Positions 1-57,330 of a stretch of 57,330 nucleotides of DNA are shown here, in pieces. Numbering within the stretch: position 1 is the stretch's first letter; each line of letters opens with the position of its first letter. The position numbers were made by a program, and so were the translations under genes. The stretch is from Chloroflexota bacterium. Lineage in GTDB: Bacteria; Chloroflexota; Anaerolineae; UBA1429. The notes beneath the pieces are model-generated. The model was not told where the DNA came from. It ran no database searches and saw only the letters and a program-made list of their open reading frames with translations. Where the stretch lies: NCBI GenBank assembly GCA_012728955.1, contig JAAYED010000139.1, positions 1-57,330 on the forward strand, in the 5' to 3' direction.

Positions 1-593
1 GGCACGCCCGGCTTGATGATGCCCGCCTTTTCACCGGCGATCTGAGCCAGAGTAGAGCCCAGCACGTTGACGTGGTCGATGCTGATCGAAGTGATCACCG
101 AGACCAAAGGTTGGAGCACATTGGTTGCATCCAGGCGTCCCCCCAGGCCCACCTCAAAGACGCCCACATCCACCGCTGAGCGCGCCATGTACCACATGCC
201 CAGAGCGGTGATCATCTCGAATACAGAGACGCTCGGCCTCCCCTGGACGATGGGCTGCATGTCATTGACCAGTGCCACCAGGTCGGCCTCGCTGATCGGA
301 GCCCCCTGCAGGCGGATGCGCTCGCGAAAGGTGTGCAAATGGGGTGAGGTGTACATGCCGGTTCGGTAGTGGGCCGCCCGCAGCATGGCCTCGATCATCG
401 CCGTGGTGGAACCTTTGCCCTTGGTTCCTGCAATGTGTACGGAGCGATAGGCAAGGTGCGGGTTTCCGAGCTGTTCCAATAGCTCTTGCACACGCGCCAG
501 CCGCCAGTCACGCTGGGCATACGGGGTGCCTCGATCGCGCTCAAAATCGGTCCGTTGCAGGATGAATTCCAGTGCCTCGCGGTAATTGAGCAT
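1..593 (-). CDS. folC: Folylpolyglutamate synthase / dihydrofolate synthase, 5' part
   Basis: Adds glutamate residues to dihydropteroate or folate using ATP in the cytoplasm. The visible 197 or so residues carry the Mur-ligase-type P-loop GTKGKGS near residues 55-62, the TSPHL stretch, and the conserved LGGRLDATN and SIDHVN.LG blocks followed by the AGEKAGI.K motif. The ATG at 593 is preceded by GGAGAGG, and a promoter TTGGAG-N17-TAGAAT lies just upstream on the same strand. The C-terminal half continues past the left edge, so the entry is partial by position and not broken. Family assignment is firm. Bifunctional versus monofunctional activity cannot be decided from this part. Confidence 0.93.
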   Translation of the reverse strand, partial: MLNYREALEFILQRTDFERDRGTPYAQRDWRLARVQELLEQLGNPHLAYRSVHIAGTKGKGSTTAMIEAMLRAAHYRTGMYTSPHLHTFRERIRLQGAPISEADLVALVNDMQPIVQGRPSVSVFEMITALGMWYMARSAVDVGVFEVGLGGRLDATNVLQPLVSVITSISIDHVNVLGSTLAQIAGEKAGIIKPGV

Positions 594-625
594 ATCCTCT
601 CCTCGACAACCATGGGCCGCCGCGT

Positions 626-654
626 ATTCTAGCGCAGCGGTTGCATGGCTCCAA
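626..654 (-). promoter_or_regulatory. Predicted promoter of folC
   Basis: On the minus strand, -35 TTGGAG (649-654) and -10 TAGAAT (626-631) are separated by 17 bp. The predicted start lies about 25 nt before the folC ATG and leaves room for its Shine-Dalgarno. Pattern match only. Confidence 0.55.
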
Positions 655-724
655 CCCTGCAGCCAGCAGCTCTGAGCACAGGCGATCGTCACAGCCAATC
701 CGTTACATCCCGCGAGGTGGTATC

Positions 725-753
725 TTGACCCTCCACAATCGATTGTCTAGACT
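725..753 (+). promoter_or_regulatory. Predicted promoter of the lipoprotein-glycosyltransferase operon
   Basis: TTGACC (725-730), 17 bp, TAGACT (748-753). It is the only good sigma-70 match ahead of the lipoprotein gene and would give a leader of about 33 nt to the ATG at 794. Confidence 0.55.
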
Positions 754-793
754 GTGACAGCGTGGTAACTCACCAATCCATGGGGTGCAAGGT

Positions 794-1999
794 ATGTCTG
801 CGCGACCAAAACTGATGCTCCTGGCGGCCCTGTGCCTCGCTCTGCTGCTGGCAGGGTGCGCCGGACAGAATCTGCTCAGCGGCATCAACATCCGCCCGCT
901 GGTCATCTCGCCCAATGCGGACGGCGAGGCCGATGTGGCAGAGATTCACTATACCGTCTCACGCACGGCGCTGGTGAGCATCGCGCTGGTGGATGAGGCC
1001 GGCGTTCGCCATCCCCTGCGAGTGAGCGAACGCCGCTCCCGAGGCGAGCGCACGATCTATTTTGGCGGCGTCATCGACGGTGCGCTGTTGCCCGACGGCC
1101 AGTACCGCGTCGAGTTCGAAGCGGTGGACATGCGTGGCCGCAAACAGAGTGCCCAGGCCGCCATTACCCTCGAGGGAGGAGACACCCTCCCGCTGGTGAT
1201 CGACAACCTGAGCGTCTTTCCCGATCGGTTCACCCCGAACCGCGACGGCATTGGTGACCGGGTGCGCATCGGATACAACCTCAGCAAAGAGGTGCTGCGT
1301 GTAGAGGTATACCTGCTGGGTGCGGATGGCACCAAGTATCCGGTGCCCGAGGACGAGATCCGCCTCGATGGCGCCCCGGGCACCCACGAGCACGACTATG
1401 ATGGTGGCATCGACCTGGGCGCATCGCCCCCTCCCGATGGGGAGTATACGGTGGTGGTGAGGGCGGTCGATGCGGTGGGCAACATCGCCGAGGAGCGTTC
1501 GAGCTTGACCATCGAAGAAGGAGGGGTACCGCTGGTAGAAATTGTGAACCGTGCGGCCACCTTTGAGCCCTCTATGCTGCCACTCCACGGAACGCTGTAT
1601 TTCACCTGCACCGTGCGCAACATCGGTCGCGTGCCTGTGCGCACCAAGGGGCCCGAGCCGGGCACCGTTTACTCCACCGGGTTCAACTATAACACTCTCC
1701 AAGAGTACGAAGAGCCCGGGCTCTTTCGGGTAGGGTTGGACTATGAGGGCAACAGCGCAGGACGAACCTTTCCCTTCAGATGGCAGCTGGGCATGGACGA
1801 CGAGCTGACGCTGGTACAGACGGATTCCGGCCCGCAGCTGTACCTGATGCCGGGTCAGACGGTACAGGTCACCGGGGGGCTCACCGTGGATGACCTGCCC
1901 GTCAAGGATGCGCCCTACTACTGGCTGGGCCTGATTCACGAACAGGTGTGGATCGTCCAGGATCGCATCGCGCCCACACAGATCGCCATAGCATACTAG
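794..1999 (+). CDS. Lipoprotein with FlgD-type Ig-like repeats
   Basis: A 401-residue exported protein. The N-terminus has a basic start, a hydrophobic run and a lipobox LLAGC with Cys22, so it should be a lipid-anchored surface lipoprotein. Two repeats with the pattern NADG/NRDG followed by a beta-rich stretch (about residues 35-115 and 135-230) match FlgD-Ig-like domains. The last 150 residues contain another beta-sandwich-like region of the intracellular proteinase inhibitor or BsuPI type (TCTVRN, R..F..G). An in-frame GTG at 785 is possible, but the ATG at 794 has a GGGG block 8 nt before it. It heads an operon with two glycosyltransferases, which suggests a cell-surface or envelope role. 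No catalytic motif is seen. Confidence 0.75.
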   Translation: MSARPKLMLLAALCLALLLAGCAGQNLLSGINIRPLVISPNADGEADVAEIHYTVSRTALVSIALVDEAGVRHPLRVSERRSRGERTIYFGGVIDGALLPDGQYRVEFEAVDMRGRKQSAQAAITLEGGDTLPLVIDNLSVFPDRFTPNRDGIGDRVRIGYNLSKEVLRVEVYLLGADGTKYPVPEDEIRLDGAPGTHEHDYDGGIDLGASPPPDGEYTVVVRAVDAVGNIAEERSSLTIEEGGVPLVEIVNRAATFEPSMLPLHGTLYFTCTVRNIGRVPVRTKGPEPGTVYSTGFNYNTLQEYEEPGLFRVGLDYEGNSAGRTFPFRWQLGMDDELTLVQTDSGPQLYLMPGQTVQVTGGLTVDDLPVKDAPYYWLGLIHEQVWIVQDRIAPTQIAIAY

Positions 2000-2010
2000 C
2001 GAGGGCTTTT

Positions 2011-2946
2011 GTGGACCTGGGTATCGTCATCGTCAGTTACAACACCTGTCAGCTGACCAGGAACTGCCTGGCGTCGGTGTTCGAGGCGCTGGAGCACGAG
2101 TCCATCGACGGGCAGGTGTGGGTCATCGACAACGCCTCGGCAGACGGCACTCCTGCCATGGTGCGGGAGGCTTTTCCACAGGCACACCTCATGGCTCGTG
2201 CCGAGAACCTGGGCTTTGCGCGCGCCTCCAACCTGGGCATTCAAGCCTGCCAGCGGTCACCGGAGGCTCCAGCTTATACGTTACTGCTGAATCCGGATAC
2301 GCTGGTGCGGCCCCAGGCGCTCAGCCACATGCTGTCATTCATGGACGCACATCCCACGGTGGGCGCGGCGGGCGCGCAACTGGCTTACGAGGATGGCTCC
2401 TTCCAACATGGGGCTTTTCGCTTCCCCAACCTCTGGATGATCCTCTTTGACTTTTGGACCATCAATCATCGGCTGATCAATTCGCGCCTCAATGGGCGTT
2501 ACCCGCTCCGCCTGTATGCCGGCCAGGACCCCTTTCCCATCGATCACCCTCTGGGCGCTGCGCTGCTCATGCGCAACACCACGCTGGACCAGGTGGGCCT
2601 GCTGGATGAGGGGTTCTTTATGTACTGTGAAGAGATCGACTGGTGCATCCGGACGCGCCGGGCGGGCTGGCAGATCTATTGTGTGCCCCAGGCACGGATC
2701 GTCCATCTGGGCGGACAGAGCACCTCACAGTTTCGTGAGCGCATGTTTGTTGCGCTCTGGCAGAGCCGATTCAGACTGTTCTCCAAGCATTACTCTCCCG
2801 CCTACCGGACTGCCGCCCGTGCCATTTTACGGATGGGCTTGCACCGACGGGCACGGGCCGTGCGACGCCGACTGGCTCAGCATCAGATCTCGGCGGAGGC
2901 AGCCGCGCGGGAGCTGGAGGCTTACCGCACGGTGGGAGCGCTGTAA
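2011..2946 (+). CDS. Family 2 glycosyltransferase (rhamnosyltransferase-like)
   Basis: A 311-residue GT-A enzyme that probably transfers a deoxyhexose or similar sugar to a lipid-linked glycan at the cytoplasmic face. It starts with the canonical LGIVIVSYNT strand, then the VIDNASADGT nucleotide-binding loop, LLLNPDT (DxD-equivalent), and the acceptor-side motif CEEIDWCIR. The GTG at 2011 is chosen because GCGAGGG lies just before it and the family begins here; an upstream ATG at 1948 would overlap the lipoprotein gene by 50 bp. It is followed after 1 bp by another glycosyltransferase, so the two are almost certainly co-transcribed. Sugar specificity cannot be read from sequence. Confidence 0.88.
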   Translation: MDLGIVIVSYNTCQLTRNCLASVFEALEHESIDGQVWVIDNASADGTPAMVREAFPQAHLMARAENLGFARASNLGIQACQRSPEAPAYTLLLNPDTLVRPQALSHMLSFMDAHPTVGAAGAQLAYEDGSFQHGAFRFPNLWMILFDFWTINHRLINSRLNGRYPLRLYAGQDPFPIDHPLGAALLMRNTTLDQVGLLDEGFFMYCEEIDWCIRTRRAGWQIYCVPQARIVHLGGQSTSQFRERMFVALWQSRFRLFSKHYSPAYRTAARAILRMGLHRRARAVRRRLAQHQISAEAAARELEAYRTVGAL

Positions 2947-2947
2947 C

Positions 2948-3715
2948 ATGGCGAGCCTGACCGCCGCAGTGCTGGCCAGCAACAATGAAGAGATCATTGC
3001 GCGCTGTCTGCAAAGTGTGGCCTGGGCTGACGAGCTGCTGGTCATTCTGGATACGCGCAGCACGGACCGTACCGCCGAGATCAGTGAGGGCCTCGGGGCA
3101 CGGGTACACCGCAGTCGCTTTGAGAACTTTGCCCAGCAGCGCAACGTCGGCTTTGCCGAGACGCGCACCGAATGGCTCTTTTACATCGATTCGGACGAAG
3201 AGGCCACACCAGCACTGGCGCAAGAGATCCTCCACGTGGTGGCACATGGACAGGAGACTGGATGGTGGGTGCCTCGACGTAATTTCCTCTGGGGCAAGGA
3301 AACCCGCCACGGAGGTTGGTATCCCGACTATCAAATGCGCCTCTACCGTGTGGACTGTGCACGCTACGACGTAGACTATCCGGTGCACGAGATGGTGCAA
3401 CTGCAGGGCGAGGCGGGCCACCTGCAACAACCGTTGATCCACCATAACTATGCCAGCCTGGGCCAGTTCATCACCAAGCAACACCAGTACGTGGAGCTGG
3501 AAGCACAACGCCGCTTCCAGGCAGGCATTCGCCCCCATGTCTGGACCCGGTTTTCGCAGCCGTTGCGCGAATTCTGGAGACACTATGTGCGCCTGCAGGG
3601 ATTTCGCGACGGCTGGCACGGGCTCAAATTGTGCGCTCTGGTGGCATACTATTACGGATATGCCGTCACCGCGCGCCTGAGCCAATTGTGGCGCGCCCAT
3701 GAGGCTGCGGGGTAA
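2948..3715 (+). CDS. Family 2 glycosyltransferase (WaaE/KdtX-like)
   Basis: A 255-residue glycosyltransferase of the short lipopolysaccharide-core type. Features seen are the N-terminal AVLASNNEE strand, CLQSVAWADE, the STDRT loop, the acidic FYIDSDEEATP segment that holds the metal-binding aspartates, and a RLYR...VHE block typical of WaaE-like enzymes. The C-terminus has an amphipathic or weakly hydrophobic stretch (ALVAYYYGYAVTA) that could touch the membrane. The ATG at 2948 comes one base after the stop of the previous glycosyltransferase, so translation is likely coupled. The true acceptor is unknown; no other lipopolysaccharide genes are near. Confidence 0.87.
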   Translation: MASLTAAVLASNNEEIIARCLQSVAWADELLVILDTRSTDRTAEISEGLGARVHRSRFENFAQQRNVGFAETRTEWLFYIDSDEEATPALAQEILHVVAHGQETGWWVPRRNFLWGKETRHGGWYPDYQMRLYRVDCARYDVDYPVHEMVQLQGEAGHLQQPLIHHNYASLGQFITKQHQYVELEAQRRFQAGIRPHVWTRFSQPLREFWRHYVRLQGFRDGWHGLKLCALVAYYYGYAVTARLSQLWRAHEAAG

Positions 3716-3718
3716 CAC

Positions 3719-3751
3719 AAACGGTGGTGGGAAGGGCTCCCACCACCGTTT
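3719..3751. terminator. Bidirectional intrinsic terminator
   Basis: A perfect 14-bp inverted repeat, AAACGGTGGTGGGA and its complement around a 5-nt AGGGC loop, sits between two convergent genes. The A/T ends give a short T run on both strands, so it can stop the glycosyltransferase operon and hpf. Confidence 0.85.
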
Positions 3752-3763
3752 TCACAATGAGGA

Positions 3764-4324
3764 TCAGATCAGCTCGGGCAACAACAGACCATAGCCCTGG
3801 TCATGCCGGCGGTAGACCACGCTAAAGTTGTTGGTATTGACATTGTAAAAGATGAAAAAGTCATGGCCGAGGAGTTCCATCTGTTCGATGGCCTCATCCA
3901 CATCCATCGGGCGGGTTTGGAACGACTTGACGCGAACCACGCCCTGGGTGGCATCGTCCTCTTCAACGGCCAAGGCCTCGGTGATCTGTGTTTCTGCATG
4001 CTCAGAGCCACGACGGCTTCTGTCTTGCCAGTGCTTGCCCTTGTAGTTGCGAATCTGGCGTTCCATCTTGTCCATCGCCGCATCGATCGAGGCGCGCATG
4101 TCAGCCGAGCGCTCTTCCGCTCGCAACACAATACCCCGCGCCGAGCGCAGTGTGATCTGTGCCACCTGACTGTGCTCTGCGTTGCGGGTCTTTTGTGCCT
4201 CCAGATCGACCTCTGCAACAGAGACCTCGGGGAGATAGCGATCCAGCCGGCTCACTTTGCCTTCCACGTATTCACGCAGCGAGTCTGCTGAAGCGAGCCC
4301 TTTGCTCTTGACAGAGACCTGCAT
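3764..4324 (-). CDS. hpf: Ribosome hibernation promoting factor, long form
   Basis: Binds the 30S subunit near the decoding centre and, in the long form, drives 100S dimer formation in resting cells. The 186-residue length fits long HPF: an N-terminal S30AE domain (about 1-100, with KVSRLDRYLP and the AQITL.S..G strand), a charged linker with SRRGSEHAETQI, and a C-terminal dimerisation domain (about 125-186, VVRVKSFQTRPMDVDEAIEQ, GHDFFIFYN). The ATG at 4324 follows AAGGAGG with 7-nt spacing. It stands alone on its strand and faces the glycosyltransferase operon across a shared terminator. Confidence 0.95.
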   Translation of the reverse strand: MQVSVKSKGLASADSLREYVEGKVSRLDRYLPEVSVAEVDLEAQKTRNAEHSQVAQITLRSARGIVLRAEERSADMRASIDAAMDKMERQIRNYKGKHWQDRSRRGSEHAETQITEALAVEEDDATQGVVRVKSFQTRPMDVDEAIEQMELLGHDFFIFYNVNTNNFSVVYRRHDQGYGLLLPELI

Positions 4325-4426
4325 AATGGAGCCTCCTTGACGAGTTGAGCCCGGAAGCGCACCAAAACGCTACCGGGCCCATGTAATTTTAGCCAGGCCC
4401 GTGCTACCAAGCCTGTCGGTAGCAGC

Positions 4427-4455
4427 ATGGTAACATCTCTGGCGCGGGCTGTCAA
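4427..4455 (-). promoter_or_regulatory. hpf: Predicted promoter of hpf
   Basis: Minus-strand TTGACA (4450-4455), 17 bp, TACCAT (4427-4432). It gives a leader of roughly 95 nt. An inverted repeat TGCTACC/GGTAGCA (4402-4424) overlaps the predicted start point, and a CCCGG-AGCG stem-loop at 4349-4378 lies in the leader. Confidence 0.5.
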
Positions 4456-4510
4456 CGGGTGATCGACCGGTCCGGTCGAGCAGCGCCCATTGCAAAAACA
4501 CCCTTCCCAG

Positions 4511-4538
4511 TTGCAGCAGGGAGGGATCGTCCTATACT
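4511..4538 (+). promoter_or_regulatory. Predicted promoter of the class I aminotransferase
   Basis: TTGCAG (4511-4516), 16 bp, TATACT (4533-4538). The start point would be near 4545, just before a set of GAGTGC/GCACTC repeats in the leader (4550-4616). Confidence 0.5.
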
Positions 4539-4549
4539 TTTTCGCCACG

Positions 4550-4616
4550 CAGAGTGCGATGCCTGCACTCTGGAGTGCCGAGCAAGGAGGCCGGGCCTTC
4601 CGATGCTGCGGCACTC
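4550..4616 (+). repeat. Four alternating GAGTGC/GCACTC elements in a leader
   Basis: CAGAGTGC (4550-4557) pairs with GCACTCTG (4565-4572), and GAGTGCCG (4573-4580) pairs with CGGCACTC (4609-4616). Because all four share one 6-mer in alternating orientation, other pairings (first with fourth, second with third) are also possible. In RNA this is an attenuator-like layout; in DNA it could be a repeated operator. It lies about 40-107 nt before the aminotransferase ATG. Confidence 0.5.
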
Positions 4617-4656
4617 TTGTATTCTGGGCATGCCCGTGGGAAAGGAACGGATCGCT

Positions 4657-5847
4657 ATGCAAGCGCTGGCACAGAGCGTCACAGGTATCAGCAGGTCGCC
4701 CATTCGACTCATCCTGGACCGCGCCGCTGCCTTCCCCGACGCCATCCACTTGGAGATCGGCCAGCCTGACTTTGAGCCCCCTGCCCACGTGATCGACGCT
4801 GCGGTGCGCGCTGCCCGCAACGAATACACTGGCTACACAGCCAACGCCGGCATGCCCGCCCTGCGTGAGGCGGTGGTGGTCAAGCTCGCTCGCGAGAACA
4901 ACCTCCACGTGTCGCCCCAGAACATTATGGTGACCGTGGGCGCCATGCAGGCAGTGTTTTCCACCATGACCGTGCTGTTGAACCCGGGTGACGAGATCCT
5001 GTTGCCAGATCCTGGGTATGGAAACTTTGCCATGGCGGCCCGGCTGAATCATGCCGTGCCTCGATTCTATCCCACCGTGGCGACGCGCGGGTTCGAGCCC
5101 GACATGGCGGCCCTGGAGCGGATGGTGAACGATCGCACAAAGGCGCTCTTTATCAATAGCCCCTGCAATCCCACCGGCGCCGTGTACTCGGAGGCCACAC
5201 TGCGTGCCTGCCTGGAGTTCTGCCGACGCCACGATCTCTACCTCGTATCCGACGAGACCTATGATCGGCTGGTCTACGAGGGGCAGCATATCTCCCCGGC
5301 CCAGTGGGATGACGAAGGGCGCGTCATCAGCATCTTTACCACCAGCAAGACCTATGCCATGACGGGTTGGCGGGTGGGCTTTGCGGTAGCGAATGACCAG
5401 GTGATCTCTGCGATGACCAAGATTCAGGAGCCCACCACGTCCTGTGTCAATACGGTGGCGCAGCACGCCGCTGTGGCTGCCCTTCTCGGCCCGCAGGACT
5501 GTGTGGCGAGCATGCGGCAGGAGTACCAGTTCCGTCGCGACCTTGCGTTGGCCCTGGCGACCGACAACGAGCTCTCGGTCTCGGTACCTCATGGCGCCTT
5601 TTATATGCTGGTGGACATCTCGGGCCAACCAGCCGACTCGGTGCGCTTTGCCTGTGACCTGGTGGATGCAGAACACCTGGCAGTGGCCCCTGGGCGCAGC
5701 TTTGGCGACCAGAGCGACCACTATGTGCGTCTCTCGTTTTGCGCCCGGGTGGATTCACTGCAGGCGGGCATCCCGCGTCTGGCAAACTATTTGCACCGCG
5801 CGATCGAGACGACGGGCCCCAGCTACAGCAGGCCCGTGGCTGCCTAG
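4657..5847 (+). CDS. Class I/II PLP aminotransferase (aspartate aminotransferase-like)
   Basis: A 396-residue fold-type I PLP enzyme. Motifs seen in order are LEIGQPDFEPP near the N-terminus, the Y.ANAG.P.LR segment, the NPCNPTGAV loop, SDETYDRL (the aspartate that holds the PLP ring nitrogen), the TTSKTYAMTGWRVGF block with the Schiff-base lysine, and a C-terminal VRLSF carrying the carboxylate-binding arginine. It is closest to aspartate/aromatic aminotransferases of subgroup I-gamma. The ATG at 4657 follows AAAGGAA with good spacing; an in-frame ATG at 4630 is possible but has no site. It is monocistronic with its own promoter and a structured leader. The amino-acid substrate is not certain. 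Confidence 0.88.
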   Translation: MQALAQSVTGISRSPIRLILDRAAAFPDAIHLEIGQPDFEPPAHVIDAAVRAARNEYTGYTANAGMPALREAVVVKLARENNLHVSPQNIMVTVGAMQAVFSTMTVLLNPGDEILLPDPGYGNFAMAARLNHAVPRFYPTVATRGFEPDMAALERMVNDRTKALFINSPCNPTGAVYSEATLRACLEFCRRHDLYLVSDETYDRLVYEGQHISPAQWDDEGRVISIFTTSKTYAMTGWRVGFAVANDQVISAMTKIQEPTTSCVNTVAQHAAVAALLGPQDCVASMRQEYQFRRDLALALATDNELSVSVPHGAFYMLVDISGQPADSVRFACDLVDAEHLAVAPGRSFGDQSDHYVRLSFCARVDSLQAGIPRLANYLHRAIETTGPSYSRPVAA

Positions 5848-6022
5848 CTCGAGCCCGACCCACTCTGCGCCGGCCTGGTACAGTTGATGCAGGACGAGCT
5901 TTGTGCTTGATGGCCCCGCACGTGAGGCTGTGCCAGGTGCTCTCACACGCAGATCGGCCGGACGTTCCCGTCGGCAGATGGCGAATTGACAGGGGTGAGG
6001 CCCGTCTCTATAGTGCGCCACA
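5848..6022. other. Short intergenic region before the ABC genes
   Basis: These 175 bp hold no ORF with coding character. The only recognisable element is the strong promoter at 5986-6014. No clear terminator for the aminotransferase gene was found. Confidence 0.5.
5986..6014 (+). promoter_or_regulatory. Predicted strong promoter of the ABC exporter operon
   Basis: A near-consensus site: TTGACA (5986-5991), 17 bp, TATAGT (6009-6014). The start point falls at about 6021, two bases before an ATG at 6023 and 20 bases before the TTG preferred as the start. Confidence 0.7.
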
Positions 6023-6040
6023 ATGTCGCTGGAGGCTGGG

Positions 6041-7006
6041 TTGGATACGATCATCGAAACACAGTCCCTGGGGAGGCAGTTTGGCTCCCATTGGGCGGTG
6101 CGCGACCTCACGCTGTCAGTGGGGCGCGGCCAGGTATTTGGCTTTCTGGGGCCTAACGGCGCCGGCAAAACCACCACGGTGCGCCTGTTGAACGGCATCC
6201 TGCAGCCTTCCGCGGGCAGCGCCCAGGTGCTCAGCCTGGATCCCATCGAGAAAGGCACCCAGATTCGCAGGCGCACCGGAGTGCTTACCGAGAATCCCAG
6301 CCTGTACGAGAGCCTCACCGCCCGGCAGAACCTGCGGTTTTTCGGAACCGTGTACGGCGTGGAACCAGAGATTCTCTCCCAGCGCATCGAGGCGCTGCTG
6401 ACGCGCTTTGGCCTGCTGCAGCGGGGCGACGACAAAACCGGCACCTACAGCCGCGGCATGAAGCAACGTCTCGCCATTGCCCGCGCCCTGATCCACGAGC
6501 CCGAGATTCTGTTTCTGGATGAACCCACCTCCGGCCTCGATCCCGCCGCCTCGCGCGATGTGCTGGATCTGGTGCAAGAGCTCGCCCAGCGCCTGGGTCA
6601 CACCATCTTTATCTGCACCCACAACCTCGTGGAGGCGGAAAAGCTCTGCGACGTGGTGGGAGTCATTCACCAGGGAAGTCTCCGGGCCGTGGGCTCGCCC
6701 GAGCAGCTGGCACGGCAACTCTGGCAGCGCAACGTGCTGGAGCTGGACCTGCGTGGATCGCCGGAAGGGCTGCGATCCACCCTGCTGGCGGTGCCCGGCG
6801 TCACTGGGGTGGCGTACGAGGGGGAGCTGACTCTGGTGGATATCGCCGACGAGGAGGTGACTCCGGCGGTGACGCAGGCGGCGGTTTCGGCTGGCGCTCG
6901 CGTCTACGGTGTGCATCTGCGCCGCCACGGACTGGAGGACGTGTATTTCGCCCTCGAGCAGGAGCAGGCCGATACCTCTGACAAGGAAGGGGCGTCGCAT
7001 GCGTAA
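6041..7006 (+). CDS. ABC transporter ATP-binding protein (ABC-2 exporter type)
   Basis: The nucleotide-binding subunit of an ABC-2 exporter. It shows Walker A GPNGAGKTTT, the signature YSRGMKQRL, Walker B ILFLDEPTSGLDP and the switch histidine in ICTHNL, followed by a C-terminal accessory region of about 90 residues. The TTG at 6041 is preferred because GGAGG (6031-6035) sits 5 nt before it and the family normally begins at this point. The ATG at 6023 in the same frame has no ribosome site but would suit a leaderless mRNA from the promoter at 5986-6014. The gene overlaps the permease gene by 8 bp. The substrate is not evident. Confidence 0.92.
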   Translation: MDTIIETQSLGRQFGSHWAVRDLTLSVGRGQVFGFLGPNGAGKTTTVRLLNGILQPSAGSAQVLSLDPIEKGTQIRRRTGVLTENPSLYESLTARQNLRFFGTVYGVEPEILSQRIEALLTRFGLLQRGDDKTGTYSRGMKQRLAIARALIHEPEILFLDEPTSGLDPAASRDVLDLVQELAQRLGHTIFICTHNLVEAEKLCDVVGVIHQGSLRAVGSPEQLARQLWQRNVLELDLRGSPEGLRSTLLAVPGVTGVAYEGELTLVDIADEEVTPAVTQAAVSAGARVYGVHLRRHGLEDVYFALEQEQADTSDKEGASHA

Positions 7007-7826
7007 CTGGAACTGGCGCGGGATGTGGGCCATCGTGGCCAAGGATCTGAAGCAGGTTCGCCAGAATACGATGGTTTGGACACCCATGGTGATCCTGCCC
7101 ATCTTGCTTCAGGTGATTCTGCCCCTGGTGATGATCCTGTTGCCCCGCATGGTGAGCGACATGGGGTCCGAGTTGAGCGATCTGGAGCCGCTGCTGGCGG
7201 CCATCCCGGCGGAACTGCTCCCCGGCATCAGAGAGGCCTCGCCCGAGGTCGTGTGGGTTATGCTGACCTCCGCCTATCTCTTTGCACCATTCTTTCTGCT
7301 CATCCCGATGATGGTCACATCCATTCTGGCGGCTGACTCGATTGTGGGGGAAAAGGAACGCAAAACTCTGGAGGGGTTGTTGTACCTGCCCCTCACAGAT
7401 CAGGAACTGTATCTCGCCAAGACGCTGGTATCTATCATCCCGGCATTGGTCATTACCCTGGTGTCTTTTTTGCTGTACACCCTGGTGGTCAACGCAGCGG
7501 GTTACGGCGTTGTGGGGAGGGTGTTCTTTCCCACCCCACTCTGGTGGCCGCTGGTCTTTTGGCTGGCGCCGGCTGTGGCGGTGGCCGCGCTGGGCGCTAC
7601 GGTACTGATCTCTTCACGCGCCACCACCTATGTCCAGGCACAACAGTCCTCGGGACTGCTGGTATTGCCGGTGGTGGCATGGATGGTTTCGCAGGCGACT
7701 GGCGTGTTTATTATGGGCCCAGGCATGATGATGCTCGTCGGAACGCTGATTTGGGCCATCGGGATCTGGCTCATCTGGCTGGGCTCCAAGACACTGTCAC
7801 GCAGCAGGCTCATCTCACAGGTCTAG
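6999..7826 (+). CDS. ABC-2 type permease
   Basis: A 275-residue integral membrane protein with about six hydrophobic segments, including VILPILLQVILPLVMILL, AYLFAPFFLLIPMMV, the II.ALVITLVSFLLYTLVV pair, and two near the C-terminus. The GEKERKTLEGLLYLPL stretch after the second segment is the conserved amphipathic helix of ABC-2 permeases of the NatB/CcmB-like type. The ATG at 6999 overlaps the ATPase gene and is preceded by AAGGAAGGGG. Together the two genes make a complete exporter as a dimer of each subunit. A class III aminotransferase follows after 33 bp; a functional link is possible but unproven. Confidence 0.88.
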   Translation: MRNWNWRGMWAIVAKDLKQVRQNTMVWTPMVILPILLQVILPLVMILLPRMVSDMGSELSDLEPLLAAIPAELLPGIREASPEVVWVMLTSAYLFAPFFLLIPMMVTSILAADSIVGEKERKTLEGLLYLPLTDQELYLAKTLVSIIPALVITLVSFLLYTLVVNAAGYGVVGRVFFPTPLWWPLVFWLAPAVAVAALGATVLISSRATTYVQAQQSSGLLVLPVVAWMVSQATGVFIMGPGMMMLVGTLIWAIGIWLIWLGSKTLSRSRLISQV

Positions 7827-7859
7827 CGCTGGCCCGACCATCAGGAGGACTTTTCGCCC

Positions 7860-9257
7860 ATGCACGACAAGCACACCGAACTGCTCCAACAGCTGACCCA
7901 AGCCTATACTGCCCGGTATGCCGGCTCACAACAGAGCCACGCACGCAGCCTGCGTGTCATGGTGGATGGCATCAGCCATGGGGCCCGTACCTGGGAGCCT
8001 TTTCCTGTGCGCATCCGTGCAGCCCAGGGCGCCTGGGTGACCAGCGAGGATGGGCAACAGCTGGTGGATTATTGGCAAGGGCACTTTGCCAACATCCTCG
8101 GGCATAACCCTCGGGAGATCGTCGAGCCGTTGCTGGCCAGCCTGCAGGCGGACTATGGGCTCCAGACCGGCCTGCCCGAAGAGCAGGAGATTACCTACGC
8201 CGAGATGCTGACCCAGGCCACCGGCGCGGATCAGGTGCGCCTGACCACATCGGGCACGTTAGCCACCATGTATGCTCTGATGATCGCCCGCGCATACACA
8301 GGGCGCAAACTGGTTGTCAAGGTGGGTGGAGGCTGGCACGGGGCTAATCCGCTGGCGCTCAAGGGCGTCTCGCACAGCGGATCGGGCTATGGCGGCGTGG
8401 ACTCGGCGGGGGTCTCTGCCGCCGCAGAGGAAGAGATCCTGGTGACCCGCTTTAACGATAGCAACGCCCTGGAGGAGCTGTTCAGGGAGCATGGCGATCG
8501 CATCGCCGCCTTTATCTTTGAACCGTGCCCCAGCGTGGGTGGCTTTGTCCCCGCCACCAAGACCTACATGCACACAGCGCGCGCCCTCACCGAACGCTGC
8601 GGCGCCATCCTGATTGTGGACGAAGTAATCACTGGCTTTCGCTATTGTGCCTCCAGCGCCACCAGCCTGTATGGCGTACAGCCCGACCTCGCTACCTATG
8701 GCAAGATCATCGGTGGAGGGATGCCCATTGCGGCAGTCACCGGGCGCAGGGACCTGTTAGCCCTCACCAGTGACTCGGCCTCGCCTCGTGTGTGGTTCAA
8801 TGGTGGCACCTATTCCGCGCATCCACTAGCCCTTACGGCCGGCATCGCGATGCTGCAGACCCTCAAGGAGCGCCAGGATACTTTGTATCCCGCTCTCAGT
8901 CGCCGGGCCACAGAGTTGCGCAACCGAATCGAGCAGGTCTTTGCCGATCGCGGTGTACTGGCACGCTGCTCAGGCGCAGAGAGCCCTGTGCTGGGAGCGG
9001 GATCCCTGGCCAGCGTCTATTTTCCACTGCAGGATGACCTGGCGCCTCAGGGCCCCGACGACCTGAACGATCCGCGCCTGTGTGATGTGGTGCTGCGCGA
9101 GCAGGTACTCAAGTTGGGACTGCTGCTGGCGGGCGTGAATGTGGTGCACGGGCTGGGAGCGCTCTCGACAGAGCACGGTGACCGCGAGTTCGACGTCACC
9201 TGTGAAGCCTTTGACCGCATCGCCCTGCAGATCAAGGGGATGCCGCGCCGTCAGTAG
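7860..9257 (+). CDS. Class III PLP aminotransferase (glutamate-1-semialdehyde mutase-like)
   Basis: A 465-residue PLP enzyme of the ornithine/GSA aminotransferase group. It has TTSGTLATMYAL (phosphate-binding), GGWHGANPLAL, IFEPCPS, the VDEVITGFRY block with the cofactor aspartate, and YGKIIGGGMPIAAVTGRRD, which holds the Schiff-base lysine. The closest known shape is glutamate-1-semialdehyde 2,1-aminomutase, but the protein is about 30 residues longer and no heme genes flank it, so a true HemL role is not assumed. AGGAGG lies ahead of the ATG at 7860. The last 7 bp overlap, convergently, the stop end of the next gene. Confidence 0.85.
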   Translation: MHDKHTELLQQLTQAYTARYAGSQQSHARSLRVMVDGISHGARTWEPFPVRIRAAQGAWVTSEDGQQLVDYWQGHFANILGHNPREIVEPLLASLQADYGLQTGLPEEQEITYAEMLTQATGADQVRLTTSGTLATMYALMIARAYTGRKLVVKVGGGWHGANPLALKGVSHSGSGYGGVDSAGVSAAAEEEILVTRFNDSNALEELFREHGDRIAAFIFEPCPSVGGFVPATKTYMHTARALTERCGAILIVDEVITGFRYCASSATSLYGVQPDLATYGKIIGGGMPIAAVTGRRDLLALTSDSASPRVWFNGGTYSAHPLALTAGIAMLQTLKERQDTLYPALSRRATELRNRIEQVFADRGVLARCSGAESPVLGAGSLASVYFPLQDDLAPQGPDDLNDPRLCDVVLREQVLKLGLLLAGVNVVHGLGALSTEHGDREFDVTCEAFDRIALQIKGMPRRQ

Positions 9258-10642
9258 GCGTTGCGATCGCCACGGAGAAGATTGACCACCGTTCGCACCA
9301 TGATCTTGACGTCGAACAGGAACGACCAGTTCTCGACATAGTACAGGTCATATTTGGTGCGCTCCACGATGCTGGTATCCCCACGCAGGCCATTGACCTG
9401 TGCCCAGCCGGTCATGCCGGCCTTTTCAGCGTGGCGTTCCATGTAGCGAGGCACCACCTGCCGAAACTGCTCCACAAATACGGGCCTCTCTGGCCGGGGA
9501 CCTACAAGACTCATCTCGCCCAGCAGTACATTGATGAGTTGCGGCAGCTCATCAAGACTGGTACGCCTGAGGATGCTGCCGATGCGCGTTTTGCGCGGAT
9601 CGTCGGCGGTTGCCCACACCGGCCCCGACTGCTGCTCTGCATCCTGACGCATGGAGCGGAACTTGAGCATTGGAAAGGGCTTGCCATCGAGCCCTACCCG
9701 CTCCTGGGCATAAAATACCGAGCCGGGCGATTCCAGGCGCACCAACCCCGCGATCAGCATCAGAAAGGGCGACAGGAGAACCAGCGCCACAGCACTCACA
9801 ACCAGGTCCATGGCCCGCTTGAGCGACCGTTTCCAGCCGCGCAGGGCCACGTCGCGCACCGACAGCATGGGCAGGCCATCGAGGTCCGAGATGGCCACCT
9901 CAGAGGCCATGATCTGGAACAGATCCGGGAAGATGCGCACGGCGGCGCGCTCCACCTCGCACACGGCCACCAGATCCATCAGATCTTCGTGAGAAGCATC
10001 CGGCAGCGCGATAATCACTTCGTCCACCGAATACTCGCGTATCAACTGACCCAGGTCGCTCTGGGTACCCAACACCGGCAGCCCCGCCACATCGCTGGGT
10101 CCATCGCTGGGCCCCACAAAACCCACCAGGCGGTAGCCCACCGGCGAACTGATGGTCTTTTGCAGGATCATGCGCGCCACCTGTCCCGTTCCCACCAGCA
10201 GCAGGCGCTGCGGATCCTGATGTCGAACGTAACGTTCAAAGCGCCGGGTGATGATGCGCCCCACCATGATCAGCACGATGGAAAGGGCCCAGTCGTAAAT
10301 GATCAGCCCACGGGTAAAACCCTGGTCGGTGTGCAGAGTGAGAAAGCTGAGGGCGGTGGCCAGTAGTGTAGCGATGGATACGGCCGACACGATGCGATAG
10401 CCGAGATCGATCCGTGAGGTGCTCTGCATATGGTACAGGCGGTAGAAAAAGAACACCCCGCCCACAGAGAGCACGTGGATGACCATTTGCCGCAGGTATA
10501 CCCGAAAAGGCGCCAGGTGCAGCTCGGTAGGGATGGGGACGTTGGTGCGCAACTCGTAGGCCAGATAGTAGGCCAGGGCGGCCATACCCAGGTCCACCAG
10601 TACGGTAAGCGCGGTCAACCACACACGGGGGCGTTTGTTCAT
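9251..10642 (-). CDS. Polyprenyl glycosylphosphotransferase (exopolysaccharide priming enzyme)
   Basis: Moves a sugar-1-phosphate onto undecaprenyl phosphate, the first step of exopolysaccharide or O-unit assembly at the inner membrane. The 463-residue chain has four N-terminal transmembrane helices, a CoA-binding-like Rossmann domain ([22 protein letters not shown]), a fifth hydrophobic segment ([20 protein letters not shown]), and a C-terminal bacterial sugar transferase domain with [26 protein letters not shown] and [14 protein letters not shown]. This is the WbaP/CpsE-like architecture. It starts 4 bp after the stop of an upstream glycosyltransferase gene and is the last gene of a three-gene operon. 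Glucose or galactose as first sugar cannot be told apart. Confidence 0.93.
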
Positions 10643-10646
10643 GGCG

Positions 10647-11570
10647 CTATTTCGCCGAGGCCACATGACGCCGATGGCTGGGCCTGAGGGCATTGCTGAC
10701 CGTTGCCCGTGCACGCAGCAGCGCCACTCCGGCATTGATAGCCCAGCTGACGGGCGCTGGATACTGGTCGCGATAGTGCTTTGCATAAAAGATCTTCATG
10801 GCATCGTAAAAAGCCGCGTTGGCCTGGGCGGCATTCTTGCGGGACGAGGTCCCCTTGACGTGCAGCACCGTCACAGCGGGATAGTAATGCACCCGCCAGC
10901 CACGCTCCTTGATACGATAGCACAGATCCAGGTCTTCGCCATACATGAAAAAGCGTTCGTCCAGCAGGCCAGCCTGCTCCAGAGCGACACTGCGGATCAA
11001 CATGAATGCCCCTACTACGGCATCCACATCGGTCTCGACCATCTCATCGAGAAACGTCATGTTGTAGCGCCCAAAGCGTGGGCTGTGTGGAAAGAGCCGC
11101 GCCAGGCCGATCATGTGGTACAAGGACACCTCTGGCGTGGGAAAGCTCCTCCGACAGGCCCGATCGAGCGAACCATCGCGACGCACCAGGCGCGGTCCGA
11201 GCACGCCAATATTCTCCTGCCCGTCCATCAGCGTCACACAGTTGCGCAGCGCATCAGAGGGGAGGATCGTGTCCGGATTGAGCAGCAGCACATGGCGAGG
11301 AGTATCCACCACGGGACCTTTGCTCTGAAAACCCAGTGCCCGCAATCCCAAGTTGTTGGCATAGGCATATCCGCCGTTGCGCGCGCTCACGATCAGCTCT
11401 GCCCACGGATAGGCGCTGCGCACCAGGTCCTGGCTGCCGTCCGTGGAGCAATTGTCCACCACAATCACCCGCCGCGCAGGGGGCTCCAGAGACTGGGCGA
11501 TTGAATCCAGGCAACGCCCCAGATCCTCACGCGTGTTATAGTTGACGATGACGATGCCAATGTCGCTCAA
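10647..11570 (-). CDS. Family 2 glycosyltransferase (rhamnosyltransferase-like)
   Basis: A 307-residue GT-A glycosyltransferase closely similar in layout to the one at 2011-2946: IGIVIVNYNT, VVDNCSTDGS, LLLNPDTILP, and GEDLDLCYRIKERGW as the acceptor-side acidic motif. No ATG lies at the family's N-terminus; the best start is TTG at 11570, ten bases after GAGGG (11581-11585). It is the middle gene of an operon with another glycosyltransferase and the priming transferase, so it probably adds the second or third sugar of an exopolysaccharide repeat. Confidence 0.87.
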   Translation of the reverse strand: MSDIGIVIVNYNTREDLGRCLDSIAQSLEPPARRVIVVDNCSTDGSQDLVRSAYPWAELIVSARNGGYAYANNLGLRALGFQSKGPVVDTPRHVLLLNPDTILPSDALRNCVTLMDGQENIGVLGPRLVRRDGSLDRACRRSFPTPEVSLYHMIGLARLFPHSPRFGRYNMTFLDEMVETDVDAVVGAFMLIRSVALEQAGLLDERFFMYGEDLDLCYRIKERGWRVHYYPAVTVLHVKGTSSRKNAAQANAAFYDAMKIFYAKHYRDQYPAPVSWAINAGVALLRARATVSNALRPSHRRHVASAK

Positions 11571-11622
11571 GCTGTTGCCACCCTCGTACCGATTCCCCTC
11601 AAGGCAGGTAAATGGTGCCGGT

Positions 11623-12615
11623 TTACCACTGCCGCCGGGGCCAGCTGCCGCGCGGCCCGTGACGCAGCCTCCACACGACACCCACGGGATAACCGACCAT
11701 CTTGGCCACGTCGCCGGCAACGCGCAGCCCCACGGCCATGATCAACGCCCACGGTCGCTGCCACGGCCGCATCGTGGAGAGCTCGGGCCACAGACGACGC
11801 ACCGGCATCCAGGCGAGCAGCATCAGCACGCCCAGCAGGGCCAGCCAGCCGACGGGATGCCAGGCCGCCGCGGCGGCGGCCAAGGGCAGTGCCACCAGGT
11901 AGGTGCCATAGCGCAGCAGGTGCCGATAGCGCCAAAAATCCGCCTTGCCATCGCCGCGAGCGTATCGATAGTACTGTTTCAAGAAGGCGCGCAAGGTGGC
12001 ACGCGGCCTGAAATGTACGCACGCCTGGGGCGCGAGCTTGAAGCGAAATCCCGCGTCTCGCAGAGCAAAATCGAACAACAGGTCCTCGCAATAGTCCAGC
12101 CACTCGGGATAGCCCCCCACGGCTTCCCAGGCGGAGCGCCGAACGGCGACCGACCGTGACGACGGATAAAACGAGTCCTCCGAGATCTCGTCGAGGCGCG
12201 GCAGGGTTGTGGCTCCCAGCACCTGCTCGAACAAGTTGCGATGCTCGGGCACAAAAAAGCCGCTCACCACGTCCGGTGCCGGCAAACTGTCATAGGGCGC
12301 AACGAGCTTTTCCAGCCAGTCTGGGTCCAGCCTGACGCCCGCATCGGTGATGGCGATGATCTCTCCGTTGGCCTCCGCTATGGCAAGGTTTCTGCCCTGG
12401 GAGATATTGGCGCCAGCGCGCACCAGCACCCGAACGGGGAATGGGGCGCGTGCTGTGAAACTCTCCAGCACGTCCACGGTGTTGTCCCACGAGCCGCCAT
12501 CCACCACCACAAACTCGTCTGGCAGCCGTGTCTGAGCCGCCAGCGAATCCAGCAGCCGTGCCAGCGAGGCCCCCTCGTTAAGCACCGTGACGATGATCGA
12601 GACACGCTCAGCCAT
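11623..12615 (-). CDS. Family 2 glycosyltransferase with C-terminal membrane helices
   Basis: A 330-residue glycosyltransferase. The GT-A domain (about 1-240) has VSIIVTVLNE, VVVDGGSWDNT, ITDAGVRLDP and a YCEDLLFDFALRDAGF acidic motif. Two or three hydrophobic helices follow (YLVALPLAAAAAAWHPVGWL and the next one), as in exopolysaccharide glycosyltransferases of the ExoM/SuccA type. The ATG at 12615 follows AAAGGAGG, one of the best ribosome sites in the window. It is the first gene of the operon that ends with the priming transferase, and its promoter is TTGGCG-N17-TATACT. Confidence 0.87.
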   Translation of the reverse strand: MAERVSIIVTVLNEGASLARLLDSLAAQTRLPDEFVVVDGGSWDNTVDVLESFTARAPFPVRVLVRAGANISQGRNLAIAEANGEIIAITDAGVRLDPDWLEKLVAPYDSLPAPDVVSGFFVPEHRNLFEQVLGATTLPRLDEISEDSFYPSSRSVAVRRSAWEAVGGYPEWLDYCEDLLFDFALRDAGFRFKLAPQACVHFRPRATLRAFLKQYYRYARGDGKADFWRYRHLLRYGTYLVALPLAAAAAAWHPVGWLALLGVLMLLAWMPVRRLWPELSTMRPWQRPWALIMAVGLRVAGDVAKMVGYPVGVVWRLRHGPRGSWPRRQW

Positions 12616-12633
12616 TGAGCCCTCCTTTCGGAG

Positions 12634-12662
12634 AGTATAGCGAGGGTCATCGGACACGCCAA
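12634..12662 (-). promoter_or_regulatory. Predicted promoter of the exopolysaccharide operon
   Basis: Minus-strand TTGGCG (12657-12662), 17 bp, TATACT (12634-12639), just upstream of the strong Shine-Dalgarno and ATG at 12615. The rest of the 175-bp gap to the sugar-kinase stop holds nothing recognisable. Confidence 0.6.
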
Positions 12663-12790
12663 CTTTCAGGCCTTCCGGCGGTGCCAGCGGTGACCGGGAG
12701 GGCGGCACGTCGTGCGTACGAGCTGGCCGAACCACATCGGGGGGCACGCCCGTTCCGTATGGGGGCAGCCAGCGGACACGGCGCATCCCC

Positions 12791-14239
12791 CTAGCCCAGG
12801 TAGTGCGTGAGTCGATCGGAATAGATACGGTGATGCCGGGGATTGGGCTCGACGGTATGCTCCACACGTACCTGCGCCTCGACGGCCTCTGGTACACCGC
12901 CGTAGGCCCCCGTGCCGATCCCCGCGAGCATGGCGGCACCCAGGGCTGCGCCCTGTGCGATGGTCGTTCTTTCTAATGGGCGATTCAGCACGTCGGCGCA
13001 CAGCGCGGTCCAACGGTCCATGCCGGCGCCACCGCCCGTCACGCGATAGCGACGCACAGGCACGCCTTTCAGCTCCAAACGCTGTTGAACCCACAGGTTG
13101 TGCAGTGCGGCCCCTTCGAGCAGCCCCTTGATCAATTCCCCCCGGCTGGTGCTCAGCGTAAGGTTCTCGATCGCTCCCGCCTGCCCTTGCCTGCCATCCA
13201 GCATGGGGCGCACCCATAGCGGTGAGGGTGTTGCGGGCAGCTCACCCAACAGAATACGGTACAAGCTCACCCCCCGACGTGAGCTCTCTCTCTGCTCGCC
13301 CGGCGCCATCTCTTGCATAAACCAGCGCAGCCATGCCCCACCGGCCCGATGGACGAGATCCGCCAGCAACAGGTCCGGCACCAGGTGATGGGTCAGACTC
13401 AAACCATCGGCCTGAAACTGGGAGAGCAGAGGCACCGTTCGAAAGACCGCAGTCTGATGGATGCTCGCCCCCAGCTCGAGGATGGCGATACCGTTGCTAA
13501 CGGCCCCCACGCCCAACGCCTGACAGGCCAGGTCGCTTCCGCCCAGCGTAACCACGGTGCGGGGAGAAAGGTCCAGCTCGGCGGCCACCCGTGTTGAAAT
13601 GGTGCCGACGGGGGTTCCCCCCGGCGCCAGGGCGGGCAGCTTGGCTGGCGATATGCCGGCGGCGGCGAGCATCTCCCGTGACCAGGCCCGCTGATGCATG
13701 TCCATGGCAAGCGTTCCACCGGCCACACTATAGTCACTGGTCGCCAGCGCTCCCAGCAGATGGGCCACCACACCGCCCAACAACGCGAAACGCCAGGTGT
13801 CGCGGTACAGCTCGGGTTGCTCACGACGCAGGGCGCCGATACGCGCCAGAACCGTCTTTGGCCGGTGGATCTGCCCCGTGATCTCATAGATCCTCTCACG
13901 TCCAAGCTGGTCCTCGAGCGTCGGGCCATCGCCGAGCTCCAGATCAGAGTCTGCCAACATGCAACCCGCCAGCACGCCACCCTCGCGGCTGAGGGGCACA
14001 AAGGCATCGATGGCCGAGGCGATGGCCAGGCTCGTCACAGGATCGGAGCGGCTGCGCGCTGCCGCCTCCTTGAGCGTCTGGGACACGGCACTCCAGATGC
14101 CGCGCACATCCAACAGGCACTGCTGAAGGTCTGCCGATGGTTGGTATCCTCGCCCCACATCGGCGAGCAGACGTCCGTCCACGCTCACCACCAGCGCTCG
14201 ACACCCTGTCAAGCCCACCTCGAGGCCCAGCAGACTCAT
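12791..14239 (-). CDS. FGGY-family carbohydrate kinase (xylulokinase-like)
   Basis: Phosphorylates a sugar or polyol with ATP. The 482-residue chain has the N-terminal ATPase-fold start LGLEVGLTGCRALVVSVDG, a central TLGGSDLACQALG.GAVSNG segment (phosphate-2-like) and the C-terminal VTGGGAGMDRWTALCADVLNRP adenosine motif, with A.GAALGAAMLAG near the end. Residue 8 onwards has EVGLTG instead of the more usual DIGTT, so the phosphate-1 loop is atypical: Glu replaces the usual first Asp. The ATG at 14239 has GGGAGG before it. Xylulose, gluconate or another sugar cannot be decided. The gene is divergent from the alanyl-tRNA editing operon. Confidence 0.83.
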   Translation of the reverse strand: MSLLGLEVGLTGCRALVVSVDGRLLADVGRGYQPSADLQQCLLDVRGIWSAVSQTLKEAAARSRSDPVTSLAIASAIDAFVPLSREGGVLAGCMLADSDLELGDGPTLEDQLGRERIYEITGQIHRPKTVLARIGALRREQPELYRDTWRFALLGGVVAHLLGALATSDYSVAGGTLAMDMHQRAWSREMLAAAGISPAKLPALAPGGTPVGTISTRVAAELDLSPRTVVTLGGSDLACQALGVGAVSNGIAILELGASIHQTAVFRTVPLLSQFQADGLSLTHHLVPDLLLADLVHRAGGAWLRWFMQEMAPGEQRESSRRGVSLYRILLGELPATPSPLWVRPMLDGRQGQAGAIENLTLSTSRGELIKGLLEGAALHNLWVQQRLELKGVPVRRYRVTGGGAGMDRWTALCADVLNRPLERTTIAQGAALGAAMLAGIGTGAYGGVPEAVEAQVRVEHTVEPNPRHHRIYSDRLTHYLG

Positions 14240-14276
14240 CCATCCTCCCACAAGGGATCGGGAACCTGATGCCACA

Positions 14277-14305
14277 AGCCTAGCAGCAATCGATATGTCA
14301 ATCAA
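14277..14305 (-). promoter_or_regulatory. Predicted promoter of the FGGY kinase
   Basis: Minus-strand TTGATT (14300-14305), 17 bp, TAGGCT (14277-14282). A moderate match, 38 nt before the ATG. Confidence 0.4.
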
Positions 14306-14336
14306 GCCCACTCCAGTCGCCCGCCCGCAGCGCGTA

Positions 14337-14345
14337 TGCTATAAT
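14337..14345 (+). promoter_or_regulatory. Extended -10 promoter of the alaX-hemW gene run
   Basis: TG, one base, then TATAAT (14340-14345) gives a perfect extended -10. No good -35 is present, as is usual for this class. It is 36 nt before the ATG at 14382 and back to back with the kinase promoter. Confidence 0.6.
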
Positions 14346-14381
14346 GGCGGCCAACATCAGCTGCTGCTGCGCGAGGAGCGC

Positions 14382-15611
14382 ATGACATACGCCACAGAGC
14401 GCCTGTTTTGGAACAATCCCTACCTGATCGAATTTGAGGCTCAGGTAATGGGCCGCATCACCCATGAGGGCAAGCCCGCTGTAATCCTCGATCGGACCTG
14501 TTTCTATCCGACGTCGGGTGGCCAGCCCCACGATACCGGCACCCTCTCTGGCGCACGGGTCATCGACGTGCTGGAGCTGGATGGAGATATCGTCCATATT
14601 CTGGACACCATGCCTGTCGAAGAGCACGTTACCGGTGAGGTAGATTGGCCACGCAGGCAAGACCACATGCAGCAACACGCCGGCCAACACCTGCTCTCGG
14701 CCTGTTTTGATCGACTGCTGGGGGCGGCGACGCTCTCCTTTCATATGGGCGTGCAGGAATGTACTATCGATCTCGATCTGGCCGCGTTGAACGACGAGCA
14801 GGCAGCCCAGGTGGAAGAGTATGCCAACCGCGTGGTGATGTCGGATACCGGTATCACTACACGGCAGTATCGCCCTGAAGAAGTGGCCCTGCTCGACTTG
14901 AGAAAGCCACCGGTGGTGGAGGGCCTGGTGCGGGTTGTATCCATTGGCGACATCGACCACTCTCCCTGCGGAGGCACGCACCCTTCTTCCAGCGGACAGA
15001 TCGGTCCCATTCATATCGACCACTGGGAGCGGCATCAGAACGGGGTACGCGTGGCCTTTTTGTGTGGATTGCGCGCCGTTCGCGACCATGTGGCCCAGAG
15101 CCGCATCTGCCATGCGCTGGCGGCGCAGGCCAGTGTCGGCGTGTCTGACCTGCCAGAAGCCTTTCAACGACTCTCTGCCGCCACGGAGGAGCTGCGCCAT
15201 CAGGTGCGCAGCCTGCAGGAGGAGCGTGTGGCTCTGCTCAGCGCCAGCCTCCTGTCAGAAGCTGAGCCGATCGGTACTGGACGCCTGGTCTCCAGAGTGC
15301 TCGAGAATGCCGAACCGGGTGAGATGCGCGCTCTGGCGCAACGTCTGGTGGAACAGCCGGGTATGGTGGCACTGCTGGCAGTGGGAGGGCCTGCCGTCCA
15401 GTTCTGCCTGGCGCGAGCCAAGGATGTCGCTGTCAACATGAATGCCATTCTCGCATTGGCCAAGCAATACGGAGCGCGCGGTGGCGGACCTCCACACTTT
15501 GTGCAGGGGGGCGGCCTGCAGGCGAGCATGCTTCAGAACCTCTTTCAGGATGCACGAAAACTCTTGCAGCAGAGCCTGTCGGTAGAGACCAGAGGGGATG
15601 CACAGGGATGA
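14382..15611 (+). CDS. Alanyl-tRNA editing protein, AlaX-L type with DHHA1 domain
   Basis: Removes wrongly attached serine or glycine from tRNA-Ala in trans. The 409-residue protein matches the editing half of AlaRS: an N-terminal beta-barrel part with FYPTSGGQPHDTG, the zinc-site HAGQH (HxxxH) around residues 93-97, the second site CGGTH near residue 200, then a helical linker and a C-terminal DHHA1 domain with the glycine-rich GARGGGPPHFVQGGG motif. The ATG at 14382 follows GAGGAG; an upstream in-frame start at 14295 would overlap the promoter. Its stop overlaps the next ATG in an ATGA junction, so it is translationally coupled to the metallo-beta-lactamase-fold gene. Confidence 0.93.
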   Translation: MTYATERLFWNNPYLIEFEAQVMGRITHEGKPAVILDRTCFYPTSGGQPHDTGTLSGARVIDVLELDGDIVHILDTMPVEEHVTGEVDWPRRQDHMQQHAGQHLLSACFDRLLGAATLSFHMGVQECTIDLDLAALNDEQAAQVEEYANRVVMSDTGITTRQYRPEEVALLDLRKPPVVEGLVRVVSIGDIDHSPCGGTHPSSSGQIGPIHIDHWERHQNGVRVAFLCGLRAVRDHVAQSRICHALAAQASVGVSDLPEAFQRLSAATEELRHQVRSLQEERVALLSASLLSEAEPIGTGRLVSRVLENAEPGEMRALAQRLVEQPGMVALLAVGGPAVQFCLARAKDVAVNMNAILALAKQYGARGGGPPHFVQGGGLQASMLQNLFQDARKLLQQSLSVETRGDAQG

Positions 15612-16459
15612 TTGAGCTTGCGGATGGCGTCTATGTAGAGACTGGGTACACGGGCGGCAATTGCGGCCTCATCCGGAGTGCCCGTGGCCCGGTGCTGATC
15701 GACACGCCGTTGCTCCCTGCCGATGGGCAGCACTGGCTGGGCCAGATCGAATCCGTTGGGGGTGGCCACCCCTATGCCATCGTCAACACCGACTATCACC
15801 CCGAGCACCTTCTCGGGAACCATCTGTTCATGCCTGCGCGTGTGTTCGGCCACGAAGAGTCGGACAAGCCGTTGGCGCGCTATGAAGAGTCGGCTGCGGG
15901 CGATCTGCCCTCGGACATGGTGTCCAAGAACCCTTCGCTGGCTGGGACGCTGGCCTCGATCCAGCCGGTGCGCCCCGAGATATCCGTCTCGGACACGGTG
16001 ACGCTGCATCTGGGCAATGTCGAGGTACAGATCATTCACCTCGAGGGGCACACGCCTGCCTCTCTGGGCGTCTATCTTCCCGAGCATCGCATCCTGTTTG
16101 CCGGCGACAATGTCACCAACCATGAGCATCCCGTGGCGCAGCACGCCAACTCACTGATGTGGCTCGAGACGCTGCAGCGCATTCGCGAGATGGATGTGGA
16201 CGTGATTGTGCCCGGAACAGGCGCCCCCGGCGGCAAGGAGATGGTCGAGCCGCTGTATCTGTACCTGGCCGAGATGCGCAGGCGCATCCTGGAGCTGTTT
16301 CTGGAGGGCGCCAGCCGCCGCGAGTGCGTGGAAAAAGTCGCCATGCTCGATTACTTCCCTGTGCCCAAGGGGCAGGAGGCAGAGGTCAAGCTCCGCCGAC
16401 GGCACAGTATCGAGCGGCTGTACACCGAGATCCGAGTGGCACTGCGCAAGCGTCACTGA
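15608..16459 (+). CDS. Metallo-beta-lactamase-fold hydrolase with altered metal motif
   Basis: A 283-residue MBL-fold protein: GNCGLIRSARGPVLIDT at the N-terminus, the metal motif region VNTDYHPEHLLGN, LEGHTPASLGVYLPE with the next histidine ligand, and ILFAGDNV with the bridging aspartate. The canonical HxHxDH reads DxHxEH here, that is, the first His is Asp and the Asp is Glu. About 70 C-terminal residues are mostly helical and charged. It overlaps the editing gene by 4 bp (ATGA) and is followed after 8 bp by a FAD-binding subunit gene. The substrate is unknown; the altered ligands may change the metal or the activity. Confidence 0.82.
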   Translation: MIELADGVYVETGYTGGNCGLIRSARGPVLIDTPLLPADGQHWLGQIESVGGGHPYAIVNTDYHPEHLLGNHLFMPARVFGHEESDKPLARYEESAAGDLPSDMVSKNPSLAGTLASIQPVRPEISVSDTVTLHLGNVEVQIIHLEGHTPASLGVYLPEHRILFAGDNVTNHEHPVAQHANSLMWLETLQRIREMDVDVIVPGTGAPGGKEMVEPLYLYLAEMRRRILELFLEGASRRECVEKVAMLDYFPVPKGQEAEVKLRRRHSIERLYTEIRVALRKRH

Positions 16460-16467
16460 CGAGAACC

Positions 16468-17379
16468 ATGTCCAGCGATCTCTCTCAGCAGGATCAGAGT
16501 CAGGCCGAGGCCCCCTTTGTCGCCGCATCGGTAGAGGAGGCATTGGCATTTCTGGCTGCACACCGCGGGCAGGCCCAGGTACTGGGCGCCGGTACCACGC
16601 TGTTGGCGGACGGCCCACCCACGCGAAGCGGCGCGTTGCCGCTGGTGGACGTGTCACGGATCGCCGAACTCAGGCGCGTACTTTCCCAGCCCCCGTACGT
16701 GGTCCTCGGAGGCGCCGTCGCACTGGCGCAACTGGAACAGGCCAGCGTCTCGGTGGAGGATCTGCTCATCCTCGCCGATGTTGCCCGGTACGGGCGTACC
16801 CACGCGCCTTCCGCGACGCTGGCTGGCGACGTCATGCGCGCACGGGGCAACAGCGCCATCGCCACCGCACTCATCGCCCTCTCGGCCGACGCCCAGATTG
16901 CCAACCTCACTGGTTCTCAGTGGGTGCCGGTGCGCTCGCTGTTGCTGCGTGCAGGAGCCTGCCGGGTCAACAGCCAGGCCGAGGTGCTGGTATCTTTTCG
17001 CATCCGCAGCCTCATGCCCTTGATGGGCGCAGCGCTGGCCGAGGTGGCACAACAGGAGGATGCCAGCGGCCCGCCCGATGTAGCAGCCGCCACCGTAAGC
17101 ATCGACCAGGCACGTAACCTCATCTCCTCGCTGACGGTGGTGCTGGGTATTGCCGGTACGGCACCGATGGTCTATCGTCTGAGCGACCTCGACGACAGCC
17201 GGTCCCCCGCCGTGGAGACAGTCCGTCGCGCGGTGAATCAGTGGGCGGCCTCGCAGGCCCCGGGGCCAGCCACAGAAGAGAACGTGTTGCGCGCCCAGCG
17301 CATCGCCAACGGAGCGCAAGAGGCCTTTGACAAGGCGGTGCAGAGGGCCCGACTCGACCTGGCCAACAGCACGCCGTGA
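16468..17379 (+). CDS. FAD-binding subunit of a molybdenum hydroxylase type (CoxM/XdhB-like), orphan
   Basis: A 303-residue protein of the xanthine dehydrogenase/CO dehydrogenase medium-subunit family. The FAD pyrophosphate loop appears as VLGAGTTLLAD near residue 40, followed by the LAQLE and SATLAGDVMRARGNSAIATALIALSADA block that replaces the usual TIGGN...SP.aD.. motif, and a C-terminal helical domain. In complete enzymes it passes electrons between the Fe-S subunit and NAD or quinone. Neither the molybdopterin nor the Fe-S subunit gene is present here, and the second FAD motif is degenerate, so it may act alone. It lies in a compact run before hemW (4-bp GTGA overlap). Confidence 0.75.
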   Translation: MSSDLSQQDQSQAEAPFVAASVEEALAFLAAHRGQAQVLGAGTTLLADGPPTRSGALPLVDVSRIAELRRVLSQPPYVVLGGAVALAQLEQASVSVEDLLILADVARYGRTHAPSATLAGDVMRARGNSAIATALIALSADAQIANLTGSQWVPVRSLLLRAGACRVNSQAEVLVSFRIRSLMPLMGAALAEVAQQEDASGPPDVAAATVSIDQARNLISSLTVVLGIAGTAPMVYRLSDLDDSRSPAVETVRRAVNQWAASQAPGPATEENVLRAQRIANGAQEAFDKAVQRARLDLANSTP

Positions 17380-18563
17380 CGTACAGCGAATCCGCCACAG
17401 CCGGTGTTTACCTGCACATCCCCTTTTGCAGTACCAAGTGCTCCTACTGTGACTTTGCCTCTTGGCCATGCCGGCAGGATATCTTCTATCCCTATGGGCA
17501 CGCGCTCGTGCGACAGATCGACTTGGCAGCCAGCACCTGGCAGGGTCCACCCCTGGATACGCTCTACGTTGGGGGCGGAACCCCCACGGTGTTGCCCACC
17601 GATCTGCTGGTGACCATCATCTCCCAGTGTCTTGTGGCACTGTCGGTGGGCCCCAACGCCGAGGTCACCTGTGAGGCCAACCCGGGCACGGTCTCCGGCC
17701 CCATGCTGGCCGCACTGGCCGAGGTCGGGGTCAACCGACTGAGTCTTGGCGCACAGAGCATGCAGGATGACGAGCTGGCCCTGCTGGGGCGGATCCACCG
17801 TCAGGAGGCGGTCAGGGAGGCGGTACAGCTCGCCCGGGGTGCCGGTATCGCGAACATCAGTCTGGATCTCATTTATGGTCTGCCCGGCCAGACCCCCGCG
17901 CGATGGCGCCATAACCTGGAGCAGGCCCTGGCACTGGCGCCAGAGCACCTGTCGCTCTATGCGCTTACACTGGAGCCCGGTACCCCGCTGGCTCGCGAGG
18001 TTACGCTGGGCCGCCTGCCCGCTCCGGATGATGATTGTGTTGCCGACATGTACCTCGCCGCGCAGACGATGCTGGCGGAACAGGGCTATGTGCAGTACGA
18101 GATCTCGAATTGGGCCCTTGGGCAGCCCGATGATCAACACGACGGGGTCCCGCGCCTCGCCAGCCGACATAACCTGCACTATTGGCGCAACGAGCAGTAC
18201 CTGGGACTGGGATGCGCCGCCTACAGCTTTGATGGACGCCACCGTTTTGGCAGCTGCCACGATCCGGACGTGTACATCCAGCGGGTAACAGCGGGAGAGG
18301 ACGTACGTGAGGACGACGAGCTGATCAGCCCCTCACTGGAGATGGACGAGACCATGATGCTCGGACTGCGCCTGGTGACCGGCGTTCGGCACATGGATTT
18401 TGCCAAGCGTTTTGATGCGTCCCCCAACGAGGTGTACCGATACGAGATACGCCGCCTGCAGGAGGATGGACTGCTCACGGTGGACCGGGTGGGCATCCGG
18501 CTGGCGCCCCACGCCCTGTTGGTTGCCAACCGCGTGATGGCCGAGTTCCTGCGCGACCGTTGA
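17376..18563 (+). CDS. hemW: Radical SAM protein HemW (heme chaperone, HemN-like)
   Basis: A 395-residue radical SAM protein. The cluster motif CSTKCSYCDF near residues 19-28 binds 4Fe-4S and SAM; GGGTPTVLP, EANPGT, G.NRLSLGAQS and LIYGLPGQT follow in the order of the HemN/HemW family, with the HemN C-terminal domain at the end (MMLGLRL..G). The short N-terminus, without the extra region of true oxygen-independent coproporphyrinogen oxidase, favours HemW. The GTG at 17376 overlaps the previous stop in GTGA, so translation is coupled. It is the last gene of the run that begins with the alanyl-tRNA editing gene. Confidence 0.9.
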   Translation: MTYSESATAGVYLHIPFCSTKCSYCDFASWPCRQDIFYPYGHALVRQIDLAASTWQGPPLDTLYVGGGTPTVLPTDLLVTIISQCLVALSVGPNAEVTCEANPGTVSGPMLAALAEVGVNRLSLGAQSMQDDELALLGRIHRQEAVREAVQLARGAGIANISLDLIYGLPGQTPARWRHNLEQALALAPEHLSLYALTLEPGTPLAREVTLGRLPAPDDDCVADMYLAAQTMLAEQGYVQYEISNWALGQPDDQHDGVPRLASRHNLHYWRNEQYLGLGCAAYSFDGRHRFGSCHDPDVYIQRVTAGEDVREDDELISPSLEMDETMMLGLRLVTGVRHMDFAKRFDASPNEVYRYEIRRLQEDGLLTVDRVGIRLAPHALLVANRVMAEFLRDR

Positions 18564-18572
18564 ACGCAAAGC

Positions 18573-18604
18573 AAAAACAGCCCGGGCAGATTTACCCGGG
18601 CTGT
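18573..18604 (-). terminator. Intrinsic terminator of the CpXC-gene strand
   Basis: A perfect 10-bp stem ACAGCCCGGG with its complement around an 8-nt loop (18577-18604). On the minus strand it is followed by TTTTT, so it stops the minus-strand operon; on the plus strand it can still slow transcription from hemW. Confidence 0.85.
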
Positions 18605-18621
18605 CGCACCTTCCCCGCAAT

Positions 18622-19959
18622 TCAGTCCGCTGCCCCTGGGACGCGCTCCGCGACCTGAGCGCGAATATTCTCCAGCCGCTGACGTGACTCTTCCCCCACG
18701 TTGGCCGAGACATCGGCCACGTAGCGATCGAACAGACGCAGCAGCTCGTCGGTCACCAGCTCGGGCTCCTCGTCCAGCCAGCGCTGCGAGCCCTCGGGAT
18801 AGTCAGAACGCAAGAGCCTGCTGATCAGGCGAAGCAACGGGGGAAGCTTGGACTCGCGGGCATCCCGTGCCTTTTCCAAGAGTTGCGCCAGCCGGTCAGC
18901 ACGCGCCGTGTTATTCCGACTGACCGCCGTCTGATGCAGGCGCCCCAACACGAGAAAGAACACATCATCCAGCTGGGCCTCGTGCTCGCTGACGGCGGCA
19001 TCCATATCGTCGGCCTCCATGATCTCCATGATCAGAAGGCTGGCCTCATCCTCCGCCTCGCGCATGCGACGGGTGTGACGGTCCAGGGCGTCCAACAGCG
19101 CCTGGCGCAGCTGCCCCAGCGTCGCTGCCGACTCTTTTCCAGCGGCCTCAGCGGCCTCCAGCCGAGCGGTCAAGGCTTGGAAAAAGGCGTAATCCAGTTG
19201 CGGCAAATAGTCCTCTACGGTGTGGTCCCACTGAGGGCTGCCCAACTCCACCAGCAGCAGATCAATCAGTTCCTCCGCGGTCTTGGCTTCCGGCGGCGCG
19301 CCCGGGGCTGCCGCCATGGGGCGGCTAAGCAGCCGCTCGCGCAGTTCTCGCAACGAGTCGACGGCCCCCTCTGTGGTCCCCTCACTACCACCATCAGCCC
19401 GGGTGTCGATCAGATCGGCCAGCAGCAGATAGAACTCGTAATCCATCTTGTCATTGTTCTCGTCCGCCAGCCGGTTAAAGGCCTCTTCATCGTCCATGGC
19501 AGCGACCAGATCGTTGATCAGATTCAGCCAGGTGCGCTGCTTTTCCAGCAGCTCTTTGCTGAATCCCTCCGCCTCCAGCACCGTCTCGTACAGGCTGTCG
19601 TAAGTGAGCACCGTCTTGGGCGAGAAAAAGTACGCCTTGCGCTGCTCAGAGGGCGTTTCGTTCATAACCGCATTGACCAGGCTGCCGATGGTACGCTCCT
19701 GATCCTCAGCAGACATCTGCAGCTCGGAGGGCACATAAGCTACCAACAGTTCGTGAGCGGGATCGTGGTACACCAGGGCCGTGTTCAAGAGCCCGCCTGT
19801 GCCGCACTCGGGGCACAGGGCACGGTTCAGCTCACCACGCAAGAAACGATCCTTGAGCTCTGGCTCCAGGCCCACATCGACAACAGCGTGCACCTCTACC
19901 ATAAAGGGATGGTTGCACTTGGGGCAGCGGATCTGAGATGGAATGGGCGGAAAGGGCAT
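18622..19959 (-). CDS. CpXC-domain protein
   Basis: A 445-residue acidic protein. The N-terminal domain starts with IRCPKCNHPF and has a second pair CPECGTGG about 40 residues later, forming the zinc ribbon of CpXC proteins; the rest is long, helical and rich in Glu, Asp, Leu and Arg, with no catalytic motif seen. An AAGGAG block lies 10 nt before the ATG. It is 24 bp downstream of a PHP phosphoesterase gene on the same strand and ends at a strong terminator. The family's function is unknown; a scaffold or stress-related role is only a guess. Confidence 0.72.
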   Translation of the reverse strand: MPFPPIPSQIRCPKCNHPFMVEVHAVVDVGLEPELKDRFLRGELNRALCPECGTGGLLNTALVYHDPAHELLVAYVPSELQMSAEDQERTIGSLVNAVMNETPSEQRKAYFFSPKTVLTYDSLYETVLEAEGFSKELLEKQRTWLNLINDLVAAMDDEEAFNRLADENNDKMDYEFYLLLADLIDTRADGGSEGTTEGAVDSLRELRERLLSRPMAAAPGAPPEAKTAEELIDLLLVELGSPQWDHTVEDYLPQLDYAFFQALTARLEAAEAAGKESAATLGQLRQALLDALDRHTRRMREAEDEASLLIMEIMEADDMDAAVSEHEAQLDDVFFLVLGRLHQTAVSRNNTARADRLAQLLEKARDARESKLPPLLRLISRLLRSDYPEGSQRWLDEEPELVTDELLRLFDRYVADVSANVGEESRQRLENIRAQVAERVPGAAD

Positions 19960-19983
19960 CGCAAGCAGACTCCTTGTGCGTAC

Positions 19984-20679
19984 TCAGGCGCGCTGGCGCC
20001 TGGCCTGCCGGGCCAGAATGCGCTCCAGCAAGACGGCAGGGGTGGTCACCGTGGCGGCCATCACCTGATCTTCCCCCAGGCCCGCGGCACGGGCGATCAG
20101 CTGGGCGCTGGTCATATCGATCAGGTCGCCGGGAGCGTGGGTGTCGGTGTTGACGACCATCAGCGTGCCGGCGCGCTCACAGATCCGCGCCACGTGGCCG
20201 TTGGCCATGCCATGGCCACGCCGACTGCTGATCTCGATGATACAGCCGCGGGCCGCGGCATCCTCCGCCTCCTGCAGCGTCAACATGCCAGGGTGTGCCA
20301 GCACATCCACGTCGGGCGAAGCGATGGCCGCGGCATTGGTGCCGGGGGCCACGGGTTCGACGATGGTTTCACCATGGACCAGCACTATGTCCGCCCCCAG
20401 CATGCGCGCCCGGCGCGCCAGCTTGGCGATATCCGCAGGGCCGACGTGGGTCAGCTCCACGCCCACCAACAGTTGCAGGCCCAGGCTGGCGCGTTGCTCC
20501 TGGCGAAGCCGCACCAGACGGGCCACGAGCTCGTCGATGTTGCTGGCGTCGGCATGATCTGTGATCGCGAGCGCACGGTGCCCGCTCACAACTGCGCGGC
20601 GGATCAGCTCTGAAGGAATAAGTTCACCGTCGCTAAAGACGGTGTGACTGTGGAATTCGATGCGTTGATTGTTTTCCAT
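19984..20679 (-). CDS. PHP-domain phosphoesterase
   Basis: A 231-residue PHP metal-dependent hydrolase related to histidinol phosphatase and the polymerase PHP domains. The metal ligands are visible in FHSHTVFSDGEL (HxH), ITDHAD (xDHx), GVELTHV, the HPG of VLAHPGML, and NTDTHAPGDL at the C-terminal end. The full length and complete motif set suggest an active enzyme; the substrate is unknown. There is no Shine-Dalgarno, but a promoter (TTGACG-N16-TATAAT) ends 8 nt before the ATG, so the mRNA may start at or within 2 nt of the start codon. It is transcribed into the CpXC gene. Confidence 0.85.
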   Translation of the reverse strand: MENNQRIEFHSHTVFSDGELIPSELIRRAVVSGHRALAITDHADASNIDELVARLVRLRQEQRASLGLQLLVGVELTHVGPADIAKLARRARMLGADIVLVHGETIVEPVAPGTNAAAIASPDVDVLAHPGMLTLQEAEDAAARGCIIEISSRRGHGMANGHVARICERAGTLMVVNTDTHAPGDLIDMTSAQLIARAAGLGEDQVMAATVTTPAVLLERILARQARRQRA

Positions 20680-20687
20680 AACACTGA

Positions 20688-20715
20688 ATTATACGGATCG
20701 ACCGCAGCCCGTCAA
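20688..20715 (-). promoter_or_regulatory. Predicted promoter giving a leaderless PHP-gene mRNA
   Basis: Minus-strand TTGACG (20710-20715), 16 bp, TATAAT (20688-20693). It partly overlaps the last codons of lhr. The ATG begins 8 nt after the -10, with no ribosome site between. Confidence 0.68.
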
Positions 20716-23700
20716 TGCGCCTCGCCGGCGGGCACAAGGCCGTCCCACACCATGTCCGGCGTTTCGCGCCGGAACCCCAGCAGGCTCAGCAGATCGGCAA
20801 CTGGTGTGCCCAGCGGGGAAGCGTCGTTCCAGGAATGCACCATCACCCTTCGCGGCCGACTGGCGATGCCACCGGGGCGCGTGAGATGGGCAAGAAGAGC
20901 GGTGACGCTGGCGCTCAACAGCTCAGGGCTGGTGCCTGCCAGCGCATGCCATCGGCCTGAGGCGTGCTCATAGGTCAGTACTGGGACGCCATCGCTTTGG
21001 ACGACATAGTTGGACGGGACACGGGTCAAACCGGGCAAGGCAAGGTCGTCAGAACCTTGCGACCCTGTCTCCTCAGCCTCGTTCGGCGCAGGATCGGCAC
21101 CATACAACAGAGCAGGATCCAGGGCGTTGAGCACCACCGGCCTGGCCCGAAACGCCCCGTCGGTCTTGCTCCAGGCACGCAACTCCTCCACAGCCTCCGG
21201 AAGGGCGTACTGCAGCCCCGACAACCCCTGCACCAGGAACCCGCGTCGGACCTCTCCCGTGAGCTCCATCCGATAGAGAGGGGGGTACAGAGCCGCCCAG
21301 GAGAGCATCCCGCGCTGTTGCTGAACCAGTTCACGACTGATCAGCCCCTGGCTGTACAGCAGCTGGCGCGCCTGCAACAGCGCACGCTCCTCCGGGCTCA
21401 GCGCCGGCCCCAACACCGCGTATCGGTACAGGCTCGACCAGCGTCCGCCCGTCTGAGGAGCGCCCCTGCCCCGTTCGAGGCGTCGGCGACCAGCACGCAT
21501 CTCGGCGCGGCCCGGGCGTCGCAAACCGAACGGTGAGCGCCCTGCCGGTGGGAGGCGTTGACTCTTCCAGTCAGCCAGAGAGGCATCCAGCGAACTCTGC
21601 ATCCCCTCCCCCTGCCCGGACGCAAAGCCACCCTCGAGGATGTTGCGGACTGCCTGCAGGCTGTCTGCCGTCACCAGTCCCGCCAGTACCAGCTCGAGCA
21701 GGGCACGCTCACAGAGCGCCTGCGACAACCGCAGCCCCTCGGCCAGGTCACCCGCCTCCAGCGGGCCCTCCCGCACCAGAAACGTAAAGGTCCGGCGGGC
21801 CATGTCTCCCAGCCGCTCCAGCACGGCGGGCTCTGGCTCATCCGGCAGATAGCGACTGCCCTCCCCGGCAGGAAAGAGACGGAGACGCATGTGCTGTCGA
21901 TCGGGACCTTCTGCCTGCCAGATGACCTCTCCTCGGGAACAGAGCGCGTCGAGCAGGGCCGGGCTGTAGCCGGGGACACGCGCCGGAAGCACGTCCCGCT
22001 CCCACACCTCAGCCGGCAGCTGCAGTCCCGCGAGCCGTTCAATGACCCCGGGCACCGGATCGGCGTCCCTGTCGTGGAAGGGCGCCACCTGCTGCCACCG
22101 GGCGAGGAAACCGGCCAGCCCCGACATTGGAACCGGCTGAATCTCCCGGCGCAGGGCCGCCAGCGTCTCACGATGCAGCCGTTCCAGCACCTGGCGATCG
22201 CACCATTGCACGGCGGGGGCGCTACCGGTCAACCTGCCACTGAGCACCAGCCCGCGCTCGAGCAACTCTGCCAAGGCGGCTTGAACCCAATGACTGTGCC
22301 AGCCATAACGGCGGGCGATGCCCTCCACAGTGATCGGCCCATGCACCCGGAGCATCTGCCTCAGTATGCCGAGTTGAGACGTCCTGATCGCCTGTCCCTC
22401 TTCTGTGCTTGGGCTCAGGTCAGTGGTTGAGAAAGCCTGGCGGTAGCGCGCCAGCTGCTCATCGGTCACCCAGCGCTCTCCGGCGCCGCAGCACACCCTG
22501 TGTACGCGTCCCTGCCCGGCCAAATCGGCAATCCAACGGTCGCCGGGCCCCAGGCAGCGTGCATCAACCTCGCCATCGTCCAAATCTCCCAATTCGCGAA
22601 GGATGACAGCCAGCTCATCGGGCGAGCGCGCCTGATAACCCTCCGCCAGATGCTGCAGCTCCCGTTCAACACGTTCAACCACATCGGGACGGAGCAATTC
22701 AGCCAAGGTGCCGTCATCCAGCAGATCCGCCAGCAGTTCGCGGTTGAGACTGAGGGCCTGAATCTGCCTCTCGAGACGCGGTGTGTCTCCTTCGTACAGG
22801 TGGACAGAGGCAAACTCGAGCAGCAGCGCCGCTGCGATGGGCGAAGGTACCAGCGTGTGCACGTGAACGACGCGAATGGTGCCGGCAGCGATCTGGTCGA
22901 GCATTTCACAACAGTGATCGACGTCCAATACATCGCGCATGCAGTCACGATAGGTTTCGGCGATCAAGGGAAAGTCCGGCCACTCACGGGCAATGGCCAA
23001 CAGATCACGGGCACGCAGGCGCTGCAGCCAAAAGGGCGTGCGGCGCCCTGCTCCACGCACCCGAGGCAGCACCAGCGCGCGGCCGGCGTTCATGCGAAAC
23101 TGGGCGCCAAAGAGTGCAGAATTGGGCAGCTCTTGCAGAACCCGTTCGCGCGCCTCTGCCCCACTCATGCCGTCGATCAGATCCAGTGGCGGCCGGCGGT
23201 CTGCCTCCACGAGGCGAAAGAGCATGCCGTCATCGTTCACCTGCACGTCGACGGTGGCACCCAGCCGCTCTCGAAAGGCGTGGGTAAGCGCAATGGCCCA
23301 CACGCTGTTAATGCGCGCCCCAAAGCAACTGTGGATGACCAGGCGCTCATCCCCCAGCGCATCGGCGAACTGCTCCACCACCACCGTCCTGTCGCTGGAG
23401 ATGGCGCCCGAATGCTCCAGCTGCTGATGTACATAGCAGATGGCGTTGCGGGCAGAAGCATCATCCAGGGCATACTCGCGCTGGAGCCATTGCAGCACAG
23501 GGCCTGCCGCCGGCGGCCAGTCCCCATCCGGACTCTCAGGCACGCCCTCCAGAGCCACCACCCGCTCAGCCAGCAACCGGCGGAACGCACCCAGCCGCTG
23601 CCCCATGTGATACTCGCGCTTGGGGAGTTCGCCGCGCCAGAAAGGCATCCGCGGGAAGGAGCCCTCTGCCTGAGCGACGGTAATCACATCCTGATCGATG

Positions 23701-25451
23701 TTCATCACACGCCAGGTGTTGGTGCCCAGTGCAAAGACATCTCCGGGGTGCGTCTCAAAGACAAACTCTTCGTCCAGGGTGCCCAGGCTCGTGCGCCCGT
23801 CGGCCAGCAGCACGCGAAACTCGCCCCGATCCGGTATCGTGCCTCCATTGCGAATCGCCAGCAGGCGCGAGCCGGGCAGAGGCCGCAGCTGGCCATTGAC
23901 CCTGTCCCACTCGATGGCGGGCCGCAGGCCGCTGTAGGCCTCACTGCTGTATCCGCCACTGATCATCCTCAGCACCGCCTCAAAGGCATCGTGGGTGAGC
24001 CCCTGGTAGCCCGAGGCCTGCCGCACCAGATCAAAGACCCCCTCCGCGCCCTGCGGCTCGACGGAGACCATGGCAACGATCTGCTGCGCCAGGATGTCCA
24101 GACAGTTTTGCGGGGTATGGGTCGGTTCGATATCACCGGCGAGCATGCCGTGCGCCACCGCCGCTGCATCGATCAAGTCCTCACGATGGGTAACATAAAT
24201 GCGCCCCACACTGGTCTGCCCCACCAGGTGCCCTGCTCGCCCCACCCGTTGCAGTCCGCGCGCGATGCCTCTGGGCGATTGCAGTTGCAGCACCGCATCT
24301 ACCGAGCCGATATCGATGCCCAGCTCCAGCGAACTGGTGGCAATCAACGCAGCCAGACTTCCCTGTTTGAGCCCATTCTCCAGTTCGAGCCGAAGCTCAC
24401 GCGAGACGCTGCCGTGGTGGGCACGAAAGGGTCCTCCGACTCTGCCGGTGCCTGCCCAGCCACCGCCCTTGGGCACCCCATCCGCCAGCAACGCCTCGGT
24501 AGAGCCCGGAGGCGTTTCTTCTTCCTGATCGATGGCGTACTGCTCATTCAATCGATCGGCTGCCCGCTCGGCGGAGCGGCGGCTGTTGGCAAAGATGAGG
24601 GTCGTGTCATGCCGCCGGATTTCGTCCAGCACCTGGGGAATCAGGGCGGGCCACACGCTGCCCCCGGGCAGGCGCCGCAGATCGGCTACGGGCGTGATCA
24701 CGCGCAGATCCATGGGCTTGAGCACGCCGGCATCCACCACGGTAACCGGGCGTGGCACCAGGGAGCGCTCGCCGGAAGGATCGATCTGCCACCTCTGTCC
24801 ACCCAGGTAGTGTGCCACCGCCTCCAACGGCCGCTGCGTGGCTGAGAGCCCGATACGTTGCACAGAGTGACCCGTCAGCGCCTCGAGCCGCTCCAAACTG
24901 AGCGCCAGATGCACGCCGCGCTTGTTCCCACACAGGGTGTGGATCTCGTCGACGATCACACTCTGCACTGGCGCCAGCAGTTCCCGCGCCACGGGGCTGG
25001 TGAGCAGCAGGTACAGCGACTCGGGGGTGGTAATCAGGATGTGGGGAGGGGTATGCAGCATGCGCTGGCGCGTCGCCTGCGGAGTATCGCCAGTACGCAC
25101 CGCCGTCAGCAGTTCCGGCAGCGGACTCCCCATCGCCCGTGCCATGTGACGAATGCCCCGCAGCGGCACCTGCAGGTTGCGATCGACATCGTTGTTGAGC
25201 GCCTTTAGAGGTGAGACGTACAACAAAAGCACACCGCGTTGCTCAGGGTTGCTGGCCAGCTGAGCAAAGATCCTGTCTATGCCCCAAAGAAAAGCCGCAA
25301 GCGTCTTGCCCGAGCCGGTGGGAGAAAGGATCAGCGTGTGTTCGCCACGGCGAATGGCGGGCCACCCCTGCGCCTGTGCCGCGGTTGGAGCACCGTATGT
25401 ATCGAGAAACCATTGCCGCGTGGCCGGCAGAAACCCATCCAGTGGCATCAT
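20712..25451 (-). CDS. lhr: Lhr-type ATP-dependent helicase
   Basis: A 1579-residue superfamily 2 helicase of the long Lhr type, involved in DNA repair in other bacteria. The helicase core is complete: SPTGSGKT (motif I), TTPESLYLLL, VDEIHTLCGNKRG (motif II), GLSATQRP (III), LIFANSRRSAERAADRLNEQ (IV), HHGSVSR, TSSLELGIDIGSVD (V) and QRVGRAGH (VI). A winged-helix and beta-barrel Lhr core follow, then a long C-terminal region of several winged-helix modules. The start is ATG 25451 (a second ATG follows at once), with GAGGTGA 7 nt upstream. It is divergent from the HerA-like ATPase gene, with only 125 bp between them. Confidence 0.93.
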   Translation of the reverse strand: MMPLDGFLPATRQWFLDTYGAPTAAQAQGWPAIRRGEHTLILSPTGSGKTLAAFLWGIDRIFAQLASNPEQRGVLLLYVSPLKALNNDVDRNLQVPLRGIRHMARAMGSPLPELLTAVRTGDTPQATRQRMLHTPPHILITTPESLYLLLTSPVARELLAPVQSVIVDEIHTLCGNKRGVHLALSLERLEALTGHSVQRIGLSATQRPLEAVAHYLGGQRWQIDPSGERSLVPRPVTVVDAGVLKPMDLRVITPVADLRRLPGGSVWPALIPQVLDEIRRHDTTLIFANSRRSAERAADRLNEQYAIDQEEETPPGSTEALLADGVPKGGGWAGTGRVGGPFRAHHGSVSRELRLELENGLKQGSLAALIATSSLELGIDIGSVDAVLQLQSPRGIARGLQRVGRAGHLVGQTSVGRIYVTHREDLIDAAAVAHGMLAGDIEPTHTPQNCLDILAQQIVAMVSVEPQGAEGVFDLVRQASGYQGLTHDAFEAVLRMISGGYSSEAYSGLRPAIEWDRVNGQLRPLPGSRLLAIRNGGTIPDRGEFRVLLADGRTSLGTLDEEFVFETHPGDVFALGTNTWRVMNIDQDVITVAQAEGSFPRMPFWRGELPKREYHMGQRLGAFRRLLAERVVALEGVPESPDGDWPPAAGPVLQWLQREYALDDASARNAICYVHQQLEHSGAISSDRTVVVEQFADALGDERLVIHSCFGARINSVWAIALTHAFRERLGATVDVQVNDDGMLFRLVEADRRPPLDLIDGMSGAEARERVLQELPNSALFGAQFRMNAGRALVLPRVRGAGRRTPFWLQRLRARDLLAIAREWPDFPLIAETYRDCMRDVLDVDHCCEMLDQIAAGTIRVVHVHTLVPSPIAAALLLEFASVHLYEGDTPRLERQIQALSLNRELLADLLDDGTLAELLRPDVVERVERELQHLAEGYQARSPDELAVILRELGDLDDGEVDARCLGPGDRWIADLAGQGRVHRVCCGAGERWVTDEQLARYRQAFSTTDLSPSTEEGQAIRTSQLGILRQMLRVHGPITVEGIARRYGWHSHWVQAALAELLERGLVLSGRLTGSAPAVQWCDRQVLERLHRETLAALRREIQPVPMSGLAGFLARWQQVAPFHDRDADPVPGVIERLAGLQLPAEVWERDVLPARVPGYSPALLDALCSRGEVIWQAEGPDRQHMRLRLFPAGEGSRYLPDEPEPAVLERLGDMARRTFTFLVREGPLEAGDLAEGLRLSQALCERALLELVLAGLVTADSLQAVRNILEGGFASGQGEGMQSSLDASLADWKSQRLPPAGRSPFGLRRPGRAEMRAGRRRLERGRGAPQTGGRWSSLYRYAVLGPALSPEERALLQARQLLYSQGLISRELVQQQRGMLSWAALYPPLYRMELTGEVRRGFLVQGLSGLQYALPEAVEELRAWSKTDGAFRARPVVLNALDPALLYGADPAPNEAEETGSQGSDDLALPGLTRVPSNYVVQSDGVPVLTYEHASGRWHALAGTSPELLSASVTALLAHLTRPGGIASRPRRVMVHSWNDASPLGTPVADLLSLLGFRRETPDMVWDGLVPAGEAH

Positions 25452-25473
25452 GAGCGTATCACCTCGCCAAGGC

Positions 25474-25502
25474 AGCATAGCCCCGCCACCGATGAGCCGC
25501 AA
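25474..25502 (-). promoter_or_regulatory. lhr: Predicted promoter of lhr
   Basis: Minus-strand TTGCGG (25497-25502), 17 bp, TATGCT (25474-25479). A moderate match with suitable distance to the Shine-Dalgarno. Confidence 0.4.
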
Positions 25503-25519
25503 GCCTCCACATGCAGCGC

Positions 25520-25556
25520 TGGACGTGGCCCGCCCCTGGGGGTAACATGGTGTTAC
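25520..25556 (+). promoter_or_regulatory. Promoter with palindromic operator-like site before the HerA-like ATPase
   Basis: TGGACG (25520-25525), 17 bp, TAACAT (25543-25548). A perfect inverted repeat GTAACA-TGG-TGTTAC (25542-25556) covers the -10 box and the region up to the start point. A dimeric regulator bound there would block transcription; this is inference from position and symmetry. Confidence 0.45.
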
Positions 25557-25576
25557 AGTGAGACCGGAGGAACCCC

Positions 25577-28147
25577 ATGGCAATCGCAAAAGACGGCGAA
25601 TTCTTTTTGGGCAAGGTCTTTGACCTGGAAAAGAGCACTCTGACCGACAGCCCCCTCAGCTATGACCCGGGGGATCTCACCACACATGCCATCGTGACGG
25701 GGATGACCGGTTCGGGCAAGACCGGCATGTGTGTCGGCCTGCTGGAAGAGGCCGCTGTGGAGGGAATTCCCGCCATCATTATCGACCCCAAGGGCGATCT
25801 CACCAATCTGCTCTTGCACTTTCCTGACCTGGCGCCAGAGGCATTCGAGCCCTGGATCGATCCGGATCTGGCGCGGCGCGAAGGCAAAGATTTGGCCACC
25901 AAGGCGGTAGAGACGGCCGAAGGGTGGCGCAAGGGACTCGAAGGCTGGGGACTCGGTACCGAGGATATCCAGACGCTGAAAGACTCGGTGCGCTTTGGCC
26001 TGTTCACCCCCGGCTCCAGCGCGGGCACTCCCGTCAACATCCTGTCGTCCTTTGTCGCACCCGAAGTACCCTGGAACGACCATCGTGAGATGCTGCGCGA
26101 GAAAATCGCGACGATTGTCACGGCCCTGCTGGGACTGATCGGCATCACTGACCTGGACCCTCTACGTTCGCGCGAGCACATTCTGCTCTCGAACGTGCTG
26201 GAGGACGCCTGGTCCAAGGGCGAGTCCCTTTCGCTGGTGGATCTGATTTTGCGAACACAGAATCCTCCCTTTGAGAGCCTGGGGGCCTTTCCTGTAGACA
26301 ACTTTTTCCCCGCCAAGGATCGCTCGGCGCTGGCCATGCGCTTGAACAGTTTTCTCGCCTCCCCCTCCTTTGAGGTATGGCGCGAGGGGCAGCCGCTGGA
26401 TATCGGCGCCATGCTGTATGGCCCGTCGGGCAAGCCCAGACACAACATCTTTTATCTGGCACATCTCAATGACAGCGAGCGCATGTTCTTTGTGACGTTG
26501 CTCTTTGCTTCGATCGAATCGTGGATGCGCACGCAGCGGGGCACCAGCAGCCTGCGCGCCCTGGTATACTTTGACGAGATCGTCGGCTATCTGCCGCCGG
26601 TGGCCAATCCTCCTTCGCGACCGATCATGCTGCGCATGCTGAAACAAGCGCGCGCCTTTGGCGTGGGGTTGCTGCTGGCCACCCAGAACCCGATCGATGT
26701 GGACTATCGCGGACTCTCCAACGCCGGCACCTGGGTGATCGGCCGTCTGCAGACCGATCAGGACAAGCAGCGCCTGCTGGACGGGTTGGACTCGGCGGGC
26801 GGCGGGCTGGACCGCCGCGAAGTTGATCGGATCATCTCCGCGCTCCCCAAGCGCACCTTTTTCATCCACAACATTCATGCCCGCGGCCCGCAGATCTTTC
26901 AGACGCGCTGGGTGCTGAACTATTTGGCTGGCCCCTTGATGCGCTCGCAGATCCCCGAGCTGCTCAAGCTGGATGGCGTCGAAGCACTTCCATCCGCCGC
27001 ACCGGCATCGGTGGAGGCCACCACCCCTGCTGCTCCCAGCGCCTTGACGCCGGCTGCCGGTCCCACGCCCGCCCCTGCGGTGGTTGCATCGGCAGTCGCT
27101 GCCCAGCCACCAGAGGCGCCAACACCGGTAGCAGAGCTGACGGGTGCAGGGGAGGTGCTGAGCACAACCCGCCCCGCTCCCCCCGCCCGCACCGAAGAGT
27201 ACCTGTTGCCCGCTGACCTGACCGCGGGCGCCGCCCTGGCCAAGGCCGGCCTGGCGGGCCGCGGCACCGTAGAGGGCCCTCTGCTGTACAAGCCCGCCCT
27301 GTACGGACAGGCGAGCATTACCTATAACGTGCCCAAGTACGATATCCGCTACGAGCGTCGCGTTTCAGTGCTGCCGCTGGAGGCGCGCGGCAACAGCGTG
27401 ACATGGGATGACTTTGGCTGGAAGCACTACCAGGCGGCACAGCTCCAGTATGCCGAGCCAGAGGCCCGCTTTACCCAGCTGCCCGCCTGGCTCAGCGATG
27501 CACGGCAGCTGACGGCATGGCGCCGAGACCTGGAGGAGTGGCTGTATCGCACCGCCACCATCGAGGTGCGTACCCTTCCCAGCCTGGGCGTCTCAGCGGG
27601 TCCCGATGTCTCTCAGGAAGAGTTTGAGGCGCGCGCCCGCCGGGCCGCGGAGCAGGCTGCCCAGACTCAGGTGGACAAACTGACCGAGGCTCATAAGAAA
27701 AAGCTGGATGACCAGCAGGCCAAGATCCGCCGGCAGGAAGACAAGATTCTGCGCGAAGAGACGCAGCACAACCAACGCCGGCTGGAGGAGGCGGGTTCGG
27801 CGGTGGAGACGGTGCTTGGGTTCCTGGGGATAGGACGCAAGCGCAGCATCTCGACCAACCTCACCAAGCGCCGCATGACCGCTCAGGACCGCATGGACGT
27901 TCGACGCGAAAAAGCTGTGATGGAGGATCTCGTCAAGGAACTGGAGGACCTGGAGGCCAGGCACGCCGATCAAGTCCGTGAGACCCGAGAGCAGATCGAA
28001 CGCAGCGTTCAGGATGTACAGATCACCAGCGTCACGCCTTACAAGAAGGACATCTTTATCGACCTGTTCGGCATTGCCTGGTGTCCCTATTACACCGTCA
28101 TCGTAAACGGTGTCAGCCGCGAGGTGCCAGCCTTTAGCGCCGACTAG
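25577..28147 (+). CDS. HerA-like / FtsK-type ATPase with C-terminal coiled coil
   Basis: An 856-residue ATPase. The HerA-like core (about 1-460) has Walker A TGMTGSGKTGM (Lys48), IIDPKGDLTNLL, Walker B ALVYFDEIVGYLPP, and KQARAFGVGLLLATQNPIDVDYRG with the sensor glutamine and the arginine-rich block after it. An Ala/Pro-rich linker (about 475-550) leads to a second globular region with ITYNVPKYDIRYERR, then a long charged coiled coil (about 675-830) and a short hydrophobic end. Proteins of this plan are usually hexameric DNA or protein pumps. GGAGG sits just before the ATG at 25577. It is divergent from lhr and followed by a PAC2 gene. The substrate is unknown. Confidence 0.82.
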   Translation: MAIAKDGEFFLGKVFDLEKSTLTDSPLSYDPGDLTTHAIVTGMTGSGKTGMCVGLLEEAAVEGIPAIIIDPKGDLTNLLLHFPDLAPEAFEPWIDPDLARREGKDLATKAVETAEGWRKGLEGWGLGTEDIQTLKDSVRFGLFTPGSSAGTPVNILSSFVAPEVPWNDHREMLREKIATIVTALLGLIGITDLDPLRSREHILLSNVLEDAWSKGESLSLVDLILRTQNPPFESLGAFPVDNFFPAKDRSALAMRLNSFLASPSFEVWREGQPLDIGAMLYGPSGKPRHNIFYLAHLNDSERMFFVTLLFASIESWMRTQRGTSSLRALVYFDEIVGYLPPVANPPSRPIMLRMLKQARAFGVGLLLATQNPIDVDYRGLSNAGTWVIGRLQTDQDKQRLLDGLDSAGGGLDRREVDRIISALPKRTFFIHNIHARGPQIFQTRWVLNYLAGPLMRSQIPELLKLDGVEALPSAAPASVEATTPAAPSALTPAAGPTPAPAVVASAVAAQPPEAPTPVAELTGAGEVLSTTRPAPPARTEEYLLPADLTAGAALAKAGLAGRGTVEGPLLYKPALYGQASITYNVPKYDIRYERRVSVLPLEARGNSVTWDDFGWKHYQAAQLQYAEPEARFTQLPAWLSDARQLTAWRRDLEEWLYRTATIEVRTLPSLGVSAGPDVSQEEFEARARRAAEQAAQTQVDKLTEAHKKKLDDQQAKIRRQEDKILREETQHNQRRLEEAGSAVETVLGFLGIGRKRSISTNLTKRRMTAQDRMDVRREKAVMEDLVKELEDLEARHADQVRETREQIERSVQDVQITSVTPYKKDIFIDLFGIAWCPYYTVIVNGVSREVPAFSAD

Positions 28148-28338
28148 AGTGCAACATTCGCTCCCCGCGCCGTGTCTGGCGGGTGCCAGGTGACCCATCA
28201 GGCGGCGATACCTTGTACGTGCATGGTGGAGTTGGATCGCGCTTGACCGGATGCCCCGTTCGAGGCACACTGAGGGACACGCAAAGAACTCTCAGGTGAG
28301 CAGGCGCTGGCTGCCACCGATTCGCCAAGGAAGATAAC
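28148..28338. other. Intergenic region between the ATPase and PAC2 genes
   Basis: These 191 bp have no coding ORF. A weak TTGACC-N17-CACACT (about 28243-28271) could start the PAC2 gene separately. An AAGGAAG ribosome site precedes the ATG at 28339. No clear terminator is visible. Confidence 0.35.
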
Positions 28339-29262
28339 ATGGAGCAACTTGTCCGACTGTGGGAGGTTCCCGAGACCACCGAGAACTATATGATCGCTGG
28401 ATTTGAGCAGTGGGCCGACGCCGGCGAGATTTCTTCGGGCATGCCCTCGTATCTGATCGAGCTTACCGGCGCCGAGCGCATCGGCAGCATCCGTCCGGAT
28501 GGGTTCTACTTTTTCCAGGTGCCGGGCACCCATCACCTGCTCCGTCCGCAGATCAAGCTCTCCAATGGTCATCGCGAACGCATGTCGAGCCATGAGAATA
28601 ACCTGTATTATGCCAACGTGGGCGGCAAGGGGCTCTTGATCTTTCGAGGGGAAGAGCCTCATCAGAATGAAGAGCGCTATGCTGAGGCGTTTCTGGATCT
28701 GGTAGAGGCCACCAATGTGAGGCGAGTGGTGATAGCAGGGGGCGTGTACGGCGCGGTTCCCTTTGACCGCGACCGCGACATCTCTTGCGTGTACAGCCTG
28801 CCTCGCATGAAAAAGGAATTGGACCAGTATGCTCTGCGCTACTCGAATTATGAGGGAGGTACCACCATCGGATCGTATCTGGCGCACCAGGCCGAGTTCC
28901 GCGCCATCGAAATGGTGGTTCTGAACGGCTTTGCCCCCGCGTACGAGTTTGGCCAGATGGGACTGACGGTACAGGCCATGCGCGTGGAGGAGGACTGGAA
29001 AGCCTGGTTGGATATCCTCAGACGCGTGGACTATATGCTGCACCTGGGGCTTGACCTGTCAGACTTGGAGCGACGGGCGCTGAGCCTGATCGCCGCCTGG
29101 CAGCGCAAAGTCGCCGAGTTGGAGGAAAAGCATCCAGAGCTGGGGATCAAGGCCCACCTGGATGCGATCGAGCGGGACTTTCAGGAACACTCTTTTATCC
29201 CACTGGATTCGGCCTGGGATGAACTGGGCGACATCCTCGAGGATGAAACCACAGACGACTAG
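28339..29262 (+). CDS. PAC2 family protein
   Basis: A 307-residue protein of the PAC2 (proteasome-assembly-chaperone 2-like) family. It begins in the usual way: MIAGFEQWADAGEISSG near residues 18-34, then F.FQVPG, GLLIFRGEEPH, VVIAGGVYGAVPFDRDR and a helical, acidic C-terminal third. Bacterial members have no settled function; eukaryotic and archaeal relatives help assemble proteasomes. An Asp-rich tail ends at 29262, 6 bp from the convergent stop of a glycoside hydrolase gene. The neighbouring HerA-like ATPase, 191 bp upstream on the same strand, is a possible partner. Confidence 0.85.
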   Translation: MEQLVRLWEVPETTENYMIAGFEQWADAGEISSGMPSYLIELTGAERIGSIRPDGFYFFQVPGTHHLLRPQIKLSNGHRERMSSHENNLYYANVGGKGLLIFRGEEPHQNEERYAEAFLDLVEATNVRRVVIAGGVYGAVPFDRDRDISCVYSLPRMKKELDQYALRYSNYEGGTTIGSYLAHQAEFRAIEMVVLNGFAPAYEFGQMGLTVQAMRVEEDWKAWLDILRRVDYMLHLGLDLSDLERRALSLIAAWQRKVAELEEKHPELGIKAHLDAIERDFQEHSFIPLDSAWDELGDILEDETTDD

Positions 29263-29268
29263 GCAGAC

Positions 29269-31002
29269 CTATCCGCGACGTGGCAATATGCCCAGTCGGC
29301 GCAACACCAGCAACAAGAGCAGGGCCCCCACCAACAGCGCCGCGGCACCTCCCATCAGCGGTGCCAGGGACATTTGCGAGGTCTCTCCGGCCAGCACCTC
29401 AAAGGTGTCGATGTAAACCTGACTGCCACCGTGCTCGGGCTCACGCTCCACCGTGAGGCGCAGCGTGTGAGCGCCTGGCTGATCCGAGAGTACGGGCTGC
29501 AGCTCGGCTTGGGCATCGACCTCGGCCGTGTACAGGCTGAGATAGGCCTGCCCCTGTGCGTCCCTGGGCAGCCCGGGTGCAGGGCGGCCATCTACAGTCA
29601 CCAGCAGCCTGCCACCCTCGGGCCCGGTGCGCGTGACGATACGCACCCCCTGCCCCCGGTAGGAGAGCGTCACGCTGGAATCGGGGGTGTCGCTGTAGAG
29701 CAGCGCCTCGCCGCTGGCCTCTGTGTCGCTCAGCAGGCGCCAACTGCCATAGCGCTTGACGGCGGCGTTCATCTCCTGATAGATTCCCCGCCCCACTTCG
29801 CCCTGCTGTTGCGTGGCATCCTGCACGGCAAGATAGATCTGCCGGGGCGTAAAGTCCGGATCGACCATCCGGAAATAGTACTCGGCCTCGCTGGGCGCAA
29901 TGTTGCCGACCTGTCGAAAGTACCAGATCATAAACACGCCCGCCCAGGGCCACTCCTGGCGCGCCAGCTTGATGCCACGCAAGGTATAGTCGGCCTGCTG
30001 CTGCTCGCTCACCCGCTGCCACACCAGGGCATCCTGCGACATGGACTCGGGGGCAGCATTCCACCCATACTCGTTGAACCAGACCGCCTTGTCGCCATCG
30101 CCGTAACGCTCCATGATCTGGCGGTGCAGCACCACGCGCTGAAAGTTCAGCACCCCTGGATCGGGCGGATCTTCAGGGGGATACTGCAGCCCAAAGGCGT
30201 TAGAGCTGTAGATATCAAAATAATCTGCGGCGCCTGCCTGGTACATGGCCTCGAGATAGTCGAGGTCGTTCATCGCCTGCCACTTGCCTGGCTCGGGATG
30301 CGGCTCACCCAGCGTGATGGCCAGCGGAGCAGACAACACCCGGACGTTGGGGTCCGCCTGTTTCGCTGCCAGATACCCCGCCTTGAGCAAAGCCACATAC
30401 CCCTCCGGATCCACTGGCTGGTTGCCCCACTCGGGAAAGATATTGGGCTCGTTCCACAGCTGAATATAGTGGATCCGCCCCCGGTAGCGTGACACAAAGG
30501 CGTACACAAAGTCGCCATAGTCTTGCGGATCATCCGGAGGCGCCTGCGCATAGGTATTGTCCTTGCGCGTCCAGGCGGGCGGCCGGTCGAGGCGTGCCAC
30601 AATCTCCATGCCGTACTGATCGCAGTATTCTACCAGGCGGTCGTACTTGGTCCACGTGCTGTCACGGGTTTGTGGAGTCAGAAACTCTCCCTTGCGCTCG
30701 GGCTCGATCTGCTCCCAGGGGACCTGGATCTTGACCCAGCCGATGCCACCCTCGGCGGCCATCTGCAGGGTCTTTTCGATTTTCCAGGGCTCGACCTCGC
30801 GCGGGAGAAAAAAGTTGGCGCCGTAGGGGTTCACGTCGGTGTCGGGGATGGTGCGCGCCGCCACGAGGGCCTCCCCCTCCTGGCGGGCTTGGAGCAGCAT
30901 GGACACCGAATGTCCCAGCCACCAGAGCGCGCCCAGCATGCCCAACACCAGCAGCGCCGCCAGAGCCCACCACGCCCGGCGCGACCTTTTCCACGCTATC
31001 AC
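29269..31002 (-). CDS. Membrane-anchored glycoside hydrolase, clan A (GH39/GH5-like)
   Basis: A 577-residue extracellular enzyme anchored at both ends. The N-terminus has one transmembrane helix (residues about 9-32). The TIM-barrel domain follows: GIGWVKIQVPWEQIEPE, then QLWNEPNIFPEWG with the acid/base Glu near residue 183, and VWFNEYGWN with the likely nucleophile Glu near residue 310. A beta-rich region (about 400-540) resembles a carbohydrate-binding module, and a second helix plus RRLGILPRRG forms the C-terminal anchor. The GTG at 31002 is chosen because GAGGAG lies 6 nt before it. Substrate not determined; the clan A call rests on the two Glu motifs. Confidence 0.8.
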   Translation of the reverse strand: MIAWKRSRRAWWALAALLVLGMLGALWWLGHSVSMLLQARQEGEALVAARTIPDTDVNPYGANFFLPREVEPWKIEKTLQMAAEGGIGWVKIQVPWEQIEPERKGEFLTPQTRDSTWTKYDRLVEYCDQYGMEIVARLDRPPAWTRKDNTYAQAPPDDPQDYGDFVYAFVSRYRGRIHYIQLWNEPNIFPEWGNQPVDPEGYVALLKAGYLAAKQADPNVRVLSAPLAITLGEPHPEPGKWQAMNDLDYLEAMYQAGAADYFDIYSSNAFGLQYPPEDPPDPGVLNFQRVVLHRQIMERYGDGDKAVWFNEYGWNAAPESMSQDALVWQRVSEQQQADYTLRGIKLARQEWPWAGVFMIWYFRQVGNIAPSEAEYYFRMVDPDFTPRQIYLAVQDATQQQGEVGRGIYQEMNAAVKRYGSWRLLSDTEASGEALLYSDTPDSSVTLSYRGQGVRIVTRTGPEGGRLLVTVDGRPAPGLPRDAQGQAYLSLYTAEVDAQAELQPVLSDQPGAHTLRLTVEREPEHGGSQVYIDTFEVLAGETSQMSLAPLMGGAAALLVGALLLLLVLRRLGILPRRG

Positions 31003-31032
31003 CAAGCTCTCCTCTCGACAGAGTACGTGCCG

Positions 31033-31062
31033 AGTATAGGGTCGCCCGCGACGGGTTGTCAA
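31033..31062 (-). promoter_or_regulatory. Predicted promoter of the glycoside hydrolase
   Basis: Minus-strand TTGACA (31057-31062), 18 bp, TATACT (31033-31038). The -35 box is shared with the opposite promoter for the DHH-CBS fusion gene. Confidence 0.65.
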
Positions 31063-31084
31063 TAACCGGTCGGCCCCCTATACT
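31056..31084 (+). promoter_or_regulatory. Predicted promoter of the DHH-CBS-nucleotidyltransferase gene
   Basis: TTGTCA (31056-31061), 17 bp, TATACT (31079-31084). The -35 overlaps the minus-strand -35 by five of six bases, so only one polymerase could hold the region at a time. Confidence 0.65.
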
Positions 31085-31122
31085 CGTGGTCCACCGACTG
31101 CAAGGATAAAAACGAGCGCGCC

Positions 31123-33723
31123 ATGAAGATCATCACCAGCCATGAGCGGGCAGATATGGATGCGCTGGCCTCCATGTACGCTGCCAGCCTGCTCTTTCCA
31201 CAACATGCCGTGGTATTGCCACAAAACCTCAACCGCAATTTACGGGACTTTGTGGCACTGTATGGCGATCAGCTGCCTTTTGTAGAGCGCCGCAACCTGC
31301 AACGGGGTACTGTCGAAGAGGCGATCCTGGTGGACACCCAGGCGATCGCTCCTCTGCGCGGCATGCATCACCAAACACGCATCCTGGCTATCGATCACCA
31401 CGGCCGGAACGAAACACTCTCGGCAGAGACCACCTACCAGGGCGAGCCACTGGGCGCCACCACCAGCCTGCTGGTGGAGCGCCTGATGGCGCAGGAGCTC
31501 CACCCCAGCCGCATCGGCGCCTCCCTGATGCTCATCGGGATCTATGAGGATACTGGCGCACTCACCTATCTGACCACCACCGCCCGCGATGCCCGTGCCG
31601 CCGCATGGCTGCTGGATCAGGGGGCAGATCTGGAGATCGCTGCCGAGTTCCTGCGGCGCCCGCTTTCGGACCTCCAGCGCAGAACCCTGGCAAGCCTCGT
31701 AGACGCCGCCACGATCCACCATATTCTGGACCGTACGGTGTGCATCGCCGCGATTGTGCTGGATCAGTATGTGGACGAGTTGTCTTCGTTGATCCACGAG
31801 TTGTTGGACCTCTACGATCCCGACGCCTGCGTGCTGCTGGCCGAGTATCAGGGCAGTGTGCAAATGATTGCTCGCAGCGTTACCGATGCCATCGACGTCG
31901 CCGAGGTTCTGCGACCGTTGGGCGGCGGAGGGCACAGCAAAGCAGCAGCGGGACGAGCGGAGAACGTCGCGCTGAACACAGTGATCGCGCAGCTGCTCGA
32001 GCAGTTCAGGGCCAACATTCGCCCACCGGTGCGGGTGCGAGAGATCATGTCCATCAACGTGCATACGCTCTCGGGGGACATGACGGTGCAGGGCGCCGCC
32101 CAGTTGATGCGCCGTTACGGCCACGAGGGATTTCCGGTGGTCCAGGGTGATCAGTTGATCGGCATGCTTACGCGCAGTGATGTCGATCGTGCCCTGCATC
32201 ACCAGCGGGGTGACAGTTCGGTGCGCACTATCCTGTACACCGGCCCCGTCGCTGTCTCGCCCGATGCATCGGTGAACCGTGTGCAAGAGATCATGTTAGA
32301 GCATGGGCTGGGGCAGGTGCCCGTGGTGGAGGATGGTGCCTTTGTCGGCATCGTGACCCGCACCGACCTGATCAAGTTGTACAGCCCAGCTACGGCCACC
32401 GGCTCACAGGCCGAGGCTGTGCGCACCCGATTGGCACAGGACCTGCCCGAAGAGCTCAACGCCCTCCTGCTGCAGGCCCGCGATGCTGCCAACGACCTGG
32501 GATATTCGCTCTATGTGGTGGGGGGCTTTGTACGTGACCTGCTGCTGCACCATGCCACCCCCGACCTGGATCTGGTGGTGGAGGGCGACGCGGAGCGCCT
32601 GGCGCGCAGGCTTGCCGCCCGTGTTCAGGGCCAAGTGCGCACCCATGCCCGTTTTGGCACCGCCAAAGTGCTGCTCACCGGCGCGCTTCCGGCAGGAGTG
32701 CCCCCCTCGCTGGATTTTGTCACCGCCCGCACCGAATTCTACGAGAGCCCCACGGTGCTGCCGCAGGTGGAGCGCAGCTCTATCAAGCAGGATCTGTACC
32801 GCCGAGACTTTACCATTAACACCATGGCCATCTGCCTCGATCGCGAGCGCTTTGGCGAGCTGCTGGACTATTACGGCGGCTTGAGGGACCTGGAGGAGCG
32901 CCGCATCCGTGTGCTGCACAACCTCTCCTTTGTGGAGGACCCCACACGAATTCTACGGGCGGTGCGCTTTGAGCAGCGCCTCGGATTCGAGATCGAGTCG
33001 CGTACCTATGGCCTGATGCAGGATGCCCTTGACCTGTTGGAAAATGTGAGTGGGGAACGCCTGCGGAATGAGCTGTTCCTTATCCTCAGGGAACAGGAGC
33101 CGGAAAAGAGCCTGCAGCGTCTCGATCAGCTGGGGGCACTGGCGCGCATCCATCCTTCCTTGCGTTTCAACTCTGATCTGGGGGAGCGTTTCGCACGGCT
33201 GCGCCTGCACCGTGCCGAATTGGCGCGTAACGGCGATGCGCCCCAGGGGGAGATTCCGGAGCTGCGGCGAAGCTATCTGGCGCTGCTGAGCGGACATCTC
33301 TCTGCGGAGGAGCTGGCAGCCCTGGCGCATCGGTTACGCCTCACCAACGATGATGCCGCCTTTCTGAGGCAGGTCGTCCAGCTGCAAATGGTAACCGCAT
33401 CGCTGGTGGCCGAACGGATGCTGCCCAGCAGCATCTATGCCGAGCTGCACCCCTTTTCTGCCGAGGCGCGCTTTGTGCTGCTGGTGCTTACCGACTCTGC
33501 CCGAGTGCGAGAGCGGGTTACCTGCTATGAAAAAGAGCTGGCCCGCGTCTCGCCGGCGCTGACGGGCAATGACCTGAAGGCCATGGGGGTGCCCCCGGGC
33601 CCCGTTTACCGTGTGATCCTCGACCGCGTGCGCGATGCGCTGCTCGATCACCAGATCAGCAGCATTGAGGAACAGTTGGCCCTTGCCAGGGCGTTGGCCG
33701 ATGCCGCAGCACCCACGCACTAG
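31123..33723 (+). CDS. DHH-DHHA1-CBS-CBS-tRNA nucleotidyltransferase fusion
   Basis: An 866-residue multidomain enzyme. Residues 1-300 form a DHH phosphoesterase: SHERADMDALASM, DTQ, IDHHGRNE near residue 90, and the DHHA1 motif GGGGHSKAAAGR near 267. Two CBS domains follow (about 305-430: VREIMSINVHTLSGDMTVQ..., then VAVSPDASVNRVQEIM). The C-terminal half is a class II tRNA nucleotidyltransferase/poly(A) polymerase: VVGGFVRDLLL near 464, DLDLVVEGD, RRDFTINTMAI, and DPTRILRAVRFEQRLGFEI. This order is known in Aquifex-type A-adding enzymes. AAGGA precedes the ATG at 31123. A full CCA-adding role is not excluded. The last 4 bp overlap the convergent gene. Confidence 0.9.
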   Translation: MKIITSHERADMDALASMYAASLLFPQHAVVLPQNLNRNLRDFVALYGDQLPFVERRNLQRGTVEEAILVDTQAIAPLRGMHHQTRILAIDHHGRNETLSAETTYQGEPLGATTSLLVERLMAQELHPSRIGASLMLIGIYEDTGALTYLTTTARDARAAAWLLDQGADLEIAAEFLRRPLSDLQRRTLASLVDAATIHHILDRTVCIAAIVLDQYVDELSSLIHELLDLYDPDACVLLAEYQGSVQMIARSVTDAIDVAEVLRPLGGGGHSKAAAGRAENVALNTVIAQLLEQFRANIRPPVRVREIMSINVHTLSGDMTVQGAAQLMRRYGHEGFPVVQGDQLIGMLTRSDVDRALHHQRGDSSVRTILYTGPVAVSPDASVNRVQEIMLEHGLGQVPVVEDGAFVGIVTRTDLIKLYSPATATGSQAEAVRTRLAQDLPEELNALLLQARDAANDLGYSLYVVGGFVRDLLLHHATPDLDLVVEGDAERLARRLAARVQGQVRTHARFGTAKVLLTGALPAGVPPSLDFVTARTEFYESPTVLPQVERSSIKQDLYRRDFTINTMAICLDRERFGELLDYYGGLRDLEERRIRVLHNLSFVEDPTRILRAVRFEQRLGFEIESRTYGLMQDALDLLENVSGERLRNELFLILREQEPEKSLQRLDQLGALARIHPSLRFNSDLGERFARLRLHRAELARNGDAPQGEIPELRRSYLALLSGHLSAEELAALAHRLRLTNDDAAFLRQVVQLQMVTASLVAERMLPSSIYAELHPFSAEARFVLLVLTDSARVRERVTCYEKELARVSPALTGNDLKAMGVPPGPVYRVILDRVRDALLDHQISSIEEQLALARALADAAAPTH

Positions 33724-34739
33724 AACAGTCGGGTGATCTCGTCCGAGTCGTAGCGCGGGAGGGGCAGGTTCCCCTGCTCCATCTCCATGGTGCAGCCCTG
33801 CTCGGCCGGCACCAAATCCGCGATGTGCACACAGGGGATGCCCCGGTTCTCATAGCGCTGGATCAGCGCCGGCGCATGTTCCGGTGCTGCTGCCACCAAC
33901 AAGGCGCCCGAGGCAATGACGCCCATGGGGTCCAGCCCATAGGCGCGGCAGAGCGCCTCACCTTCTGGCAAGAGCGGCACGCGCTCCCGGTAGAATCTGA
34001 CGCCCGCCCTGGCAGCATGGGCCAGCTCGTGCAAGCCGGTGGCTACGCCCCCTTCGGTCGGGTCATGCATGGCATGAACCCCCGGATGTTCCGCTGCCAC
34101 GCCGGCTACCTCCACCACACTGATCCCGGGATCATAAATGGCATCGCTGGCGCGGGTGAGCATGTCAGCTGAAAACCCGCGCTGGAGCAGCTCTTCGCGA
34201 CGCTCTCGGGCGATGATGGCTGTGCCCTCGATGGGGATGGCCTTGACCAGGAGGATCTGGTCGCCCACGCGGGCGTCGGCGGTGCACAACAGGCGATCGT
34301 GGGCAACCTCGCCCAGCAACACCCCGACCACGATGGGGCGCTCCAGCCCCCAGGCCACTTCGGTGTGCCCGCCCGCCAGTGTAATGCCCAAACCTTCACA
34401 GGCCTGGTGCAGCTGCTGAAAGATGTCTTCCACCAGGGCAGCAGTGGTGCTCCGCTCCGGCAGCAGCACGGTGGTCAGCATCCAGCGGGGACGCGCGCCG
34501 CTGGTGGCAATGTCGTTGGCGTTGACGTGCACGGCATACCAGCCGATCTGATCCGTGGCAAAGGTGATGGGGTCGGTCTTGATGACCAGATAGCGATCGC
34601 CCATATCGACCACCGCCACGTCTTCACCGACCCGGGGCCCTACCACCAGACGGTCGTCGACCTGCGTATACCTCGCCAGCAACGCTTGAAGAAGCTCCAT
34701 GGGCAGCTTGCCCATGGCCAAAGTCTCACCATCACCCAC
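33720..34739 (-). CDS. AIR synthase-fold protein (HypE-like), orphan
   Basis: A 339-residue member of the PurM/HypE/SelD/ThiL superfamily, whose enzymes use ATP on a small substrate. Seen are VGEDVAVVDMGDRYLVIKTDPITFA (metal/ATP region), HVNANDIATSGARPRWML, the GHTEV stretch, MHDPTEGGVATGLHELA and a C-terminal GVIASGALLVAA. HypE's cysteine-carrying C-terminal tail is missing, so it is not a standard hydrogenase maturation HypE. The GTG at 34739 has AGGAGAGG upstream; ATG 34715 is the alternative. No hyp or pur genes are nearby. It follows rpiA by 64 bp on the same strand. Confidence 0.78.
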   Translation of the reverse strand: MGDGETLAMGKLPMELLQALLARYTQVDDRLVVGPRVGEDVAVVDMGDRYLVIKTDPITFATDQIGWYAVHVNANDIATSGARPRWMLTTVLLPERSTTAALVEDIFQQLHQACEGLGITLAGGHTEVAWGLERPIVVGVLLGEVAHDRLLCTADARVGDQILLVKAIPIEGTAIIARERREELLQRGFSADMLTRASDAIYDPGISVVEVAGVAAEHPGVHAMHDPTEGGVATGLHELAHAARAGVRFYRERVPLLPEGEALCRAYGLDPMGVIASGALLVAAAPEHAPALIQRYENRGIPCVHIADLVPAEQGCTMEMEQGNLPLPRYDSDEITRLF

Positions 34740-34803
34740 TGGCCGAACCACCTCTCCTGACCCGCTGTGCTGTGACCCTGTTTGGCGCCGGGGAGCCAGC
34801 AGG

Positions 34804-35493
34804 CTAACGGTTACGCTCCAGCACCCGGACGCCCTCGGCGCCGGCCACCACCACATCCTGCACCATGCCTAGAAAGAGGCCATGCTCAACCACCCCGGGA
34901 ATGGCAATGATGCGCGCCGCCAGGCCAACAGGATCCGCAATGGGACCATAGAAACAATCCAGAATCCAGTTGCCCTCGTCAGTGACAAAGGGAGCGGCCC
35001 CCTGCATACGTAACACCGGCCGCGCACCGGTCCGCTCCAGAGACTGCCGGGTTCCCTGCCAGCCAAATCGGATGACCTCGACAGGCACAGGGGCTTTGGT
35101 ACCCAGCGCGGGCACCAGCTTGGAGGCGTCCACCACCATCACCTCACGCCGCGTGGCATGGGCGACGATCTTTTCGCGCAACAGGCAGCCCCCCAGCCCC
35201 TTGATCACGTTCCAGGCTGGGTCAACCTCGTCGGCCCCATCGATGGTGATATCGATAAGGCCGTGTTCCTCCAGCGTGGTGAGGGGGATCCCCTCAGCGC
35301 GAGCCAGCGACGCTGTATCCTCCGAGGTGGGAATGCCCACAATGTCGCGCAGCGTGCCCGCTCTCAGGCGAGCAGCGATGCTTTGTGTGGCAAAGCGCGC
35401 CGTGCTGCCACTTCCCAGCCCTACCACATCTCCGCTGTGCACCAGCTCGGCAGCGTATGCACCCACCTGGCGTTTGAACTCTTCTACCGACAT
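34804..35493 (-). CDS. rpiA: Ribose-5-phosphate isomerase A
   Basis: Interconverts ribose-5-phosphate and ribulose-5-phosphate in the pentose phosphate pathway. The 229-residue length is normal. Signature blocks are VGLGSGSTARFA (phosphate loop), GIPTSEDTASLA, IDITIDGADEVDP (catalytic acid region), KGLGGCLLREKIVA (catalytic lysine/glutamate), and GNWILDCFYGPI plus GVVEHGLFLGM near the end. GAGGAG precedes the ATG at 35493. Its promoter is TTGTCG-N16-TATAAT, and a 13-bp perfect palindrome lies in the short leader. Probably co-transcribed with the HypE-like gene. Confidence 0.95.
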   Translation of the reverse strand: MSVEEFKRQVGAYAAELVHSGDVVGLGSGSTARFATQSIAARLRAGTLRDIVGIPTSEDTASLARAEGIPLTTLEEHGLIDITIDGADEVDPAWNVIKGLGGCLLREKIVAHATRREVMVVDASKLVPALGTKAPVPVEVIRFGWQGTRQSLERTGARPVLRMQGAAPFVTDEGNWILDCFYGPIADPVGLAARIIAIPGVVEHGLFLGMVQDVVVAGAEGVRVLERNR

Positions 35494-35504
35494 GGCGCCC
35501 TCCT

Positions 35505-35517
35505 CACACACTGTGTG
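35505..35517. promoter_or_regulatory. Palindrome in the rpiA leader
   Basis: CACACA-C-TGTGTG, a perfect inverted repeat, 12 bp before the rpiA ATG and downstream of the -10. It could be an operator or a small RNA hairpin. Confidence 0.35.
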
Positions 35518-35535
35518 GGACAAGACATACGGCAG

Positions 35536-35563
35536 ATTATACCCTTCGTGCCTCCCCCGACAA
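35536..35563 (-). promoter_or_regulatory. rpiA: Predicted promoter of rpiA
   Basis: Minus-strand TTGTCG (35558-35563), 16 bp, TATAAT (35536-35541). It lies 33 bp from the divergent promoter of the CHAT-AAA gene. Confidence 0.6.
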
Positions 35564-35595
35564 GCCTCCCTTCCCGCTGATGCCGGCCAGTGCGT

Positions 35596-35624
35596 TTGAC
35601 GCACCGTGCCGCACACCCCATAAT
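35596..35624 (+). promoter_or_regulatory. Predicted promoter of the CHAT-AAA gene, leaderless type
   Basis: TTGACG (35596-35601), 17 bp, CATAAT (35619-35624). The ATG at 35632 begins 7 nt after the -10, so the transcript would start at or one base before the start codon. Confidence 0.6.
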
Positions 35625-35631
35625 CTTGCCC

Positions 35632-37857
35632 ATGCAAGCCCCCCCTGATCCGGCCATGGACTATCTCAGTTTTGACCTGCGCATCGGGGAATGGAGCCCT
35701 CAAACCCACCAGGGGATGATCGAGGTGCTGCATTCGCCCTCTGGCGAGGGTCGTCGTTACCCTTTTGTCCTGGAGGTAGACCCAACGGCCGTATTGCGCG
35801 GGCTCGCGGCGGACCCCTCCCAGGCGCGCCGCCTGGGTCGCTTGCTCGCCAACGCCATCTTTCGGCACGAAGTCGCCCTGGTGTGGTACGAGAGCTATCA
35901 GATAGCCAAGGAGCGCAACTGCGGATTGCGCCTGCGCCTGCATATAGAGTCCTGGGAGCTCGCACGGCTGCCCTGGGAGCTGCTCTTTGACACACGGGCG
36001 GACGAGTTCATGGCCTTTGATGAGCGGGTCTCGATCACCCGCTACATCCGTCTCAACTCGGCACCTCCCGTGCTGCAAGGCTCCGAGGCGCTGAGCATCC
36101 TCGTGGTAGCGGCGAGCCCCACAGACGAGGCACCGCTGCGCTGGGAGAACGAGATCGCCTTGTTGCGCGAGGCAGTAGAGCCGCTGGCGCGACTGGGCAA
36201 GGTGATGCTCACCATTTGCGAGCACGCCACTCGAGAGAGTCTGCATGCCGCTCTGGTCGAGAGCCGGCCCCATGTGGTGCACCTGATTGGCCACGCCGAG
36301 TACGATGTGCTGCAGCAGCAGGGCTTTATGGTGCTGGAAGATGCCAATCGCCGCTCCGTGCATGTCGATGCCACCGAACTGGCACGGCTGCTGCGGCGCT
36401 ATGGCACCCATGCGGTGATTTTGAACGCCTGCGAGAGCGCGCGGGGCATTTGGGCGGGCCTGGCGCCCACCCTGGTGCGCGCGGATGTCCCCGCAGTGGT
36501 GGCCATGCAGTGGCCCATCGAGGATCGCGCCGCTCTGACCTTTAGCAAGGCTTTTTACCGCACGCTCGCCGCGGGCAGGCCCATCGACGCCTGTGTCTCC
36601 GAGGGGCGCGTGGCCATCGATACGGCTGCCCCGCATACTCTGATGTGGGCGGCTCCGGTGCTCTTCATCCGATCACTGGATGGCCAGCTCCTGGAGCCAC
36701 AGGCCCATCGTCGGTTACGTCAGGCCGCCCGGGGGAGCCGTTCCGGCCAGCCCGAGGCGACTACCAGCAACCGCCAGGCGGGGCCACACTTTCGCACCCG
36801 GGGACCTTTGCAGCTTCCCGAGGATGAGGCGGTCCTCGTCGACCGCCCCGAGTTGGACCATGCGCTGCAGATCGCCCAGCAGCCGGTGGTAACCCAGTAT
36901 CTGGCCATCCTGAGCCCCAGACAGACGGGCAAGACCACCCTGTTGTTGCGCATGATGGATGTACTCGGTGAGCAGAGTGCCTGCGTCTTGGTCGATCTCT
37001 CGGTGCTGCGGGGCCAGAATGTGCCGGACTGCTTTCGGCTGGTGTCCGCCCAACTTGCCGCAGCACTGGAGCCCTTGAAGGGAAGCGCCCGCCTGCCGGC
37101 AGCAAACGGTTCCATCGATTCGCCGGTGGCCTTTCTCGACTTTGTCCAGCGGATGGCCCGCGCCGTGCATGTGCCCAGGATCGTACTGCTGATGGACGAA
37201 CTGGGTGCGCTGGAGCCTGAAGTTTCGGACGCCTTTTTCAACACCGTGCGGACCATTTACACCCAGGGCCGCGGGTTGCGCAACGCACTGGCCAAGTATC
37301 TGTTTGTGTTCAGCGGTGCGGTAGACCTCTATGGCCTTACTTTTGGCACCAATTCGCCGCTCAACATCTGCGACAAGCTCTATCTGCAGGACCTGACGGC
37401 AGCGCAGGTGGCGCAATTGGTTGGGCAGCTGAACAAGCTGGGAGGCACTGTCGCGCCAGAGGCGCCCGAGGCTGTGTACGCGCTGACGGGCGGACACCCC
37501 TATCTGGCCATGCGCCTGTGTGCGTTGCTGGAGACAGCCCTGCCTTCACCGATCACCGCGCAGACCGTGCAACGCGCTGCTGCTCAGATGCTCATCGAAG
37601 ATGACAATATCGGGCACCTGCTTCGGGCACTGGACGGTCAGCCCGGTGCGAGACGACTCTTGTACAGCATCCTCATGGAAGGCCAGGCAGTGCCCTTTAG
37701 TCGCAACAATCCCATCCTGGCATCACTGGAGATGATGGGCGCCATCAAACCGACCCAACCCTGTGCTGTGCGCAACCAACTGTACGAGCGCGCGCTGCGC
37801 GAGTACTATGCCTCGCCGGGCGCTCAGACCAGGGGAACCCGACGCCCCCACCGCTAA
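35632..37857 (+). CDS. CHAT protease fused to an AAA-like ATPase
   Basis: A 741-residue fusion. The N-terminal part has RLRLHIESWELARLPWELL, typical of the region before CHAT domains; the caspase-like CHAT domain has His221 in LIGHAEYD and Cys267 in LNACESARG, both intact, and AVVAMQWPIEDRAA after. A 60-residue linker leads to an AAA-like NTPase with Walker A SPRQTGKTT (Lys434), Walker B LLMDE (Asp522, Glu523), FSGAVDLYGLT, and ALTGGHPYLAMRLC, the usual end of AAA_35-like domains, then a winged-helix-like tail. The plan suggests a sensor-switch NTPase controlling a protease, as in bacterial immune or cell-death proteins. The ATG at 35632 fits a leaderless mRNA; ATG 35656 is the alternative. 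It is not in an operon. Confidence 0.83.
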   Translation: MQAPPDPAMDYLSFDLRIGEWSPQTHQGMIEVLHSPSGEGRRYPFVLEVDPTAVLRGLAADPSQARRLGRLLANAIFRHEVALVWYESYQIAKERNCGLRLRLHIESWELARLPWELLFDTRADEFMAFDERVSITRYIRLNSAPPVLQGSEALSILVVAASPTDEAPLRWENEIALLREAVEPLARLGKVMLTICEHATRESLHAALVESRPHVVHLIGHAEYDVLQQQGFMVLEDANRRSVHVDATELARLLRRYGTHAVILNACESARGIWAGLAPTLVRADVPAVVAMQWPIEDRAALTFSKAFYRTLAAGRPIDACVSEGRVAIDTAAPHTLMWAAPVLFIRSLDGQLLEPQAHRRLRQAARGSRSGQPEATTSNRQAGPHFRTRGPLQLPEDEAVLVDRPELDHALQIAQQPVVTQYLAILSPRQTGKTTLLLRMMDVLGEQSACVLVDLSVLRGQNVPDCFRLVSAQLAAALEPLKGSARLPAANGSIDSPVAFLDFVQRMARAVHVPRIVLLMDELGALEPEVSDAFFNTVRTIYTQGRGLRNALAKYLFVFSGAVDLYGLTFGTNSPLNICDKLYLQDLTAAQVAQLVGQLNKLGGTVAPEAPEAVYALTGGHPYLAMRLCALLETALPSPITAQTVQRAAAQMLIEDDNIGHLLRALDGQPGARRLLYSILMEGQAVPFSRNNPILASLEMMGAIKPTQPCAVRNQLYERALREYYASPGAQTRGTRRPHR

Positions 37858-37877
37858 CGGCTGCCGCGACCAGTGCT

Positions 37878-37905
37878 TTGACAGCGCGTCCCGGGACCCT
37901 ATAAT
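37878..37905 (+). promoter_or_regulatory. Predicted promoter of the small membrane protein
   Basis: TTGACA (37878-37883), 16 bp, TATAAT (37900-37905): close to consensus. The ATG at 37939 has GGGAG 12 nt upstream. Confidence 0.7.
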
Positions 37906-37938
37906 GCGCAGCAGTCAACCCCTCGGGAGATCCATGCC

Positions 37939-38307
37939 ATGGTACGGACCAAGTTACCTGTCAGCCTCTGGTTGATTGCCATCGGGCAATTTATTGCGCC
38001 GCTGATTTTCCCACCCTCCTTTTACAAGGCAATTGGTGTGCCTGGCTGGATTGCTGCAGCCGCTGTTTTTTCGGCTCTGGGCGTGAATCTGCTGCTGCGT
38101 CGCGAGTGGGCACGGGTGGCCACCGTTTTTGTCCAGGGATTGTCCTTTATTGTGCGTCTGCTGACCCTGCTGAGCAATGCCGTTCCGGCTCCCGAGGCCC
38201 CCACCAACGTGGTGCTGGTGATTACCTTTCTGGTGTCCATGGCCCTCTCGGCCATCATCCTGTTCCGAGTGGATCGGCCAGACGTCCAGTTGCTGATGCA
38301 GCACTGA
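37939..38307 (+). CDS. Small four-helix membrane protein
   Basis: A 122-residue protein with four predicted transmembrane helices: LWLIAIGQFIAPLIF, WIAAAAVFSALGVNLLL, a central VFVQGLSFIVRLLTLL, and VVLVITFLVSMALSAIILF. No known motif was recognised. It has its own near-consensus promoter. It is upstream of the complex I-like operon, which has a separate promoter, so a shared role is only possible by position. Confidence 0.65.
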   Translation: MVRTKLPVSLWLIAIGQFIAPLIFPPSFYKAIGVPGWIAAAAVFSALGVNLLLRREWARVATVFVQGLSFIVRLLTLLSNAVPAPEAPTNVVLVITFLVSMALSAIILFRVDRPDVQLLMQH

Positions 38308-38364
38308 CCTCCATGTACCAAGCCGACATCACCCCCTGAGCCCGCCTTTGCAGGGGTACGCCCG

Positions 38365-38393
38365 TTGGTCCTCATCTCCAATGATGCTAGAAT
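38365..38393 (+). promoter_or_regulatory. Predicted promoter of the complex I-like operon
   Basis: TTGGTC (38365-38370), 17 bp, TAGAAT (38388-38393), with TG one base before the -10 (extended -10). The start point falls at 38400-38402, on the ATG of a 19-codon ORF. Confidence 0.65.
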
Positions 38394-38401
38394 CAGCACC
38401 T

Positions 38402-38461
38402 ATGGTACCAATCTCCAGATCCACCAACGGTAGCGCTCCGCTTCAGGGCCAGATGCCGTGA
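38402..38461 (+). CDS. Putative 19-residue leader peptide, translationally coupled
   Basis: ATG at 38402 opens a 19-codon frame that ends at TGA 38459-38461, overlapping the GTG start of the NuoL-like gene (GTGA). The predicted transcription start is on or within two bases of this ATG, so it would be translated as a leaderless ORF and hand ribosomes to the downstream gene, which has only a weak Shine-Dalgarno (AGGG). The peptide has no run of identical codons and no known motif. It may act only to start translation. Confidence 0.42.
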   Translation: MVPISRSTNGSAPLQGQMP

Positions 38462-40080
38462 ACCTGTGGCTTGCGCTCCCTGCCCTCGTTCCCCTTGCTG
38501 GGGCAGTGCTGCTGTCCAGCTGGCCCCTGCGTAACGCCCGATCGCTCAATCGGCGTGCGACCTACACATGGACGCTGGTTTTCACTGCAGTGGCCGTGTT
38601 TCTGACTCGCGGCAGAGAGGCGGTTGTCACGGCGCCGGCCACCAGCCCGGGATTCCTCGCTCACGCCGGTGGACCGGTGTGGTCGCCCCTCAGCTATTGG
38701 GGCGCCAGCATGTTGCTGCTGGTGCTCATCGTGGGGCAGCTGGTCGATATGCAGCGCCCCCTCTCGCTGGACCATTGCGCGCACTATCTCGTTGCCCTGT
38801 CTGCCACCATGGGCACGCTGTCCACATCCACCTTGATCGGGCTGGTGCTAAGCTGGGCTGTTCCCCACTATCTGGTGACCACCATGCGCACCGCTCAGAG
38901 CGACGTGACGGTACGACACTCACAGTGGGATACCTGGGCCGGATTTGGCTCTGTTGCGCTGCTGGTGGTGGGGGCAGTTGCCACCACTGCAGCACAGAGG
39001 GGCTCGCTCTATCTGGTCCAGGTCGGCCCCGGTCTGGCATTTGGTGCGCTGGCTGGCGCGGCCGCCTTACGGCTGCTGGTATGGCCTCTGGCAGGCGGCT
39101 CGGGCCGTTGGTGGCAATTGCACGCCAACTATCTCACCAGCGGCTTTTTCCTGTGGCTCCGCCTGGGCATTGCGCTCGATGCCAACACGCAGCTGCTGTC
39201 GCGCCCTGCGCTGGCACTGGTGCTGGTGTTGATGCTGGGGCTGATCGCGGGCCCTCGCCAGGGCAAGTCGCGCGTGGTGCCCTATGGCTTTGGCTACTGG
39301 CTGGCGATAGGGCTGCTGGCCCCCGCCCTCGACCCTGCCAGGGGCTTCTCTATCAGCCTGCTGGTGGCGACCCAACTCTTGCTCTCGCTGTTGATCCTGC
39401 CGGACTCGCCAGCCACCTGGCGCGATGAGCAGCCGCGCCACTGGGCCGCCTGGGTTGCCTGGGGCTCCCTGGCCGGGTTACTGTTCACCTGCGGCTTTGC
39501 CATTCACTGGGCATTTGCGCAGATCTGCTATCGGACAGGCGGGCTGGGCCTCGTGGGGCTTGCCTCCCTGGCATTTCTGGTAAACGCCCTGCGTCTGGGC
39601 CGATACCTCATCCATCCCCCGGCAATGCCCGCCACCCAGCGCGATGAGACAACCCCTCCCCGTGGGACGCTCAAGCTGTTGCCGGTGGCGGCACTGCTGG
39701 TGTTGCTGGGGCTTTGGCCGGGTGTGTTGGAGCATGTCTGGCCAGATGTGCGGATCGGCTTGGGAGCCCTGTCGTTCCGCTCCCTGTGGGGCAGCTCAGC
39801 CGGCGAGCGCGCTGCGTTATTCGTGGCCACCGTGTTGGTCCCGGCATCATCCATCTTGTTGACCAGGCGCTTGCCGGAACTGATGCCAGAGCTTCAGAAC
39901 CGGCTCCACTGGCTGAACGCACGCATCCAGGACGATTGGCCTTATCTGTTGGCGCAGCGACTTCTTGGCTGGATTACCGGCGTGGTACGCGCGGTATTGG
40001 TGACCATTGAACAGGTTCTGCCGGTGGCCTGGTCGCTGCTCTGGGGGCTGGCCTTGGCATATTATCTCCTGCAAAGATAG
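38458..40080 (+). CDS. NuoL/Mrp-antiporter-like membrane protein, divergent
   Basis: A 540-residue protein with about 14 hydrophobic helices and the general plan of complex I/Mrp proton-translocating subunits. Resemblance is seen in SYWGASMLLLVLIVGQLVDM, TSTLIGLVLSWAVPHYLV (where the family has GWE...Y, so the key TM5 Glu is Ala here), WWQLHANYLTSGFFLWLRLGIAL (TM7, with HA kept but the pumping Lys absent), and the long C-terminal amphipathic part ending ...LQNRLHWLNARIQDDWPYL. GTG 38458 is the start. First gene of a three-gene operon. It may be a structural or regulatory relative, or bind a different ion. Family call is by pattern, not by search. Confidence 0.6.
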   Translation: MNLWLALPALVPLAGAVLLSSWPLRNARSLNRRATYTWTLVFTAVAVFLTRGREAVVTAPATSPGFLAHAGGPVWSPLSYWGASMLLLVLIVGQLVDMQRPLSLDHCAHYLVALSATMGTLSTSTLIGLVLSWAVPHYLVTTMRTAQSDVTVRHSQWDTWAGFGSVALLVVGAVATTAAQRGSLYLVQVGPGLAFGALAGAAALRLLVWPLAGGSGRWWQLHANYLTSGFFLWLRLGIALDANTQLLSRPALALVLVLMLGLIAGPRQGKSRVVPYGFGYWLAIGLLAPALDPARGFSISLLVATQLLLSLLILPDSPATWRDEQPRHWAAWVAWGSLAGLLFTCGFAIHWAFAQICYRTGGLGLVGLASLAFLVNALRLGRYLIHPPAMPATQRDETTPPRGTLKLLPVAALLVLLGLWPGVLEHVWPDVRIGLGALSFRSLWGSSAGERAALFVATVLVPASSILLTRRLPELMPELQNRLHWLNARIQDDWPYLLAQRLLGWITGVVRAVLVTIEQVLPVAWSLLWGLALAYYLLQR

Positions 40081-40165
40081 AGGTATGGTTCCTGTGAGAC
40101 GGAGCCTTTGAGCGATTACTGAGCTCTTTCTGGGCGACCCCCAGGTACTGCGGACAACTTTTGTA

Positions 40166-40756
40166 TTGACGATCATCACAGTGCTCTTTGCCCTGAGTGA
40201 CCGGCGATTGCTCATGGTGCCTGTGGCCGTCCAGTATGTGTTGACCTCTGCCATAGCAGAACCTTACATCGGCTTGCCTCTCATGGGCATACGGTTGATT
40301 GTCGGCCTGGCGATTGCTGTGATCATTTACATCACCGCCGCCCGCACCGAACGCGTCCTGAGTCACTGGCGCGTCACGCGGCCAGAAAGAAACACCGCTG
40401 CGCTGTCCTCCATGGGTGCGGTGTTTCGCGTACTGGCCATGGCCCTGGGAGCGCTGCTGGCCATCGGGCTCTGGTCCAGCGATCCTCTCCCCGAGGCTCC
40501 CAGCGCGGTGCTGCTTTGCGCGTTGTGGCTGCTGGGCATCGGCCTGAGCCTGGTATTGTCGCGCACGGGGCCGCTGCAGATCGGCATCGGCGTGCTGGTC
40601 GCCATCAATGGCTTCCAGATCGTGTACCTGAGCCTGGAGTCGAGCCTGTTGATCGTTGCCCTCACCGGTCTGCTCGATCTCCTGGTTGCACTCACCGTTG
40701 CCTATGCCAGCGATCGCTGGCTGGACGCGCAGATCGAGGAGGGCGCCACACCATGA
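40166..40756 (+). CDS. HyfE/NuoK-like membrane protein
   Basis: About 196 residues with six hydrophobic helices. The C-terminal half matches the NuoK/HyfE pattern: LQIGIGVLVAINGFQIVYLSLESSLLIVALTGLLDLLVALTVAYASDRWLDA, where HyfE has the GY...ENG...L motif; the Glu is missing. The TTG at 40166 is the only ordinary start codon, but it falls inside the first helix. The frame stays open back to 40112, and ITELFLGDPQVLRTTFVL would complete the N-terminus, starting at an ATT (40115) 10 nt after GGAG. It overlaps the next gene by 4 bp (ATGA). Middle gene of the operon. Confidence 0.58.
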   Translation: MTIITVLFALSDRRLLMVPVAVQYVLTSAIAEPYIGLPLMGIRLIVGLAIAVIIYITAARTERVLSHWRVTRPERNTAALSSMGAVFRVLAMALGALLAIGLWSSDPLPEAPSAVLLCALWLLGIGLSLVLSRTGPLQIGIGVLVAINGFQIVYLSLESSLLIVALTGLLDLLVALTVAYASDRWLDAQIEEGATP

Positions 40757-42102
40757 CGCTCACCATCCTCATCGTGCCCTTTGTGGCAGCAGGCATCGTC
40801 TATGCCTTGCGGACACTGCGTCTGGCTTGTGCCACCGTGGCCAGCCTGGCAGCGCTCCTCATCGCCGCCCTGCTGCTGATCGGTGGCGACGCCCCGGCAT
40901 TGGTGCTGCTCGGGCGCAGCCTCTACCTCGCCGCTCCCGTGCGTGCCCATATCGCCTTTACCCTGGTACTTTTATCGGCAGTGTTGCTGACCAGCTGGCA
41001 GCTGCCTGAGGACCCCCTTGCCTCGACGCTGGCCTTCATGGCACTGGGTTTCCTGCTCTGGGCCCTGGCCCTCGGCACCCTGTCCCTCGGTGTGCTCTTG
41101 CTGGTAGCCAGTATCCTCATGATGCTGATGGCAGTTACAGCCGCTCCGGGTCCTGCAAGCCTGTGGCCCGTGCGTGTCCTTGCGATCGTCATTGGCGCGG
41201 CATTTCTGATGCTCAGCGCCGCATGGATGCTCGAGCACTCGGCTGGCACCTCTCAGAATCCGGGGCAACTGGCGCCCATCCTGTTGTTTCTCGGCTCCTG
41301 GGTATTGATGGGGGCCTTTCCCTTTAGCGTATGGTACGTCCCTGCCCTCCGTTCTGACAGCTCGGTTGGACGGGTGCTGCTGGGAGCCTTGCTGAGCCAC
41401 GCGCTGCTGGTGCACATACTGCTGCAGCTGGAGACGGTGCTGGCTCCGATCAACGCCCTGGTTCCGGTGCTGATGTTCTATGCTGGCATCGCGACGCTGA
41501 TCCTGGGCGGAATTGGTGCTGCCGTGCAGCGCCGGGTGAGCGGCGTTCTGGCCTACCTCAGTATGGGCTCTCTGGGTTCCGCACTGATCGCCCTGGGGGC
41601 AGGCTCCTCTGTGTCAGAGGCTCTGGGGCTGACCACACTGCTCTACCGAGGCGTCGGCTTGACGGCCATGAGCATCGGCGTGCGCACTCTGACCCAAAGT
41701 GTTGGGGATGACAGTCTCGAGACGATGCGCGGCGCCTTTCACCGGGCGCCCATGGCGGTGTTGGCGACGCTGCTGGGAGGCTTTTCCCTGGCAGGGTTTC
41801 CGCCGCTAGCGGGGTTCACGACCAACTTTACCCTGTTCAGAATGATCGCATCTCAGAGTGCGCAGTGGGCAGTGGCGCTGGCAGCCACCACCATTCTTCC
41901 GGCGCTGGCGCTCACCCGGCTTGCTTCCCGTGTCTTTTTGGTGGTGCCGGTGCCCAGCAGTCGCCGCGAACCCCGTACCGCCGCCATCGTGGGATTGGTG
42001 CTCGGGGCCCTGCTGCTGCTCCTCGGGCTCTGGCCCGACGCCTTGAGCAGCCTCTCCGGTCCGTGGACAGACATCCTGCTGTCGCTCACAGTGGCATCCT
42101 GA
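40753..42102 (+). CDS. NuoN/HyfF-like membrane protein, divergent
   Basis: A 449-residue protein with about 13 helices and the best complex I resemblance of the three: MGAFPFSVWYVPALRSDSSVGRVLLGALLSHALLVHILLQ (TM7 region; family PFHFWLPDAH...S..L.g.lLK.G), AVQRRVSGVLAYLSMGSLGSALIALG (TM8, family DLKRLLAYSSISH.G), and LGGFSLAGFPPLAGF near TM11, which is well kept. The TM7 Lys is Ser/His and the TM5 Glu motif cannot be found. The ATG at 40753 overlaps the previous stop. It ends 17 bp from the convergent ruvA stop. Likely an antiporter-like membrane part without a redox arm. Confidence 0.65.
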   Translation: MTLTILIVPFVAAGIVYALRTLRLACATVASLAALLIAALLLIGGDAPALVLLGRSLYLAAPVRAHIAFTLVLLSAVLLTSWQLPEDPLASTLAFMALGFLLWALALGTLSLGVLLLVASILMMLMAVTAAPGPASLWPVRVLAIVIGAAFLMLSAAWMLEHSAGTSQNPGQLAPILLFLGSWVLMGAFPFSVWYVPALRSDSSVGRVLLGALLSHALLVHILLQLETVLAPINALVPVLMFYAGIATLILGGIGAAVQRRVSGVLAYLSMGSLGSALIALGAGSSVSEALGLTTLLYRGVGLTAMSIGVRTLTQSVGDDSLETMRGAFHRAPMAVLATLLGGFSLAGFPPLAGFTTNFTLFRMIASQSAQWAVALAATTILPALALTRLASRVFLVVPVPSSRREPRTAAIVGLVLGALLLLLGLWPDALSSLSGPWTDILLSLTVAS

Positions 42103-42119
42103 GATAGCGCCAGTGAGGG

Positions 42120-42701
42120 TTAGCTGCCCCCCAGCGAGCGCAGCGCAGCGAGGATGCGCTCATCCAATGCCTCTGCGCCCTCCGGAATGGTCGCCAGAGC
42201 ATCACGTGCCTCATTCAGACTGTAGCCCAGGGCTGTCAGCGCACTGATCACATCCAGATCTCCCTGGCGCGCCGCGGGCAACTCCCACCGGTCGCCGGGA
42301 GGGGTACCCACCCGGTCACGCAGGTCCAGCACCAGGCGCTCAGCGGTGCGCCTGCCTATCCCCGGGATGCGCGTCAAGGCGGCGATATCGCCTCGGGAAA
42401 CCGCGCCACGCAGCGTCTCGGGCGAAAAGGTGGAAATCACCGCCAGGGCCATTTTGGGCCCCACACCGTTCACCCCCAGGAGCATCAAAAAGAGATCCAT
42501 CTCGGCCTGCGTACCGAACCCATAGAGGCTGAGTTCGTTCTCACGCACGTGCAGATGGGTATAGAGATCGATGGTCGCCCCAAGGCGGGCGGCATCCAGC
42601 ACACCACGGGGTACCAGCACACGCAGGCCCAGCCCGCCCAGGGCCACCACCAGGGCGCCCTCCTGCAGCGACTGCACCGTTCCATGAAGCGAAGCGATCA
42701 T
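42120..42701 (-). CDS. ruvA: Holliday junction branch migration protein RuvA
   Basis: Binds four-way DNA junctions as a tetramer and guides the RuvB motor. The 193-residue chain starts MIASLHGTVQ, has the OB-fold (LVPRGVLDA, LYTHLHVREN, LYGF), the two helix-hairpin-helix motifs (LLGVNGVGPKMALAVIS and LTRIPGIGRRTAERLVLDL), and the C-terminal domain that binds RuvB (ISALTALGYS..EA). It lies 39 bp after ruvC. ruvB is not in the window. Confidence 0.96.
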   Translation of the reverse strand: MIASLHGTVQSLQEGALVVALGGLGLRVLVPRGVLDAARLGATIDLYTHLHVRENELSLYGFGTQAEMDLFLMLLGVNGVGPKMALAVISTFSPETLRGAVSRGDIAALTRIPGIGRRTAERLVLDLRDRVGTPPGDRWELPAARQGDLDVISALTALGYSLNEARDALATIPEGAEALDERILAALRSLGGS

Positions 42702-42740
42702 CTCTCCCTCACAAATTCAAGAGCCAGTTAGGAGTTGGGC

Positions 42741-43232
42741 TCAGGTGCCCAACAGACCGAGAAGGCTCGCCGAGTGATGATGACAGATCGAGATGGCCAG
42801 CGCATCGGCCGCATCGTCCGGCTGAGGGATGGACTTTAAATTGAGCAGCATCTGCACCATTTGCTGAATCTGGCGCTTGTCAGCACCACCATAGCCGGTG
42901 ACAGCCTGCTTGACCTGCATGGGGGTGTACTCCCAGGTCGGCAGGCCGGCCTGCGCCAGCGTGAGCAAGGCCACTCCCCGCGCCTGACCCACCAGCATGG
43001 CGGTACGCACATTGGTGCTGAAAAACAGCTCCTCGATGGCCGCGGCATCGGGCGCATGATGGGCGATGAGCTGCTCCAAAGTGTCATGTAACACAACCAG
43101 CCGAGTAGCCAGGCTCTCGGCTGGATCGGTACGTATCACACCATAATCGGCTGGATCGAGATGTTGCCCATCGCCCCGAACCAGGGCCCACCCCGTAGTT
43201 GCCAGTCCCGGATCGAGTCCGAGAACAAGCAT
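42741..43232 (-). CDS. ruvC: Crossover junction endodeoxyribonuclease RuvC
   Basis: Cuts Holliday junctions. The 163-residue length is usual. The acidic catalytic residues are in LGLDPGLATTGWA (Asp7), AIEELFF (Glu), and the C-terminal PDDAADALAIS (two Asp). The K/R-rich DNA-binding stretch is YTPMQVKQAVTGYGGADKRQ. The start is 2 bp after the yebC stop, so the two are co-transcribed with ruvA. Confidence 0.96.
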   Translation of the reverse strand: MLVLGLDPGLATTGWALVRGDGQHLDPADYGVIRTDPAESLATRLVVLHDTLEQLIAHHAPDAAAIEELFFSTNVRTAMLVGQARGVALLTLAQAGLPTWEYTPMQVKQAVTGYGGADKRQIQQMVQMLLNLKSIPQPDDAADALAISICHHHSASLLGLLGT

Positions 43233-43234
43233 GG

Positions 43235-43996
43235 TCAGGCAGCTTCGCTTTCCAGCTTGGCGAGCAACTCGTCGTTCATGTCCAGGTTAGAGTAGACCTC
43301 CTGAACATCGTCCAGATCCTCCAGCGCTTCCATCAGCTTGAGGATGGTCATCGCCTCGTTGTCCGCCAGAGTAACCTGGCTCTGGGGAATCCAGGAGAGC
43401 TGTGCATCGCTGACCTCACAGCCCAGCTCCATCAGCGCCTCCTGAACCGCCCGGAAATCGCTCCGCTCTGTGTAAACGGTGATGCCATCGTCTTCCAGCT
43501 CGACATCCTCGGCGCCAGCATCGATGGCAACCAACGCCACTTCGTCAGGATCATTCTTGCCAGGCGCCACCGTGATGACGCCCTTGTGCGAGAACATCCA
43601 CGCTACGCTGCCATCCGAGCCCAGGTTGCCGCCATAGCGACTGAAAGCGTGCCGCACTTCAGAGACGGTGCGGTTGCGGTTATCCGTCACCGCCTCGAGG
43701 ATGATAGCGGTGCCATGGGGGCCATAGCCTTCATAGATCTGCTCTTCCATCTGAGCGCCATCGTCGCCATCCCCCGCACCACGTCGAATGGCGCGATCGA
43801 TGTTCTCCTTGGGCATGTTCGCCTGTTTCGCCTTGTCCAGAACCAGGCGAAGCCGAAAATTCATCTCTGGGTCGGGGCCACCTTCACGTGACGCGATGGC
43901 AATCTCACGCCCCAGTTTGGTAAAAAGCTGGCCGCGCTTGGCGTCGTTGACGCCCTTTTGTCGCTTGATCGAAGCCCATTTGCTGTGTCCAGACAT
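43235..43996 (-). CDS. yebC: YebC/PmpR family protein
   Basis: A 253-residue member of the YebC family, related to TACO1; in different bacteria it acts as a regulator or as a translation factor for difficult peptide stretches. The signature MSGHSKWASIKRQKGVNDAKRG, the A.MPK.NIDRAI and GYGPHG blocks and the acidic C-terminus are intact. ATG 43996 with GGGAGGTG upstream is preferred over the GTG at 44002. Its promoter has TATAAT 45 nt before the ATG. It leads the yebC-ruvC-ruvA operon, a conserved order. Confidence 0.96.
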   Translation of the reverse strand: MSGHSKWASIKRQKGVNDAKRGQLFTKLGREIAIASREGGPDPEMNFRLRLVLDKAKQANMPKENIDRAIRRGAGDGDDGAQMEEQIYEGYGPHGTAIILEAVTDNRNRTVSEVRHAFSRYGGNLGSDGSVAWMFSHKGVITVAPGKNDPDEVALVAIDAGAEDVELEDDGITVYTERSDFRAVQEALMELGCEVSDAQLSWIPQSQVTLADNEAMTILKLMEALEDLDDVQEVYSNLDMNDELLAKLESEAA

Positions 43997-44041
43997 CGCC
44001 ACACCTCCCCGTGACAGAACGGAGGATTCCTCACCCTCTCG

Positions 44042-44070
44042 ATTATAGCAGCAGTTTCGCCGCTCACCAA
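44042..44070 (-). promoter_or_regulatory. Predicted promoter of yebC-ruvC-ruvA
   Basis: Minus-strand TTGGTG (44065-44070), 17 bp, TATAAT (44042-44047). A perfect -10; leader about 40 nt. Confidence 0.65.
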
Positions 44071-44115
44071 CCTGCAGCCCGCGGATGGGCCCGCAAACCC
44101 GTCCAGGGGCGCCCG

Positions 44116-46314
44116 TCAGGCCTGCTCTTGTGCCTCCCCGTCCGAGGCAGCCGTATCGGCGATGACGGCGCGCGAGCGCCCGCCCTCCCGCTTGGGCCCC
44201 ACAATCCCCCGTTCCTCCAGCTCGTCCATCAGCCGGGCGGCCCGGGGATAGCCAATGCGCATCTGCCGCTGCAGGAAGGATGCCGAGGCATTCTCCCGAT
44301 CGCGCACCAGCTCGGCTGCCTGTGCCAGGAGATCATCCCCATCGTCAGGTTCGGGCTCGAGCCCCTCCCAGGGGGGAGTCTGCTCTGGCTCGGGCTCCAA
44401 CGGCTCTGGAACGGCCTGCCGCTGAGCCTCGTACCAGGCCATCAGATTGTCTATCTCACGATCGCTGACAAAGCTTCCCTGAATGCGCTGCAGCTTGGGC
44501 GAATCCGGCGCCATAAAGAGCATGTCTCCGTGCCCCAGCAGCTTTTCTGCCCCCGGGGCATCCAGGATCACCCGCGAGTCGATCTGCGAGGTGACGGCAA
44601 AACTGATGCGTGCGGGGAAGTTGGCCTTGATCAACCCCGTGACCACATCCACCGAGGGACGCTGGGTCGCCACCACCAGGTGGATGCCCGTGGCCCGGGC
44701 CATCTGCGCCAGCCGACAAATGGTACGCTCCACCTCGTCCGGCGCGGCCAGCATCAGATCCGCCAGCTCGTCGATCACCATGACGATCATGGGCACGGGC
44801 TTTTCGCGGCGTTTTTGCGCCCCGCGGTTATAGTCGGTGAGGTTCCGCGCGCCCACCTGGGCAAACTGCTTGTAGCGTGACTCCATCTCACCGGTGAGCC
44901 AGCGCAGAGCCGCCACCGTCTTTTTTGCATCCACCACCACCGGTGCGATCAGGTGCGGCAGCCCATTGTACTTGGTGAGCTCCACACGCTTGGGATCCAC
45001 CAGCAAGAGTTTGAGGCTCTCTTCCGTGTGCTGGTAGAGCAGGGAGACGATGATGGCGTTGAGGCAGACGCTCTTGCCCGAACCGGTGGCGCCCGCCAGC
45101 AACAGGTGTGGCATGCGCGCCAGGTCGGCCACCACCGGCGCCCCCGACACGTCGCGCCCCAGCGAGATCTTGAGGGCGGAACGCAGCCTGGCATACTGCT
45201 CGCTCTCGAGGATCCCCCTCAGGCCGACCACGGCCTTGTCCGCGTTGGGCACCTCGATGCCCACCACCGCCCGGCCGGGCACCGGCGCCTCTACACGGAT
45301 GGGCGCCGCAGCCAGGGCCAGAGCCAGATCGTTCTGCAGCGAGAGAATCTTGCTGACCCGCACCTTGTATTGGCGCTCGTTGCGCTCCACATAACCAGGC
45401 TCCACTCCAAACTGGGTGACGGCCGGGCCGCGATTCCACTCGACCACCTGTGCCGGAATGCCAAAGGCAGAGAGCGTCTCTTCGATCACCTGTGCCTGAT
45501 GCCGGGTGCCGGCGTCATCGCTGCCCACAGCCACATCTGCGGCCAGCGCCACCATGGGAGGCAACACCCGGGGCTGGTCCAGCAGAACGTCGCCCTTGCG
45601 ACCGCCCCCCGAGCGGGCGCGCGGCCGGGTCTGCGCCGCCACAACCGCCGGCTGCCCGGGCTCCTCGTCCAGGTCCGGCGGGACGTCCTCCGCCGAGGCA
45701 GCCATGCGCCGCAGCCGGCGCTCGGTGATCATCCGTCGGACGCGGGTGCCCAGCGAGGCCCAGGCCCACTGCACGCGCCAGAGGGCCATGCGCCAGCTGA
45801 TGCCGGCAGCCACGCAGCCCGCCACGACGATCAGGATCATCAGCAGGAACGCGCTCAATGCCCTGCCCAGCCAGGGTACGGTGATCCCCCACAGGCCCAG
45901 CCCGATCAGCCCACCGGCATGGCCGGCCTGGGCCAGCTGCAGCGGATCTCCCGGCGTGAACACGTGGATCAGCCCCAGGAGCAGAACAAAAACGGCCTCG
46001 CCCCCCACAATGCGTTGCCAGGGAACGTCCAGCGTCAGAGAAAGGACATCGCGAAAGAGCAGCAGCAGGCCTCCAGCAAATACCGCCAGGGCCACGGGAT
46101 ACACGCCCACACCAAAGATCTGGCTGAGCAGGCGCGTCCACAGCGCGCTGACGATGCCTTCGTCTACCGAGAGCAGGCTGACCACCGTCAGCGCACCGAT
46201 GGTGGCCACCAGAGCGCCGATGACCTGCCGGCGCGCCAGCCAGGCACCGATGGCTCGCCAGGGGATGCGGCTCGATTGGGTAGTGCCCTTGGGGGCGCTG
46301 GTTCGTCGCGTCAT
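44116..46314 (-). CDS. ftsK: DNA translocase FtsK/SpoIIIE
   Basis: Pumps chromosomal DNA through the closing septum. The 732-residue chain has four or five N-terminal transmembrane helices (about 30-180), a short basic/Pro linker, and the motor: VIEETLSAFGI, GPAVTQFGVEPG, GKALVVGIEVPN-type alpha domain, Walker A AGATGSGKS, LLVDPKRVELTKYN, Walker B MVIDELADLM, and RISFAVTSQIDSRVILD. The C-terminal gamma domain (SASFLQRQMRIGYPRAARLMDELEERGIVGP) should read KOPS-like sites. It is 79 bp after the S1 protein gene. Full length for the family's shorter members. Confidence 0.95.
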   Translation of the reverse strand: MTRRTSAPKGTTQSSRIPWRAIGAWLARRQVIGALVATIGALTVVSLLSVDEGIVSALWTRLLSQIFGVGVYPVALAVFAGGLLLLFRDVLSLTLDVPWQRIVGGEAVFVLLLGLIHVFTPGDPLQLAQAGHAGGLIGLGLWGITVPWLGRALSAFLLMILIVVAGCVAAGISWRMALWRVQWAWASLGTRVRRMITERRLRRMAASAEDVPPDLDEEPGQPAVVAAQTRPRARSGGGRKGDVLLDQPRVLPPMVALAADVAVGSDDAGTRHQAQVIEETLSAFGIPAQVVEWNRGPAVTQFGVEPGYVERNERQYKVRVSKILSLQNDLALALAAAPIRVEAPVPGRAVVGIEVPNADKAVVGLRGILESEQYARLRSALKISLGRDVSGAPVVADLARMPHLLLAGATGSGKSVCLNAIIVSLLYQHTEESLKLLLVDPKRVELTKYNGLPHLIAPVVVDAKKTVAALRWLTGEMESRYKQFAQVGARNLTDYNRGAQKRREKPVPMIVMVIDELADLMLAAPDEVERTICRLAQMARATGIHLVVATQRPSVDVVTGLIKANFPARISFAVTSQIDSRVILDAPGAEKLLGHGDMLFMAPDSPKLQRIQGSFVSDREIDNLMAWYEAQRQAVPEPLEPEPEQTPPWEGLEPEPDDGDDLLAQAAELVRDRENASASFLQRQMRIGYPRAARLMDELEERGIVGPKREGGRSRAVIADTAASDGEAQEQA

Positions 46315-46393
46315 CGCTGCTCGTCCCTTTCAGTAACGGGGCCCATCTCGGGAGACAGTGCCGTGCCGCGAGGCGCCGGTCTTTGGAGGAGTG

Positions 46394-47377
46394 CTAGTCG
46401 TCTCCGCGTCGGGTGTCTGCCGCAAAAGGAGCCGGGTCCTCGCCGCCCTGCGCGGCGTCACACTGCCGCAGGCTCAGGCTCAGGCGGTGGTGCTCCTTTT
46501 CGATATAGAGCACCCGCACACGCACACGGTCTCCTATTTGCAGCATACAGGATGGGTGCTCAACATGCTCATCGGCCATCTCGGAGATGTGCACCAGCCC
46601 CTCCAAACCGGGCGCGAGCTGCACAAAGGCGCCGAAATCCACCAGATTGGTGACCTCCGCCTCTACCACCTCTCCGACGCGATAGCGTTCCTCGGCGGTT
46701 TCCCACGGGTTGGGATACAGTCGTTTGATGGAGAGGCCGATGTGATGGGCCTCGCGGTCGATGCTCAGCACCAGCACGCGCACCGTCTCGCCCAGCTGCA
46801 AAAAGGCCGCCGGCTGGGTGACGCGGCCCCAGGAGATCTCTGAGATGTGGATCAAGCCATCGATACCGCCCAGGTCGACAAAGGCGCCGAAATTGCAGAT
46901 GTTGCTGACGGTGCCCTCGCGGATGTCCCCCACGGCCAGCTGATCCAGCAGCTCCTCGCCCTGACGTGGCGCCCAGGCTGCGGCGCGTTCGGAAAAGACC
47001 AGCCGGCGCCGCGTGGCGTCCACCTCGATCACCTTGAGCGTCAGGTACTGACCGACCCACTGTGAGAGGGCCTCTGCCCGGGCCATGTCATCGGGCAGGA
47101 GCGGCACGTCCGCCAGCTGCGAGGCGGGCACAAAGCCCTGCACGTCCCAAAAGCTGACCAACAGCCCACCCCGATTCCAACCGGTCACCAGGGCCTGCAC
47201 GGGCTGGCCACAGGCCAGCAGCCCCTCCAGCGCATCCCACACCTGGCCGGGGCCAGGCTCGCAGGGAACGCCGCTGGTATCGACGCTCAGGAGAGCACCA
47301 GAAAGGGAGGCGGCACGATGCCGCTCCCTGGCACGCTGCAGAAACACGGCGAGCGAATCGAGGCTATAGCTCACCAT
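46394..47377 (-). CDS. Protein with three S1 RNA-binding domains (ribosomal protein S1-like)
   Basis: A 327-residue protein with an N-terminal region that seems a degenerate S1 domain (about 50-130: G.PVQALVTGWNRGGLLVSFWDVQGFVPASQL), and two clear S1 domains: GTVSNICNFGAFVDLGGIDGLIHISEI (about 150-220) and AEVTNLVDFGAFVQLAPGLEGLVHISEM (about 235-305). This matches short bacterial S1 homologues that bind mRNA at the ribosome. The tail is acidic and disordered. A GAGGTGGGGG block precedes the ATG at 47377. Transcribed toward ftsK. Confidence 0.88.
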   Translation of the reverse strand: MVSYSLDSLAVFLQRARERHRAASLSGALLSVDTSGVPCEPGPGQVWDALEGLLACGQPVQALVTGWNRGGLLVSFWDVQGFVPASQLADVPLLPDDMARAEALSQWVGQYLTLKVIEVDATRRRLVFSERAAAWAPRQGEELLDQLAVGDIREGTVSNICNFGAFVDLGGIDGLIHISEISWGRVTQPAAFLQLGETVRVLVLSIDREAHHIGLSIKRLYPNPWETAEERYRVGEVVEAEVTNLVDFGAFVQLAPGLEGLVHISEMADEHVEHPSCMLQIGDRVRVRVLYIEKEHHRLSLSLRQCDAAQGGEDPAPFAADTRRGDD

Positions 47378-47435
47378 GACCGCTGGCAGACCCCCACCTC
47401 TTGCCTCTTATCGCCCCGGTGCCCTGCCGGGCAGG

Positions 47436-47493
47436 TTGCACCAGAGCGTAAATCACGATAGAGTACTCTATACGGGGTTCGGTACCCCGTCAA
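47436..47493. promoter_or_regulatory. Symmetric divergent promoter pair with a palindromic -10
   Basis: The 14-bp perfect palindrome ATAGAGTACTCTAT (47458-47471) holds a -10 TAGAGT on each strand (plus 47459-47464, minus 47465-47470). Each has a -35 at exactly 17 bp: plus TTGCAC (47436-47441) and minus TTGACG (47488-47493). Polymerase could start either way, toward the S1 gene or toward the 59-residue ORF and tRNAs, but not both at once. Confidence 0.55.
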
Positions 47494-47530
47494 GTCATCA
47501 GGACGTGGACAGAGAGGCACGGCAAGGGGC

Positions 47531-47710
47531 ATGTCCGGTTCCAGAAGGCCTTCTTACAGCGCAGAGGGGCCCTCGCTGCTGCAGTGGCTGGGGGCGACGG
47601 CACTCTTTACGGTGGCGTTTCTGGCGCTGCTGCAGATCGTCGGCCCCCGCCTGGAGCGGATCCTGCAGGGGGTGCTGGGACTGCTGCGCCCGCTGCTGGG
47701 CGGGGGCTGA
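47531..47710 (+). CDS. 59-residue single-pass membrane protein
   Basis: A short ORF with AAGGGG 3 nt before the ATG. It encodes a basic N-terminus (MSGSRRPSY), one hydrophobic helix (ATALFTVAFLALLQIVG) and an amphipathic Leu/Arg tail. The third-position GC bias fits coding. It sits between the symmetric promoter and the tRNA-Pro promoter. No family was recognised; a membrane peptide or regulator is possible. Confidence 0.5.
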   Translation: MSGSRRPSYSAEGPSLLQWLGATALFTVAFLALLQIVGPRLERILQGVLGLLRPLLGGG

Positions 47711-47721
47711 GGGGCGGAGCT

Positions 47722-47749
47722 TTGACGCTCCCCACGTTCTGGTTATACT
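47722..47749 (+). promoter_or_regulatory. Predicted promoter of the tRNA-Pro/tRNA-Gly pair
   Basis: TTGACG (47722-47727), 16 bp, TATACT (47744-47749). The tRNA-Pro 5' end (47758) is 8 nt after the -10, so the transcript would have almost no 5' leader. Confidence 0.6.
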
Positions 47750-47757
47750 TTTGGGTA

Positions 47758-47834
47758 CGGGGTGTGGCGCAGTTTGGTAGCGCGCAGCGTTTGGGACGCT
47801 GAAGTCAGAGGTTCAAGTCCTCTCACCCCGACCA
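47758..47834 (+). tRNA. tRNA-Pro (anticodon TGG), CCA encoded
   Basis: Complete cloverleaf: acceptor CGGGGTG/CACCCCG, D stem GCGC, anticodon stem CAGCG/CGCTG around a loop with TGG, T arm AGAGG/CCTCT with TTCAAGT. A discriminator A is followed by an encoded CCA. Confidence 0.95.
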
Positions 47835-47846
47835 GTCAGGAAACAT

Positions 47847-47918
47847 GCGGGCGTAGCTCAGTGGTAGAGCTCCTGCCTTCCAAGCAGGTTGTCGCGCGTT
47901 CAAATCGCGTCGCCCGCT
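47847..47918 (+). tRNA. tRNA-Gly (anticodon TCC), CCA not encoded
   Basis: Acceptor GCGGGCG/CGCCCGC, D stem GCTC/GAGC, anticodon stem CCTGC/GCAGG with TCC, T arm GCGCG/CGCGT with TTCAAAT (one G-U pair). The discriminator is T and is followed by CAG, so CCA must be added after transcription. Same transcript as tRNA-Pro, 12 nt apart. Confidence 0.95.
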
Positions 47919-48019
47919 CAGTAGTGCCCCAGTAGTGTGATCGCGTATGGTGCCTGCGGGCAGTGATCCGCCGCGATGATGGGCCCAACGGCAGTCGTGC
48001 AGCTCTTGGACCGGCAAGC
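47919..48019. other. Short non-coding stretch after tRNA-Gly
   Basis: An 8-bp direct repeat CAGTAGTG (47919-47926 and 47930-47937) abuts the 3' end of tRNA-Gly. No ORF or other element is seen before the terminator. Confidence 0.35.
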
Positions 48020-48054
48020 AAACCGCGTCCGGGTGAGTCACCCGGGCGCGGTTT
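48020..48054. terminator. Strong bidirectional intrinsic terminator
   Basis: A 15-bp stem (one G-U pair), 48020-48034 with 48040-48054, loop GAGTC, starting AAACCGCG and ending CGCGGTTT. A T-rich tail follows on both strands. It separates the tRNA transcript from the convergent defence operon. Confidence 0.9.
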
Positions 48055-48064
48055 CTGTTTGCGA

Positions 48065-51000
48065 TCAGCCCCCCTCGGCGCGTTGCAGAGTGGCGGCGAC
48101 GCCCCCCCATTCGGCCCAGTCGGGCCGGGTGTCCCAGCCATGGGCCACCCGCGGGTCGGCCGGGGGCGGATCCAGCCGGGTGCGATACTGCTCCAGCCCG
48201 GCGGCCATCTCGTCGTACATCTCCAGGATCACCCGCCGGGTGCGGTACTCGCCGTACTGCTCCTCATCGCGGCGGCGGACGATGGGAAAGGTGTCCAGGA
48301 TATAGCCCACATCCTCCCGGGCGATGCCATAGAGATGGAAATAGAGGGCGTCCAGCTCGCAGCGCAGCAGGAAACGCCGCTCCGGATCCCAGCGAAAGGG
48401 CGGCCCCTCATAGCCGCAGTCCCGGGCAAAGCCCTGCAGGTCCCAGGCGGTGTAGGTGAGCTCAAGAACGGCCGCTTGTATGAAACGGGCAACGCTGTCC
48501 CTGTACGCACAGGGAGGCAAGACGGGTACCTGCTTCAGGATAAAATATCCCAGAGACGTGCCACCCACTTTCTGTCTCGCAACATAGTCACACACAATAG
48601 TGCACAGCGAGGCCAGTAGCAGAGGGGACGCAGGTGGCAGATCCTTCAGAAACAGGAGAGGCGCCTTGTGACCAACGGCACTCGTGGGCAAGACACTGAA
48701 TATGGCCGTCCGCTCGTCCGTAGCGCGGGCGGTATCACGAAAACCGGACAACCACGGCCTGCTCCATGTGCCCAGCCGCTCCTGGGTGTGCCCACGAGAG
48801 ACCCAGTACCGTGGCAGGGGAAGGGCGGCAGGGTTCCTCTTTTCCTGCAGGGTCATGTTCCGTGTTTTAGGGCCATCATAGGTGGCCCAGCGGTGGTCGA
48901 AGTGGTGCAGCATCTTGCCCTCGAACAGGGGCAGGCAGCGCTCCTCGTCCCGCCAAAAGACGTTGCCGCGCAGCGCCCAGCCCTCCCCTTCCAGCTGCTC
49001 CCGGGTGCGGAACAGGTAAGAGTCGTTGGACATATGGAACATGGTGGCGAAACGGATGCCCCAGGGGTTCTCCTCCGGCGGCCCCTCCAGCCAGAGCACC
49101 GGCACACGGCGGTAGATGCTCTTGGTCAGCTCGGCGTCGTGCCGGGTGCGAAAGATGGGGCAGGTGCCGGTGTTGGGGTTGATCAGCGCGATCTCTTGCG
49201 GCGTCAGCGTGAAACGCCGCTGCGGGTCGCGGATGTCCTCCACCCCCTGGGCAAAAAAGACCAGGCTCGCCCCCGCGGGGTTTGAGCGGCCAGCCCCCGC
49301 CATCGTCAACAGGCAGAATTTCATGCGACTGTCAACAGCAGGAAACAGTTTGCGGCGATTCTCAAAGTCGTACAGCGAGACCAGCGTGTTGGTCTGCATG
49401 AGGTCCCTGAAATAGTACTGGGTGGTGGCGTCGGTGGCGATGCCCGAGGGCACGATGATGCCCACCCGTCCCGCAGGGGCCACCAGGTTGCGCGCCAGCT
49501 CGGCAAATACGGCGTAGGTGTTGATGTCCCCTCGCCCGCAGAGGGGGTAGAGGCCGCTGTTGCGCAGCAGGTGACTCCAGCCATCGGCCTCGCGCAGCGC
49601 CTGCTGAAAAGAGGCATAGAGTGCCGGCGCCGTCTCCTGCAGCTCGGCGATGGCCCGCTTGCGGGCTGCCGCGTTGCTGGCGGCGGCCACATCCGGTGCC
49701 CGGGCAGCGAACCACTCTTTTTCCTGCAGTTTGGTGCGCTCCCAGGGCGGGTTGCCCAGCACCACGTCGAACCCGCCGCAGCAGCCGGTGAGGGGGTTAT
49801 CGGGCGCCTCCCCCGCCAGGGCCGGCCGCAGCACGTGGGGAAAGCGCAGGTGCCAGTGAAAAAAGCGGTACTGGTCCGCCAGGCGGCCTATCTCGTCCCT
49901 CAACCAGGAGGCCACCTGGTGCGGCCCGCGCTCCAGCTCCCGAAAGCGGCGTTCGGTGAGGCCGTAATCCCAGCGCTCGGACTTTTCCCAGACAAAGGCC
50001 GCGCACCAGGCGTCGGCCCAGAGCTGGCTGTTTTCCCAGGCCGCAGAGCGCACCAGCTCGGCGTACATCTCCTCCTTGGTGCGCACGTCGTCGGCATCCT
50101 GATCGGGCATGGCCAGCAGCTGGCCCAGCTCGCTGGCCAGATTGCCCAGCCGATCCCAGGGCTGCAGCGAGTCCGGGTCAAAGAGCCGCCCCTGCCCGTT
50201 CTGCAGGTCCTCCCGCTCCTGCCGGTTCTGTTTGCGCCAGGCCGCCGCCACCGACTTGATGTCCCCGGTGATGGGCCAAAAGGCCCCATCGGGGATGCCC
50301 TCCGCCAGAGCCCGGGGCGTGGCGCCCAGCAGGCTGTTGCCGCACTGGATGTTGGCATCCAGAAAGGAGAGCGGCCGGCCGGGATCCAGCGTCTCCAACC
50401 AGAGGTTGATCTTGCACAGCTCTACCGCCATGGGGTTGATGTCCACCCCATGGATGCAGGCGGCCACCACCTCGCGCAGGGCGGCGCGCAGCTCGGCCAG
50501 GCCGGGCTGCTCCTCACCGGTGCGCACCCGGGCCAGCTCACGGGCCAGACGGTGGGCGGCCCCGATGAGAAAGTGCCCGCTGCCGCAGGCGGGATCCAGC
50601 ACCTTGATGCTCAGGATGGCCGCCTCCCGCTCCTGCCTGTCGCGCAGACCCTGCAGGCGCTCGGCGATCACCGGCTCCAGGGCGGAATCCAGCAGCGATT
50701 GGATCAGCGAGGTGGGGGTATAGTACGAGCCGGTGGTTTTGCGCTCTGAACCGGCCGCCACGGCGATGTCAAAGAGACCCGCATCGATGTGCACGCTGGG
50801 ATGCATCTCCAGGAGCGACTCGTAGACGCTGCCCAGCTCCTCCGGCCCCAGGTTGCGATAGTCCACCGCCCGGCGCACGTCCCCCTGTACCGTGTAGGAC
50901 AGTGCACGCAGCGCCTCATAGAGATCCGTGTTGGCCAGGTGGGCGTGCTCCAGGTCGGGGGCCGCCTCCGGCCCAAAGAGAAAGCCGCCCAGCCCGGCCA

Positions 51001-52096
51001 GGCCCAGCAGCGAGTGATCATCATGGAGCTGGCGCCACACCACCGTCAGTCCCTGCCAGGCATCGCCATGGGCGGTGCCGCGCGACTGGCCCGCCAGACG
51101 TCGCAGGCGGGCGGTGGAATAGTACTCTAAATAGATGCGCCGCTGCTCCCGAGTGGCGTCCGGGCGGAGTAACAGATCGCGATCCTCAGCCACAAAGCTA
51201 AAGATCAACCGGTAAACCAGCCGCAGCAGCTGCTGATAGTATCCCAGCGTACTCAGCTCGCCGCTCCTGAGCCGGCTCACCAGCTCGGGGTTGAGGGGCG
51301 CCCCTCCCCGCTGGGCGAGAAAGCCCCGGCCCAGAGAGCGGATGGCCTCGACCACACCGTCGCGCAGGGCCTCCAGCGCCCGGGTGCCGCTTTCGGCGGC
51401 GGATTGCGACCAGCGCTCCAGCCAGAATTGCGCGGGATCGTCCCCCTCCACCCGCGACTGGTGACACACCAGCCAGAGCACCGCAAAGTCGGCGTACTGC
51501 TCGCCCTGGAACATGCTCTCCAGATCAAACTCGACAAAGGCCTGCCGGGTGAGCGAGGCATTGTCCCGCAGGATGCGCAGGCGCAGTCCGTTGGAGACAA
51601 ATCCCCACAGATAGTCGGGAGAGCGGTTGAGAAACTCTTGCAGCAGCGAATGCGGCCCGCGCTTGAGAGCGGTGTCCACATCGCTGCGCCTGTCCAGCTC
51701 CTGGCGAAAGGTCACCAGATGGATGGGCACGCGCCCCCAGGCATGGCTGACGGGATAGCTCTGCCCCGCCGCCTCCAACCCGCGGGCAAGCTGCAGCTGA
51801 CCATAGCCCAGCACGTTGAACAGGGGCAGCAACCAGCGCTCACGGGTGAGGGTGGTGCCGGTGTCGCCGGGGGGGAGTTGCTGACGGGCGGCATCAAAGC
51901 GCCCCCAGGCGGCCAGGCAGCGGGCCCAGGCGGCGTTGATCTCTTCGTTGAGGCGCTGCTCGGGCGCCAGATGATAGTCCTGGGGCCGCAGGCCCCCCAG
52001 ATCGCTGCCCTGTGCCACGCGCAGCAGCAGATCCGCCGGCAGGATGGCTCCCTCGGTGCGGATGGTGGTGAACAAGGAACGGGCGGTGGTCTCCAT
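48065..52096 (-). CDS. Eco57I/PglX-type N6-adenine DNA methylase (DrmMI-like)
   Basis: A 1343-residue DNA methylase. Motif I is VLDPACGSGHFLIGAA (about residue 500), with GVDINPMAVELCKINLWLE as the next SAM strand; the catalytic motif IV is GNPPWERTK (about 780). The methylase core is flanked by a long helical N-terminus and a large C-terminal DNA-recognition half with a YWVSRGHTQERLGT-like segment. The size and order match the adenine methylases of class 1 DISARM and BREX. ATG 52096 has GAGAGG upstream; an in-frame GTG at 52126 would overlap the SNF2 stop. It is the last gene of the operon and ends at a terminator. In such systems it marks the host DNA as self. Confidence 0.88.
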   Translation of the reverse strand: METTARSLFTTIRTEGAILPADLLLRVAQGSDLGGLRPQDYHLAPEQRLNEEINAAWARCLAAWGRFDAARQQLPPGDTGTTLTRERWLLPLFNVLGYGQLQLARGLEAAGQSYPVSHAWGRVPIHLVTFRQELDRRSDVDTALKRGPHSLLQEFLNRSPDYLWGFVSNGLRLRILRDNASLTRQAFVEFDLESMFQGEQYADFAVLWLVCHQSRVEGDDPAQFWLERWSQSAAESGTRALEALRDGVVEAIRSLGRGFLAQRGGAPLNPELVSRLRSGELSTLGYYQQLLRLVYRLIFSFVAEDRDLLLRPDATREQRRIYLEYYSTARLRRLAGQSRGTAHGDAWQGLTVVWRQLHDDHSLLGLAGLGGFLFGPEAAPDLEHAHLANTDLYEALRALSYTVQGDVRRAVDYRNLGPEELGSVYESLLEMHPSVHIDAGLFDIAVAAGSERKTTGSYYTPTSLIQSLLDSALEPVIAERLQGLRDRQEREAAILSIKVLDPACGSGHFLIGAAHRLARELARVRTGEEQPGLAELRAALREVVAACIHGVDINPMAVELCKINLWLETLDPGRPLSFLDANIQCGNSLLGATPRALAEGIPDGAFWPITGDIKSVAAAWRKQNRQEREDLQNGQGRLFDPDSLQPWDRLGNLASELGQLLAMPDQDADDVRTKEEMYAELVRSAAWENSQLWADAWCAAFVWEKSERWDYGLTERRFRELERGPHQVASWLRDEIGRLADQYRFFHWHLRFPHVLRPALAGEAPDNPLTGCCGGFDVVLGNPPWERTKLQEKEWFAARAPDVAAASNAAARKRAIAELQETAPALYASFQQALREADGWSHLLRNSGLYPLCGRGDINTYAVFAELARNLVAPAGRVGIIVPSGIATDATTQYYFRDLMQTNTLVSLYDFENRRKLFPAVDSRMKFCLLTMAGAGRSNPAGASLVFFAQGVEDIRDPQRRFTLTPQEIALINPNTGTCPIFRTRHDAELTKSIYRRVPVLWLEGPPEENPWGIRFATMFHMSNDSYLFRTREQLEGEGWALRGNVFWRDEERCLPLFEGKMLHHFDHRWATYDGPKTRNMTLQEKRNPAALPLPRYWVSRGHTQERLGTWSRPWLSGFRDTARATDERTAIFSVLPTSAVGHKAPLLFLKDLPPASPLLLASLCTIVCDYVARQKVGGTSLGYFILKQVPVLPPCAYRDSVARFIQAAVLELTYTAWDLQGFARDCGYEGPPFRWDPERRFLLRCELDALYFHLYGIAREDVGYILDTFPIVRRRDEEQYGEYRTRRVILEMYDEMAAGLEQYRTRLDPPPADPRVAHGWDTRPDWAEWGGVAATLQRAEGG

Positions 52097-52118
52097 GGCC
52101 TCTCTCTCGGTGATCGGC

Positions 52119-54933
52119 TCAGGCACCCATCGGCGCCAGCACATAGATGCCCAGCACATCGGGCGTGTGGGATACGATGCGAAAGCGCACTCCCTGCAGG
52201 CGCTGCGCCGTGCGAACACGACGATGCTGCTCCAGAATCTCCTTGCCACGGTCTTCTGCGAGCTCGGCCACGTACTGGCGCAAGCCCTCATAGCTTTCAA
52301 CGACGCGGCGCACAAACTGGGTCGCCTGGGCGGGAGCCAGGTTGGCGTCAGGGGTGGCGGCCAGCAGTTCCTCTACCCGCTCTGCGGAGAGTGGGTGGAG
52401 GTCCTTCAGGCTCCCTTCCAGGCCAACCATCATGCAATCCTCTGCCAGCAGCTCTGACTGCTGCCCGTCCCGCATGGTGATGATGTGATAGCGCAGACGG
52501 AGCAGCAGCAGAGTGGTGGTGACACGCACGGCGCGGGTGCGGATGGCGCCGCAACGTCGGCCGATGCCATCCAGGAGGGGATCCAGCGTCGAATCGATGA
52601 CGTGGGAGGCGAGGCCCTCGACCAGGGGATGGGTGCGGTTGAGGTACAGGGTGCCGGGCTGCACCGGCAGCTGATAGGCCACACGCAGGCCCGATTTGTC
52701 CTCGGTCAGTAACTGGATGGCCTGATTGGCTGGCAGGTGAAGCACCTCGCTCCCATTATGAGAGCTCACCGTGCCGCCCGCAGCGCTGATCGCCTCATGC
52801 ACAAACCGCTGTACATCGGTGTGCGTGCCGATGGCGGCGCGTACGGCCTGCCACTCGGCAAACACCTGCTGACCATCGATGGTGCGTTGGGCAAAGAGCG
52901 TCCGCGAGCGTTGCTCCCGCTCGGTGGCGTTCTGCCAGGCCGTGTCCATGGCCTGCAACTCGCGGGGCTGCATGGCCTCAAAGGACAGCTGACGGGCGTC
53001 GGCGCCGGAGCGCAGCAGCAGCCCCTTGACGATCGCCTCGATCAGGTCCTGCGTGCGGGCGGGCACCGGCACAGAGATGCCCAGCGAGGAGCGAATCGTC
53101 CGGTGTTTGCGAATCAACACCTCCAGCACCAGGCCATCGATCTGGTTATCGATCCCATAGAGTGTCAGCGTGCGTACGGTGGACCTGGGCTGGCCATAGC
53201 GATCGACGCGCCCCTCACGCTGCTCGTGGCGGGTGGGATTCCAGCTGAGGTCATAGTGCACCACGGCATCGAACCAGTTCTGCAGGTTGATGCCCTCGCT
53301 CAGACAATCGGTGGCCACCAGCACACGTCTGGTGCGCTGGCCCAGTTCCTGCACCCGCGCCTCGCGCTCGGCGGGGGGGGAGAAGGCCGGTTACTGCGGC
53401 GATATCCACATCGGCAGGCAGCACCGTGCCCACCAGCGCCCGCAGCTGGTCAGCGAGATACTCGGCGGTGGGGATAAAGCGGCAAAAGAGGATGGGGTTA
53501 TAGCCCTCCTGCAGAAGCTGGCTCACCAAGCGGGCAGCCACGTCCAGTTTCAGGTCCTTGCCGGGGCCAAAGAGAGCCTGCGCCTGGCGCGCGTAGCGCA
53601 GCAAACGCTGTCGATCGCCAGAACCCTCTTCCTCCTGGCCCCCGGGAGCAGGATCCAGAGGCTGGGTATCGTCCGTATCGTCCTGATCCAAAACGTAACG
53701 CTCACCGAGCGCATCCACCTCGTCGACCGTTTCCGCATCGGCAGTTTGCGAGCGGGCCCGCAGGGTGGCCGCTGCGGCCGCCGGGCTGCTCGCCAGCGAG
53801 CGCAGCAGGGCGAGCAAGGACCACCAGCGCACACGCTGCTGGCGCGCCTCGCCTTCGGTGCTGCGCACGCGGTCCCGCGCATAGTCCAGCACCTGCTCAA
53901 AGAGGTGTCGGTAGGCCTGACTGAGCTCGTAGGTCTGCTCCGCCTCTTCGCGCTGCGGAAAAGGCGTTTCCTCCTGGCTGAAATGCCGTACATCTTCCCG
54001 GCGACGCTGCACCAGGTGAAGCGCCACCCTGCGGCGGTCCTGCTCGTGCTCCGGGCCGGACAGGTCCTCCGGCAGGTCGGCAAAATCGGCCCGCAAGAGT
54101 TGCAGCAGGGAGCGAAAGGCGCCTTCATCGCCACTGTGCGGCGTGGCCGTCACCAGTATCAAGTGCCGATCCTCAGCCACGGCCAGTTCCTGCAAGAGTC
54201 GGTGGCGCTGATGACGCCCCCGCTGGGCAGCCGAAAAGGCACAGGTGTGCGCTTCATCCACGATGACGAATTCGGGACAGGTGCGCACGAACTCGTTTCG
54301 TCGGCGATCCGACTTGATATAGTCGGTGCTCACGATCACATAGGGGTAGAGATCAAAGAGCGACTGGTCGTGCCCGATGTTGCGCTCGAGGCGATGCACG
54401 GTGCTGGGCAGCACGAGAACGGCGTCGATGTGAAATTTGCTGCGCAGCTCCTCCTGCCACTGCTCCGCAAGGTGCGGAGGGCACAGGACGGCCAGACGGC
54501 CAATCTCGCCGCGATCCAGCAACTCACGGGCGATCAGCCCTGCCTCGATCGTCTTGCCGATGCCGACGTCATCGGCGATCAGCAGCCGCACCGGATCGAG
54601 ACGCAGAGCCATGAGCAGCGGCACCAGCTGGTAGGGACGGGGCTCGACGTTCAGCCGGGCAAAGGAGCGAAAGGGACCGGCGCTGGAACGAAAGCCCAAA
54701 CGGACCGCATCCCGGAGCAGCCGACTGGAGCGAAAGTCCCCGGGATGGCTGGCATCGGGCAGGTCAAAGGTGGCGGGCGCCACGTCATCCGCCTCCAGAG
54801 GGAGATAGATGCCCGTGGTCTCCTGCGGGCTGCCACCCAGCGGGCGGAGCATCAGGAGATCGTCGCGCGAGTCGGGCAACACCACCCACTCTCGCCCGCG
54901 GGCGCGCACCAGTGAACCTACGGCAAAGGACAT
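52119..54933 (-). CDS. SNF2-type helicase (DrmD-like), frameshifted at a C8 tract
   Basis: Together the two frames encode about 938 residues of an SNF2-family translocase. The first frame (54933 down to about 53381) has [16 protein letters not shown] (motif I), [19 protein letters not shown] (II) and [14 protein letters not shown] (III); the second (about 53372 down to 52119) has [17 protein letters not shown] (V) and [18 protein letters not shown] (VI), then a long C-terminal part. The break is exactly at eight C residues on the coding strand. With seven C the chain reads on as [17 protein letters not shown], as expected for the family. Motif order, the insert between domains and the neighbouring methylase match DrmD of class 1 DISARM. 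Whether it is a phase-OFF state, a read error or a pseudogene is open. Confidence 0.85.
53373..53380 (-). repeat. Homopolymer run of eight C (coding strand) at the frameshift
   Basis: Eight consecutive G on the plus strand lie at the exact point where the SNF2 reading frame changes. Loss of one base restores a full-length protein. Confidence 0.9.
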
Positions 54934-54951
54934 GTGCAGATTCTCCCTCTA

Positions 54952-54971
54952 CTGCCCGGACACCCGGGCAG
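54952..54971. other. Small inverted repeat in the defence operon
   Basis: CTGCCCGG-ACAC-CCGGGCAG, an 8-bp stem with a 4-nt loop, 40-bp gap between the DUF1998 helicase stop and the SNF2 ATG. It lacks a T run, so it may tune expression between the genes or protect the mRNA rather than terminate. Confidence 0.4.
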
Positions 54972-54973
54972 GG

Positions 54974-57330
54974 CTATTCGTTGCTGCCGAACAGGTAGGC
55001 ATGCTCCTGCAGGATCGCATCCCAGCCAGAATCAGGGAGCGGAAAGCGTATGGACGTGATGCCTGCGGACAACAGGCGGTCCTCAGCCTCGCGATCGCGC
55101 TGCTTCTGATCCTGCCACTGGTGATCAGGGCCGTCCACGAAAACGGCCACCTGGGCCTCGCGGTAGTAAAAATCAGGCCGAACAAAGCACCCCTCGATCT
55201 CTTTCTGAGCCTCATCGGGCAGCCTCAGCTGTTTTGCATCCACATGACGCAACCACTGGCGTTCGAGGTCGCTCTCACAGATCGCGAGGAGCCTCTGCAG
55301 GGTGTCTTCACGGGAAGCTGCGCCAGGGCTGACGCCCACTCTGGCCTCTTTCAGTTGCATCAGCAGGTCACGGATCAGGTGGCGATCCAGCAGCTCGTGG
55401 TCGCGCTGGTTATAGTAGCTCATCAGACAGTCATAGCAGGCAGCTTCGCACTCTTGACCTTGGCGACGACTGACATTCTCGCCAGTGTCGGGATCAAAGT
55501 GGCAGACCTCCAGCGCAGCCCGCGCCACCCGGCCCAGGGCACGCGGATCGGTCACCAGCTGGCGCAGAACCCCTGCGCCGCCCTCTGCCGCCTCGTACAA
55601 TACGATAACGCGCCTGTCCCGCTCGCTGGGGAGTGGCTCGGCTGCCAGCTCGCTATCCTCCAGCTGATACAGAACCTGGATCCCGTGCTTGAGTGCAGTC
55701 TGCAGGGTGGCCATTACCTGTATCGGCTGCGGCTCTGGGAAGCGAATGAGCAGACAGTTGCGCCGATCCTCCACAAATGGGATCACGCGCTCGCGGCGGG
55801 GGCTCATCGGATCCTCCAGGTCGTCATCATCATCCGCGTTTCTCTGCCAATAGCCCCGCTCGACATCCAGCATGAAACCAAGAGGAGAGTCAGGTGTGCG
55901 CCGCCGCCAGCCACGGTTCACACGCCAGATGGTGGCTGCATGCCCATAGCTGAAGGACAAGAGTTGCCTGTCATCCTGATCGAACACATCGGCGCGCTGT
56001 TCGAGGGTTTCGCCCTCGCGCTGGCCAAAACGGATGGCACTGAACAGGTCATAGCCCATGCGCAAGCGCTCTTCCTCATCAGAGTTGATGCGATCGCGCC
56101 GCCGCGTCGAGACGTTCTGCATGCGCAACATGCCAGACAAGGGCGCCCCCAGTGCCGCCCCGCAGTACTCGCAAATGTCCGGCCCGTCGCCAGAGGAAAT
56201 GGGGTGCAGGTAGCCACAGACCGGGCACACTTTGGCTCGCGTGGTGAGGGTTGCCTCTACGCTTTCCTCCACGGGAAGCATTACCCGGTTGACCACATAG
56301 CGCGAGCCTTCGTGATAGATGATGTTGCGCGGGCCGAACTCGGATATCGCCAAAAAGCGTGGACGAGACAGGAACTCGTTGTCATTGGGGCCCCGGCGCG
56401 CTGGAATGTAGGCTGACAGAGGCAATCGTGGAAAGCTGTAGCCAGGGAGAAACCCCTCACTTGCAAAGTAGCGATAGCTGTAAAAGTCAGACTGAAGCGT
56501 CGAGCCCCCAGAGTCAGACATGAGGATATTCTGCTGCTGTACGGCTTCCCTGCGCAGCCGCTCAGCCTTGTCTCTGTCTTCCTTTGAGCGAGACGCATCC
56601 AGGGTGATCCTTCCCTGGACCTGTGCCTGGCTGAGGGCAGAGCGATACAGGGAACGCCAGCGATCGCAGGCGGCGTCAAAGCGATGTTCCACGTTCTCCA
56701 GGTTACGCCAGAGCCAGCCTTTATCGTACCAGTCTGAAGAGGCCAACTCTCCCTCGAGAGTCTGGAGTATGCGACTGAACCGTACAGCAGCACGCTCTTT
56801 GGCCGAGCGGGATGCAAGGCTGTGGCGCACCGACTCGGTGAGCTTGAGACTGGGCGAATCACCGGCGACGTCGAGCAACTCGGTGAGAGAACTGTACAAG
56901 GAGGCGCCCGTCTCGGTGAGCCAGACGGCATCGAGATGTGCCCGCACCAGATCTTCGTTGGCGAGATCCAATCGCGGCGGGGCCACCGCGCCAGATACCA
57001 TGTCCGAGGCGTGCCGGAAGTAGTACTGATCGTGCGGGCTGCCCCTGGTGCAGTAGGTATAGACCAAGGCGGGTTGACCACTGCGCCCCGCGCGACCGCT
57101 CCGTTGCGCATAGTTCGCAGGCGATGGCGGAACGTTGCGCATGTTCACTACGTTCAGTTGCGCAATGTCGATCCCCAGCTCCATGGTGGGTGAACAGTAG
57201 AGGATGGGGAGCTCTCCAGAGCGAAAGCGCCTTTCGCGATCCTGTCTGACCTCGGCTCTAACCTGGGCGGTATGTTCCGCCGCAGTCACATCCATATAGT
57301 TTCTTGCCCGTCGCGTGTAAACATCAATAA
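54974..57330 (-). CDS. DEAD/DEAH helicase with DUF1998 and C-terminal nuclease-like domain, 5' end missing
   Basis: At least 785 residues, open past the right edge, so the N-terminal RecA-like domain is outside the window. Visible are helicase motifs V and VI (SPTMELGIDIAQLN, YAQRSGRAGRSGQPAL), a helical region, a zinc site CPVCG...CEYCG, and the DUF1998/MrfA zinc cluster GGAGVL...CEAACYDCLMSYYNQ with DHELLDRH. The last 90 or so residues (RPDFYYREAQVAVFVDG.DHQ......RD, then SIRFP) match a Vsr/DUF559-type PD-(D/E)xK nuclease fold with D, E-equivalent and K/Q positions. It precedes the SNF2 gene by 40 bp and is likely its operon partner; DISARM DrmA/DrmB split these helicase and DUF1998 parts over two genes. 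Confidence 0.82.
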   Translation of the reverse strand, partial: IDVYTRRARNYMDVTAAEHTAQVRAEVRQDRERRFRSGELPILYCSPTMELGIDIAQLNVVNMRNVPPSPANYAQRSGRAGRSGQPALVYTYCTRGSPHDQYYFRHASDMVSGAVAPPRLDLANEDLVRAHLDAVWLTETGASLYSSLTELLDVAGDSPSLKLTESVRHSLASRSAKERAAVRFSRILQTLEGELASSDWYDKGWLWRNLENVEHRFDAACDRWRSLYRSALSQAQVQGRITLDASRSKEDRDKAERLRREAVQQQNILMSDSGGSTLQSDFYSYRYFASEGFLPGYSFPRLPLSAYIPARRGPNDNEFLSRPRFLAISEFGPRNIIYHEGSRYVVNRVMLPVEESVEATLTTRAKVCPVCGYLHPISSGDGPDICEYCGAALGAPLSGMLRMQNVSTRRRDRINSDEEERLRMGYDLFSAIRFGQREGETLEQRADVFDQDDRQLLSFSYGHAATIWRVNRGWRRRTPDSPLGFMLDVERGYWQRNADDDDDLEDPMSPRRERVIPFVEDRRNCLLIRFPEPQPIQVMATLQTALKHGIQVLYQLEDSELAAEPLPSERDRRVIVLYEAAEGGAGVLRQLVTDPRALGRVARAALEVCHFDPDTGENVSRRQGQECEAACYDCLMSYYNQRDHELLDRHLIRDLLMQLKEARVGVSPGAASREDTLQRLLAICESDLERQWLRHVDAKQLRLPDEAQKEIEGCFVRPDFYYREAQVAVFVDGPDHQWQDQKQRDREAEDRLLSAGITSIRFPLPDSGWDAILQEHAYLFGSNE

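What the first reader, a model, noticed from the sequence alone, without database searches (positions are those of the whole stretch)
35632..37857. CHAT protease joined to an AAA-like switch ATPase in one chain
Both the His-Cys pair (His221, Cys267) and the Walker motifs (Lys434, Asp522-Glu523) are intact. CHAT proteases linked to NTPase sensors act as immune or death effectors in bacteria. This gene is single, with a leaderless-type promoter. It may sense a trigger through the ATPase or its winged-helix tail and cut a target protein.
Basis: partly seen in the sequence, partly recalled or inferred. Interest (0 to 1): 0.58.

Follow-up and report, generated by a model that had tools for sequence, protein, structure and literature searches.

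The report
Core-genome CHAT protease with NLR-like switch
A bacterium of the phylum Chloroflexota carries, in one protein, a caspase-like protease and an ATP switch built like those of plant and animal immune receptors; its close relatives keep it as an ordinary chromosomal gene, and a possible membrane-sensor partner lies elsewhere in the same genome.

Summary
A model places the ATPase half with archaeal STAND-type ATPases, plant NLRs, CED-4 and Apaf-1 (Z 16-23) and the CHAT half with SAVED-CHAT and Craspase TPR-CHAT (Z 17-20).

'Defence gene' is only partly supported. Thirteen of 15 family genomes carry it, single-copy, beside ordinary genes (rpiA, TruD, a D-aminopeptidase). The dyad is kept in 13 of 13 and selection is strongly purifying: a core gene rather than a mobile island gene.

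New here: in other families of the class, the closest AAA_35 proteins lie directly downstream of a second STAND-like ATPase (16 of 16), mostly with a predicted outside beta-propeller and a transmembrane helix, and their effector end varies (two-TM domain, TIR-like, CHAT). The window's genome keeps a relative of that ATPase on another contig.

Best reading: the effector half of a bipartite NLR-like system. Trigger, substrate and outcome are unknown.

The parts
35656..37857 (+).
35596..35624 (+). promoter-like site TTGACG-17-CATAAT, similar site at a like place in G001 and G006
35656..35835 (+). N-terminal beta-rich part; TPR-CHAT and Csx29 alignments begin at residue 3-4
35836..36663 (+). CHAT domain (PF12770)
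   Evidence: 8tl0 Z 20.4 over model residues 141-346
36691..36786 (+). fast-changing linker, low model confidence
36817..37791 (+). AAA_35 (PF14516) STAND-like ATPase with winged-helix part
36916..36936 (+). Walker A, PRQTGKT
37183..37200 (+). Walker B, VLLMDE

Best explanation
It is the effector half of a chromosomal, NLR-like signalling system. The N-terminal CHAT protease is held silent by the C-terminal STAND-type ATPase. On a signal, nucleotide exchange and opening of the ATPase lead to oligomerisation that brings CHAT domains together and switches on cleavage of one or a few proteins, causing growth arrest, death or a stress programme. The signal most likely does not enter through this chain, which ends right after the winged helix and has no sensor repeats, but through a second STAND ATPase, in many relatives a predicted single-pass membrane protein with an outside beta-propeller. 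That protein is encoded next to the AAA_35 gene in other families of the class and on a separate contig in this genome. Shown: both domains, catalytic residues, STAND-like fold of the model, purifying selection, the operon in relatives, co-occurrence. Inferred: autoinhibition, oligomerisation, partnership in trans, proteolysis, outcome.
For: Domains and motifs. Model: residues 377-716 match 2qen (Z 23.1, 309 residues, 3.5 A), 2fna (21.7), plant NLRs WRR4A 18.8 and NRC4 18.7, CED-4 17.5, Apaf-1 16.1; residues 141-346 match SAVED-CHAT 8tl0 (20.4, 24% identity); residues 4-341 match TPR-CHAT 18.1. Dyad in 13 of 13 family copies; dN/dS of CHAT 0.05-0.08 in three close pairs. 16 of 16 AAA_35 proteins listed outside the family lie directly downstream of an nSTAND-like ATPase, with effector ends two-TM 12, TIR-like 2, CHAT 1, short two-TM tail 1. 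16 of 17 such ATPases longer than 1100 aa have a TM helix between propeller repeats and ATPase. AAA_35 and that ATPase occur together in 20 of 150 class genomes, 6 and 3 alone, 121 neither. A relative lies in this genome at G000:C237.
Against: Four of 15 family genomes have the protease and no detected partner (G002, G006, G008, G010) and one (G005) has the partner and no protease. G006 has Gln at the Walker B Glu. In this family the two genes are never adjacent in the ten loci read. The co-occurrence test is not corrected for relatedness, and both alignments used for it were built from some of the same genomes. The orthologues are in housekeeping surroundings, so a defence role is not shown. 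pTM 0.50: domain packing is not known.
Confidence: 0.5

Rival explanations
1. A stand-alone regulatory protease. The ATPase senses a cytosolic ligand, nucleotide state or DNA by itself, and CHAT cuts a regulator (for example an anti-sigma factor or repressor) as a housekeeping stress response, without any immune role or partner.
For: 13 of 15 family genomes, ordinary neighbours, strong constraint, own promoter-like site. The sister of the CHAT fold in the list includes DdvA, titled a transmembrane anti-sigma factor. Family genomes without the partner keep the gene.
Against: The ATPase is nested among operon AAA_35 proteins with TIR-like, TM and CHAT ends, an effector-swapping pattern more usual in conflict systems. 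In 10 of 15 family genomes the partner is present.
Confidence: 0.3
2. A classical anti-phage abortive-infection gene of the Avs or NACHT kind, working alone and sensing a phage product.
For: STAND-like fold and CHAT end; another CHAT plus NACHT-like protein in the class (G255); a cluster of defence-type genes starts about 10 kb downstream in the window.
Against: No C-terminal sensor repeats; nearly universal and single-copy in the family; ordinary neighbours; no copy found in viral contigs and only one plasmid record covering 80% or more of the query.
Confidence: 0.13
3. A DNA-bound or replication-linked factor: the ATPase is an Orc/Cdc6-like DNA binder and CHAT is a degenerate scaffold.
For: Orc/Cdc6 structures are also among the matches of the ATPase part. 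The C-terminal extra domain of many orthologues weakly resembles restriction-endonuclease folds.
Against: His and Cys invariant in 13 of 13 and CHAT the most constrained part. The extra domain is missing in the window protein. STAND and NLR structures score as high as or higher than Orc/Cdc6.
Confidence: 0.07

Closest known systems
Cyanobacterial CHAT-AAA_35 protein (Tolypothrix sp. PCC 7910 plasmid, WP_167727962.1)
   Same: Same order CHAT (57-322) then AAA_35 (376-706); 27.8% identity over 89% of the query; next gene also an AAA_35 protein
   Different: On a mobilizable plasmid; Asn-Ser-Cys at the CHAT Cys motif; partner carries TPR and GUN4 rather than a beta-propeller; annotated only as AAA-like protein
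SAVED-CHAT (8tl0; PADLOC SAVED_CHAT)
   Same: CHAT protease end: Z 20.4, 24% identity over 190 residues; PADLOC match over residues 192-357 only
   Different: Switch is a SAVED domain there; here a STAND-like ATPase. No SAVED match
Craspase TPR-CHAT / Csx29
   Same: CHAT with its N-terminal part, Z 17-18 over residues 3-344
   Different: That one is switched by a CRISPR effector and target RNA; no CRISPR link was looked for or seen here
CED-4 / Apaf-1 / plant NLR switch modules
   Same: Fold of the ATPase part, Z 16-19; CHAT belongs to the caspase-like clan (recalled)
   Different: There the protease is a separate protein or the effector is another domain, and a sensor end is present; here protease and switch are one chain without a sensor end
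STAND, caspase-like and TIR conflict systems of multicellular bacteria (PMC7159879, PMC8195603, PMC10907252; passages read)
   Same: Caspase-like or TIR effectors joined to or encoded with STAND NTPases; a two-gene membrane system is described in section 33 of PMC7159879
   Different: Those passages describe MoxR-vWA, EACC1, EAD and DGR parts; a beta-propeller-TM-nSTAND plus AAA_35-effector pair was not in the passages I read

Membership tests
CHAT protease (PF12770) | Profile match over the curated cut-off | tested here: met
   113.1 bits against 24
CHAT protease (PF12770) | Catalytic His and Cys present and conserved | tested here: met
   13 of 13 family copies
CHAT protease (PF12770) | Cleaves a peptide bond | not testable with these tools
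   needs an assay
AAA_35 (PF14516) | Profile match over the curated cut-off | tested here: met
   62.6 bits against 27
STAND NTPase | Walker A and Walker B | tested here: met
   Lys and Asp 11 of 11, Glu 10 of 11 full-length copies
STAND NTPase | NBD, helical and winged-helix arrangement | tested here: met
   predicted model aligns over residues 377-716 with 2qen, 2fna, NLRs, CED-4, Apaf-1; Orc/Cdc6 also match, so fold alone does not separate STAND from them
STAND NTPase | GxP motif (recalled) | tested here: met
   Gly-His-Pro-Tyr-Leu 613-617 invariant in 11 of 11; that this is the GxP motif is my reading
STAND NTPase | Match to a Pfam nSTAND or NACHT profile | tested here: not met
   none up to E 1
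Avs/NLR-type receptor | C-terminal sensor repeats | tested here: not met
   chain ends about 15 residues after the last helix of the ATPase/winged-helix part
Known defence system | Full-length match to a PADLOC model | tested here: not met
   only part matches: SAVED_CHAT 192-357, BovA 193-325, mad8 424-458
Known defence system | Location in defence islands across relatives | tested here: not met
   ordinary neighbours in the same-family loci whose flanks were annotated; a defence-type cluster starts 10 kb away in the window alone examined

The most novel reading that the evidence does not exclude
Anaerolineae carry a bipartite, membrane-anchored NLR-like system. A receptor with an outside beta-propeller, one transmembrane helix and an inside STAND ATPase relays an extracellular signal to a second STAND ATPase whose effector is exchangeable (two-TM domain, TIR-like, CHAT, possibly a transglutaminase-like domain). 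In the window's family the pair has been split and domesticated into the core genome: the receptor sits behind the DNA polymerase III alpha gene, and the effector has become a one-chain CHAT-STAND protease.
Probability: 0.35. Interest if true: 0.75.

Novelty: new variant of a known kind. Interest (0 to 1): 0.55.

Why it matters
CED-4 and Apaf-1 recruit a separate caspase. Here a caspase-like fold and an NLR-like switch are one protein that a bacterial family keeps as a core gene. If the membrane partner is real, it would be a bacterial receptor-to-STAND-to-protease relay that reads the outside of the cell. The effector swapping offers direct tests: the same ATPase with different acting ends.

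Tried and rejected
Viral contigs: 8 stretches matched a pattern, none a relative. Plasmids: 58 records with some match, one covering 80% or more of the query. Defence context: PADLOC on eight window neighbours and two orthologue neighbours gave only matches of FtsK and of a HerA-like ATPase to shared ATPase models. Idea that rpiA or the 122-aa protein is a functional partner: rejected, since in most genomes they lie on contigs other than the CHAT-STAND gene's. Idea that the gene spread horizontally within the family: not favoured, since identities track rpiA (Spearman 0.54; 11 of 2000 permutations as high) and less so the 122-aa protein (0.36; 50 of 2000). The yardstick is weak, because rpiA and the 122-aa protein do not track each other (0.04) (11 genomes with all three). 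The extra C-terminal domain of seven orthologues: no Pfam match (one sequence); best folds are restriction endonucleases at Z 7.8 and below, which is within the range of chance for this tool, and no Foldseek match under 0.001; I see no conserved metal-binding motif in the alignment. A 'transglutaminase-like' end in family f42 is my reading of the sequence; Pfam gives no match for the one tested. Literature: 'CHAT' with 'AAA_35' and 'PF14516' gave no paper; 'Anaerolineae' with 'CHAT domain' gave one, about diversity-generating retroelements; searches listed nothing whose title or abstract names this architecture. The library holds no preprints and few subscription papers.

Full report
WHAT IS THERE. 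Window 35656-37857 (+) encodes one chain with an N-terminal beta-rich part, a CHAT domain, a low-confidence linker of about 30 residues and an AAA_35 ATPase with its winged-helix part. The start at 35656 is better than 35632, because orthologues align from that Met and sister genome G001 has a stop just upstream. A sigma-70-type site (10 of 12 matches; three sites found in the scanned stretch against a mean of 0.5 in shuffles) lies just upstream, and a like site stands in G001 and G006. The genome (2.64 Mb, 317 contigs, about 89% complete) has one CHAT and one AAA_35 gene. The named relatives of the same family are Chloroflexi or Anaerolineae metagenome bins.

RELATIVES. Of 15 genomes of the family (the window's own included), 13 have the gene: 11 full length and two cut by contig ends (G007, G013). 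G005 shows only a weak ATPase match and G011 none. Identity to the window protein is 38-70% in the ten other full-length copies. The GH and NAC motifs are intact in 13 of 13. The Walker A Lys and Walker B Asp are kept in 11 of 11, the Walker B Glu in 10 of 11. CHAT is under the strongest constraint (dN/dS 0.05-0.08 in three close pairs), then the ATPase (0.10-0.18); the linker is nearly free. Synonymous sites are near saturation except in G004-G014, and the fourth pair computed, G000-G004, gave 0.21 and 0.24. Seven of 11 full-length copies have an extra domain of about 180 aa at the C-terminus, missing in G000, G001, G006 and G009.

CONTEXT. G001 has the window's gene order from PAC2 to ftsK; G006 has rpiA and the 122-aa gene beside the protease gene; G004 and G014 have the 122-aa gene downstream. 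In G003, G002 and G010 the next gene is a D-aminopeptidase, in G012 and G009 TruD, in G007 a histidine kinase. G008 (3.8 kb contig) and G013 were not judged. None of these neighbours is a defence gene. In a sample of 298 genomes of the class, listed matches spanning CHAT and the whole ATPase were all in this family; outside it the two halves appear apart (only three candidates per genome were scored, and the listing was cut). One further candidate, G255, is a CHAT plus NACHT-like protein.

FOLD. The model has mean pLDDT 78.9 and pTM 0.50, so domain packing is not trusted. The ATPase part matches archaeal 2qen and 2fna, plant NLRs, CED-4 and Apaf-1, and also Orc/Cdc6; the CHAT part matches SAVED-CHAT, TPR-CHAT/Csx29 and DdvA. 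By sequence the only PDB match is SAVED-CHAT, E 0.0014.

THE PARTNER. One search listed 16 AAA_35 matches outside the family. All 16 lie directly downstream of a gene for another ATPase, which scores with AAA_22 and usually nSTAND1 where Pfam was run. By hydropathy and sequence, their C-terminal ends are: two-TM domain in 12 (one TM segment below threshold in G163), TIR-like in two (Pfam run on one, E 8.7e-6), CHAT in one, a short two-TM tail in one. Of 25 upstream or related ATPases read, 17 are longer than 1100 aa; all 17 have 4-12 propeller-type S.D.G..W repeats and 16 of 17 a predicted TM helix between the repeats and the ATPase. The other eight are shorter or cut, and six of them show no such repeat. 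The window's genome has a relative at contig C237, about 34-35% identical to the G020 protein and cut at its N-terminus by the contig end. The G001 orthologue is complete, with a signal-like helix, five repeats, TM 637-655 and AAA_22. In the family, strong matches occur in 10 of 15 genomes. In the seven loci whose contig reaches far enough, the gene follows a long conserved gene that I recognise as DNA polymerase III alpha (by eye, no profile search), and no AAA_35 gene stands beside any of the ten.

CO-OCCURRENCE. In 150 class genomes both genes occur together in 20, AAA_35 alone in 6, the partner alone in 3, neither in 121 (Fisher p about 1e-16, not corrected for relatedness). They are adjacent in 11 and apart in 9 (four of this family, five of f42, which was in neither search alignment). 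Gene trees place this family as one clade among the operon families for both proteins (FastTree, several weak nodes; in f42 the partner falls into two distant groups). This fits an ancestral two-gene system that was split in this lineage, but does not prove it. More distant two-gene pairs show the same theme: CHAT-AAA_35 with AAA_35-TPR-GUN4 in Tolypothrix, CHAT-AAA_35 with AAA_35-TM-TPR-LysM in G108, TIR-AAA_35 with AAA_35-TM-propeller in G139.

MECHANISM. A STAND-like module next to a CHAT protease, with exchangeable ends in relatives, argues that the ATPase is the switch and CHAT the acting end. The chain has no sensor of its own, so the propeller-bearing ATPase is the best sensor candidate. 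Against it stand four family genomes with the protease and no detected partner, and the Walker B change in G006. Whether the result is immunity, cell death or regulation is open. The core-genome spread speaks for a constant physiological or built-in immune role rather than an island-type phage defence.

LITERATURE. I read passages of PMC10907252, PMC7159879 (plus its section 33) and PMC8195603, and only search listings of other papers. They describe STAND, caspase-like and TIR conflict systems in multicellular bacteria, Chloroflexi included, but I saw no AAA_35-CHAT fusion or propeller-TM-STAND pair in those passages.

Noticed in passing
window 47758-57330: After tRNA-Pro and tRNA-Gly comes a cluster of defence-type genes on the minus strand: DrmMI-like or type IIG methylase (48065-52315), two overlapping ORFs matching the two halves of one DpdE model (52119-53354, 53251-54933; split or frameshift), and a helicase with MZB, DruE-like (54974-57295), near the contig end.
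   Followed up: partly
L043 796-3075 (G006): The most divergent orthologue keeps the CHAT dyad but has Asp-Gln at Walker B, and its genome has no detected partner ATPase.
   Followed up: partly
L058 8155-8727 and six other orthologues: A C-terminal domain of about 180 aa, absent from the window protein; confident model (pLDDT 83.7, pTM 0.80) with only weak restriction-endonuclease-like matches.
   Followed up: yes
L136-L140 (family f42): AAA_35 proteins with a different C-terminal end that looks transglutaminase-like to the eye, again with a propeller-TM-nSTAND gene elsewhere in three of the five genomes.
   Followed up: partly
L147 2001-6571, L149 1345-6218, L033 3842-8497: Two-gene pairs in which one AAA_35 protein bears CHAT or TIR and the other bears TPR, LysM, a beta-propeller or GUN4.
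   Followed up: partly
window 37878-37905: Perfect 12 of 12 match to TTGACA-16-TATAAT upstream of the conserved 122-aa protein gene (37939-38307), which is found in 15 of 15 family genomes.
   Followed up: no
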